Positions 1-37,318 of a DNA stretch of 37,318 nucleotides are shown in pieces. The translations under genes were made by a program, and so were the position numbers. The DNA is from a virus: the IMG/VR virus record IMGVR_UViG_3300023178_000121, positions 1-37,318 of that record; one strand, 5' to 3'. A model generated the notes under the pieces. That model was not told the DNA's origin and made no database searches. It saw only the letters and a list, made by a program, of their open reading frames with translations. The number at the start of each line of letters is the position of its first letter. Positions within the stretch are counted from its first letter, which is position 1.

Positions 1-1
1 T

Positions 2-220
2 GAAATTATAGGAGCTTTAAAAAATGTACAAGTTCGTACAGCTACTGTAATTGAACGAGATGGTGTAGAAATTAGTCGTACATTTCATAGACACGTGGTG
101 CATCCCGGTATGGACACATCAAGCCAATCAGCTGAAGTACAAGCAATTTGTGCAATAGTACATACAGACGAAGTTATTGCAGCATACGAAGCTAGTATAG
201 CGTCAGCAAACACTGCATAA
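2..220 (+). CDS. C-terminal part of a small phage protein (5' end outside window)
   Basis: An open frame runs from the window edge to a TAA at 218-220 and gives 72 residues with no start inside the window. It reads as a compact alpha/beta segment (EIIGALKNVQVRTATVIERD) followed by an acidic, alanine-rich helix that ends in SANTA. It lies directly upstream of the large tail-fibre gene, so it is probably another small gene of the fibre cassette, but I cannot name its function. The late-promoter motif CATAAATA overlaps its stop codon, which fits the end of one transcription unit. I am confident that it is coding because the frame is clean and the residue composition is protein-like. The identity is unknown. 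Confidence 0.7.
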   Translation, partial: EIIGALKNVQVRTATVIERDGVEISRTFHRHVVHPGMDTSSQSAEVQAICAIVHTDEVIAAYEASIASANTA

Positions 221-223
221 ATA
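216..223 (+). promoter_or_regulatory. T4-type late promoter motif (CATAAATA)
   Basis: CATAAATA matches the NATAAATA form of the T4 late promoter -10 element described for marine T4-like phages. It overlaps the upstream stop codon and lies 21 bases before the GTG of the fibre gene. The site would be read by RNA polymerase carrying the gp55 sigma factor encoded later in the window. Confidence 0.55.
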
Positions 224-244
224 AAACAAAAAGAAGGATAGTCA

Positions 245-3200
245 GTGGCTTATCTCGGAGTTACACCAACACAGGAATTTTCTAGCGTAGCTAAACAGTC
301 GGTGGCTGGTGATGGCTCTGTTAGCTATACTCTAAATAAAGGTGTTAGCGATGCAAATGATCTCGCTGTCTTTGTTAATGATGTGCGGCAAGAACCAGGT
401 GTTGCATACACTGCAACAGGCAATACGATTACCTTCACAGCAAATCTCGAATCAACTGATGACTGTTATATCCTACATATCGGTCGTACATTCTCTTCTG
501 CAGAATCACCTGGTATTGAAGATAAAGCTACTCAGAAAGTATTGACGATTACGACTGATGGTCATCTTGTACCAACAGCAAACGTAACATACGATCTAGG
601 TACGTCTGACCTACGGTTCAGAGACATCTATCTTTCAGGTTCATCTATCGAACTTGGTGATCATTCGATTACTGCTAATGCTACTCATATTTTAATGGGT
701 AATGTTGTCACAACTGGAGTGATGACAGGTAACGGCGCTTTAGTCACGAGTCTTAATGCTAGCGAGCTCACAACAGGTACAATTCCTCTCGCTCGATTGC
801 CCGATGATGTCACTATTGTAAATGACTTGACAATTGGCGGCGACTTTATCGTCAATGGTAATACAACTACCATTGCCGCTAACGAATTAAAAGTTGAAGA
901 CTCGCTCATTCAGCTCGCTACTAATAACGAGATTTCAGACACAATCGATATCGGTTTTGTAGGTCACTATTCAAATGATGGTGGGACTACTGCACTTCAC
1001 ACAGGATTCTTCAGAGACGCCAGCAACGAATACTATTATTTGTTTAATGGTTACGAAGAAGATGCATTCGACACTGCCACGCCTCCTTCTACTATCGACA
1101 GATCAGCTAATACATTTACCCTCGCTAACTTTGTAGCTAATAATGTGGGCATGGGTTTTGATCCATTTTTATCGAACAATTATAGTACGCTGAATATCAG
1201 AAGTACCACTGGTGGACAATTATTGATGGGTCGCGATAGCGGCACAAATGATTGGGATTTCTTTGCATATAGCGCTAGCACTCACACAGCGATCGGAACA
1301 TCAGCAAACACTTATTTAACTTTCCATACTGATAGTACAGGCGTTTCTAATGAACGGATGCGGATCGACGAAGAAGGAAGAGTTGGTATTGGCATTACTC
1401 CATCTTATACCCTAGATATACAAGCAATTGCTTCTAGTTTTAATCCAGTTAGGTTTTCTGGACATAGCGGGTCTATAGATGCTTATTTGTATACAGATAC
1501 GGCTTATTGGTCTATAGGCGATACAACGGGTTATGGTGGAAATCTCTGGGGAGGTAACAAAACTAGCAATTTCCTTCATGCGCATACAAACGGCTCAGAA
1601 CGTATGCGTATCGATAGTGCCGGCAGAGTACAAATTGGTACGACTAGTGCTTACAATAGCTACGCAGATAATTTAGTTGTTGAAGATGATTCGAATGCTG
1701 GAATTACTATTGCAACTACAGATAACACAGCAAGAACAAGTTTATATTTTGCCGATTCAAATACTGGATCAGCCACGTATCAAGGAATTATCGAATATAG
1801 ACATGCTAACGATCGTATGCATTTTTGGACGAATCATACAGATCATAATATTGTTATCGATAGCGTTGGTAGAGTTGGTATTGGAAATTCGAGTCCTTCT
1901 AGTATTTTAACCGTTAACAAAGACACGGGCTCGACTCCCACTGTTTATATAAACAATAGCGGACCGAACGTAACTGAAGGTGTAGCGTTAAAAGTACAGG
2001 CGACTGGTAGAGGCACTGGCGTTGCAGACGTATCGATATTTAGTGTACATAATAATACAACCGAGCTTTTTACAGTTCGCAATGACGGCAACGTGGGGAT
2101 TGGTGATCAGTCTCCCTCATATCCTTTAGAAGTCTATAGACTTGTTCCAACTTCTGGTATTATATCTAGATTTGCAAGCGGTTCTAGTGGCGGTTGGATT
2201 CAACTTGCCGATACAAATGGCAGTTGGCAAATGGGTTCTACATCTAATGGATTAGAATTTTATGCTGATGCACCAACATCACAATATCGATTAGCGTTGA
2301 CCTCTTCTGGCAATTTGGGTATTGGTACTAGGTCTCCGCGCAGTACATTAGATTTGGGCGCAGACTCTTCAGGTAGTACACAAATTAGTTGGCATAGCAG
2401 TTCTACTCGATCGCTTGGTAATATATGGACTTCGCGAAATGGAGGGCGTTTAACTTTTGGTCAAGCTTTAAAAGGTTCACAAACAACAAATAACGGTTAT
2501 TTGGGGGCATATACAGGTACATGGGCACCCTCAGCAATGGAATTGTCATATGGTGTTATTAACTTATTTGCAGATGCAGCGCAATCATTAACATACGACG
2601 GTGCATTTACTCCTACACAAGTAGCTCAATTTCATAATAGTTCAGGTTTTACTTCTTATAAACCTATAAGAACCTCGTTTGCTGGAAATACAGAACATTT
2701 AGAATTAAATAATACTGGTGCATCAAGTTGGACATTCTATTCTTATAATGATGGGCACATGTATATTAATTGTCATCCGAGCGGGGGCTCTGATGCTACA
2801 CGATTCACAATTAAAAGTGACGGTAGTGTAGGAATTGGCACCGCAGCACCTTCTAAATTACTTGATGTGACTTCAGCTGGAGGATTTAAATTAACCGATG
2901 ACGGTAATTATTCATCAATATGGATTGGCTCCGACCAAATGCCTGTGCAATATCCTTATTACAGAGTGGATTCGTGGGAGTCAGATGGAAGTGGTTATTT
3001 TTGGGCTTTCGGGCATCGTAACAGTTCTAGTGGCGTTAAATCAATTAATATGTTACTTTCTGATGGTACTAATCCATATGGTTTTTTTAAAAATAATCTA
3101 TACGTAGGAACTTTTACCAGTAATGAATATAACTCTAGTTATCCTGGTCTTTCAACACCAGTTGCAATTAGAGGTACTTCAAACACTACATCTTTTATAG

Positions 3201-3754
3201 GTGGGGACGGAACAGGACATTTTGCAGTTGGAACAAATAGTGTAAAAACTGGCGTAACAAGTTCAGGAGTTGTTACACAAACATTCGGCCCATTAATACA
3301 TGGCAGGACACAAGGATCGCATTCGAGTTCTGAACCAAGATGTATTTTAGGATGGTTTACTTATTCAGGCCCATATAGTAATTCAGCTTCATATTTACAT
3401 ATGAAAACCAACTTATGGGCCGGTGGCTCGCCGACTGGTAATACTGAATATACAATGTCTCTCTTTAGATATAGAGGATATTGTTACACTGGGTCAAATG
3501 CAGTTGGTAGCGGCATGGTTGGTTGGCACAATTGGAATGGTTCTTTACCCAATCAAACTGTGCACAACGACACAGGATGGAGTATAACGCAGAGTTCGTA
3601 TGTTTCGAGTGACGGTTACGTTGTTTTGGTAGCATATATGCTAGCAGCATATTGCCAAATTATTATAGATTGGGATCAATGGGGCGGTTATGATTTTAGA
3701 GAAAGAAGAGTAACAGCTACCGCGCAGCATTCTTCGGCTACAGGATATTATTAA
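245..3754 (+). CDS. Large tail fibre / adhesin protein with GVGIG-type repeats
   Basis: This 1169-residue protein is probably a distal tail fibre or receptor-binding adhesin. The start is a GTG with AAGGA about 9 bases upstream; the next gene that starts with GTG-Ala (3964) has a similar arrangement. Residues 1-90 form a beta-rich head domain. Residues near 110-135 carry the TYDLGTSDLRFRDIYLSG type of fibre motif, followed by a module with DIGFVGHYSNDG that recurs in marine phage fibres. From about residue 370 there are six copies of a short motif of the form GxVGIGxxSPxxxLDV, often preceded by RMRID, which is typical of trimeric beta-rich shafts. The C-terminus lacks the S74 SDERLK motif, so no self-cleaving chaperone is visible. 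The 3' two thirds look more AT-rich than the 5' third, suggesting a swapped distal part. Tail fibre is well supported; receptor and exact position are unknown. Confidence 0.85.
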   Translation: MAYLGVTPTQEFSSVAKQSVAGDGSVSYTLNKGVSDANDLAVFVNDVRQEPGVAYTATGNTITFTANLESTDDCYILHIGRTFSSAESPGIEDKATQKVLTITTDGHLVPTANVTYDLGTSDLRFRDIYLSGSSIELGDHSITANATHILMGNVVTTGVMTGNGALVTSLNASELTTGTIPLARLPDDVTIVNDLTIGGDFIVNGNTTTIAANELKVEDSLIQLATNNEISDTIDIGFVGHYSNDGGTTALHTGFFRDASNEYYYLFNGYEEDAFDTATPPSTIDRSANTFTLANFVANNVGMGFDPFLSNNYSTLNIRSTTGGQLLMGRDSGTNDWDFFAYSASTHTAIGTSANTYLTFHTDSTGVSNERMRIDEEGRVGIGITPSYTLDIQAIASSFNPVRFSGHSGSIDAYLYTDTAYWSIGDTTGYGGNLWGGNKTSNFLHAHTNGSERMRIDSAGRVQIGTTSAYNSYADNLVVEDDSNAGITIATTDNTARTSLYFADSNTGSATYQGIIEYRHANDRMHFWTNHTDHNIVIDSVGRVGIGNSSPSSILTVNKDTGSTPTVYINNSGPNVTEGVALKVQATGRGTGVADVSIFSVHNNTTELFTVRNDGNVGIGDQSPSYPLEVYRLVPTSGIISRFASGSSGGWIQLADTNGSWQMGSTSNGLEFYADAPTSQYRLALTSSGNLGIGTRSPRSTLDLGADSSGSTQISWHSSSTRSLGNIWTSRNGGRLTFGQALKGSQTTNNGYLGAYTGTWAPSAMELSYGVINLFADAAQSLTYDGAFTPTQVAQFHNSSGFTSYKPIRTSFAGNTEHLELNNTGASSWTFYSYNDGHMYINCHPSGGSDATRFTIKSDGSVGIGTAAPSKLLDVTSAGGFKLTDDGNYSSIWIGSDQMPVQYPYYRVDSWESDGSGYFWAFGHRNSSSGVKSINMLLSDGTNPYGFFKNNLYVGTFTSNEYNSSYPGLSTPVAIRGTSNTTSFIGGDGTGHFAVGTNSVKTGVTSSGVVTQTFGPLIHGRTQGSHSSSEPRCILGWFTYSGPYSNSASYLHMKTNLWAGGSPTGNTEYTMSLFRYRGYCYTGSNAVGSGMVGWHNWNGSLPNQTVHNDTGWSITQSSYVSSDGYVVLVAYMLAAYCQIIIDWDQWGGYDFRERRVTATAQHSSATGYY

Positions 3755-3756
3755 TT

Positions 3757-3954
3757 ATGTCGAATATAGATGATTTAACAATACAGATGAATACGTTTAT
3801 TTTTCCAGAAGCAAATACTGGAGATATAGCATGGTTACAAAATTATGAATTCCAATTCAACGGTAGTGAATGGGAAGCAACTGGAAATAATATTCCTCAA
3901 GACGAAGAAGAAACTTTTGTACCTCCTATTCCACCCGAAGCAAACACAGCATAG
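3757..3954 (+). CDS. Small acidic protein between fibre genes, unknown function
   Basis: A 65-residue acidic protein starts two bases after the fibre stop codon, with AGGA about 13 bases before the ATG. It contains WLQNYEFQFNGSEWEATGNN, then an acid-rich stretch (DEEE) and a proline-rich tail ending in PEANTA. The N-terminal half with its WEATG segment resembles short capping or linker domains seen in phage fibre cassettes, but I do not recognise a named family. The tight spacing indicates co-translation with the fibre gene. It may be a fibre-associated or assembly protein. No membrane segment, cysteine or catalytic motif is visible. Confidence 0.65.
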   Translation: MSNIDDLTIQMNTFIFPEANTGDIAWLQNYEFQFNGSEWEATGNNIPQDEEETFVPPIPPEANTA

Positions 3955-3963
3955 GAATAAACA

Positions 3964-4434
3964 GTGGCAATCACTAAACTCACAGGCAACTCATTTGGTA
4001 ACGATGTTAATCTGACTAACGTCGCGGTTGCCAATTCGTTTGTACATGGTACTGACAGTTACCAGATGAATCGCTACGTGGCTCATGGTCAAACAACGAA
4101 TGGTACAGAGACAGAAATTTATCTGATCCACAGTTCTACTGGTCGTGTTCCAGTGACGGCCAATTCTACTCTTTTCTTTGAGGCTTCGATTGTTGCATGT
4201 TCAAATGGAGAAAGTGCATCATGGCATTTAAAAGGTTGCGCCGATAATCATAACGGTACAACAGACGACGTTGGAGATATTTACGAGATTGCGGTTGCCG
4301 CTGATGATTTAAATTGGTCGGTTGATATACGAGCTGATGACACAAATGATACACTCAATATATATTGCACTGGAGCAACGAGTAAAACAGTTAACTGGAC
4401 AGCAGTTGTCAATACAATCGAGGTTATTCCCTAA
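3964..4434 (+). CDS. Putative virion structural protein (beta-rich), fibre cassette
   Basis: This 156-residue protein starts at a GTG preceded by AGGAATAAACA. The N-terminus (MAITKLTGNSFG) is followed by alternating beta strands, with YLIHSSTGRVPVTANSTLFFEASIVA and a final NWTAVVNTIEVIP. That layout is typical of small beta-sandwich proteins that attach to phage fibres or baseplates. The gene overlaps the next fibre gene by one base (TAATG), which implies translational coupling. A structural role is inferred from context and composition; no specific family can be assigned. Confidence 0.65.
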   Translation: MAITKLTGNSFGNDVNLTNVAVANSFVHGTDSYQMNRYVAHGQTTNGTETEIYLIHSSTGRVPVTANSTLFFEASIVACSNGESASWHLKGCADNHNGTTDDVGDIYEIAVAADDLNWSVDIRADDTNDTLNIYCTGATSKTVNWTAVVNTIEVIP

Positions 4435-7400
4435 TGGCAAGACGTACACGTAGTTTCCTTTTTGATAATATTTCAAAGCGTCTTGTTCAAAATACGAATA
4501 AGACAGCGAAAGAAATTAATACTCGTAGGGCAGCGAATACTGTTGCTAATACAGATATTCTGACATCTAAAGAAACTGATACTAAAATTTCAACTACGAT
4601 CAGTAATACCGGTATCAACACGTTATCAGATATTTCTATTGCAAATGTTGTTTCTGATCAGGTATTACAATATAATGCAAATACTGGTAATTGGGAAAAC
4701 GAAACACTCTCGCTTGTGAGTAGTGTTGATGGTCTAACCGATACCAATCTTACATCTCTTTCAAATGGTGATTATCTTGTTTATAGCAGTTCTGGTTCTG
4801 AGTGGATTAATAGAAGTTTAGATCTGAGTAGCTATGTCACTGATACGGATATAGCAGATTATTCTAACACAGCTCAAATGAATACTGCGATCGCATCATC
4901 AAACACTGCACTCAAGTCATATGTAGACACTAATTTTTCTAATACCGCACAGATGAATACTGCGATCGCATCTTCAAATACTGCGATGAAGAATTATGTA
5001 GACGCTGAAGTTGCCGGTGTTGTAAACTCTGCTCCATCTACTCTTGACACATTAAACGAATTAGCAGAGGCGTTGGGTGATGATCCCGATTTTGCAACTA
5101 CAACCGCAACTAATATTGGTACTAAGCTAGCTAAATCTTCTAATCTGTCTGATCTCGCCAATGCAGCGACAGCACGTACTAATTTAGGTTTAGGTACTGC
5201 AGCGACAACTGCGTCAACTGATTATGCCACTTCTGCGCAAGGCACCAAAGCAGATACAGCACATGGTTGGGGTAATCATGCTTCAGCGGGTTATGGCACA
5301 TCTAATTTTAGTGGTGCATATGCTGATTTGACTGGTAAGCCATCATTGTTTAGTGGTGCATATGCTGATTTGACTGGTAAGCCATCACTATTTAGTGGTG
5401 CATATGCTGATTTGACTGGTAAGCCTACTATTCCAACCAATAACAATCAGTTGACGAATGGTGCTGGTTATATTACCACAACTTCTGCTAATAATAGTTT
5501 AGTTCAACTAGGGGCTATACAACTTTATAATAACGAAAAAACAACGTATACTGCGGCACAGGGTTTATTAATATACGATCAAGCTGGTGATAATTGTTTA
5601 AACATTTATAATGCTAATTTGAGTAGATGGGTTAAAATTTGGGATGACTCTAACGACGGTGCTAGTTCTGGACTTGATGCTGACTTGTTAGATGGACAAC
5701 ATGGCTCATATTATTCGAATTATAACAATTTATCAAATAAGCCTACTATCCCAACCAATAACAACCAGCTGACGAACGGCGCTGGCTATATTACATCAAC
5801 AGTTTCTGGCGATATTGATATTGTAGGTGATGTTAAGGCTGCTGGTCAAATTAGAGCGACTGGATGGTGGAATACTAATTCTTCTGATCGGAGCGGTTAT
5901 GCTGTAGAAATAGGTTGGTCAGCCGGTGAAGGATATTTGTTGTCATATAGCAGGACTGCAGGTGCTTACGGTGCAATGAATTATACGGCCACTAGCCATG
6001 ATTTCTACAGTGGAAATGTACGCTTAAAAGCTGGTAAGTATATAGATCTAGAAACTAGTGCAGGAAGTGTACGAGGTTATATACAAGCTACTGACACTAA
6101 TGATCAACATTTGATTATAGCTACATCTGGTGGTGAGGATATTGCTTTCAAAGATGGTGGCCTCAGTGGTGATTCTAATCTTATTATTAGAGGCGATGGT
6201 AACGTATGGGTAAGAGGTTCTATATTAAACGGTACTATGGCGTATTCTCAGCTAACAGGTACGCCGACCATCCCAACCAATAACAATCAGCTGACGAATG
6301 GCGCTGGTTATATCACTAATGGTGCGAACTATAATGTTAATAATGCATGGTTAAGAGAGAATGGTGATAATGCTAATGTAAAGTTGTACGGTAATAGCCG
6401 TCAAATGGCATTTAGAACAGACGGCACCAGTGAGTATTCAACGGGTGTAGGCGGTTATCCATTTGTTTGGATGTATGGTAGTAATGCCTCCGGTGCAAGA
6501 AAAATGTATTTGACAACCGGTGGTAATTTAGGTATTACAGGGACCATGACCACTGGTGGAAATGTTAATGTTCCTAGCGATACTGGACCTGCAACATCTG
6601 GTGCTTGGATAAGAAATACAACAGCATATGGATATATTCAAATAGGTCCTGCAAATACTGGTCATGCTCATATTTACACGGATCGTAGTAATTTTTATTT
6701 TAATAAAACCAATATTCAAGCTAATGGTAATGCCATGTGGCATGCCGGTAACGACGGTTCAGGTTCTGGTCTTGATGCGGATACACTCGATGGCTTGCAA
6801 TTAAATTCTTCGACAACGAATAATCAAGCAAACGCCGTCGTACGCACACAGGCAAATGGCTATATTCATGCAGGTTGGATCAATTCTGTATCAGGATCGT
6901 CAGGAACAGCAAACAGATTGACCAGAATTACTGCATCATATGACGCCTACCTACGTTATTTAACTGTAAAGGATTTTAAAGTACAAATTGGAGAAAGTTA
7001 CAAAAATGATTTCTCTCGGTCAGTAGATTATACAACTGATTCAAATTATTGGGTAGGTTCATTCGGAAAAAATGGTTACAATGCTAATCAGACATTCCAT
7101 GCTGGATCAGGATTTTTTGATATTTGGTCTGGTTCAAATTATCCGTCAGGTACTAGTCATATTCATGGTTTTAATGCTTTACATTATACTGTTGGTAGCA
7201 TCTCAGGAAATACTGGCAATGCGTACGGCTGGCAAATGGCAGCTCAATATAATCAAGATTCTGGGCCTTGGTGGAGAAGATGTAGCGCTGGATCGTTTAC
7301 AAGCTGGCGTAAAATATGGCACGATTCTAATGACGGTTCTGGTTCTGGACTCGATGCCGATTTGCTTGACGGTTATCATCTTACTACCACCGATAGAAAT

Positions 7401-7973
7401 AATCAAGCAAATAGAGTTGTTCGTACTCAAGCGAATGGCAGAATTTATGGCGGCCAATTCTATGCAAATGATTGGTTTAGAGCAGAAAGCACTAGCGGAT
7501 TATATTTCCAATCATACGGCGGTGGTTGGAATATGACCGACACTTCATGGATTCGTGCATATAACGGTAAAGCTATATATGCTACGAATACTATTGCTAC
7601 ATCTGCTAATATTTGCGCGTACTATTCAGATGAACGTCTGAAGACAATTACAGGACATATAGATAATGCATTAGATAAAGTTTTATCACTTGACGGATTC
7701 TATTATGTAGAAAATGAGTTAGCTAAAGAATTAGGCTATAATAATGATAAGCAACAAGTTGGTGTATCAGCTCAAAAAGTACAAGCAGTATTACCAGAAG
7801 CCGTAGAACTTGCACCAGTTGATTACGAAACAGGCGAACATGATGGAATAATAACGTCAAAATCTGGTGAAAATTATTTAACTGTAGACTATGCTAAAAT
7901 GGTACCTCTATTAATAGAAGCCATTAAAGAGCAACAGAAACAAATTGAAGAATTAAAGGAGAAAATAAAATGA
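4434..7973 (+). CDS. Tail fibre with C-terminal S74 intramolecular chaperone
   Basis: This is an 1179-residue tail fibre or tailspike-type protein. The N-terminal 60 residues are basic and helical. Next come fibre modules with VSDQVLQYNANTG, two AQMNTAIASSNTA units, three perfect 14-residue repeats (FSGAYADLTGKPSL, about 292-333), three PTIPTNNNQLTNGAGYI units and three GLDADxLDG units. The last 115 residues are a peptidase S74 chaperone: SDERLK begins at residue 1065, giving the Ser1065 and Lys1070 pair with the same spacing as the catalytic pair known from endosialidase. In that family the domain trimerises the shaft, cleaves itself off at the serine and leaves. A final QQKQIEELKEK segment is a likely coiled coil. 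The gene overlaps its neighbours at TAATG and ATGA junctions. The S74 call is strong; no depolymerase domain is seen. Confidence 0.92.
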   Translation: MARRTRSFLFDNISKRLVQNTNKTAKEINTRRAANTVANTDILTSKETDTKISTTISNTGINTLSDISIANVVSDQVLQYNANTGNWENETLSLVSSVDGLTDTNLTSLSNGDYLVYSSSGSEWINRSLDLSSYVTDTDIADYSNTAQMNTAIASSNTALKSYVDTNFSNTAQMNTAIASSNTAMKNYVDAEVAGVVNSAPSTLDTLNELAEALGDDPDFATTTATNIGTKLAKSSNLSDLANAATARTNLGLGTAATTASTDYATSAQGTKADTAHGWGNHASAGYGTSNFSGAYADLTGKPSLFSGAYADLTGKPSLFSGAYADLTGKPTIPTNNNQLTNGAGYITTTSANNSLVQLGAIQLYNNEKTTYTAAQGLLIYDQAGDNCLNIYNANLSRWVKIWDDSNDGASSGLDADLLDGQHGSYYSNYNNLSNKPTIPTNNNQLTNGAGYITSTVSGDIDIVGDVKAAGQIRATGWWNTNSSDRSGYAVEIGWSAGEGYLLSYSRTAGAYGAMNYTATSHDFYSGNVRLKAGKYIDLETSAGSVRGYIQATDTNDQHLIIATSGGEDIAFKDGGLSGDSNLIIRGDGNVWVRGSILNGTMAYSQLTGTPTIPTNNNQLTNGAGYITNGANYNVNNAWLRENGDNANVKLYGNSRQMAFRTDGTSEYSTGVGGYPFVWMYGSNASGARKMYLTTGGNLGITGTMTTGGNVNVPSDTGPATSGAWIRNTTAYGYIQIGPANTGHAHIYTDRSNFYFNKTNIQANGNAMWHAGNDGSGSGLDADTLDGLQLNSSTTNNQANAVVRTQANGYIHAGWINSVSGSSGTANRLTRITASYDAYLRYLTVKDFKVQIGESYKNDFSRSVDYTTDSNYWVGSFGKNGYNANQTFHAGSGFFDIWSGSNYPSGTSHIHGFNALHYTVGSISGNTGNAYGWQMAAQYNQDSGPWWRRCSAGSFTSWRKIWHDSNDGSGSGLDADLLDGYHLTTTDRNNQANRVVRTQANGRIYGGQFYANDWFRAESTSGLYFQSYGGGWNMTDTSWIRAYNGKAIYATNTIATSANICAYYSDERLKTITGHIDNALDKVLSLDGFYYVENELAKELGYNNDKQQVGVSAQKVQAVLPEAVELAPVDYETGEHDGIITSKSGENYLTVDYAKMVPLLIEAIKEQQKQIEELKEKIK
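5307..5432 (+). repeat. Three tandem 42-bp repeats inside the S74 fibre gene
   Basis: Three head-to-tail 42-base units start at 5307, 5349 and 5391 and encode FSGAYADLTGKP followed by SL, SL and TI. The copies are almost identical in nucleotides as well as in protein, which suggests recent slippage or unequal recombination. Copy number could change fibre shaft length. Confidence 0.9.
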
Positions 7974-8215
7974 GTTTAACGTGGACATATACTGAACCTG
8001 CTGGCGCGGTTCAAACTGTTACCGTCACATTTAATAATGGTGAGTGGATACATGTACGCGAGGTGAATGCTGTATTTACTGCAAATGGTGAATACGATGC
8101 CGATGCTACTGAAATTCGTGTTGGCGAAGTTGCAATGGGTGTACAAAATAAAATTATCATGGGCACTCTTGTAGCACCAACAAACGATGACGAGCAAGTA
8201 GCGAATACACCATAA
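7970..8215 (+). CDS. Small beta-rich protein of the fibre cassette, unknown function
   Basis: An 81-residue protein starts inside the stop of the S74 fibre gene (ATGA overlap), with AAGGAG about 8 bases upstream. The sequence (MSLTWTYTEPAGAVQTVTV, then NNGEWIHVREVNAVF) is made of short beta strands with an acidic C-terminus ending in DDEQVANTP. It overlaps the next gene by one base. No family is recognised. The position between two fibre-type genes suggests an accessory structural or fibre-assembly role, by inference only. Confidence 0.65.
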   Translation: MSLTWTYTEPAGAVQTVTVTFNNGEWIHVREVNAVFTANGEYDADATEIRVGEVAMGVQNKIIMGTLVAPTNDDEQVANTP

Positions 8216-8892
8216 TGGCACTTCCATCATCTGGACAATTATGTGCATCGGATATTAACGTTGAATTAGGTAAATCAGCAGGCGCACAGTTATGTTTAAA
8301 TGATGCAGATGCTCGAGCATTAGCCCAAAAGTCGTCTGGTCAAATTTGCTATAGTGATTTTCATGGCAAAAGTGCTGTAGCTCAAACGAGAATTACATCT
8401 GTTGGCAGATCAAATGATGGTTATGGTCCATCGCGTTATGGTTATGCGGGCAGTGGCAAGGGTAATTATTACCACTACGAAGGTTCTACAACAGCAACAT
8501 CATTTGGTTCTATCTCTGCTACTACGGGAATAATTACAAGTGGTACTATACATACTATTTACGCAACCAATTATTATAATGGCGATTATCACTTCGAAAT
8601 AGCAACAAGTAGATCGAGTAATGGTGGATGGACAAGCGTGCAAGTATATAGTTCAGCAAATACAAATACTAAGTATACCGTTAACAGAACAAGTGCGGGT
8701 GCTTTTCAACAACTAAATGCTGGCGATAGTAATCCACAAATTAGTGGATCTTATAGATGGGTATTCGCGGGTGTCACTAATGGCGGTTCATATAATCATG
8801 GTTCCGCTAACGCTTCGACTATAGAAGCGATATACAATTTATTTACTGATGCTCATTTAAATGGTCGAACAATGTATTTCGATTTCTCTTAG
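8215..8892 (+). CDS. Putative tail fibre tip / virion structural protein
   Basis: This 225-residue protein opens with an N-terminal domain of the type MALPSSGQLCASDINVELG, followed by a second related unit containing SSGQICYSDFHGK. Paired SSGxIxxSDI motifs of this kind are common at the N-terminus of phage fibre-tip and baseplate-associated proteins. The remaining 150 residues are rich in Gly, Ser, Tyr and Thr and look like a beta-sandwich receptor-binding or jelly-roll domain. There is little Shine-Dalgarno signal, and the start overlaps the previous stop (TAATG), so translation is probably coupled. It is a good candidate for a small adhesin, but the receptor is unknown. Confidence 0.75.
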   Translation: MALPSSGQLCASDINVELGKSAGAQLCLNDADARALAQKSSGQICYSDFHGKSAVAQTRITSVGRSNDGYGPSRYGYAGSGKGNYYHYEGSTTATSFGSISATTGIITSGTIHTIYATNYYNGDYHFEIATSRSSNGGWTSVQVYSSANTNTKYTVNRTSAGAFQQLNAGDSNPQISGSYRWVFAGVTNGGSYNHGSANASTIEAIYNLFTDAHLNGRTMYFDFS

Positions 8893-8901
8893 GATATTAT
8901 A

Positions 8902-9429
8902 ATGGTCAATTACGAAATTTTAGAAGCTGATGCTATCAACAACAGAATACAAGTTAAGTATTCTAAAACTGATAAACCAGATTTTTTTGCTCAGATTGGT
9001 TTGCAAGATGGATTTACTGCAAATGACTGTCACGAAGCAGCAACTGATCAAGTGGTGCAAGCAGAAAGATATTGGGCAAAAATGGAAGCAGATACGTTTG
9101 TACTCGATACTACAACTGGTCAAACAAAAGATCATGTTTTTGTAGATGCGCCTTCGTACGATTTTGCTACGCAAACTATCGAAGAAAATATTACTGAGAC
9201 AGAAACTACAGTTACTCATGGTTGGACAGTAACAGATAAAACTAATAATGAACTAGCATTAGATATACGAAAAAAGAGAAATGATTTACTACGTTTGACT
9301 GATAATTGGGGATTCTCTGACCGGACAATGACTGATGAAATGATTGCGTATAGACAAGCGTTACGAGATATTCCAAATCAAAATACGTTTCCCTCATCGG
9401 TCTCTTGGCCAGTACAACCGATAGATTGA
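8902..9429 (+). CDS. Protein with C-terminal tail assembly chaperone-like domain
   Basis: This is a 175-residue protein. The N-terminal 110 residues are acidic and contain TDKPDFFAQIGLQDGF. The C-terminal 55 residues (RKKRNDLLRLTDNWGFSDR, then TDEMIAYRQALRDIP and FPSSVSWPVQP) match the pattern of the phage tail assembly chaperone family (Pfam Phage_tail_APC type): RNxLLxxTD, YRQALRDIPxQ, FPxxVxWP. In related phages this domain occurs in proteins coded just after tail fibres and is thought to help fibre assembly or attachment. The gene has little separation from the following glycosyltransferase-like gene. The domain call is from motif recognition; the precise partner is inferred. Confidence 0.8.
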   Translation: MVNYEILEADAINNRIQVKYSKTDKPDFFAQIGLQDGFTANDCHEAATDQVVQAERYWAKMEADTFVLDTTTGQTKDHVFVDAPSYDFATQTIEENITETETTVTHGWTVTDKTNNELALDIRKKRNDLLRLTDNWGFSDRTMTDEMIAYRQALRDIPNQNTFPSSVSWPVQPID

Positions 9430-9430
9430 T

Positions 9431-10534
9431 ATGAGTGTTAAATTCTATGTGCTTTGTAGTTCTAATCTAAAGGCTACAAAAAGACACGAGCAGACCATTC
9501 CAAAAGAAGATATTCACTTCGTCTTTAATAGTACTGATGAAGCATACGTCAATTCCGCTATAGACTATGCAACAAGTGCTAATATCGCATATTCAGTTAC
9601 AACATCTGACGGCACACCAGCTACAGGTAAAAACAGCGTTTTAGACATATTCACATCATCAGACAATGATTATATGGTGTTAGTAGATGGTGACGATTTT
9701 ATTACACCGCATGGTGTATGGACATATAAACAATTAGCGCAATCAAATACATGTCCCGATGTTGTCGCGATCGAATATCAATATGGAATATATGCAGATT
9801 GGGGATATTTAAATCCACATCACTATAATCCTCGAGTAGGCTCAAGCGATCAGTTTGACCATGATCAAATACATGGATTTCCTTGTCGTTGTTTTATTTT
9901 AAAACAAGATTTTTGGCAGAAGGCAATTAATGGCAACCTTATTCCAACGCCTGAAGGAAATGATTTTGCTGTACAATTATCTCAAGCTCACACAAAATGG
10001 GCGCAGTATGCATATCGTTATATCAATAATTGGGAATCACATTGTCGTGTAGTATTTTATTCTAAAGCCGCGGCAGCACATCGATTTGATAATGCTCATA
10101 AGATTGGTGAAGATACACTGCAATATTTTATTCTCAAACATGAGCACGTACAAGGTAATCTATCAATGAAGGTTTTAACTGATCGTTATCCAACTTACGT
10201 ATACGATACTCGAGTTGAAGGTATATGTGCTGACGCTCAAAATAGAGTTGGTAATAGAGGATGGGAAGAATGGCTGCGAAAATTAGGAAATAAATATGAA
10301 CAATATGACAATGAAGGAAAGATGCACGATTATACCCTGCCAAAAGTAGAGGTACAATGGAATGGTCGGGACGATTTAGATTCGTATGATATTGTTTGGC
10401 CAGAAAACTATCGACCAGACGTTATGAATTTAGTAAACTTTCCTGGTCCTCAGCATATTTGGTGGGATGCGCAAAGTGGTATTCCAGGCGAAGGGGATTT
10501 ATTTAGAGTTGGACCAGAAGGTGGCTGGCAATAG
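9431..10534 (+). CDS. Putative GT-A type glycosyltransferase
   Basis: This 367-residue protein has the hallmarks of a GT-A (family 2-like) glycosyltransferase. An N-terminal Rossmann-like half (MSVKFYVLCSSN) is followed by TGKNSVLDIF, then YMVLVDGDDF with the DxD-type metal and nucleotide-sugar motif at about residues 86-89. The C-terminal half is rich in Trp, Tyr and His and includes WEEWLRKLGNKYEQYD. No signal peptide or membrane helix is seen, so it would act in the cytoplasm. Its place between a fibre chaperone-like gene and a virion-type gene suggests that it modifies a virion protein, but DNA or host glycans are also possible. The acceptor and donor cannot be read from the sequence. Confidence is high for the fold and moderate for activity. 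Confidence 0.75.
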   Translation: MSVKFYVLCSSNLKATKRHEQTIPKEDIHFVFNSTDEAYVNSAIDYATSANIAYSVTTSDGTPATGKNSVLDIFTSSDNDYMVLVDGDDFITPHGVWTYKQLAQSNTCPDVVAIEYQYGIYADWGYLNPHHYNPRVGSSDQFDHDQIHGFPCRCFILKQDFWQKAINGNLIPTPEGNDFAVQLSQAHTKWAQYAYRYINNWESHCRVVFYSKAAAAHRFDNAHKIGEDTLQYFILKHEHVQGNLSMKVLTDRYPTYVYDTRVEGICADAQNRVGNRGWEEWLRKLGNKYEQYDNEGKMHDYTLPKVEVQWNGRDDLDSYDIVWPENYRPDVMNLVNFPGPQHIWWDAQSGIPGEGDLFRVGPEGGWQ

Positions 10535-10550
10535 CTTAAAATCAAACTAT

Positions 10551-10558
10551 TATAAATA
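10551..10558 (+). promoter_or_regulatory. T4-type late promoter motif (TATAAATA)
   Basis: This is an exact TATAAATA in the 34-base gap after the glycosyltransferase-like gene. It sits only 10 bases before the ATG of the 57-residue gene, so a transcript from it would have a very short leader there. It may mainly serve the gene at 10696. Confidence 0.7.
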
Positions 10559-10568
10559 ATGGATAGAT

Positions 10569-10742
10569 ATGAAAGACGATGAACATAAATCTGGTATATC
10601 TGGTGTTATAGAAATTAAACGCGCAGATGGTACCATACAAAAATTAAGATTGACATCGAAAGATTCAAAAAAAGAAACTCAAGGAGAAAGTGCTAATGGC
10701 AACACTAGAACATCCAGACGACGTCCGGAATCTAATAGCTGA
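10569..10742 (+). CDS. Small basic protein (57 aa), unknown function
   Basis: ATG at 10569 opens a 57-residue frame that ends with TGA at 10740-10742. The N-terminal 32 residues (MKDDEHKSGISGVIEIKRAD, then GTIQKLRLTSKDSKK) look like a real beta-rich domain. The C-terminal part is Ser/Arg/Asn-rich and overlaps the next gene by 47 bases in another frame. The late promoter TATAAATA is just upstream and GGATAG lies before the ATG. A 47-base overlap is unusual in this compact genome, so only the N-terminal part may be constrained. I do not recognise the family. Confidence 0.55.
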   Translation: MKDDEHKSGISGVIEIKRADGTIQKLRLTSKDSKKETQGESANGNTRTSRRRPESNS

Positions 10743-11127
10743 TACCGTTGTCGATCGTATTGACGCAGGCGGCGCAGCAGGAAAACTTATTTTTTATGAT
10801 ACAGGTACTGTACATGCTGGAGGAAATGCTGTTATTGCAGAATTGACTTTTAGTAGTACTGCATTTGGTGCTTCAGCAAATGGAGTCGCGACGGCCGCTG
10901 CTATCACAGCTGATACTAACACATTGGCACCTGGAAATGGTTGGTCATCTGGTGACTCATCAACAGTAACGTACTTCGAAGTACAAGATTCGAATGGCAA
11001 TACAATCTTTACTGGTGACGTTACTGATGACGACACCGGAACGGGTTCAATTCAGCTTTCGTCTGTGAACATCGGTACTGGTGATACAATCTCTGTCAGC
11101 TCTCTGACTTATACTGCGCCGAATTAA
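10696..11127 (+). CDS. Putative small virion structural protein
   Basis: This 143-residue protein starts at ATG 10696, chosen because AAGGAG lies 9 bases upstream; an in-frame GTG six bases earlier would fall inside that ribosome site. The N-terminus (MATLEHPDDVRNLIADTVVD) is helical. The rest is low in charge and rich in Ala, Thr, Gly and Ser with alternating strands (FEVQDSNGNTIFTGDVT), typical of a phage decoration or fibre-attachment protein. No catalytic or metal motif is seen. Its stop is followed by a structured intergenic segment. The frame stays open for 38 more sense codons after this TAA, which is noted separately. Confidence 0.7.
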   Translation: MATLEHPDDVRNLIADTVVDRIDAGGAAGKLIFYDTGTVHAGGNAVIAELTFSSTAFGASANGVATAAAITADTNTLAPGNGWSSGDSSTVTYFEVQDSNGNTIFTGDVTDDDTGTGSIQLSSVNIGTGDTISVSSLTYTAPN

Positions 11128-11142
11128 TTAACAATGGTTTTG

Positions 11143-11184
11143 GGTAACGAAGTCTTTGACCGTTACCTCGTTTCCGGCCAAAGA
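11143..11184 (+). ncRNA. Hairpin with pseudoknot potential in 3' UTR / leader
   Basis: GGTAACG (11143-11149) pairs perfectly with CGTTACC (11161-11167) to form a 7-bp stem with an 11-base loop. Within the loop, TCTTTG (11153-11158) is fully complementary to CAAAGA (11179-11184), which would make an H-type pseudoknot. It lies between a structural gene and a terminator hairpin, upstream of the giant repeat protein. I do not recognise a known riboswitch class. The base pairing is seen in the sequence; the function is unknown. Confidence 0.4.
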
Positions 11185-11196
11185 GATCTAACATAC

Positions 11197-11224
11197 AAGG
11201 GCAGGTTTATTCTGCCCTTTGTTA
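11197..11224 (+). terminator. Rho-independent terminator
   Basis: AAGGGCAG (11197-11204) pairs with CTGCCCTT (11212-11219) around a 7-base loop and is followed by TGTTAT. The 8-bp stem is GC-rich but the T tract is short and interrupted, so termination may be partial. The hairpin ends 17 bases before the ATG of the repeat protein, so it could act as an attenuator for that gene. Confidence 0.65.
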
Positions 11225-11236
11225 TGCGGGTGATTT

Positions 11237-14200
11237 ATGGCTAGAATAGTTTATGTAGTTGATGGAACACCACCTGGCAGTAATAATTACGTAGATATCG
11301 CCTATGTAATTAAATACGAAGAAGTCACTGCTGGTGTTCTTGGTATTACTAATAGTGCTGTATCTGGCTCTAGTGCTAGAACAGTATTCAGTGTTAATAC
11401 AAATCTCGTAGCTGACGATTGCTCAGTTACCACATCTCCAGAAAGACAACTACCCGGAACTGGTACCGTTGTCTGTGCCGGTACTGCAGTTACTGGTATT
11501 GCAGAACGTGTAATTACAAGTAGCGTATCTCTTACTTCTACAGATGGTTCTACATCTGGTGTCGGCGAAAGAACAATCATCGCAACGGGTACGGGTGATC
11601 TCGTATCTGGCAATTCCGTACTAGGAGATGCAACACGTAAGGTTGTTACATCTGCCGGTCTTGTAGCAGTTAATAGCTCTGTAAGTGGTGTCGCTGAACG
11701 TACAATAGTATCGACATCTACTTCTCTTGTATCTGCCAATTCATTAATATCCTCTACACTCGAACGTGAGCTTACTAGCACAGGCTCGCTTGTTGCTGTC
11801 GGATCTGTAGTTTCAGGTACTGCTGAAAGAGAAATTACAACATCTATTTCTCTTGCTGTTTCAAATGGTAGTACTGCAGGTGTTGGCGAACGAACAGTTG
11901 TATCTACGTCGGCAAATCTTACCACATCTGCAACTGTAACAGGCGCAGGTACAAGAACAATTATTGCTACAGGTACAGGAGATCTTGTATCTGGTAATTC
12001 AGTTCTTGGTGATGCTACACGTAAAGTTGTTACATCAGCAAATGTAGTTGCTGTTAATTCTAGCACTAGTGGTATTGCTGAAAGAACGATCGTATCTACA
12101 TCTACATCTCTCATAGCGATTAATTCTAGTACAGCTGGTGTTGCTGAAAGAATTGTTAAGAGTACATCTACAACTCTACCACAAAATAATAGTAGTGTAT
12201 CAGGTATTAGTGAACGTCAAGTTCCGGGCACAGACTCGCTTGTCGCTGTTGGCGCTAGTACGAGTGGTAGCGGTATTCGAACTGTTGTTTCTACATCGGC
12301 AGGTTTAGTCACAACAGCTTCAACTGCAGGTATTGCAGAACGAACTATTGTATCGACATCGACGAGTTTAGTGACGTCAGCATCCGTGACAGGTGTAGGT
12401 GAAAGAACTATAACATCTATATCCGGATTTGGTGATCTTGTTGCTGGTAATTCTACCGTCGGTACTGGTGAACGAGAAGTTGTCGGAACTGATTCGCTCG
12501 TAGCTGTTGGTGCTAGCACAAACGGCAGCGGTATTAGAACAGTCGTATCAACATCAACTGGATTAGTAACTTCAGCTTCGACTAGCGGTATTGCTGAGCG
12601 AACAATAGTATCGACATCAACAAATCTAACTACTTCGGCAACTACTACTGGTATTGCCGAAAGAATTATACCTGGTAGTGGCGATACTACTACAACTATA
12701 CCGAGTGTCAGCGGTGTAGGTATAAGACGAATTACATCGATTACAGGATTTGGTGATCTCGTAGCGGATGATGCAGTAGTTGGTGATGGTACACGTAGAA
12801 TTCCTGCTGTATCTGCAAATCTTATTACAGCTGCATCGACTTCTGGTTCTGGTATTCGAACTGTTGTATCTGAATCTACATCACTTATATCGACAGTTTC
12901 ATCTGTATCTAGTTTCCCTGAACGTATCATTACAAGTACATTTACTGATTTACCACAATCAGTTCCTGGCTCAATTAGTGGTATTGCTGAACGTGAACTC
13001 GTAGTATTTGATGGTCTCGTCGCTTATGGTTCTTCAACTGCAGGTTCTGGCATACGAACAGTAGAACTGACTACTGGTGTATTGCCACAAAATGGTTCGA
13101 CGAGCGGTGTTGGTCTTAGAACTATTGTATCGACTAGCACAGATGTTGTTGCAACAACTGCATCGGTCCAAAGTCCAGTACCAGTCGAACGTATTATTAC
13201 TAGCACATTTACTGATTTACCACAATCTGTACCAGGTTCAATATCAGGTATTGCAGAGCGCGAGCTTGTAGTTAATGATAATGTAACTCCATATGGAGGT
13301 TCAACTGCGGGTAGTGGTATACGAAGTGTTGTTCTTGTCAATGGTGTGCATCCGAGAAATGCGGCTGGTAGTGGTGTTGGTAAACGAACTGTCGTTTCAA
13401 CTAGTACTGATGTCGTCGCTACAACTTCTACAGTACAAAGCCCGATTCCTGTCGAACGTATCATTACAAGTACATTTACTGACTTGCCGCAGTCGATTCC
13501 AGGTTCTACATCTGGTATTGGTGAACGTGAGCTAGTTGTACTTGATGGCCTCGTTGCATACGGTGCTTCTACTACTGGTTCTGGTAAGCGTGAAGTCAAA
13601 TCTACTAACGGTGATCTTGTTGCTGTTGGTGCAAGAACAGACGGTGTAGTTGAACGCGAGATTACAACTGTTAGTGGCTTCGGTGATCTTGTTGCTGGTA
13701 ATTCTGTACTTGGTGATGGTACGAGGCGTATTATTGCCACCGGAACTATTGGGTTTGGTGAAACATCAGAATCAGTCACATATTCTGTGCAAAACAATGG
13801 ATCTGGTGAATATGTAATTGACGGGACTGGTGGCAATCCTACATTATCTTTCTATAGAGGATCTACTTATACCATTAATGTAAGTGCCCCCGGTCATCCA
13901 TTCTGGATCAAAACTACGCAGACGACTGGGTCAGCTGACTCATATAACGATGGTGTAACAAATAATGGAACCGATAATGGTACTATAACCTTCGTTGTTC
14001 CTGATAACGCGCCCAGCACATTATATTATGTCTGTCAATATCATGCTTCTATGCAAGGCTCTATTTCAGTATCTCATGCTATTGAAGACGAATTACAGAA
14101 TTCTGAGGCTGCAGGTACAGGTAAGCGTACAGTTATATCTAAATCTGCAAATCTACAAGGTACACCAAGTGTACTCGGTGTCGTCGAAAGGACAATTACA

Positions 14201-14674
14201 CAAACTGCCGATAATATACCGCAAGCTAGCGGTTCAAGAGTTGATGGTAGATTTGAGCGTATAATTACTTCAAAGGCCGCTGCGCTTCCACAAAGTGTAC
14301 CAGGTTCTACAAGTGGTGTTGGTACAAGAACCATTACTATCACTACAAATATTAGTCAGACGTCTTCTGCATCTGGTTCTGGTACTAGAACTGTTAAACT
14401 GATAACTGGTGTTGTACGTGATCTTGATAATAGTGCAAGAATAAATGGCATTGGTCAAACGTTTAATAGTGAACGAATTGCTGTTGATATCAATGTTAAA
14501 ATTAAGCCAGAAGTAAATATAATAAGCATGGTTGTCGAACAACCCAATATCGAAATAAAACTATACGAAGAGACAGATATTGTAGCTGTCGCTAAAGATC
14601 CACCAGATATTACAGTTAAAATAAAACCAGACATATTCGGTGAAGCTGGCAGGATCTATACTAAGGTTGCATAA
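11237..14674 (+). CDS. Giant repeat virion protein with cupredoxin-like domain
   Basis: This 1145-residue protein has about 40 imperfect units of 19-25 residues. Typical units read like STSLVAVGASTSGSGIRT or SSTSGIAERTIVST and usually end in an (E/I/T)R(T/E/K) turn. This suggests a long beta-solenoid or fibrous shaft. Residues about 840-950 form a different domain with GHPFWI, then VPDNAPSTLYYVCQYHASMQG. His887, Cys933, His936 and Met939 match the ligand order of type-1 copper (blue copper, cupredoxin) sites. Seven further repeats follow, then a C-terminal domain with two IKP-containing strands and an acidic segment. A late-expressed tail or neck-attached fibre is the best guess, because the gene lies between the fibre cassette and neck gene 13. 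It may be absent from classic T4. Copper binding is inferred from residues only. Confidence 0.75.
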   Translation: MARIVYVVDGTPPGSNNYVDIAYVIKYEEVTAGVLGITNSAVSGSSARTVFSVNTNLVADDCSVTTSPERQLPGTGTVVCAGTAVTGIAERVITSSVSLTSTDGSTSGVGERTIIATGTGDLVSGNSVLGDATRKVVTSAGLVAVNSSVSGVAERTIVSTSTSLVSANSLISSTLERELTSTGSLVAVGSVVSGTAEREITTSISLAVSNGSTAGVGERTVVSTSANLTTSATVTGAGTRTIIATGTGDLVSGNSVLGDATRKVVTSANVVAVNSSTSGIAERTIVSTSTSLIAINSSTAGVAERIVKSTSTTLPQNNSSVSGISERQVPGTDSLVAVGASTSGSGIRTVVSTSAGLVTTASTAGIAERTIVSTSTSLVTSASVTGVGERTITSISGFGDLVAGNSTVGTGEREVVGTDSLVAVGASTNGSGIRTVVSTSTGLVTSASTSGIAERTIVSTSTNLTTSATTTGIAERIIPGSGDTTTTIPSVSGVGIRRITSITGFGDLVADDAVVGDGTRRIPAVSANLITAASTSGSGIRTVVSESTSLISTVSSVSSFPERIITSTFTDLPQSVPGSISGIAERELVVFDGLVAYGSSTAGSGIRTVELTTGVLPQNGSTSGVGLRTIVSTSTDVVATTASVQSPVPVERIITSTFTDLPQSVPGSISGIAERELVVNDNVTPYGGSTAGSGIRSVVLVNGVHPRNAAGSGVGKRTVVSTSTDVVATTSTVQSPIPVERIITSTFTDLPQSIPGSTSGIGERELVVLDGLVAYGASTTGSGKREVKSTNGDLVAVGARTDGVVEREITTVSGFGDLVAGNSVLGDGTRRIIATGTIGFGETSESVTYSVQNNGSGEYVIDGTGGNPTLSFYRGSTYTINVSAPGHPFWIKTTQTTGSADSYNDGVTNNGTDNGTITFVVPDNAPSTLYYVCQYHASMQGSISVSHAIEDELQNSEAAGTGKRTVISKSANLQGTPSVLGVVERTITQTADNIPQASGSRVDGRFERIITSKAAALPQSVPGSTSGVGTRTITITTNISQTSSASGSGTRTVKLITGVVRDLDNSARINGIGQTFNSERIAVDINVKIKPEVNIISMVVEQPNIEIKLYEETDIVAVAKDPPDITVKIKPDIFGEAGRIYTKVA
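11340..14460 (+). repeat. About 40 diverged 57-75-bp tandem units in the giant gene
   Basis: Successive units encode 19-25 residues with a conserved ERT/TRK/IRT turn. The array is interrupted by the cupredoxin-like domain at about 13756-14085. Units differ in synonymous positions, so most are old duplications. Some units recur as blocks, for example DLVSGNSVLGDATRKVVTS occurs twice. Confidence 0.85.
12920..13720 (+). repeat. 267-bp (89-residue) super-repeat, two full copies and a partial third
   Basis: The segment encoding ERIITSTFTDLPQS begins at 12920, 13187 and 13454, exactly 267 bases apart. Each copy spans four short units. The third diverges after about 60 residues. This is a later, larger-scale duplication laid over the basic repeat. 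Confidence 0.85.
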
Positions 14675-14677
14675 ATA
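14670..14677 (+). promoter_or_regulatory. T4-type late promoter motif (CATAAATA)
   Basis: CATAAATA overlaps the stop of the repeat protein and lies 25 bases before the ATG of gene 13. It matches NATAAATA and would start the overlapping 13-14-15-16-17 unit. Confidence 0.6.
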
Positions 14678-14702
14678 AAATAACGAAATACGGAGAAAAC
14701 AA

Positions 14703-15446
14703 ATGGCAGTTCCAACAACGAGAGATGAATTTAAGGAGTATTGCCTCCGATCTCTTGGCAAGCCAGTTATAGAAATAAACGTTGACGATACACAGGTCGA
14801 TGATCGTATCGACCAAGCACTGCGTTTTTACTGGGACTACCACTTTGACGGTACAGAAAAAATATATTATAAACATGAGATCGATGCTAATACTGTATCA
14901 AACAAGTATATCGATTTGCCTGAAAATATTATAGGTGCTGTAAAGCTTTTTCCGATTGGTGATCCAAATACATCGTCTGGTGATATCTTTAATATCCGGT
15001 ATCAAATCGCGCTAAACGATTTGTACACGCTGACAAATGTTGCATTGATTGATTACTACATGACAATGGAACATCTTGCATTAGTACAAGAACTACTTGT
15101 CGGCAAGCCACAGATTAGATATAATCGTCATCGTAATCGATTACACATTGACGAAACTGCAGGCGATTTAGAAGTAGGTCAATATTTACTCGTCGAAGCT
15201 TATGAACTTGTAGATCCAGCAACATATACGGATGTATGGGCGGATAGATGGCTACAATATTATACTTCGCAATTAATCAAACGACAATGGGGCACAAACC
15301 TTACAAAATTCGAAGGACTTCAATTACCTGGTGGTGTGACGTTTAACGGTAGACAAATCTACGACGAAGCGCAGGCAGAAATCACTAAACTAGAAGAAGA
15401 GATGATCAGCAACTACAGTCTGCCTGTAATGGATATGATTGGTTAG
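14703..15446 (+). CDS. 13: Neck protein gp13 (head completion)
   Basis: This 247-residue protein corresponds to T4 gp13, which with gp14 forms the neck ring that seals the filled head and receives the tail. T4 gp13 is 309 residues, so this version is short. Recognisable features are the N-terminal TRDEFKEYCLRSLGKPVIEINVDD segment with the DRIDQAL helix, the DYYMTMEHL helix, the WADRWLQYYTSQLIKRQWG segment and a C-terminal acidic helix ending near the stop. The gene has a late promoter and the ribosome site CGGAGAA upstream. It is followed at 36 bases by gp14, the order expected in T4-like phages, which supports the call. Confidence 0.92.
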   Translation: MAVPTTRDEFKEYCLRSLGKPVIEINVDDTQVDDRIDQALRFYWDYHFDGTEKIYYKHEIDANTVSNKYIDLPENIIGAVKLFPIGDPNTSSGDIFNIRYQIALNDLYTLTNVALIDYYMTMEHLALVQELLVGKPQIRYNRHRNRLHIDETAGDLEVGQYLLVEAYELVDPATYTDVWADRWLQYYTSQLIKRQWGTNLTKFEGLQLPGGVTFNGRQIYDEAQAEITKLEEEMISNYSLPVMDMIG

Positions 15447-15482
15447 CACTAGCTAATTATACTGTAAAACTAGGAATTGTAC

Positions 15483-16217
15483 ATGGCTACAAACCCATAT
15501 TTTGATAATTTTTATAACTCGCCTGAACAGAATCTTATCGAAGATCTGATTATCGAGTCTATTAAAATATATGGACACGATGTTTGGTTCTGTCCGCGTA
15601 CAGTCGTGGCGCGCGATAATGTCTTTAATTCTGATGCCCTTTCACAATATAATGATTCATATCAAATTGAGATGTACATCAAAAATGTTGAAGGATTTGA
15701 AGGAGAAGGTGATTTCCTATCGCGATTTAATATCCAAATACGAGATCAGATTACATTTACAGTTGCCAATAAGAGATATAATGAGGTCATCGGTGATTAC
15801 GAAGATTCACCGCGGCCGAAAGAAGGTGATATCATTTACTTCCCTCTTACTGAAAAAATATATCAAATCAAGTTTGCAGAACACGAAGCTCCCGTCTTCT
15901 ATCAGATGGGTGCGTTGCAGTGTTATGATTTGATCTGTGAACAGTTCGAATATAGCGGCGAAGATTTAAATACTGGTGTTGATGCAATTGATTCACTCGA
16001 AGCGAAATATACTGTCGTAGCAGATGCTGATGATGGTGTTACATATGATGCAAACAATAATGTAATCATAGATGCAAATACTGGTAGGCCTCTGGGTGTA
16101 GTAACTGATTGGCAACCAGATGACGTGTTTAATGATGGCGGTACATTCGAAACTTTGGCTGATGGATTCATCGACTTCTCAGAAGCAGATCCATTTAGCG
16201 ACGACGGGCGATACTAA
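15483..16217 (+). CDS. 14: Neck protein gp14
   Basis: This 244-residue protein corresponds to T4 gp14 (256 residues), the partner of gp13 in the neck. The N-terminus (MATNPYFDNFY) is followed by EQNLIEDLIIESIKIYGHDV and WFCPRTVV, a pattern typical of gp14. A beta-rich middle contains GDIIYFPL and QIKFAEHE. The C-terminal 50 residues are acidic. I choose ATG 15483, since AGGAA lies 7-11 bases upstream and an earlier in-frame TTG would sit inside that site. The last base overlaps the gp15 start (TAATG), so the two are co-translated. The call is strong from motif and gene order. Confidence 0.92.
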   Translation: MATNPYFDNFYNSPEQNLIEDLIIESIKIYGHDVWFCPRTVVARDNVFNSDALSQYNDSYQIEMYIKNVEGFEGEGDFLSRFNIQIRDQITFTVANKRYNEVIGDYEDSPRPKEGDIIYFPLTEKIYQIKFAEHEAPVFYQMGALQCYDLICEQFEYSGEDLNTGVDAIDSLEAKYTVVADADDGVTYDANNNVIIDANTGRPLGVVTDWQPDDVFNDGGTFETLADGFIDFSEADPFSDDGRY

Positions 16218-17329
16218 TGTTTGGAAGAACTTTTTACCACGATACATTAAGAAAGTATGTCATACTTTTTGGCACACTCTTTAATGATATTTGGATCAAT
16301 CGCCCTGATAATTCAGGTAATGTTAAGCAGTCACTAAAGGTACCACTTTCGTATGGACCAAGAGAAAAATTCTTGGCTCGTATTGATGGTATCGATAGTA
16401 ACAGAGATCCACAAGAAAATCCATTCTCTATCGTTTTGCCGAGAATGGGATTCGAGATTACAGGATTCAATTATGCTCCAGAAAGAAAACTGCCTACACG
16501 TAATAGCTTCGTTACTACTGTTACCGATGACAATACTAAAAAGAAACATGTCTACAATCCGGTCCCGTATGACATTAATTTTTCACTTTCTATTTTCGTA
16601 AAGAATACAACAGACGGCACACGAATCATCGAACAGATTTTACCATTCTTTACACCTGAGTGGACATCGACTATTCAACTCGTCGACGATGCACCTATCG
16701 ATATTAAACTCGATATCCCATTAGTTTTAACTGCAGTCAATCAAGACGATGTATATGAAGGCTCATTCGAAGAGAGAAGAGCACTGATATGGCAGTTAGA
16801 TTTTACAATGAAAGGTGTGTTCTTCGGACCTGTTTATAAGCAAGAGATAATCAATCTAGCTAATACACAAATTTTCGATGCTACATTATACGATGATATT
16901 ACTCTCGCGCCAGATGGATTAGATCCTGATCTTGATGTTGCAGCTAGAATCGTAAATCAACCGGGATTATTAGCTAATAATACACCGACAATATATACTA
17001 GTTTAAATAGTGAACAAGCAACAGCTGTCGCAACAATTACAGATGGCGCTGTGACTGCTATATCTCTTACTAATGATGGTGTCGGATATAGCGCAGCAAC
17101 TGTTACTATTTCGGGCGGAGGCGGAGCAAACGCAACAGCAACAGCTGTTATTGATAATTCAGATTCTGTATCTGAAATACTTATTACTAGCGGCGGCACA
17201 GGTTATACGAGCACACCTACAGTGACTATTTCGGCTCCTGATCTTGTATCACTTGATGCCGATCAAATTGCAGCTAACTCAGACTTCGGACTTGCTGTTA
17301 CTATAGATGATCCATGGCCGGATCAGTGA
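16217..17329 (+). CDS. 15: Tail sheath stabiliser / completion protein gp15, extended
   Basis: This is a 370-residue gp15 homologue; T4 gp15 has 272 residues. gp15 caps the tail by binding the last sheath and tube rings and connects to the neck. The first 225 residues hold the family core, for example MFGRTFYHDTLRKYV at the start and the NPVPYDINFSLSIF and WQLDFTMKGVFFGPV segments. Residues about 273-345 are an extra beta-repeat region with two GYTS/GYSA...VTIS units. That sort of Gly/Thr-rich repeat occurs in unrelated phage proteins and may be exposed on the tail terminator. The gene overlaps gp14 by one base. A possible upstream start for gp16 lies within its 3' end, but I prefer the later ATG. 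Confidence 0.92.
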   Translation: MFGRTFYHDTLRKYVILFGTLFNDIWINRPDNSGNVKQSLKVPLSYGPREKFLARIDGIDSNRDPQENPFSIVLPRMGFEITGFNYAPERKLPTRNSFVTTVTDDNTKKKHVYNPVPYDINFSLSIFVKNTTDGTRIIEQILPFFTPEWTSTIQLVDDAPIDIKLDIPLVLTAVNQDDVYEGSFEERRALIWQLDFTMKGVFFGPVYKQEIINLANTQIFDATLYDDITLAPDGLDPDLDVAARIVNQPGLLANNTPTIYTSLNSEQATAVATITDGAVTAISLTNDGVGYSAATVTISGGGGANATATAVIDNSDSVSEILITSGGTGYTSTPTVTISAPDLVSLDADQIAANSDFGLAVTIDDPWPDQ

Positions 17330-17340
17330 AGGATAAAGAC

Positions 17341-17763
17341 ATGAAAGATAATGCACAACTCGATGACATTTTAGATGTCAAATCAACAACGATTATTGAA
17401 ATCGATGATGATAAGCCATTACCTACTACATATCGTCCATCTCTACATGAAACTGATAAAGAAGTAGAGAACGATACCAAATATGTCCGACAAAATTTCT
17501 ATGATCTGATTGAGAAAGGACATAGCGCTATCGACGAATTACTTGCTGTAGCAGATCAATCACAACATCCACGAGCATACGAAGTACTCGCTACGATGAT
17601 TAAGACGATGGGCGATATGAACAATGATCTATTAGGCATGCATGAGAAAAAACAAAAGCTCACCGGGGAGAAACCAGAAGACAAGAAGGAAACAGTCAAC
17701 AACAATCTTTTTGTGGGCTCAACAAGTGAGCTTCTAAAGTTGATGAATAAAGATGGCGACTGA
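17341..17763 (+). CDS. 16: Small terminase subunit gp16
   Basis: This protein corresponds to T4 gp16 (164 residues). With ATG 17341 it has 140 residues; GAAGG at 17328-17332 fits a ribosome site for this start. An in-frame ATG at 17314 would give 149 residues and overlap gp15 by 16 bases. The family pattern is visible: an acidic N-terminus, then DTKYVRQNFYDLIEKGHSAIDELLAVAD, a helix pair (YEVLATMIKTMGDMNNDLLG) for ring oligomerisation and a C-terminal VNNNLFVGSTSELLKLM, the conserved tail. It helps gp17 recognise and cut concatemeric DNA and stimulates its ATPase. It overlaps gp17 by 11 bases, matching T4 organisation. Confidence 0.92.
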   Translation: MKDNAQLDDILDVKSTTIIEIDDDKPLPTTYRPSLHETDKEVENDTKYVRQNFYDLIEKGHSAIDELLAVADQSQHPRAYEVLATMIKTMGDMNNDLLGMHEKKQKLTGEKPEDKKETVNNNLFVGSTSELLKLMNKDGD

Positions 17764-19405
17764 TATTCAGGATATTATTGACTACCGTTCGTATCTCGGT
17801 AATGTCAATCTTAAAAGAAAAGGCGTAACGATCGAGTGGACCGAAGAGATGGTCCAAGAATTCGTGAAGTGTGCTAAAGATCCAATATATTTTGCTGAGA
17901 AGTATATACAGATCGTACACGTTGACCACGGACTCATACCGATTACATGCTATGACTATCAAAAAGAAATCATCGAAAAAACCACAAATAACCGACGAGT
18001 ATGTGTGGTTACAAGCCGCCAAGCGGGTAAGACAACGACTGCTGTCTGTCTTATACTTCATTACATTCTTTTTAACGATCATAAGCTTGTCGCTCTTCTC
18101 GCAAATAAAGGAGACGCTGCAAGAGAAATATTGGATCGTATCAAGACGGCTTATGAAGCTCTTCCTAAGTGGTTGCAACAAGGTGTCATCGAATGGAACA
18201 AAGGATCCGTAGAATTTGAAAACGGATCAAAGATCATTGCAGCAGCCACTTCATCATCCGCAATACGAGGTAAATCAGTATCTTTTCTGTATATCGACGA
18301 GACAGCTTTCGTAGAAAACTGGGACGAATTTTTTGCTTCGGTCTTTCCTACAATTTCTTCTGGTACGTCAACCAAAATTCTACTCACATCGACACCGAAC
18401 GGTCTAAATCACTTCTATAAGACGTGCGAAGGAGCGAAGGCGGGTAAAAACGGTTATGAGTTTGTTCAAGTCATGTGGACTGATGTACCAGGTCGTGATC
18501 AAAAATGGTACGATGAAACACTCGCAGCAATGGATTTTGATACTGAGAAGTTTGCTCAGGAAATGGAATGCGAATTCCTCGGCTCGTCAGGCACATTGAT
18601 TGCTGGTTGGAAGCTCAAGCAACTTGTATATAAAGAGGCCGTAAAAGAAGTAGGCGGCATTGTAGTATACGAAGAACCAAAGACAGAAGGCAACTATGTA
18701 ATAGTAGTCGATGTGAGCAGAGGCAAAGGTTTAGACTACTCAGCTTTCCAAGTCATCGATATCTCACAGATGCCATACGTACAGGTTGGTGCATATCGTA
18801 ATAATATGATCACACCAGTCGATTATGCTGCCGCTGTACACGCTGCCGCAAAGTATTTTAACGATGCTAATATACTCGTTGAAGTCAATGATATAGGAGA
18901 ACAAGTAGCTGGTATCATTTTTGAAGAATATGAATATGAAAATATGTTGCTTACTGAAAATAACGGGCGAGAAGGTAAGCGCCTATTATCTGGTGTAGCA
19001 GGATTTAATGGTAAGGCAGATAAAGGTATACGTACTACAAAGTCTGTCAAGTCAATTGGTTGTTCTATGATCAAACTGTTGGTTGAACAGAATCAATTGA
19101 TCATTAATGATTTCGAAACTATTAGAGAGATGTCGACTTTTAGTCAGAAGGGAACATCATACGAAGCAGAACCAGGTAATCATGACGATTTGATGATGTG
19201 TTTGGTACTCTTCGGTTGGCTTTCTAATCAGAGATTTTTCAAAGAACTCACCGATATAAATACGGTTATCAACCTCAAAGAAATGAATGAGGAAAAAGTG
19301 TTCAGTGAATTGGTACCATTTGGAATGATAGATGACGGTCAGAACGAATTCGAGGACCCTAAACCGGTCACCGCTAGGGGTAATGACTATAGTTGGTTAC
19401 TTTGA
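17753..19405 (+). CDS. 17: Large terminase subunit gp17 (packaging ATPase/nuclease)
   Basis: This 550-residue protein is the DNA packaging motor (T4 gp17 has 610). The ATPase domain has Walker A SRQAGKTT at residues 88-95 and Walker B FLYIDE at 178-183, followed by the coupling motif TSTPNG near 212-217. The nuclease domain has the acidic triad: VVDVSRG (Asp320), VEVND (Glu377) and HDDLMM (Asp478/479). The Asp320-Glu377 spacing of 57 equals that in T4 (401-458), a useful check. It docks on the portal (gene 20 here) and uses gp16. The coding sequence starts inside gp16 (11-base overlap). It is the last gene of the overlapping neck-terminase unit, followed by a late promoter for gene 18. Confidence 0.97.
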   Translation: MATDIQDIIDYRSYLGNVNLKRKGVTIEWTEEMVQEFVKCAKDPIYFAEKYIQIVHVDHGLIPITCYDYQKEIIEKTTNNRRVCVVTSRQAGKTTTAVCLILHYILFNDHKLVALLANKGDAAREILDRIKTAYEALPKWLQQGVIEWNKGSVEFENGSKIIAAATSSSAIRGKSVSFLYIDETAFVENWDEFFASVFPTISSGTSTKILLTSTPNGLNHFYKTCEGAKAGKNGYEFVQVMWTDVPGRDQKWYDETLAAMDFDTEKFAQEMECEFLGSSGTLIAGWKLKQLVYKEAVKEVGGIVVYEEPKTEGNYVIVVDVSRGKGLDYSAFQVIDISQMPYVQVGAYRNNMITPVDYAAAVHAAAKYFNDANILVEVNDIGEQVAGIIFEEYEYENMLLTENNGREGKRLLSGVAGFNGKADKGIRTTKSVKSIGCSMIKLLVEQNQLIINDFETIREMSTFSQKGTSYEAEPGNHDDLMMCLVLFGWLSNQRFFKELTDINTVINLKEMNEEKVFSELVPFGMIDDGQNEFEDPKPVTARGNDYSWLL

Positions 19406-19417
19406 AATATCGGTTAT

Positions 19418-19425
19418 TATAAATA
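19418..19425 (+). promoter_or_regulatory. T4-type late promoter (TATAAATA) before gene 18
   Basis: An exact TATAAATA lies in the gap after gp17, 46 bases before the sheath ATG. The downstream leader contains AGGGAGA as the ribosome site. This position is expected for an abundant late tail gene. Confidence 0.8.
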
Positions 19426-19471
19426 AAAGTACGATCTTACATAATTAAAATAATTTAGGGAGAACAAAAAT

Positions 19472-22000
19472 ATGCCTTTTCAATTAAGCCCAGGCGTTAA
19501 TGTTACAGAGATCGATCTGACCACTGTAATCCCTGCCGTTGCCACTACTGACGCTGCTATTGGCGGTGTATTTAAGTGGGGTCCGGTAGATAAGCCTCAA
19601 CTCGTTGTATCTGAAGCTGAACTTGCTAATGAATATGGCAAGCCAGATTCAGACAATGCTGAGACGTGGTTCACTGCAGCCAACTTCTTGGCCTACTCAA
19701 ATCGTCTGCATGTATCTCGAGCACATCACTCAACCGGTGATAATCTTCGAGTAAATGGATATGCAGTTAATGGTTCGAACTACATTGCTGTAGCTGCAAA
19801 TACTGCCACCGGTGTTGGTGTAGGTGACGTTGTCGCAGCTACTGTAAGTGGTTTCGACAGTGAATCCACAGTTACAGTTGTCGATACTTCTGACGTAGTA
19901 CTCAGTGCAGGTGATATTGCTGCTGACGTACTTCCAGATTCAAACGCATACTCAGAAGGTTTGTTTACTAGTACTTCTGCTATTAACTTTGTTGATGGTG
20001 AAGCTGTAACTCTTGCATCTACTGGCACGCTTCCTACTGGTATTGATCCAGGAGAAACATACTATATTCGTGATATTACAACGACTACATTTAAGTTAGC
20101 CGAAGGTGCCGCAGGTAATACGGCTGTTTCCGGTCTGACAGACGCGTCTGGTAGCGGTACACTTACAGTTACACGATCTGGTTCTACTAGAATTACTGTA
20201 TCAAGCTTGTTTAGCGCTTCTACTGGTACTTACGATTTTGAAATTCATGATCCAAGATTCTCATTCAATGCAATTGCTAACACTTCAGCGATGGATTCTG
20301 ATGCTGTAATGTCAAACCACATCGTGAAGAATGACGATCACTACGATTCAGGTATCGAGGATAACTTTGACGCAGCTGTAAGGTTTGTTGCTCGATGTCC
20401 TGGTGCATTGGGTAACTCATTGAAAGTATCTGTTTGTGACAGTGAAGCAGCCTTCACTAGCGATATTCAATTGGTTAATACTTCAATCACTATTGCTGTA
20501 GGTTCAAATACTGCTACTATTAGTTCTTTGAACAACGCGCAAGAAATTACTGATATGACTGATCTGATGACAGTCGGTGATCTTGTTAAGTTGGGTAATT
20601 CAGAAATTGGTGTTCAATATCTCGAGATTACAGCTATCGGCACTCCATCTGGAAATACTGCTAGCATTAACTTCGCTCAAGCACTAGTCACTACTGAGAA
20701 TGTAACGGTAGCTCAAAATGACAACTTGACTCGCCTATGGGGTCAATGGGATGTTGTAGAAAAAGCTCCTGGTACATCAGCTTATGTAGCAGCTCAAGGT
20801 AACACCGCGGCAAAAGATGAAATGCATGTTGTAGTCATTGATGAAGATGGCGAGATCTCTGGTACGCCTAATACTATTCTCGAGGTGTGGCAAGGTCTAT
20901 CGCGTGCTACTGATGCTAAAGACGTAGACGGCGGAAACCTTTATTATAAAGATGTAATCAATCAATCTTCTAAGTATATTTGGTGGGCAAATGATTCAAC
21001 TACTGCTACATCAGCTACTGCTTTGAATGTTGCATCTTCGACCGCAACGCGCCCAGCTATCATGTCATTTGCACACGGTCGCGATATTCCTGGTGAAGCT
21101 GATACTAGCAATATTGGTGATATTCTACGAGCATATGATAAGTTTAAGTCTGCTGAAGACTATGACATTTCATTGGTACTTGGTGGTAAGTCAATCGGTA
21201 TCAACGGTGTAACAGTATCTAACTACATCATCGATAACATCTGTGAGCGCCGTAAGGATTGTGTAGCATTCATCTCACCTGAAAAGGCAGACGTTGTACG
21301 TAATGCTAGCGATATCACAGAAGATGTAGTTGCATTTAGAAATAACTTGCGATCAACTTCATACGCTGTACTCGATAGTGGATACAAGTATCAATATGAC
21401 AAGTACAATGACATTTATCGGTGGATTCCGCTCAACGGTGATGTCGCTGGTCTTTGTGCTTACACTGATGACTCACGTGATCCATGGTGGTCACCTGCTG
21501 GATTCAACCGCGGTAACATCAAGAACGTTGTTAAACTCGCTTGGAACCCCAAGAAAGGAGAGCGCGACATTCTTTATAAGAACGGTGTGAACCCATGCGT
21601 TAACTTCCCTGGACAAGGTATTGTATTGTTCGGTGATAAGACGCTGCTTGCTAAGCCATCAGCATTCGATCGAATCAATGTACGTCGACTGTTTATTGTT
21701 CTTGAAAAAGCAATCGCGACGGCCTCGAAGTTTACTCTCTTTGAATTCAATGATGAGTTTACTCGAGCTAGCTTTGTCAACCTCGTAACGCCTTATCTAC
21801 GAGATGTACAAGGTCGCCGCGGTATTACTGACTTCACAGTTGTATGTGATGAGACGAATAACACAGGAGAAGTTATCGATCGCAACGAGTTTGTTGGTGA
21901 TATTTACATCAAACCTGCTCGAAGCATCAACTTCATCCAACTCAACTTCGTCGCTGTACGCACTGGCGTAGAATTCTCCGAAGTTATTGGGAATTTCTAA
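19472..22000 (+). CDS. 18: Tail sheath protein gp18, enlarged
   Basis: This 842-residue protein is the contractile sheath subunit (T4 gp18 has 659). Its ends are conserved: N-terminal SPGVNVTEIDLTTVIPAV with GGVFKWGP, and C-terminal segments with GIVLFGDKT, INVRRLFIVLEKAI, and NRNEFVGDIYIKPARSINFI, which form the interlocking core of the sheath ring. An outer segment of about 300 residues is inserted after residue 100. It includes a unit near 175-237 with TLPTGIDPGETYYIRDI and TTTFKLAEG, a small beta-domain seen in other phage proteins. This extra mass should sit on the outer surface. Late-promoter controlled and followed by the tube gene. Homology is certain; the insertion's role is unknown. 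Confidence 0.95.
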   Translation: MPFQLSPGVNVTEIDLTTVIPAVATTDAAIGGVFKWGPVDKPQLVVSEAELANEYGKPDSDNAETWFTAANFLAYSNRLHVSRAHHSTGDNLRVNGYAVNGSNYIAVAANTATGVGVGDVVAATVSGFDSESTVTVVDTSDVVLSAGDIAADVLPDSNAYSEGLFTSTSAINFVDGEAVTLASTGTLPTGIDPGETYYIRDITTTTFKLAEGAAGNTAVSGLTDASGSGTLTVTRSGSTRITVSSLFSASTGTYDFEIHDPRFSFNAIANTSAMDSDAVMSNHIVKNDDHYDSGIEDNFDAAVRFVARCPGALGNSLKVSVCDSEAAFTSDIQLVNTSITIAVGSNTATISSLNNAQEITDMTDLMTVGDLVKLGNSEIGVQYLEITAIGTPSGNTASINFAQALVTTENVTVAQNDNLTRLWGQWDVVEKAPGTSAYVAAQGNTAAKDEMHVVVIDEDGEISGTPNTILEVWQGLSRATDAKDVDGGNLYYKDVINQSSKYIWWANDSTTATSATALNVASSTATRPAIMSFAHGRDIPGEADTSNIGDILRAYDKFKSAEDYDISLVLGGKSIGINGVTVSNYIIDNICERRKDCVAFISPEKADVVRNASDITEDVVAFRNNLRSTSYAVLDSGYKYQYDKYNDIYRWIPLNGDVAGLCAYTDDSRDPWWSPAGFNRGNIKNVVKLAWNPKKGERDILYKNGVNPCVNFPGQGIVLFGDKTLLAKPSAFDRINVRRLFIVLEKAIATASKFTLFEFNDEFTRASFVNLVTPYLRDVQGRRGITDFTVVCDETNNTGEVIDRNEFVGDIYIKPARSINFIQLNFVAVRTGVEFSEVIGNF

Positions 22001-22015
22001 TAAATAAGATAAATA
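21999..22015 (+). promoter_or_regulatory. Tandem T4-type late promoter motifs before gene 19
   Basis: AATAAATA (21999-22006) and GATAAATA (22008-22015) both match NATAAATA and lie nine bases apart between the gp18 stop and the tube gene. The second is 23 bases upstream of the ATG. Two sites could raise tube protein output. Confidence 0.6.
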
Positions 22016-22038
22016 AGAAAAAAACAGGAGAATAACAA

Positions 22039-22545
22039 ATGGCATTTAGCGTACAGAACTTCAAGTCAGCGGCTCTCAGTCAGGGTGGGTATCGTCCCGC
22101 CCTGTTTGAAGTACAAGTCACGACTTTGGGTGAAGAGTTCAATCTGCTGTGCATGTCATCGCAAGTTCCTTCATTCACGACAGGTATTATTGAAGTTCCC
22201 TACTTCGGTCGTAAAGTGAAGATTGCTGGTGACCGAACATTCGCAGAATGGACTACGACTGTAATGATTGAAGAAGACTTCAGCCAACGCGCAGTACTCG
22301 AAGAGTGGGCCCGAAAGGTAAATGATGGTCCTTCTAACATTCGATCTTACGGTTCACCTGAAGACTATAAAGAAGATGCTACTATCAAGCTTTATGGTAA
22401 GACTGGCTCTAAGCTTCGTGAGTATACTCTCGTTGGTTGCTGGCCTTCAGATGTCGGTACTATTGAATTGGATTGGAACACTACTGATACGATCGGTACT
22501 TATACGGTCACTTGGTCATTCGACTACTTCAATCCCGGTTCCTAA
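22039..22545 (+). CDS. 19: Tail tube protein gp19
   Basis: This 168-residue protein corresponds to T4 gp19 (163), the subunit of the inner tail tube through which DNA passes. Family marks are FEVQVTTLGEEFNLLCMSSQVPSF near residue 24, the strand pair with VPYFGRKVKIAGDRTFAEW, and C-terminal GTYTVTWSFDYFNPGS. It has a strong ribosome site (CAGGAG). It follows gp18 with only 38 bases between. A terminator hairpin lies about 26 bases after the stop, so gp19 is the end of this unit. A paralogous fold appears at 29615-30121. Confidence 0.95.
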   Translation: MAFSVQNFKSAALSQGGYRPALFEVQVTTLGEEFNLLCMSSQVPSFTTGIIEVPYFGRKVKIAGDRTFAEWTTTVMIEEDFSQRAVLEEWARKVNDGPSNIRSYGSPEDYKEDATIKLYGKTGSKLREYTLVGCWPSDVGTIELDWNTTDTIGTYTVTWSFDYFNPGS

Positions 22546-22571
22546 TCCGGTCCGCCTTGACTAATCAATAG

Positions 22572-22599
22572 AGGGGATATAAATAACTATATCCCCTTT
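22572..22599 (+). terminator. Terminator hairpin after gene 19, with nested late promoter
   Basis: GGGGATATA (22573-22581) pairs with TATATCCCC (22588-22596) around a 6-base loop, flanked by an A-T pair and followed by TTTATTTC. It lies downstream of the tube gene. The ascending stem and loop contain TATAAATA (22578-22585), so one sequence carries both signals. Confidence 0.75.
22578..22585 (+). promoter_or_regulatory. T4-type late promoter (TATAAATA) before gene 20
   Basis: An exact TATAAATA lies 33 bases before the portal ATG and inside the terminator hairpin. A transcript started here would begin in or near the 3' arm of the hairpin and so would not reform it. Confidence 0.7.
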
Positions 22600-22618
22600 A
22601 TTTCATCGGAGATAATGA

Positions 22619-24253
22619 ATGGACCTTTTTGGATTTGAAATAAACAGGAAGAAGGAGCAGAAAGAAGCTGAAAAGCGGATCTCCTTCGTTCCTCCCTCCA
22701 ATGAAGACGGTGCACTTACCGTTGCAGCGGGTGGTGTCTATGGCACCTACGTTGATCTCGATGGTTCAGTCCGAACCGAAGCAGAACTTGTCAATAAGTA
22801 TCGAGCTATCTCGTTCGATCCGACTATTGACATGGCCATCGCAGAAATTTGTAACGAAGCAATCGTTGAAGACAGCGATGAAGATACCGTCTCTATTGTA
22901 TTAGATGATGTAGAACAACCAGACAGAATCAAAAAAACTATACAAGAAGAATTTGATAACGTTCTTCAATTACTTGAATTCAATCGTCTGAGCTACGAAT
23001 TATTCCGACGTTGGTATGTAGACGGTCGTCTATACTACCACGTTCTTGTTGATGAGAACAAACCTGCAAAAGGTATTGTCGAAGTACGATATGTAGATCC
23101 TCGTAATATCAAGAAAGTACGAGAAGTCAAGAAAGAAAAAGATAAAAAGACTGGTGTGACTATCGAGAAGGTGATCAATGAGTATTATATGTACTCACCG
23201 TCTGGTTTCTTGAAGCGAACGGGTTCATTAACTGGATCTACAATGAATAGCTACGGCTCTTCAGGTTCAGCATCAGCTGAAGGTGTGAAGATTGCACGAG
23301 ATGCCGTAGTATATTGTACTTCAGGTTATCAAAGTCTTGATAACAAACTTATTCTTTCTCATTTGCAAAAAGCAATTCGACCTCTTAATCAGTTGCGTTC
23401 GTTAGAAGATTCGTTAGTCATCTATCGTATTTCACGAGCACCTGAGCGTCGAATCTTTTATGTAGATGTTGGTGGTCTGCCTAAAGCTAAAGCAGAACAA
23501 TACCTCGCTGACATCATGACCAAATTTAAGAATAAGGTTGTCTATGATTCATCGACTGGTGAAATCAGAGATGATCGTAAGTTTATGACAATGCTCGAAG
23601 ACTTCTGGCTTCCACGCCGAGAAGGTGGACGTGGTACCGAAATCACTACACTGCCAGGTGGCCAAAATTTAGGAGACATCGATGACGTTGTTTATTTCCA
23701 AAATAATCTATATCGTTCTCTCAATGTACCCATCTCTCGCCTACAACCAGAGACTACATTCTCTCTTGGTCGTGCTACAGAAATTACTCGCGACGAAGTA
23801 AAGTTCGGCAAGTTTATTACTCGACTACGTAATAAGTTCTCTGAACTCTTTATGAAGTTGCTCGAGCGACAGTTGATCCTTAAAGGTGTGTGCACAGTTG
23901 AAGATTGGACAGAGTGGAAGCAACAGATTGATTTCAACTTTGCTGTCGATAACTACTTCGAAGAACTCAAGCTTGCTGAATTAAATCGAGACCGAGTTGG
24001 TTTGGCGCGAGAAATGGAAGAGTACGTTGGTAAATACTATTCGCATGAATATATGAGACGATATGTACTGCAACACTCTGAAGCTGAGATTGAAGAGATC
24101 GATAAGCAAATTGCAGACGAGAAAACTGATGAAAGATATGTTGATCCTGAAGAATTAGAACAGGATGAACCAGAGCAAGAAGAACCAGCACCACCTGCGC
24201 CTACATATAAACTAGTGCCCGATGATAGCAAAAAAGAAGATGACGCAGCATGA
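22619..24253 (+). CDS. 20: Portal vertex protein gp20
   Basis: This 544-residue protein corresponds to T4 gp20 (524), the dodecameric portal that nucleates the head and forms the channel for packaging. The start at ATG 22619 has CGGAGATA upstream. Characteristic pieces include VNKYRAISFDPTIDMAIAEI, EFDNVLQLLEFNRLSYELFRRWYVDGRLYYHV, a basic loop (KKVREVKKEKDKK), the wing segment with YRISRAPERRIFYVDVGGLP and the LPGGQNLGDIDDVVYFQNNLYRSLNVP stretch, which are strongly conserved. The C-terminus is acidic and proline-rich. It is followed after 47 bases by the prohead core genes. Identity is certain. Confidence 0.96.
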   Translation: MDLFGFEINRKKEQKEAEKRISFVPPSNEDGALTVAAGGVYGTYVDLDGSVRTEAELVNKYRAISFDPTIDMAIAEICNEAIVEDSDEDTVSIVLDDVEQPDRIKKTIQEEFDNVLQLLEFNRLSYELFRRWYVDGRLYYHVLVDENKPAKGIVEVRYVDPRNIKKVREVKKEKDKKTGVTIEKVINEYYMYSPSGFLKRTGSLTGSTMNSYGSSGSASAEGVKIARDAVVYCTSGYQSLDNKLILSHLQKAIRPLNQLRSLEDSLVIYRISRAPERRIFYVDVGGLPKAKAEQYLADIMTKFKNKVVYDSSTGEIRDDRKFMTMLEDFWLPRREGGRGTEITTLPGGQNLGDIDDVVYFQNNLYRSLNVPISRLQPETTFSLGRATEITRDEVKFGKFITRLRNKFSELFMKLLERQLILKGVCTVEDWTEWKQQIDFNFAVDNYFEELKLAELNRDRVGLAREMEEYVGKYYSHEYMRRYVLQHSEAEIEEIDKQIADEKTDERYVDPEELEQDEPEQEEPAPPAPTYKLVPDDSKKEDDAA

Positions 24254-24265
24254 AGCCGTTTTCTT

Positions 24266-24273
24266 TATAAATA
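24266..24273 (+). promoter_or_regulatory. T4-type late promoter (TATAAATA) before gene 67
   Basis: An exact TATAAATA lies 27 bases before the ATG of the prohead core gene, with GGAGA as ribosome site between them. Confidence 0.78.
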
Positions 24274-24300
24274 AAGGTGTAATGTAATTGGAGATACAAT

Positions 24301-24570
24301 ATGACTGATGTAACTGATTTTATTGGCGCTGCTGTAGCAGATAAGCCAGTCGCAGCACTCAAAGCTTTTTCTGCGGCTATGGAACCCAGAATTTCTGATG
24401 CTTTAGATACACGTTATTCTGAAGTATCAAATCAGGTGTTTAACCCACAAGTCGATGCTGATGATGAAGCCGAAATCCACGAGCTCGAATTAACAACAGA
24501 CGACGAAGTAGAGGTTGAAGAACCAGAAGCAGAATTAGAAACAGAAATGGAAGAACCACAAGATGTCTGA
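24301..24570 (+). CDS. 67: Prohead core protein gp67-like
   Basis: This 89-residue acidic protein lies directly after the portal, the position of T4 gene 67 (a small prohead core protein). The N-terminal half has KPVAALKAFSAAMEPRISDALDTRY and VSNQVFNP, which matches the gp67 pattern of a helix with the DAL...V..Q.F motif. The C-terminal half is almost all acidic (VEVEEPEAELETEMEE), as in T4 gp67, where it is cut to internal peptides by the prohead protease. It overlaps the next gene by 8 bases. The call rests on position plus this composition. Confidence 0.8.
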   Translation: MTDVTDFIGAAVADKPVAALKAFSAAMEPRISDALDTRYSEVSNQVFNPQVDADDEAEIHELELTTDDEVEVEEPEAELETEMEEPQDV

Positions 24571-25282
24571 CTTACTTAGTAACATTTTAGAAAAGTACAA
24601 GAAAGCGGGTACGCTCGACATCGATCGTTCTGGCGCAGACGGCAAAGAGAACGACTTTATTGGTAAACACACCGATAATGTCGACACCTTTGATGGTCCT
24701 GGCATGAAAGAGATCGATGCTGCTGTCGCTGCCGTTTCACATGCAAAGCGAGCACCGCATAAGGGTTATGAAGTCGATACAGATGATGACGTATATGAGT
24801 CGACTGATATGACATACGCTGATGAGATTGAAGAGTTGGCTGGTATGGAATATGTCGACGAAGACCTCATGTTCGAAGAAGAAAAACTGCAAGAAGACGC
24901 AGCATTCTTTATGAAGCTTATCGACGAAGTAGTCGAAGAGTTCTACAATGAAGAAGCTGACGAAGAAGAAAAAGCAATGCTCGACGAGATGTTAGCATCA
25001 GATGAAGGTTATATCGAATTTGTTGATATGATCTTCGAAGGCAAAATGGGTGTAGCTGATGAAGGTGGCGATGACGAAGTTATCGATGCTAATCCCAAGC
25101 TGAAAGGTAAGAAAGCAAAAGGTGACGGTAAAGGACATTCTGCTGACGGTAAAGATCAGATGGTCAAAGAAGATGTCGAGCGTCACGCAGATCATAAAAT
25201 GGTTAAAGCAAAAACTCCTGACGGTAAAGTTATTTGGCGTAAAGTAAAAGCTGAAACTGAAGTAAGTAAACAGTCTGACTAA
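24563..25282 (+). CDS. Acidic prohead core candidate at the gene 68 position
   Basis: This 239-residue, strongly acidic protein starts within the end of the gp67-like gene and ends overlapping the next start by one base. The N-terminus (MSDLLSNILEKYKKAGTLDI) is followed by KENDFIGKHTDNVDTFDGPG, a helical acidic centre (DAAFFMKLIDEVVEEFYNEE) and a lysine-rich tail (KLKGKKAKGDGKGHSADGKD). T4 gp68 is only about 140 residues, so this could be an enlarged or unrelated prohead core/scaffold protein. Its many acidic and L-x-E sites suit a protein cut and expelled during maturation. Its role is inferred from position and composition. Confidence 0.65.
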   Translation: MSDLLSNILEKYKKAGTLDIDRSGADGKENDFIGKHTDNVDTFDGPGMKEIDAAVAAVSHAKRAPHKGYEVDTDDDVYESTDMTYADEIEELAGMEYVDEDLMFEEEKLQEDAAFFMKLIDEVVEEFYNEEADEEEKAMLDEMLASDEGYIEFVDMIFEGKMGVADEGGDDEVIDANPKLKGKKAKGDGKGHSADGKDQMVKEDVERHADHKMVKAKTPDGKVIWRKVKAETEVSKQSD

Positions 25283-26109
25283 TGGCTCAGTTTCGACGTG
25301 ACACTTCGGCGTTTTTGCCTAATGGCAATACATTATTTGAAGTTGTCATGCTCGGTGATTCGAATGGCAACATCATCAATAGTTTTGGGGATGCTGCTAA
25401 TATACCAATTGCATCGGGCGCAGTTTCAGGTTATAGTGTAGTACATAAGTTTGGTTTAGTAGACGGTACTGCATCTGGTGCATTAAGTACAATTTGGTCT
25501 CCAGCCGATACATCATCGACACTACTATATCCTTGGGATTTTACTCCAGGAACTGTGACAGCAACGAGCTCGAGTGCTGATGATACTGGTGGCGGTGCTG
25601 GAGCACAGACGATTGTAATACAAGGTTTAGATTCTGATTACAATGAAATAGAATCTACACTTACATTAGCTGGTACATCAGCTAGCGCAGCAAGCGCAGA
25701 AGAATTTATTGTAGTGCATCGAGCATATATTGCAAGTGGTACTACGAACGTAGGAACGATTAGCATCAATACAGCAGGTGCTAAAGTTGGTGAAATTGCT
25801 GCTGGATTTGGTCAGACATTAATGTCTGTTTATACTGTTCCAGCTGGCAAGACAGCGTTCCTATCGAATTTAAGAGTGTCGTCGTCAAAGCAGACGTCGA
25901 GTATTATTAGATTGATGGTAAGACCGATGGGTGGTGTGTTTAGAGTACAATCGACAATTTCATTGTATTCTGGTACAGGTGAAACACAATTCGTTACGCC
26001 ACTGAAGATTACTGAGAAATCTAATATTGATGTCAGAATTACTGGCGGCACAAACAATACTGTATCATGCGACTTCGACATGGTATTAGTAGATAATAGT
26101 TATTTGTAA
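25282..26109 (+). CDS. Putative virion structural protein inserted before gene 21
   Basis: This 275-residue protein begins MAQFRRDTSAFLPNGNTLFEV. It continues with Thr/Ser/Gly-rich beta segments such as STLLYPWDFTPGT, VIQGLDSDYNEIESTLTL and VYTVPAGKTAFLSNLRVSSS and ends near VSCDFDMVLVDNSYL. The pattern is that of a jelly-roll type virion protein common in marine phages, with no enzyme motif. It sits between prohead core genes and the protease, where T4 has no gene. A head decoration or capsid-fibre role is likely, but a tail role cannot be ruled out. It overlaps the previous gene by one base. Confidence 0.7.
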   Translation: MAQFRRDTSAFLPNGNTLFEVVMLGDSNGNIINSFGDAANIPIASGAVSGYSVVHKFGLVDGTASGALSTIWSPADTSSTLLYPWDFTPGTVTATSSSADDTGGGAGAQTIVIQGLDSDYNEIESTLTLAGTSASAASAEEFIVVHRAYIASGTTNVGTISINTAGAKVGEIAAGFGQTLMSVYTVPAGKTAFLSNLRVSSSKQTSSIIRLMVRPMGGVFRVQSTISLYSGTGETQFVTPLKITEKSNIDVRITGGTNNTVSCDFDMVLVDNSYL

Positions 26110-26116
26110 ATAAATA
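26109..26116 (+). promoter_or_regulatory. T4-type late promoter motif (AATAAATA)
   Basis: AATAAATA matches NATAAATA. It overlaps the stop of the preceding gene and is 12 bases before the ATG at 26129. It may drive the small gene and the protease gene. Confidence 0.5.
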
Positions 26117-26128
26117 CGGAATATAACA

Positions 26129-26371
26129 ATGATTGTTAAACCAAAAGCTGCCGAGATGGCATTATCAACGGCTAACACTGTAAGCGATGCTACTTGTGTT
26201 CGAATCTATAACGATTCAGGTGCAGATACTCTAATCACAAATCAAGAAACAGGATTTGGATTTACACTGCCCAACGGTGCTATTACTTTTGTACAAAAAG
26301 CATCTGATGAAAATTTAGTATCATCTCCCGGAGCAGTTAAAGCAACAAGCGTAGCATTTAATATCTCGTAA
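26129..26371 (+). CDS. Small putative virion protein before the prohead protease
   Basis: An 80-residue protein begins MIVKPKAAEMALSTANTVSD, contains CVRIYNDSGADTLITNQ and ends with VKATSVAFNIS. It looks like a single small beta-sandwich of the type TVxxATxVRxxNxS, common among accessory phage structural proteins. The start has GGAATATAAC rather than a strong ribosome site. It ends 9 bases before gp21. I infer a head decoration or accessory role only from context and cannot name a family. Confidence 0.65.
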   Translation: MIVKPKAAEMALSTANTVSDATCVRIYNDSGADTLITNQETGFGFTLPNGAITFVQKASDENLVSSPGAVKATSVAFNIS

Positions 26372-26380
26372 GGACAAGAC

Positions 26381-27046
26381 ATGAAACTTATTACAGAAAT
26401 CACCGAATCAGTAAAAGTATTGACAGAAGAGAATGCTGACGGCAAGAAAAGCTTGTTCATCGAAGGTATCTTTCTACAAGGCAATATTCCAAATCGTAAC
26501 GGCCGTCGATATAATGCCGACATCCTCGAAAAAGAAGTTGGTCGTTATGTAAATGAAAACGTATCTAAAGGTCGAGCTTACGGCGAGCTCGGTCATCCCG
26601 ACGGTCCTTCAATTAATTTGGATCGTGTATCTCATATTATTACCAGTCTAGTTCGCGAAGGCGATAACTTTATTGGTAAAGCCAAAATTTCTTCTACACC
26701 GATGGGTAAAATCGTCGAAGGTCTTCTTTCTGACGGTGCACAACTTGGTGTATCATCGAGGGGAATGGGTTCCCTGAAAGAAGGAAAAGACGGTGTGATG
26801 GAAGTACAAGAGGACTTCTACTTGGCAACTGCCGCTGACATCGTCGCTGATCCATCCGCTCCTGATGCTTTCGTAAATGGAATTATGGAAGGTGTCGAAT
26901 GGGTGTGGGATCAGGGTAAAGCTGTAGCAATGCGAGTAGAAGAGATCGAGCGTGAAGCTCAAAAAGCGGCTCGCAACAAGAAATTGAGCGAGCAAGCAAA
27001 GCTGCACATGTTTGAAAAATTTCTCAACGAGATTTCAAAAGTTTAA
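26381..27046 (+). CDS. 21: Prohead protease gp21
   Basis: This 221-residue protein matches T4 gp21 (212), the prohead protease that trims capsid and scaffold proteins before packaging. Family motifs are visible: NRNGRRYNADILEKEVGRYV, GELGHPDGPSINLDRVSHII with the probable catalytic His72, and QLGVSSRGMGSL with the probable catalytic serine (Ser125 or Ser126). The C-terminal 30 residues are helical and basic and are expected to be self-cleaved. It stands before scaffold and capsid genes as in T4. The ribosome site is AAGGACAAG. Confidence 0.94.
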   Translation: MKLITEITESVKVLTEENADGKKSLFIEGIFLQGNIPNRNGRRYNADILEKEVGRYVNENVSKGRAYGELGHPDGPSINLDRVSHIITSLVREGDNFIGKAKISSTPMGKIVEGLLSDGAQLGVSSRGMGSLKEGKDGVMEVQEDFYLATAADIVADPSAPDAFVNGIMEGVEWVWDQGKAVAMRVEEIEREAQKAARNKKLSEQAKLHMFEKFLNEISKV

Positions 27047-27050
27047 TTTA

Positions 27051-27058
27051 TATAAATA
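27051..27058 (+). promoter_or_regulatory. T4-type late promoter (TATAAATA) before gene 22
   Basis: An exact TATAAATA lies 35 bases before the scaffold ATG, in the 47-base gap after the protease gene. AGGAGA lies further downstream as ribosome site. Confidence 0.8.
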
Positions 27059-27093
27059 CTAAAACTAGTAAAATAATCTAGGAGATATATCTA

Positions 27094-28155
27094 ATGTCTG
27101 AAGAAAATCAAATCGAAGTTGAAGAGGCAGTAGATGTAGTTGAGCAAGAGGAATCTCTTGAAGAAGCTTCATCTGGTGCGGCTGAAACTTTAAAGCCTTC
27201 AGCAACCAAAACTCAGATGCTTGGTGATCTGATGTCTAAAGTTGCTGGCATGACCAAGCAGGATCTTTCTGCTTTTCTCGATAAGACTCTTGCCCAAGTT
27301 GGTAAAGAGGCTGATTCGGTTCCCGATACTTCTGGCAAGAATGCAGCGTCAGTAAATCATAGCGGAGCAGGTGTACCTTCTCCTCGTGTTGCTGTTCCTG
27401 CTAAAGCCATGAAGGAAGATATGGACGAGCTTCTTGCTGATCAAGAAGATTTGTCAGAAGATTTTAAAGCAAAAGCTTCTACTCTGTTTGAAGCAGCAGT
27501 TCAGAACCGTGTTGTTCTCGAAGTTGCTCGCCTCGAAGAAGAGTTTGAAACTCAGCTTGAAGAAAAAATCACCGAGTCTGTTGATGAGTTGCATCAGCAA
27601 GTAGAACAGTATATGGACTACGTTGTTGAGCAGTGGATGCAAGAAAACGAAGTGGCCATCGAGTCCAACTTCCGTGTTCAAGCAACCGAATCATTCATTG
27701 ACGGCTTGAAGAATCTTTTCGCCGAGAGCTACGTTGAAGTTCCCGAAGAAAAGGTCGATCTCATCGACGAACTGCAAAGTGCAGTCGCTGAGCTCGAAGA
27801 GTCATTGGAATCAGTACAGGCCGAAAACCTGAAGCTGAATGCTATGATTAGTGAAGCAAGCGTTGAAGCTGCCTTCGAAGAGGTAACTGAAGATCTAGTC
27901 GAAACGCAAGTTGAAAAGCTTCGCTCATTGGCTGAAGGCATCGAGTATGCTGACGCTGAAGAGTATGCAGAAAAACTGAAGATCATTAAGGAACAGTATT
28001 TCACTGAGTCTAAGCAAGAAAACGAAGGACATACTGGTCTAATTGATGAAGAAGTTTCTGTTGGTTCTAATGATGAGTCTGAAGAGGGACAGCAAGTTAT
28101 TCCCGAAGAGATGAAGCATTACTTCCAAGCAATTTCTAGAACGCATAGAAGTTAA
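27094..28155 (+). CDS. 22: Prohead scaffold protein gp22
   Basis: This 353-residue, highly acidic and helical protein is the internal scaffold (T4 gp22 has 269). It carries MLGDLMSKVAGMTKQDLSAFL, a central coiled-coil rich in Glu/Gln (EEEFETQLEEKITESVDELH), and FRVQATESFIDGLKNLFAESYVEVPEE, which is the conserved gp22 region. A second coiled coil and an acidic tail follow. It lies directly between the protease and the capsid gene, as expected. The N-terminal 90 residues, with a proline-bearing linker, look longer than in T4. In T4 most of gp22 is chopped and expelled. Confidence 0.93.
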   Translation: MSEENQIEVEEAVDVVEQEESLEEASSGAAETLKPSATKTQMLGDLMSKVAGMTKQDLSAFLDKTLAQVGKEADSVPDTSGKNAASVNHSGAGVPSPRVAVPAKAMKEDMDELLADQEDLSEDFKAKASTLFEAAVQNRVVLEVARLEEEFETQLEEKITESVDELHQQVEQYMDYVVEQWMQENEVAIESNFRVQATESFIDGLKNLFAESYVEVPEEKVDLIDELQSAVAELEESLESVQAENLKLNAMISEASVEAAFEEVTEDLVETQVEKLRSLAEGIEYADAEEYAEKLKIIKEQYFTESKQENEGHTGLIDEEVSVGSNDESEEGQQVIPEEMKHYFQAISRTHRS

Positions 28156-28161
28156 CTTTTT

Positions 28162-28169
28162 TATAAATA
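28162..28169 (+). promoter_or_regulatory. T4-type late promoter (TATAAATA) before gene 23
   Basis: An exact TATAAATA lies 40 bases before the capsid ATG, after a TTTTTT run that follows the scaffold stop. CAGGAG lies at the right distance from the ATG. Confidence 0.8.
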
Positions 28170-28209
28170 GATAAGTATATCCAAAATAATAAACAGGAGT
28201 AACACTAAC

Positions 28210-29523
28210 ATGAATTTAAATGAACAAATTCGAAACAAGTGGGCACCAGTGATCTCTCACCCTGATCTTCCTGAAATCGCTGATTCCCACAAGAAAATGG
28301 TTACCGCTATGGTCCTCGAGAACACCGAGCGTGCTCTTCGTGAGGCTGCTGCACAAGGCGCTAGCCAACAGCTTCTTTCAGAAGCACCTTCAAACGCTGT
28401 AGGCGCTGGTATGGGTTCTTCACCCAACGGTGAATTCGCTGGTTTTGATCCTATCCTTATCAGCCTCGTTCGTCGTACACTGCCGAACTTGATGGCTTAT
28501 GACGTATGTGGTGTTCAGCCTATGACTGGTCCGACTGGTTTGATCTTCGCTCTTAGCGCTCAGTACGCTCCGGATGGTGCCAACACCACTCCTCGTACCG
28601 AAGCTATGTATGACGAAGCCGACACCGACTTCTCTGGTACTGGTACTCACTCTGGCAATTCTCAGTCAGGTGCGCCTGGTACTGCAATGGCTACCTCTGC
28701 TGCTGAAGCACTCGGCGAGAATGGTGGTACTGCATTCGGTGAGATGGCGATGAAGATCGACAAAGTCACTGTAACTGCTAAGTCACGTGCGCTGAAGGCG
28801 GATTACTCGCTTGAACTCGCTCAAGACCTGAAAGCAGTACACGGTCTTGACGCTGAAGCCGAACTCAGCAATATTCTCGCTGCTGAGATCTTGGCTGAAA
28901 TCAACCGCGAAGTAATTCGTACGATCAACACTGCGGCTGTTGCTGGTTCGCAAGGCACTGTTACTACTAACGGTACTTTCGATCTTGACACTGACGCTTC
29001 AGGTCGTTGGTCAGTTGAGAAGTTCAAGGGCCTCATGTTCCACATCGAGCGCGAAGCTAACAAAGTAGCTAAGGACACTCGTCGTGGTAAGGCTAACCTG
29101 ATCATCTGTTCTTCTGACGTTGCATCTGCACTTCAGATGGCTGGTGTTCTGGATTATACGCCTGCTCTGAACAGCAACTCTCTGGCAATTGACGACACTG
29201 GTAACACCTTCGCTGGTGTACTGAACGGTCGATATCGTGTTTATATCGATCCTTATGCAACTACCAACTACATGAACATCGGTTATAAAGGTGCAGGCGC
29301 ATTTGACGCTGGTATCTTCTACTGCCCCTATGTTCCGCTGCAGATGGTACGTGCTGTCGATCAAGACACCTTCCAGCCGAAGATTGGATTCAAGACTCGA
29401 TACGGTCTTGTTGAAAACCCCTTCGCACACTCTGTACAAGGTACTCCTGCTGTATCCGATGGCGTCATCTCTGCTGGCACCAACGCATACTATCGTATGT
29501 CTTCGGTCAGCAACCTGTTGTAA
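28210..29523 (+). CDS. 23: Major capsid protein gp23
   Basis: This 437-residue protein is the HK97-fold major head protein (T4 gp23 has 521). The conserved parts are SLVRRTLPNLMAYDVCGVQPM, FALSAQYAPDG, KADYSLELAQDLKAVHGLDAE, WSVEKFKGLMFHIEREANKV and the C-terminal KTRYGLVENPF. A probable prohead-protease site of the L-x-E|A type is at LSE58|A59, so the mature chain would be about 379 residues. The T4 insertion domain is reduced. The codons look more uniform (CGT, GCT, AAC) than in the fibre genes, as expected for the most abundant protein. A strong terminator follows. Confidence 0.97.
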   Translation: MNLNEQIRNKWAPVISHPDLPEIADSHKKMVTAMVLENTERALREAAAQGASQQLLSEAPSNAVGAGMGSSPNGEFAGFDPILISLVRRTLPNLMAYDVCGVQPMTGPTGLIFALSAQYAPDGANTTPRTEAMYDEADTDFSGTGTHSGNSQSGAPGTAMATSAAEALGENGGTAFGEMAMKIDKVTVTAKSRALKADYSLELAQDLKAVHGLDAEAELSNILAAEILAEINREVIRTINTAAVAGSQGTVTTNGTFDLDTDASGRWSVEKFKGLMFHIEREANKVAKDTRRGKANLIICSSDVASALQMAGVLDYTPALNSNSLAIDDTGNTFAGVLNGRYRVYIDPYATTNYMNIGYKGAGAFDAGIFYCPYVPLQMVRAVDQDTFQPKIGFKTRYGLVENPFAHSVQGTPAVSDGVISAGTNAYYRMSSVSNLL

Positions 29524-29553
29524 TAAAAAGAAGCCCGTTAGGGACATTTTTGA

Positions 29554-29578
29554 GGGAGGCTTCGGCCTCCCTTTTTTT
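29554..29578 (+). terminator. Strong rho-independent terminator after gene 23
   Basis: GGGAGGC (29554-29560) pairs with GCCTCCC (29565-29571) around a TTCG tetraloop and is followed by seven T bases. This is a classic strong terminator and isolates the capsid gene from the next unit. Confidence 0.95.
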
Positions 29579-29581
29579 GTA

Positions 29582-29589
29582 TATAAATA
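29582..29589 (+). promoter_or_regulatory. T4-type late promoter (TATAAATA) after gene 23
   Basis: An exact TATAAATA begins four bases after the T run and lies 25 bases before the ATG at 29615. A separate TATAAT (29603-29608) lies closer to that ATG but has no clear -35 element. Confidence 0.75.
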
Positions 29590-29614
29590 ATAGAAAATAT
29601 GGTATAATTCTATT

Positions 29615-30121
29615 ATGGCAATGAATAAGAATATGCTATCGCCAGTTGGCTTTAGTTTTCACATTAAGAAACTACCGGAATTTAATTTCTTTGTACAAAA
29701 TGTTACGGTTCCTGGTGTCAGTTTTCCTGTGATCGAACAACCAACACCATTTAAAAACGTTCCTCGTTATGGTGACCATCTCGTGTATGGAGAATTAAAT
29801 GTATCGTTTAAAGTAAACGAAGATTTAGGTAACTATATTGAAATATTTAATTGGCTAACAGGGCTTTCTTTTCCTGATAGCTTTGATCAATATAAAGATC
29901 TAGCAGAAGAAGGCAAACAATTGACTGGTGACGGACTCGAATCCGATAGCTATTTGATGGTGTTATCTAGTAATATGCAACCTATTATTAGAATCGACTT
30001 CGAAGATATTTTCCCAGTATCACTATCTGATTTGATTATGGATTCTCGCGACACACAGATAGACTATATTGAAGCTACTGCTAGTTTCCGTTTTCTAAAA
30101 TATACATTTACACCTGTATAA
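29615..30121 (+). CDS. Tail-tube-fold protein (gp19/gp54-like paralogue)
   Basis: This 168-residue protein shares its layout with gp19 of this window: SFHIKKLPEFNFFVQNVTVPGVSFPV here against FEVQVTTLGEEFNLL...PSF in gp19, then a G(D)...Y.EL.VSF.V.ED strand pair and a helix with EIFNWLTGL. In T4-like phages paralogues of the tube protein include gp54, the baseplate tube initiator, but T4 gp54 is about twice as long. I therefore call it a tail-tube-like protein, possibly a tube initiator or a minor tube ring. The start has no visible Shine-Dalgarno sequence; ATG 29615 is followed by a second ATG two codons later. Confidence 0.72.
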   Translation: MAMNKNMLSPVGFSFHIKKLPEFNFFVQNVTVPGVSFPVIEQPTPFKNVPRYGDHLVYGELNVSFKVNEDLGNYIEIFNWLTGLSFPDSFDQYKDLAEEGKQLTGDGLESDSYLMVLSSNMQPIIRIDFEDIFPVSLSDLIMDSRDTQIDYIEATASFRFLKYTFTPV

Positions 30122-30122
30122 C

Positions 30123-30136
30123 ATGTACATGTACAT
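30123..30136 (+). repeat. 14-bp perfect palindrome upstream of uvsY
   Basis: ATGTACATGTACAT is its own reverse complement. It starts directly after the stop of the tail-tube-like gene and overlaps the -35 position of the promoter proposed for uvsY, so it could be an operator for a dimeric regulator. Confidence 0.6.
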
Positions 30137-30152
30137 AAAAGTGTAGTAAAAT
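30124..30152 (+). promoter_or_regulatory. Candidate sigma70-like promoter for the recombination cluster
   Basis: TGTACA (30124-30129, four matches to TTGACA) and TAAAAT (30147-30152, five matches to TATAAT) are separated by 17 bases. This is in the only sizeable gap before uvsY and there is no NATAAATA motif here, so early or middle transcription of the cluster could start near 30159. Confidence 0.45.
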
Positions 30153-30176
30153 AACACTTTATAGTCCATAAAAGTG
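30134..30176 (+). repeat. Direct repeats CATAAAAGTG flanking a small hairpin
   Basis: CATAAAAGTG occurs at 30134-30143 and again at 30167-30176, 33 bases apart. Between and overlapping them, AAAGTGT (30138-30144) pairs with ACACTTT (30154-30160). The second copy ends five bases before the uvsY start. Such paired repeats may bind a regulator or fold in the mRNA leader. Confidence 0.55.
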
Positions 30177-30181
30177 CGCAC

Positions 30182-30616
30182 ATGACTCTCGATGAAATCT
30201 TTGATCTGTGGTCCGATGATACACAGATCGATCGTACCGAACTTGGTAATGCTGCTCTTGAATTAGCAAAGCTACACCATAAATACTATCGTATATTCTC
30301 TCAAGAAAGACTTACTCATAAAAAACTCGAAGCTGATATGAAACAATTGAAGCTCGATAAGTATGAGTTCTATGTAGATGGACCAACTGAAGAACACATT
30401 GCAAAAGGTTGGAAACTACCACCAAAGGGTCGTATTCTTAAATCAGATGCTGGTCAATATGTTGACGCAGACTCTGACATTATCGCGCTCAATCTTAAAC
30501 TTGCATATCAACAAGAAAAACTAGAACTACTCGCAGACATTATCAAAACAATTTCTAATCGTGGATTCCACATCAAGTCAGCAATTGAATGGGAGAGATT
30601 CAAGGTTGGCGGATAA
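30182..30616 (+). CDS. uvsY: UvsY recombination mediator
   Basis: This 144-residue protein corresponds to T4 UvsY (137), which loads the UvsX recombinase onto gp32-coated single-stranded DNA. It has a helical N-terminus (LDEIFDLWSDDTQIDRTELG), the LAKLHHKYYRIFSQE helix, a basic stretch around LEADMKQLKLDKYEFY and a C-terminal KTISNRGFHIKSAIEWERF, which aligns with the SRGFAIK motif of T4 UvsY. No Shine-Dalgarno sequence is obvious at the ATG (CGCACATG), which is unusual here. It overlaps uvsW by 11 bases with the start chosen below. The uvsY-uvsW order is that of T4-like phages. Confidence 0.9.
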   Translation: MTLDEIFDLWSDDTQIDRTELGNAALELAKLHHKYYRIFSQERLTHKKLEADMKQLKLDKYEFYVDGPTEEHIAKGWKLPPKGRILKSDAGQYVDADSDIIALNLKLAYQQEKLELLADIIKTISNRGFHIKSAIEWERFKVGG

Positions 30617-32057
30617 GCTATACATCGAGAAGATCAATGAGGTCTATAATAAAGTAAAGACCGATGATCGTGGCATCGCAGAGGAGCTCTCAGCGTACTT
30701 TACATTTAAAGTACCTGGTTACCAGTTCATGCCTGCGTATCGCAATAAATTTTGGGACGGTCAGATCCGTTTATATAATACGTCTACACAGATGCTGTAC
30801 TCTGGCCTCAATAACTATGTGCAGATATTTGCCAAAGAACGTGGTTATAAAATAGAGTACGAGTACGACAATAGTGCAGACAACTATTCGGTAGCAGAAG
30901 CGAAGAAGTTTGTTGAAGAAGAAAAGTTTACGATGGTACCACGCGATTACCAACTCGAAGCATACGTAGACGCAATACGATATAAGCGTGGACTCTTTAT
31001 CTCACCTACAGCTTCTGGTAAGTCCTTCATCATCTATATGATCATGCGTAAGTTACTACGACAGACATTGATTATTGTGCCTACAACTACGCTGGTACAT
31101 CAGATGTATTCTGATTTCGAAGAATATGGGTTCAACAGCGAGAAATACTGTCATAAAATATTTAGTGGTAAAGATAAGAATACTGATAAGCCTGTTGTCA
31201 TCACAACATGGCAGTCCATATATAAATTACGTAAAGATTGGTTCAAGAAGTTTGACGTAGTCATTGGTGACGAAGCACACCTCTTCAAAGCCAAGTCACT
31301 AACATCTATCTTAGAAAAGATGGAAGATACAGAGTATCGCTTTGGTTTTACTGGTACATTAGATGGTACACAGACACATAAACTTGTACTCGAAGGCTTA
31401 TTCGGACCAGCACAAAAAGTTATCTCAACGAAGGAGCTAATGGACAGTGGTACATTGGCAGACTTTAAGATCAAGATACTTGCGCTCAAGTACCATGACG
31501 AGATACGTAAGATAGTATCTAAGATGGATTATCAAGCTGAGATGGATTTTCTCGTATCACATGAAGGTCGCAATAAGTTTATCAAGAACCTCGCACTTTC
31601 GTTAAATGGTAACACTCTTTTACTGTTTCAATATGTTGACAAACATGGTAGAATACTAGAAGAGATGATAAAAGAAGAGGCTGGTGATCGTAAAGTATTC
31701 TTCATACATGGTGGTGTTAAAGGCGAAGAACGTGATGACATTCGCGGTATTGTAGAGAAAGAAAATGATGCAATCATTGTGGCCTCGTACGGTACGTTTT
31801 CAACAGGGGTAAATATCAAGAATCTACATTCAATTATTTTTGCAAGTCCGTCGAAATCAAAGATACGTAATCTACAATCGATAGGCCGAGGACTGAGGAA
31901 GTCGGATACTAAAGACTCAGCGACATTATATGATATCGCTGATGACTTGTCATGGAAGTCAACATCAAACTTTACATTGAAACATTTGATGGAGCGAGTG
32001 AAAATATATGATGAAGAGAAGTTTGACTACAAACTATACAGCATAGGAATAGACTAA
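30606..32057 (+). CDS. uvsW: UvsW helicase (ATP-dependent DNA/RNA helicase)
   Basis: This is a superfamily 2 helicase of 483 residues with the TTG start at 30606, chosen because GGAGAG ends 8 bases upstream and the protein then begins (M)ADKLYIEKINEVY. A GTG at 30561 would add 15 residues but overlap uvsY by 56 bases. Motif I SPTASGKS is at 133-140, DEAH at 222-225, the FTGT motif III near 248-251 and motif VI QSIGRGLRK at 425-433. The N-terminal substrate-binding domain with FKVPGYQFMPAYRNKFWDGQIRLY is as in T4 UvsW. It unwinds R-loops and branched DNA, so it helps switch to recombination-dependent replication. The last base overlaps the next start (TAATG). Confidence 0.93.
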   Translation: MADKLYIEKINEVYNKVKTDDRGIAEELSAYFTFKVPGYQFMPAYRNKFWDGQIRLYNTSTQMLYSGLNNYVQIFAKERGYKIEYEYDNSADNYSVAEAKKFVEEEKFTMVPRDYQLEAYVDAIRYKRGLFISPTASGKSFIIYMIMRKLLRQTLIIVPTTTLVHQMYSDFEEYGFNSEKYCHKIFSGKDKNTDKPVVITTWQSIYKLRKDWFKKFDVVIGDEAHLFKAKSLTSILEKMEDTEYRFGFTGTLDGTQTHKLVLEGLFGPAQKVISTKELMDSGTLADFKIKILALKYHDEIRKIVSKMDYQAEMDFLVSHEGRNKFIKNLALSLNGNTLLLFQYVDKHGRILEEMIKEEAGDRKVFFIHGGVKGEERDDIRGIVEKENDAIIVASYGTFSTGVNIKNLHSIIFASPSKSKIRNLQSIGRGLRKSDTKDSATLYDIADDLSWKSTSNFTLKHLMERVKIYDEEKFDYKLYSIGID

Positions 32058-32440
32058 TGCACGTAGTAGTAAAACTCAAAAGTGGTGAAGAAGTGTTTGG
32101 CAAGATGATGATCAAAAATGAGAACAACATTGAACTCGATGATGCAATGTTGATGCGCTATCATATCAGTGAAGAAACTGATGCACCTGTCATGTACTTT
32201 ACAAAATATTGTATCTTTACTCAGTCATTTGATGTTACAATACCTAATGACTGTATTATGCATGTCTTCAAAGATCCTGTAGAATCTTTGATAGATTTTT
32301 ACGAGAAAGAATTAATTGAATGTAAAATGAGTTACAAAAGAAATCCTGAACCTGAACCACAGACAGGTAGAAAAAATAGAAGAAATGAAACTCTTATTGC
32401 AATGATGGAAAAATTAAAAGGTGATCATGAGGTACACTGA
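32057..32440 (+). CDS. Small Sm-like (LSm) domain candidate
   Basis: This 127-residue protein starts with MHVVVKLKSGEEVFGKMMIKNENNIELDDAM. That is the strand-rich layout of an Sm-like fold: a short strand, LKSGEEVFGKM, then a strand with NIELDDAM. The middle VMYFTKYCIFTQSFDVTIPND resembles the second Sm motif region (ILxRYxIFTQS). The C-terminal 40 residues are basic (KNRRNETLIAMMEKLKG) and may bind nucleic acid. It lies between UvsW and the late sigma factor and overlaps both by one base, so it is tightly linked to them. The fold is a suggestion from pattern; RNA binding is untested. Confidence 0.6.
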   Translation: MHVVVKLKSGEEVFGKMMIKNENNIELDDAMLMRYHISEETDAPVMYFTKYCIFTQSFDVTIPNDCIMHVFKDPVESLIDFYEKELIECKMSYKRNPEPEPQTGRKNRRNETLIAMMEKLKGDHEVH

Positions 32441-32958
32441 TGGCAAACTATATCAACAACAAAGAGTTCTATGCTCTATTACAACAATTCAAAGCTGACT
32501 GCGCAGAGGCAGAAAAGAATAACAAACCAGCACCACGAGTACCAGAGGATATCGGCAAATGTTTTATGATGATTGCCACCAAGCTAGCTACGAAAGCTAA
32601 CTTCTCTGGATACACATACAAAGACGAGATGATCTGTGATGCACTCGAAAATTGTGTGGTAGCTGTACATAGCTTTAATCCAGAAAAATCCAAGAATCCA
32701 TTTGCATACTTTACACAAATTATTTGGTATGCATTCCTACGACGTATCGAAAAAGAGAAGAAGCAGACATACGTCAAATACAAATCACTAGAACAATTAG
32801 TAGTCGATGCAGAACTCCTCGATGATGAAGGCTCCGATGCATATAAGAACTATGACATTGCTAACGAGAAGATGAAACCTATCATCGATAAATTTGAGAA
32901 CAAACAGAAAAAGAAAAAACCTGCCGAACCAAAAGGCTTGGAGAAATTTACTGAATGA
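32440..32958 (+). CDS. 55: Late transcription sigma factor gp55
   Basis: This 172-residue protein corresponds to T4 gp55 (185), the sigma-like factor for late promoters. The core segment VAVHSFNPEKSKNPFAYFTQIIWYAFLRRIEKEKKQ is the region-2-like core/promoter binding helix set; NPFAYFTQI is the recognisable family stretch. N-terminal helices and a C-terminal Lys-rich tail (KQKKKKPAEPKGLEKF) follow; in T4 the C-terminus contacts the sliding clamp gp45. It would read the NATAAATA sites in this window. It is coupled to the next gene by an ATGA overlap. Confidence 0.92.
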   Translation: MANYINNKEFYALLQQFKADCAEAEKNNKPAPRVPEDIGKCFMMIATKLATKANFSGYTYKDEMICDALENCVVAVHSFNPEKSKNPFAYFTQIIWYAFLRRIEKEKKQTYVKYKSLEQLVVDAELLDDEGSDAYKNYDIANEKMKPIIDKFENKQKKKKPAEPKGLEKFTE

Positions 32959-34004
32959 AAATTGCATTGATTACCGATCAACACTTCGGAGTACGTAATG
33001 ACAGCATCCAATTCCACGAATACTACAGAAAATTCTATGAAGAATTCTTCTTTCCCACTCTTAGAGAAATGGGCGTCAGAGATATCGTCGAGCTCGGGGA
33101 TATTTTCGACAGGCGCAAGTATGTTAATTTTGACACCCTTAGTCGCTGCCGCGATTACTTTTTTGATCCTATCGCACGCGACGGGTTGAGTCTACATTGT
33201 ATCGTAGGTAATCATGATATCTATTTTAAGAATACCAATCGAGTCAATGCACCTGATCTCTTGCTTGGTGAGTTTGATATGCATGTGTATTCTGAACCGA
33301 CTGAAGTAAATTTTTATGACACATCTATCTTGATGATGCCATGGATCAATAGTCAGAATTATGATGTTGCGATGTATGCTATCGATCAATCAAAGTCTGA
33401 CATCTGTCTTGGTCATCTCGAGTTCCAAGGCTTCGAAATGTATCGTGGTGCAGTGATCGATCACGGACTATCGCATAAAGCATTTCAGAAGTTCGACATG
33501 GTATGTTCAGGTCACTTCCATCATAAGTCTACGAAAGACAATATCAATTATCTTGGCGCTCCATATGAGATGACATGGTCAGACTATGACGATCCACGTG
33601 GATTCCATATACTCGACACCGAAACAAAAGAGTTGACTTATTTTCAAAATCCGTTTATTATGTTTCATAAGGTTTTCTATGACGATAGTCAAGGTGAAGA
33701 AGTATTGAAGCAAGACTTTGAGAAGTTGAAAGATTCACATGTGAAAGTGGTAGTCAAGAACAAAGACAACCCATACTTGTTCGATCTGTACATTGATAAG
33801 TTGAATGCTGCCAATCCTGCACATATGCAGGTGGTCGAAGATAACTTTAATCTTGATCTCGAAGATGATGAGAATATTGTAGATGAGGCAGAAGATACCA
33901 TTACTATCATTCGGAAATACATAGATAATTTACAATTGAGTGATAACAAACCAATGAATGATTTATTCTATGATTTATATCACGAGGCGCTAAGTACTGA
34001 ATGA
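32955..34004 (+). CDS. 47: Recombination endonuclease subunit gp47 (Mre11-like)
   Basis: This 349-residue protein is the calcineurin-type nuclease subunit of the gp46-gp47 complex that resects DNA ends. Metal-binding motifs are visible: ITDQHFG (Asp8, His10), LGDIFDRR (Asp49), GNHD (Asn86, His87, Asp88), LGHLEF (His154) and SGHFHHKS (His187, His189). The C-terminal 130 residues form the accessory domain, ending in acidic helices. T4 gp47 has 339 residues. It overlaps gp55 and the following small gene by four bases each. Identity is clear. Confidence 0.95.
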   Translation: MKIALITDQHFGVRNDSIQFHEYYRKFYEEFFFPTLREMGVRDIVELGDIFDRRKYVNFDTLSRCRDYFFDPIARDGLSLHCIVGNHDIYFKNTNRVNAPDLLLGEFDMHVYSEPTEVNFYDTSILMMPWINSQNYDVAMYAIDQSKSDICLGHLEFQGFEMYRGAVIDHGLSHKAFQKFDMVCSGHFHHKSTKDNINYLGAPYEMTWSDYDDPRGFHILDTETKELTYFQNPFIMFHKVFYDDSQGEEVLKQDFEKLKDSHVKVVVKNKDNPYLFDLYIDKLNAANPAHMQVVEDNFNLDLEDDENIVDEAEDTITIIRKYIDNLQLSDNKPMNDLFYDLYHEALSTE

Positions 34005-34402
34005 GAGAATGTGGAGACTGCACAGAATGTTGTCGCGGCCGTTTAATATTTGAAGACGAAACAAAAACTGGTGAAAAAATTATTGTCAAAGATTCTATAC
34101 CATGTTATAAATTATCTGATAAAGGTTGCACTATACATGAAGACAGACCAGATGTTTGTAGAAACTGGCAATGTACATGGACTCTAGACGAAGGTTTACC
34201 AAATTGGTTACAACCATCAAAATGTGGATTTATGATTTGGCCACCAGATAAGGTATGCCCAGATTATTGTATTGTTCCAAGTGACCATGTACAAGTCGAC
34301 GTAAAAGCGTTAATATGGACCCTATGGTGGGCAAATGAAACAGGCAAAAACATCAAAGTCATCAGTACGCGTTATGGTGATTTAAGTTTTAAGAATTCTT
34401 AA
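34001..34402 (+). CDS. YkgJ-type CxxCxxCC metal/iron-sulfur cluster protein
   Basis: This 133-residue protein begins MRECGDCTECCRGRL with Cys4, Cys7, Cys10 and Cys11, the CxxCxxCC signature of the YkgJ/UPF0153 zinc- or iron-sulfur-cluster family. Further cysteines follow at CTIHEDRPDVCRNWQCTW, at CGF and at VCPDYCIV. That family layout (a second cluster CxxHxxRPxxCRxxxC) is also conserved. The function of the family is poorly known. It is inserted between gp47 and gp46, which are usually near neighbours, and looks more AT-rich than both. Its start overlaps the gp47 stop (ATGA), so it is co-translated. No membrane segment is seen. Confidence 0.85.
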   Translation: MRECGDCTECCRGRLIFEDETKTGEKIIVKDSIPCYKLSDKGCTIHEDRPDVCRNWQCTWTLDEGLPNWLQPSKCGFMIWPPDKVCPDYCIVPSDHVQVDVKALIWTLWWANETGKNIKVISTRYGDLSFKNS

Positions 34403-34405
34403 TAT

Positions 34406-36106
34406 ATGTTGTATTTTAAAGTTGTACGTTGGCAAAATTTCTTGTCGACAGGTAATCAGTGGACTGAGATCCATCTGAACAGAGCACAATCTACCCTTAT
34501 CGTAGGCGAGAACGGAGCTGGTAAATCTACCATGCTCGATGCTATCTCGTTTGGTCTATACGGTAAGCCATATCGTAACATCAATAAGCCACAGCTAGTC
34601 AACAGCATCACGTCTAAGCGTTGTGTTGTTGAGATAGAATTCTCTTCGAAAGGCAAAGAGTATCTGATTCGTCGCGGCATCAAGCCAAATGTATTCGAGA
34701 TCTTCTGTGATGGTAAGTTGGTCGATCAGCATGCATCTGTACGAGAATATCAAGAATACCTCGAGAAGAACGTACTCAAACTCAATCACAAATCATTCAC
34801 ACAGATCGTAGTCATTGGTTCTGCTAACTTCATTCCATTTATGCAGATGAAAGTGTGGGAACGACGTGACGTTATCGAAGATCTACTCGACATTGAAATC
34901 TTTACGAAGATGAATAACCTACTCAAAGAGAAGATCAACAAGAATAGAGATGATGTGATCGAAGCCAAATATCAGATCGACATGCTCGAGCAGCGTATCT
35001 CATTAACAAAGAAACATCTCAACGAGATCATGTCAATGCAGAAGTCAGATCGCGATGCTAAGTTAAAGAAGGTAGAAGAGTTAGAGACAAAATTAAATGA
35101 TTTGAGATTACAATACGAAGGTAAGGCAAATCACGTCAAACATTTGCACGATAGTATCAAAGATAGAGATACCATCAAAGGTAAGCAACGTAAGCTGAAC
35201 GAGCTAAAGATGCAACTCTCTTCGAAGGTACAGAATATCCAATCACAAATCGAGTTCTTTAAAGATCATGACGATTGTCCTACATGTCATCAGTCTATTG
35301 ACGAAGAGTTTAAAGAAGATCATATCTGTGAACAGCAAGAGAAACAACTTGAGATCAAAGATGGTATCGATAAGATGACCGACCATTTCAATGAGGTCGA
35401 GCTCAGGCTGAACGAGATCTCAGCTGTACAAGATACTATCAACGATATCAATCAAATCATGATGAATCTCAACAGTGAGATGACATCTACACAAAATGGT
35501 ATCAAAGAACTTAATCAATCTCTCGAAGAAGTACCACAAGTACAAGAGACAGACGACCTCGACGAACTTAATGCTACACTTGGTAAGAACAAAGAAAAGC
35601 ATGAAATACTATTACGAGAGAAAGAGAGATACGAGATTGCATCGTCGTTACTCAAAGATGGTGGTATCAAATCAAAAATCATCAAGCAGTATGTACCTAT
35701 CATCAACAAACTAATGAATAAGTATCTCGCTGCGATGGAGTTCTTCGTACAATTCGAGTTAGATGAACAATTTAATGAAAAGATCAAGTCGAGGTTCAGA
35801 GATGAATTTACTTACGACTCGTTCTCCGAAGGTGAAAAGATGCGTATTGATCTTTCATTGCTTTTCACATGGCGCGCTGTCGCCAAGCTAAGAAACTCTG
35901 TAACGACTAACCTTTTGATCATGGATGAAGTATTTGACTCCTCACTCGATACAACAGGTACCGATGAGTTCTTGAAATTAATTACACAATTGACACAAGA
36001 CACGAACGTCTTTGTCATCTCACACAAAGGTGACCAACTCTTCGATAAGTTCCACAGTAACATTCGATTCGAGAAGGTCAAAAATTTCTCGCAGATCGCT
36101 GCGTAG
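34406..36106 (+). CDS. 46: Recombination endonuclease subunit gp46 (Rad50-like)
   Basis: This 566-residue ABC-type ATPase partners gp47. Walker A GENGAGKST is at residues 34-42. A long coiled coil runs from about 170 to 440 and is bent at CPTC (Cys291, Cys294), the zinc-hook motif. The signature FSEGEKMRIDL begins at 473 and Walker B LLIMDE is at 503-508 (Asp507, Glu508). T4 gp46 has 560 residues. The complex resects double-strand breaks to feed UvsX/UvsY recombination-dependent replication. The gene is separated from the small YkgJ-type gene by three bases and followed by AGGAGG for the next gene. Identity is certain. Confidence 0.96.
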   Translation: MLYFKVVRWQNFLSTGNQWTEIHLNRAQSTLIVGENGAGKSTMLDAISFGLYGKPYRNINKPQLVNSITSKRCVVEIEFSSKGKEYLIRRGIKPNVFEIFCDGKLVDQHASVREYQEYLEKNVLKLNHKSFTQIVVIGSANFIPFMQMKVWERRDVIEDLLDIEIFTKMNNLLKEKINKNRDDVIEAKYQIDMLEQRISLTKKHLNEIMSMQKSDRDAKLKKVEELETKLNDLRLQYEGKANHVKHLHDSIKDRDTIKGKQRKLNELKMQLSSKVQNIQSQIEFFKDHDDCPTCHQSIDEEFKEDHICEQQEKQLEIKDGIDKMTDHFNEVELRLNEISAVQDTINDINQIMMNLNSEMTSTQNGIKELNQSLEEVPQVQETDDLDELNATLGKNKEKHEILLREKERYEIASSLLKDGGIKSKIIKQYVPIINKLMNKYLAAMEFFVQFELDEQFNEKIKSRFRDEFTYDSFSEGEKMRIDLSLLFTWRAVAKLRNSVTTNLLIMDEVFDSSLDTTGTDEFLKLITQLTQDTNVFVISHKGDQLFDKFHSNIRFEKVKNFSQIAA

Positions 36107-36114
36107 GAGGAAAC

Positions 36115-36327
36115 ATGGCATATAAAGTTTTAGTACAATTAACCGAAGATGGAGATTGGGATCCAGTACTCGATATGAAGCTCAGTCGTACTCGTTCTGT
36201 ACCTCGTTTGTTTTTAGATGAAGAGGCAGCACAGTATTATATTGATCAACAACCAAAATCTGAGAGTGTAAATTATTTACGTAAGTTTAAAATTGAAGAA
36301 GCTCCTGAGTTAGAAGATGACAGATAA
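36115..36327 (+). CDS. Small protein of unknown function
   Basis: This 70-residue protein has a near-perfect ribosome site (AGGAGG) 5-10 bases before its ATG. It begins MAYKVLVQLTEDGDWDPVLD, continues with SVPRLFLDEEAAQYYIDQQP and ends in an acidic tail. The mix of beta strand, Trp-Asp-Pro motif and one helix gives a small domain that I do not recognise. It overlaps the deformylase gene by 11 bases. Strong translation signals suggest a real gene. No function is assigned. Confidence 0.72.
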   Translation: MAYKVLVQLTEDGDWDPVLDMKLSRTRSVPRLFLDEEAAQYYIDQQPKSESVNYLRKFKIEEAPELEDDR

Positions 36328-36835
36328 ACTTCATTTAGTACCTCCATCTCATCCAATTTTTAATAAAAAGTTAGAGCCATTTGTATTTGATAATAAAGTC
36401 AATGCAGAGGAACTAGCAGAAAAAATGATTGAGATGATGCAAAAAGCTGGCGCCGCTGGTTTAGCTGCAAATCAATTAGGTTTAGATCATCGCGTATTTG
36501 TTCTAAACACACAACCATACCCTCTTGTTTGTTTCAATCCTAAAATTGTTCATTATAGTGAAAAATACGCTGTTCATGAAGAAGGCTGCTTGACTTTTCC
36601 TGGCTTATTTGTAAAAATTAGGAGACCTGAATGGATCAGAGTTCGTTTTTATGATACTTCAGGTTTAATTCAAACGAAAACTTTAAATGGTTTATCATGC
36701 AGAGCATTTCAACATGAGTTAGATCATCTCGATGGTGTAAACTATCTAAGTCGAGCTAAAAAGATTCACATGGATCAAGCCAAAAGAAAACAAAAACTTA
36801 TTGAACGTAAACTAAAGAGAATGCAACTTGCTTGA
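36317..36835 (+). CDS. def: Peptide deformylase
   Basis: This 172-residue protein is a polypeptide deformylase, a metal enzyme that removes the formyl group from new proteins. All three motifs are present: GLAANQLG (48-55; Gln53), EEGCLTFPG (88-96; metal ligand Cys91) and QHELDHLDG (132-140; His133 and His137 bind metal, Glu134 is catalytic). The C-terminal 30 residues are basic and helical (KIHMDQAKRKQKLIERKLK). Phage-coded deformylases are known from marine T4-like phages, where they may aid maturation of host or photosystem proteins during infection. It overlaps the genes on both sides. The composition is AT-rich. Host chaperone-like effects are not inferable here. Confidence 0.93.
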   Translation: MTDKLHLVPPSHPIFNKKLEPFVFDNKVNAEELAEKMIEMMQKAGAAGLAANQLGLDHRVFVLNTQPYPLVCFNPKIVHYSEKYAVHEEGCLTFPGLFVKIRRPEWIRVRFYDTSGLIQTKTLNGLSCRAFQHELDHLDGVNYLSRAKKIHMDQAKRKQKLIERKLKRMQLA

Positions 36836-37037
36836 TAATCTAACAGAAAAGCTTGGTTTTAGAAAAAAGAAGCGAAAGAAAAAGCCAATCGCGAAAGATT
36901 ATCATATACCACACTGTGTAGATGGTCAGTGGTATTATGGTTATGAAAAAGTGTATATGCGTCGATATCCAGCATGTACATTTCCCTTATATAATGGTAA
37001 GATGGATACATCTAATACGGAGAATAGTTATGAGTAA
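36828..37037 (+). CDS. Small basic protein, unknown function
   Basis: This 69-residue frame starts with TTG at 36828 inside the deformylase stop region and ends at TAA 37035-37037. It has a highly basic cluster (FRKKKRKKKPIAKDY) followed by a Tyr/Trp-rich segment (HCVDGQWYYGYEKVYMRRY). The basic run could bind nucleic acid or a ribosome. It overlaps the deformylase by 8 bases and the next gene by 8. A TTG start and modest AGAGA ribosome site make the exact start uncertain, but the frame is clean. I do not recognise the family. Confidence 0.6.
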   Translation: MLDNLTEKLGFRKKKRKKKPIAKDYHIPHCVDGQWYYGYEKVYMRRYPACTFPLYNGKMDTSNTENSYE

Positions 37038-37318
37038 GAATTGGGTTAAAGACATCAACAAGATGCATGAGAAATACGGAGTGCACGAGTGGGTAAAGAA
37101 TAACCAACATCAGTTGCGTGACTTCTTAGATTTTCGTCTGCGGTTTCTTTATGAAGAAGCCAACGAGACGTCGCTCGCTGTTGATGCACGTGACGCCGAA
37201 GAAATCGTTGATGGTCTGATCGACATCTGTGTCGTCGCTATTGGTACACTCGACGCCTTTGGTGTTGATGCGAACAAAGCATGGGATCGTGTCTATAAGG
37301 CGAACATGAGCAAAGAGG
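37030..37318 (+). CDS. MazG-like nucleotide pyrophosphohydrolase (3' end outside window)
   Basis: ATG at 37030 opens a frame that runs off the end of the window after 96 codons. The translation begins MSKNWVKDINKMHEKYGVHE and continues with an all-alpha NTP-pyrophosphohydrolase pattern: FLDFRLRFLYEEANET with an acidic EExxE-type helix, then DAEEIVDGLIDICVVAIGTLDAFGVD, the second acidic helix (E...D) that binds Mg. It matches the MazG / phosphoribosyl-ATP pyrophosphohydrolase superfamily. MazG-type genes are recurrent in marine T4-like phages, possibly altering host nucleotide signalling. The C-terminus is missing from the window. Confidence 0.8.
   Translation, partial: MSKNWVKDINKMHEKYGVHEWVKNNQHQLRDFLDFRLRFLYEEANETSLAVDARDAEEIVDGLIDICVVAIGTLDAFGVDANKAWDRVYKANMSKE

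Follow-up and report, generated by a model that had tools for sequence, protein, structure and literature searches.

A small cysteine-rich gene wedged between two DNA-repair genes, gp47 and gp46, of a marine T4-like virus looks to us most like optional cargo. We lean towards an accessory metalloprotein that likely works alone, on a target of the host or the phage, and not as a component of the gp46-gp47 nuclease. Such a protein would bind an Fe-S cluster or Zn, and its gene would probably come and go, through recombination in the flanking core genes, at operon junctions that tolerate insertions.

The gene lies at positions 34001 to 34402 on the plus strand of the window, by which we mean the whole 37,318-nucleotide stretch of viral DNA that was analyzed. 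Its reading frame, which holds a single start codon, encodes a CxxCxxCC protein of 133 amino acids (YkgJ-type, PHROG 9155), as identified from the open reading frame, profile matches and an alignment. Immediately upstream is gp47, the Mre11/SbcD-like nuclease subunit (32955 to 34004, plus strand; PHROG 100, E 7.4e-108), whose stop codon at 34002-34004 shares bases with the ATG of the cysteine gene in an ATGA overlap read directly from the sequence (34001-34004, plus strand). Downstream, 3 nt past the TAA, begins gp46, the Rad50/SbcC-like ATPase with its zinc hook CPTC at residue 291 (34406 to 36106, plus strand; PHROG 77, E 1.7e-171). These data bear out a sequence-only reading of this DNA, which had described a YkgJ-type cysteine-cluster gene, placed between gp47 and gp46 and translationally coupled to the former. 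In relatives without the cysteine gene, an ATGA-type overlap also joins gp47 to gp46 directly. Promoter- and terminator-like matches at the site did not rise above the level found in shuffled sequence. Further downstream, a 70-amino-acid reading frame (36115-36327) separates gp46 from a peptide deformylase-like gene, the latter named by eye; it has no PHROG match and matches Pfam at chance level only.

The cysteine reading frame is a real gene, judging from its invariant cysteines and from an excess of silent changes. Ten close pairs of family members differ at 157 silent and 120 residue-changing codons, where evolution without selection would be expected to give about three times more residue changes; in three of these pairs (L115/L136, L125/L130 and L101/L122) residue changes outnumber silent ones. 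The gene has a GC content of 36.6% and a third-position GC content (GC3) of 24.6%, below the GC3 of gp47 (40.9%) and gp46 (46.6%). The AT-rich look from which a separate origin had been suggested is thus visible beside its neighbors, but the value lies only about one standard deviation under the mean of the 25 other window genes (32.6 ± 7.5%), several of which are equally low. The gene was probably acquired separately; base composition, which is within the window's range, is weak evidence of this, and we reject it as proof of foreign origin.

By its cysteine pattern and profile matches, the protein is a divergent relative of the YkgJ/PF03692 group, in a widespread and unstudied phage family, PHROG 9155. 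The match to that profile (E 2.7e-17; function unknown there) aligns residues 2-79 with profile positions 14-90 of 181 and leaves the C-terminal part uncovered. Against PF03692 (CxxCxxCC) the protein scores 19 bits (18.4 in a second scan), under the Pfam gathering cut-off of 23, and we therefore call it a relative rather than a member; 10 of 40 phage relatives match PF03692 at E <= 0.01, and a scan of the NCBIfam profiles returned no match for the window's protein. The PF03692 signature seen in the aligned E. coli proteins, CxxCxxCC followed by C-x-I-x-x-x-R-P-x-x-C, is present. Across an alignment of 40 phage proteins seven cysteines are invariant (C4, C7, C10, C11, C43, C53 and C58) and an eighth, C35, is nearly so (at least 90%). 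The first four form a C4-x2-C7-x2-C10-C11 motif (34010-34033, plus strand; 40/40 proteins), and the others a second group with the signature GCTIhxxRPxxC (34103-34174, plus strand). They are followed by a C-terminal alpha/beta lobe (34175-34399, plus strand), delineated from the alignment and an AF2 model, whose P-x-W-x-x-P motif is common to the aligned phage family. E. coli YkgJ and YeiW resemble the protein in CxxCxxCC and in C...C-x-I-x-x-x-R-x-x-x-C (hhalign probability 93.6 for YkgJ, from one pair, and 88.5 for YeiW), but they have no eighth cysteine at the corresponding position and no C-terminal lobe.

The AF2 model has a pLDDT of 80 and a pTM of 0.70, with block means of pLDDT 83-96 over residues 51-120. 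Searching the PDB with it gave weak matches (best Foldseek E 0.52, VIA Z 3.4) and none at E <= 0.001, and a sequence search of solved structures found no credible match; among viral models, five matches reached E <= 0.001, all of them family-like phage proteins. A tblastn search found homologues in 35 annotated phage records, every one from a Synechococcus phage or a cyanophage, and a profile scan of IMG/VR gave at least 194 relatives, of which the best 80 were used. The family extends into proteobacteria, with 126 relatives in genome contigs (the best 80 were used). Ten of these were scanned and yielded two PF03692 matches, both below the cut-off, so that the whole branch appears to sit at the edge of PF03692. 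In a Herminiimonas relative (L206) a SEC-C motif (PF02810), usually a Zn site, precedes the CxxCxxCC domain. Two others (L205 and L209) show the same layout by eye, and all three are of Oxalobacteraceae type. Published work describes a Vibrio phage reading frame named for a CxxCxxCC/YkgJ-type domain (PMC10671443) and an E. coli ykgJ deletion that causes more filamentation in biofilms, with function unknown (PMC8743551); titles and abstract openings yielded no published function for a phage member.

FliB, the flagellin lysine methylase, has eight conserved cysteines and is reported to use a similar N-terminal motif to hold the [4Fe-4S] cluster that its SAM-dependent methylation of flagellin requires (PMC8598068). 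Eight are likewise conserved in the phage protein, and some family members adjoin methyltransferase or S-adenosylmethionine decarboxylase genes. By analogy, the protein might be a FliB-like [4Fe-4S]/SAM-dependent modifying enzyme, for instance a lysine methylase, with a host or phage target. However, it is just 133 amino acids long and different overall from FliB, its cysteines are spaced CX2CX2CC and not CX4CX3CC as in FliB, and the weak PDB matches include no SAM-binding fold. We judge such an activity unlikely.

The junction between gp47 and gp46 was then compared across gp47 relatives pooled from three scans (80 of 314 kept in the first, 80 of 86 in the second and, in the third, 79 loci drawn from the 80 best of 587). 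Copies sharing the final 400 nt of gp47 counted once, and cut genes were set aside. This gave 141 distinct junctions, 131 with both genes and 10 without gp46 in reach. The 131 divide into 55 tight junctions (<= 30 nt) and 76 with an insert, one of which (L054) is a miscall. A YkgJ-type gene is found at 5 of the 141: in the window and in L027, L028, L042 and L044, L042 being one of the 10 junctions without gp46. The remaining inserts whose frame could be read contribute 71 reading frames in 24 sequence groups, numbers that include the L054 miscall and some poorly called frames, and hold about 20 unrelated small cargo types. Among individual junctions, L324 (4506-4739) and L325 have a frame that looks glutaredoxin-like by eye, and L069 (6056-6946) and L073 have gp47 and gp46 roughly 1 kb apart, with a frame of about 300 amino acids and a second small one in between, not YkgJ-type. 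In L044 (position 6516), the conserved N-terminus of gp46 after the YkgJ-type gene reads IINFQKVRW, with no M. Other small genes occur at this junction in T4-like phages, for example T4-GC 142 in P-SSM4, which is also optional between core genes and unrelated in sequence; T4 has its own small genes, 46.1 and 46.2, at the same junction. Small-gene hot spots in T4-like cyanophages, including one between gp46 and gp25, are mentioned in an earlier study (PMC3037559). A non-exhaustive literature search did not turn up a 47/46 slot with varied cargo and an exact plug-in of the cysteine gene.

None of the 11 relatives closest to the window whose junction could be read (L015-L025; gp47 91-98% identical) has the cysteine gene; a near-identical contig that carries it (L002, the same as L014) was left out of this set. 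Six of the 11 have a 4-nt overlap of gp47 with gp46 and four a 1-nt overlap; in the last (L016) a 54-nt spacer separates the two genes. That spacer (2984-3037 of L016) contains an imperfect inverted repeat, seen by eye, and a T run, in a group whose other junctions are closed. A gp47 tree of 77 rows, from which L026 and L047 (cut), L054 and the window's copy L014 were left out, places the carriers within a group of 17 rows, where they make up 5/5 of one clade (three of them identical) and 1/12 of the window's clade. The tree needs at least two changes of state of the cysteine gene, a pattern that would suit either an ancestral gain with losses or a regain by recombination. The conserved adjacency in relatives that an obligate part of SbcCD or gp46-gp47 should show is not seen at this junction (5/141 and 0/11).

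Relatives of the protein are encoded at many other places. The PHROG 9155 members of the cyanophages S-CAM1, S-CAM3, Syn30, S-IOM18 and S-ShM2 share the cysteine pattern and C-terminal lobe, but their genes are not at 47/46. In S-CAM1 and S-CAM3 the homologue comes after gp45; in S-ShM2 it follows a reading frame annotated as ferrochelatase, between gp45 and gp44; in Syn30 it lies between a DNA methyltransferase and a helicase, an arrangement repeated in S-IOM18 and S-RS29 with one extra reading frame after the methyltransferase. The gp45-gp44 gap holds a different gene in P-SSM4 and S-WAM1 and none in S-SZBM1. For a survey of neighbors, 81 sequences were reduced to 48 representatives by merging those above 90% similarity, and 42 of the 43 upstream neighbors found and 46 of the 47 downstream were scanned. 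The counts (clamp 8, SbcD 3, clamp loader 9, SbcC 3 and many singletons) are raw, and we claim no enrichment because the survey has no matched control for small phage genes beside DNA-metabolism genes. Twenty upstream neighbors scanned singly include methyltransferase, aldolase-like, HNH, S-adenosylmethionine decarboxylase, endonuclease V, glycosyltransferase, 2OG-Fe(II) oxygenase, 'regulator of chromosome condensation' type, exonuclease, peroxiredoxin and DNA methyltransferase genes, as well as unknowns.

Nor does coupling single out a partner. The cysteine gene overlaps the upstream reading frame in 34 of 43 representatives, a count in which the choice of start favors overlap and which omits the 5 of 48 without an upstream frame by the rule used, against 34 of 51 annotated control gene pairs. 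Translational coupling is therefore ordinary in such genomes, and we reject it as a sign of special partnership.

A second site suggests how the gene moves. In a tree of 52 cysteine proteins, four copies from 47/46 junctions and one PhoH-linked copy (L099, from the L003 phage) form one clade (100/94); the free tree nests the PhoH-linked copy among the other four, and a clade of the four alone is not rejected (p-AU 0.218). In the L003 phage the cysteine gene begins in the ATGA stop of PhoH and shares bases with a phrog_298 exonuclease gene. In L395, the nearest relative of L003 (PhoH 83%), the cysteine gene is missing and an ATGA links PhoH straight to the exonuclease. Since the gene stands in L003 where the L395 junction is closed, the second site shows an exact ATGA plug-in as well. 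The other eight relatives of L003 showed no cysteine gene by tblastn, the junctions themselves being inspected in 7 of the 9 relatives overall. The same L003 contig carries a 401-amino-acid reading frame of the isocitrate lyase family (7656-8861; PF00463, E 7.1e-102). In the window, a 4.7-kb tract around the gene (30512-35232, plus strand) is 99.96% identical, with 2 differences, to IMG/VR contig 3300022939_000223, while its flanks are 91.6% and 86.1% identical. Unless one of the assemblies is mosaic, the tract fits a recent recombination that would have moved the cysteine gene together with its core-gene flanks.

This clade also holds the points that speak against a reading as cargo. With the 47/46 copies and the PhoH-linked copy in one clade, and with the gene in all 5 loci of one gp47 clade (three of them identical), the site is not random within the subclade. 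At each of the subclade's two sites the next gene downstream encodes a DNA nuclease. With two sites the adjacency may be chance, as such genes are common in these regions; still, that a nuclease gene follows at both leaves, for this one subclade, weak residual support for a link to repair. The position of the gene had led the sequence-only reading to propose a role in the processing of DNA ends, for which a survey of the same place in relatives was the suggested check. The survey went largely against this proposal, in that the family stands beside many unrelated genes and occupies 5 of 141 junctions, although one subclade does keep the site (4 of 5 rows at 47/46) and its fifth row is still just upstream of another nuclease gene. 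We thus consider quite improbable a dedicated partner of the gp46-gp47 nuclease, acting as redox sensor, assembly factor or regulator. Such a partner would suit a gene coupled between the two subunit genes, the subclade's 4 of 5 members at 47/46 with the fifth upstream of the phrog_298 exonuclease, and the glutaredoxin-like frame, named by eye, in the same junction of two relatives; it agrees poorly with the gene's absence from every one of the 11 close relatives whose junction could be read, with the unrelated genes that adjoin the protein's relatives, and with overlaps being the rule in control pairs.

A bolder version would confine the repair link to the subclade, as a travelling ATGA plug-in encoding an Fe-S or Zn protein that assists, shields or switches the nucleases with which phages process DNA ends, perhaps to counter host defence or oxidative damage. 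We regard this as a long shot. If true, the gene would always land directly upstream of SbcC/gp46 or of an exonuclease of the phrog_298 type. We also judge it very unlikely that the gene is selfish and mobile, with ATGA junctions as its target: its exact placement in overlap junctions at two sites would fit, but the protein has no endonuclease or recombinase match in Pfam, PHROG or NCBIfam, the surroundings of the site yielded no tandem repeat, and phage-to-phage recombination in the flanking genes is explanation enough. We reject as scarcely credible a metallochaperone loading Zn into the gp46 hook, despite a position directly upstream of a gene whose CPTC hook, like Rad50-type hooks, needs a metal, because the CxxC hook is there with or without the cysteine gene, in 59 of 59 full-length gp46 examined, of which 6 loci carry it (near-copies included: the window and L014; L027, L028 and L083).

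As accessory cargo, the protein would hold metal through the eight conserved cysteines of its N-terminal half. They seem somewhat likelier to bind a [4Fe-4S]-type cluster, with Zn perhaps at the second group, than Zn alone; by analogy, the SEC-C motif of the Oxalobacteraceae relatives would favor Zn. The C-terminal lobe may contact the target. The stand-alone gene plugs into the ATGA overlap of two co-translated core genes, and would be expressed with the operon around it while leaving that operon unbroken. It may move between phages as the flanking core genes recombine, and occasionally reach a new junction, a mechanism suggested by the presence/absence pattern and the second site.

In dense phage genomes the position of a gene can mislead: a gene so closely coupled to two repair genes looks like a functional partner, yet relatives reveal what may be an interchangeable cargo slot. 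The analysis further defines a phage family of cysteine-cluster proteins that is widespread and functionally blank, and whose gene is also present in cultured Synechococcus phages.
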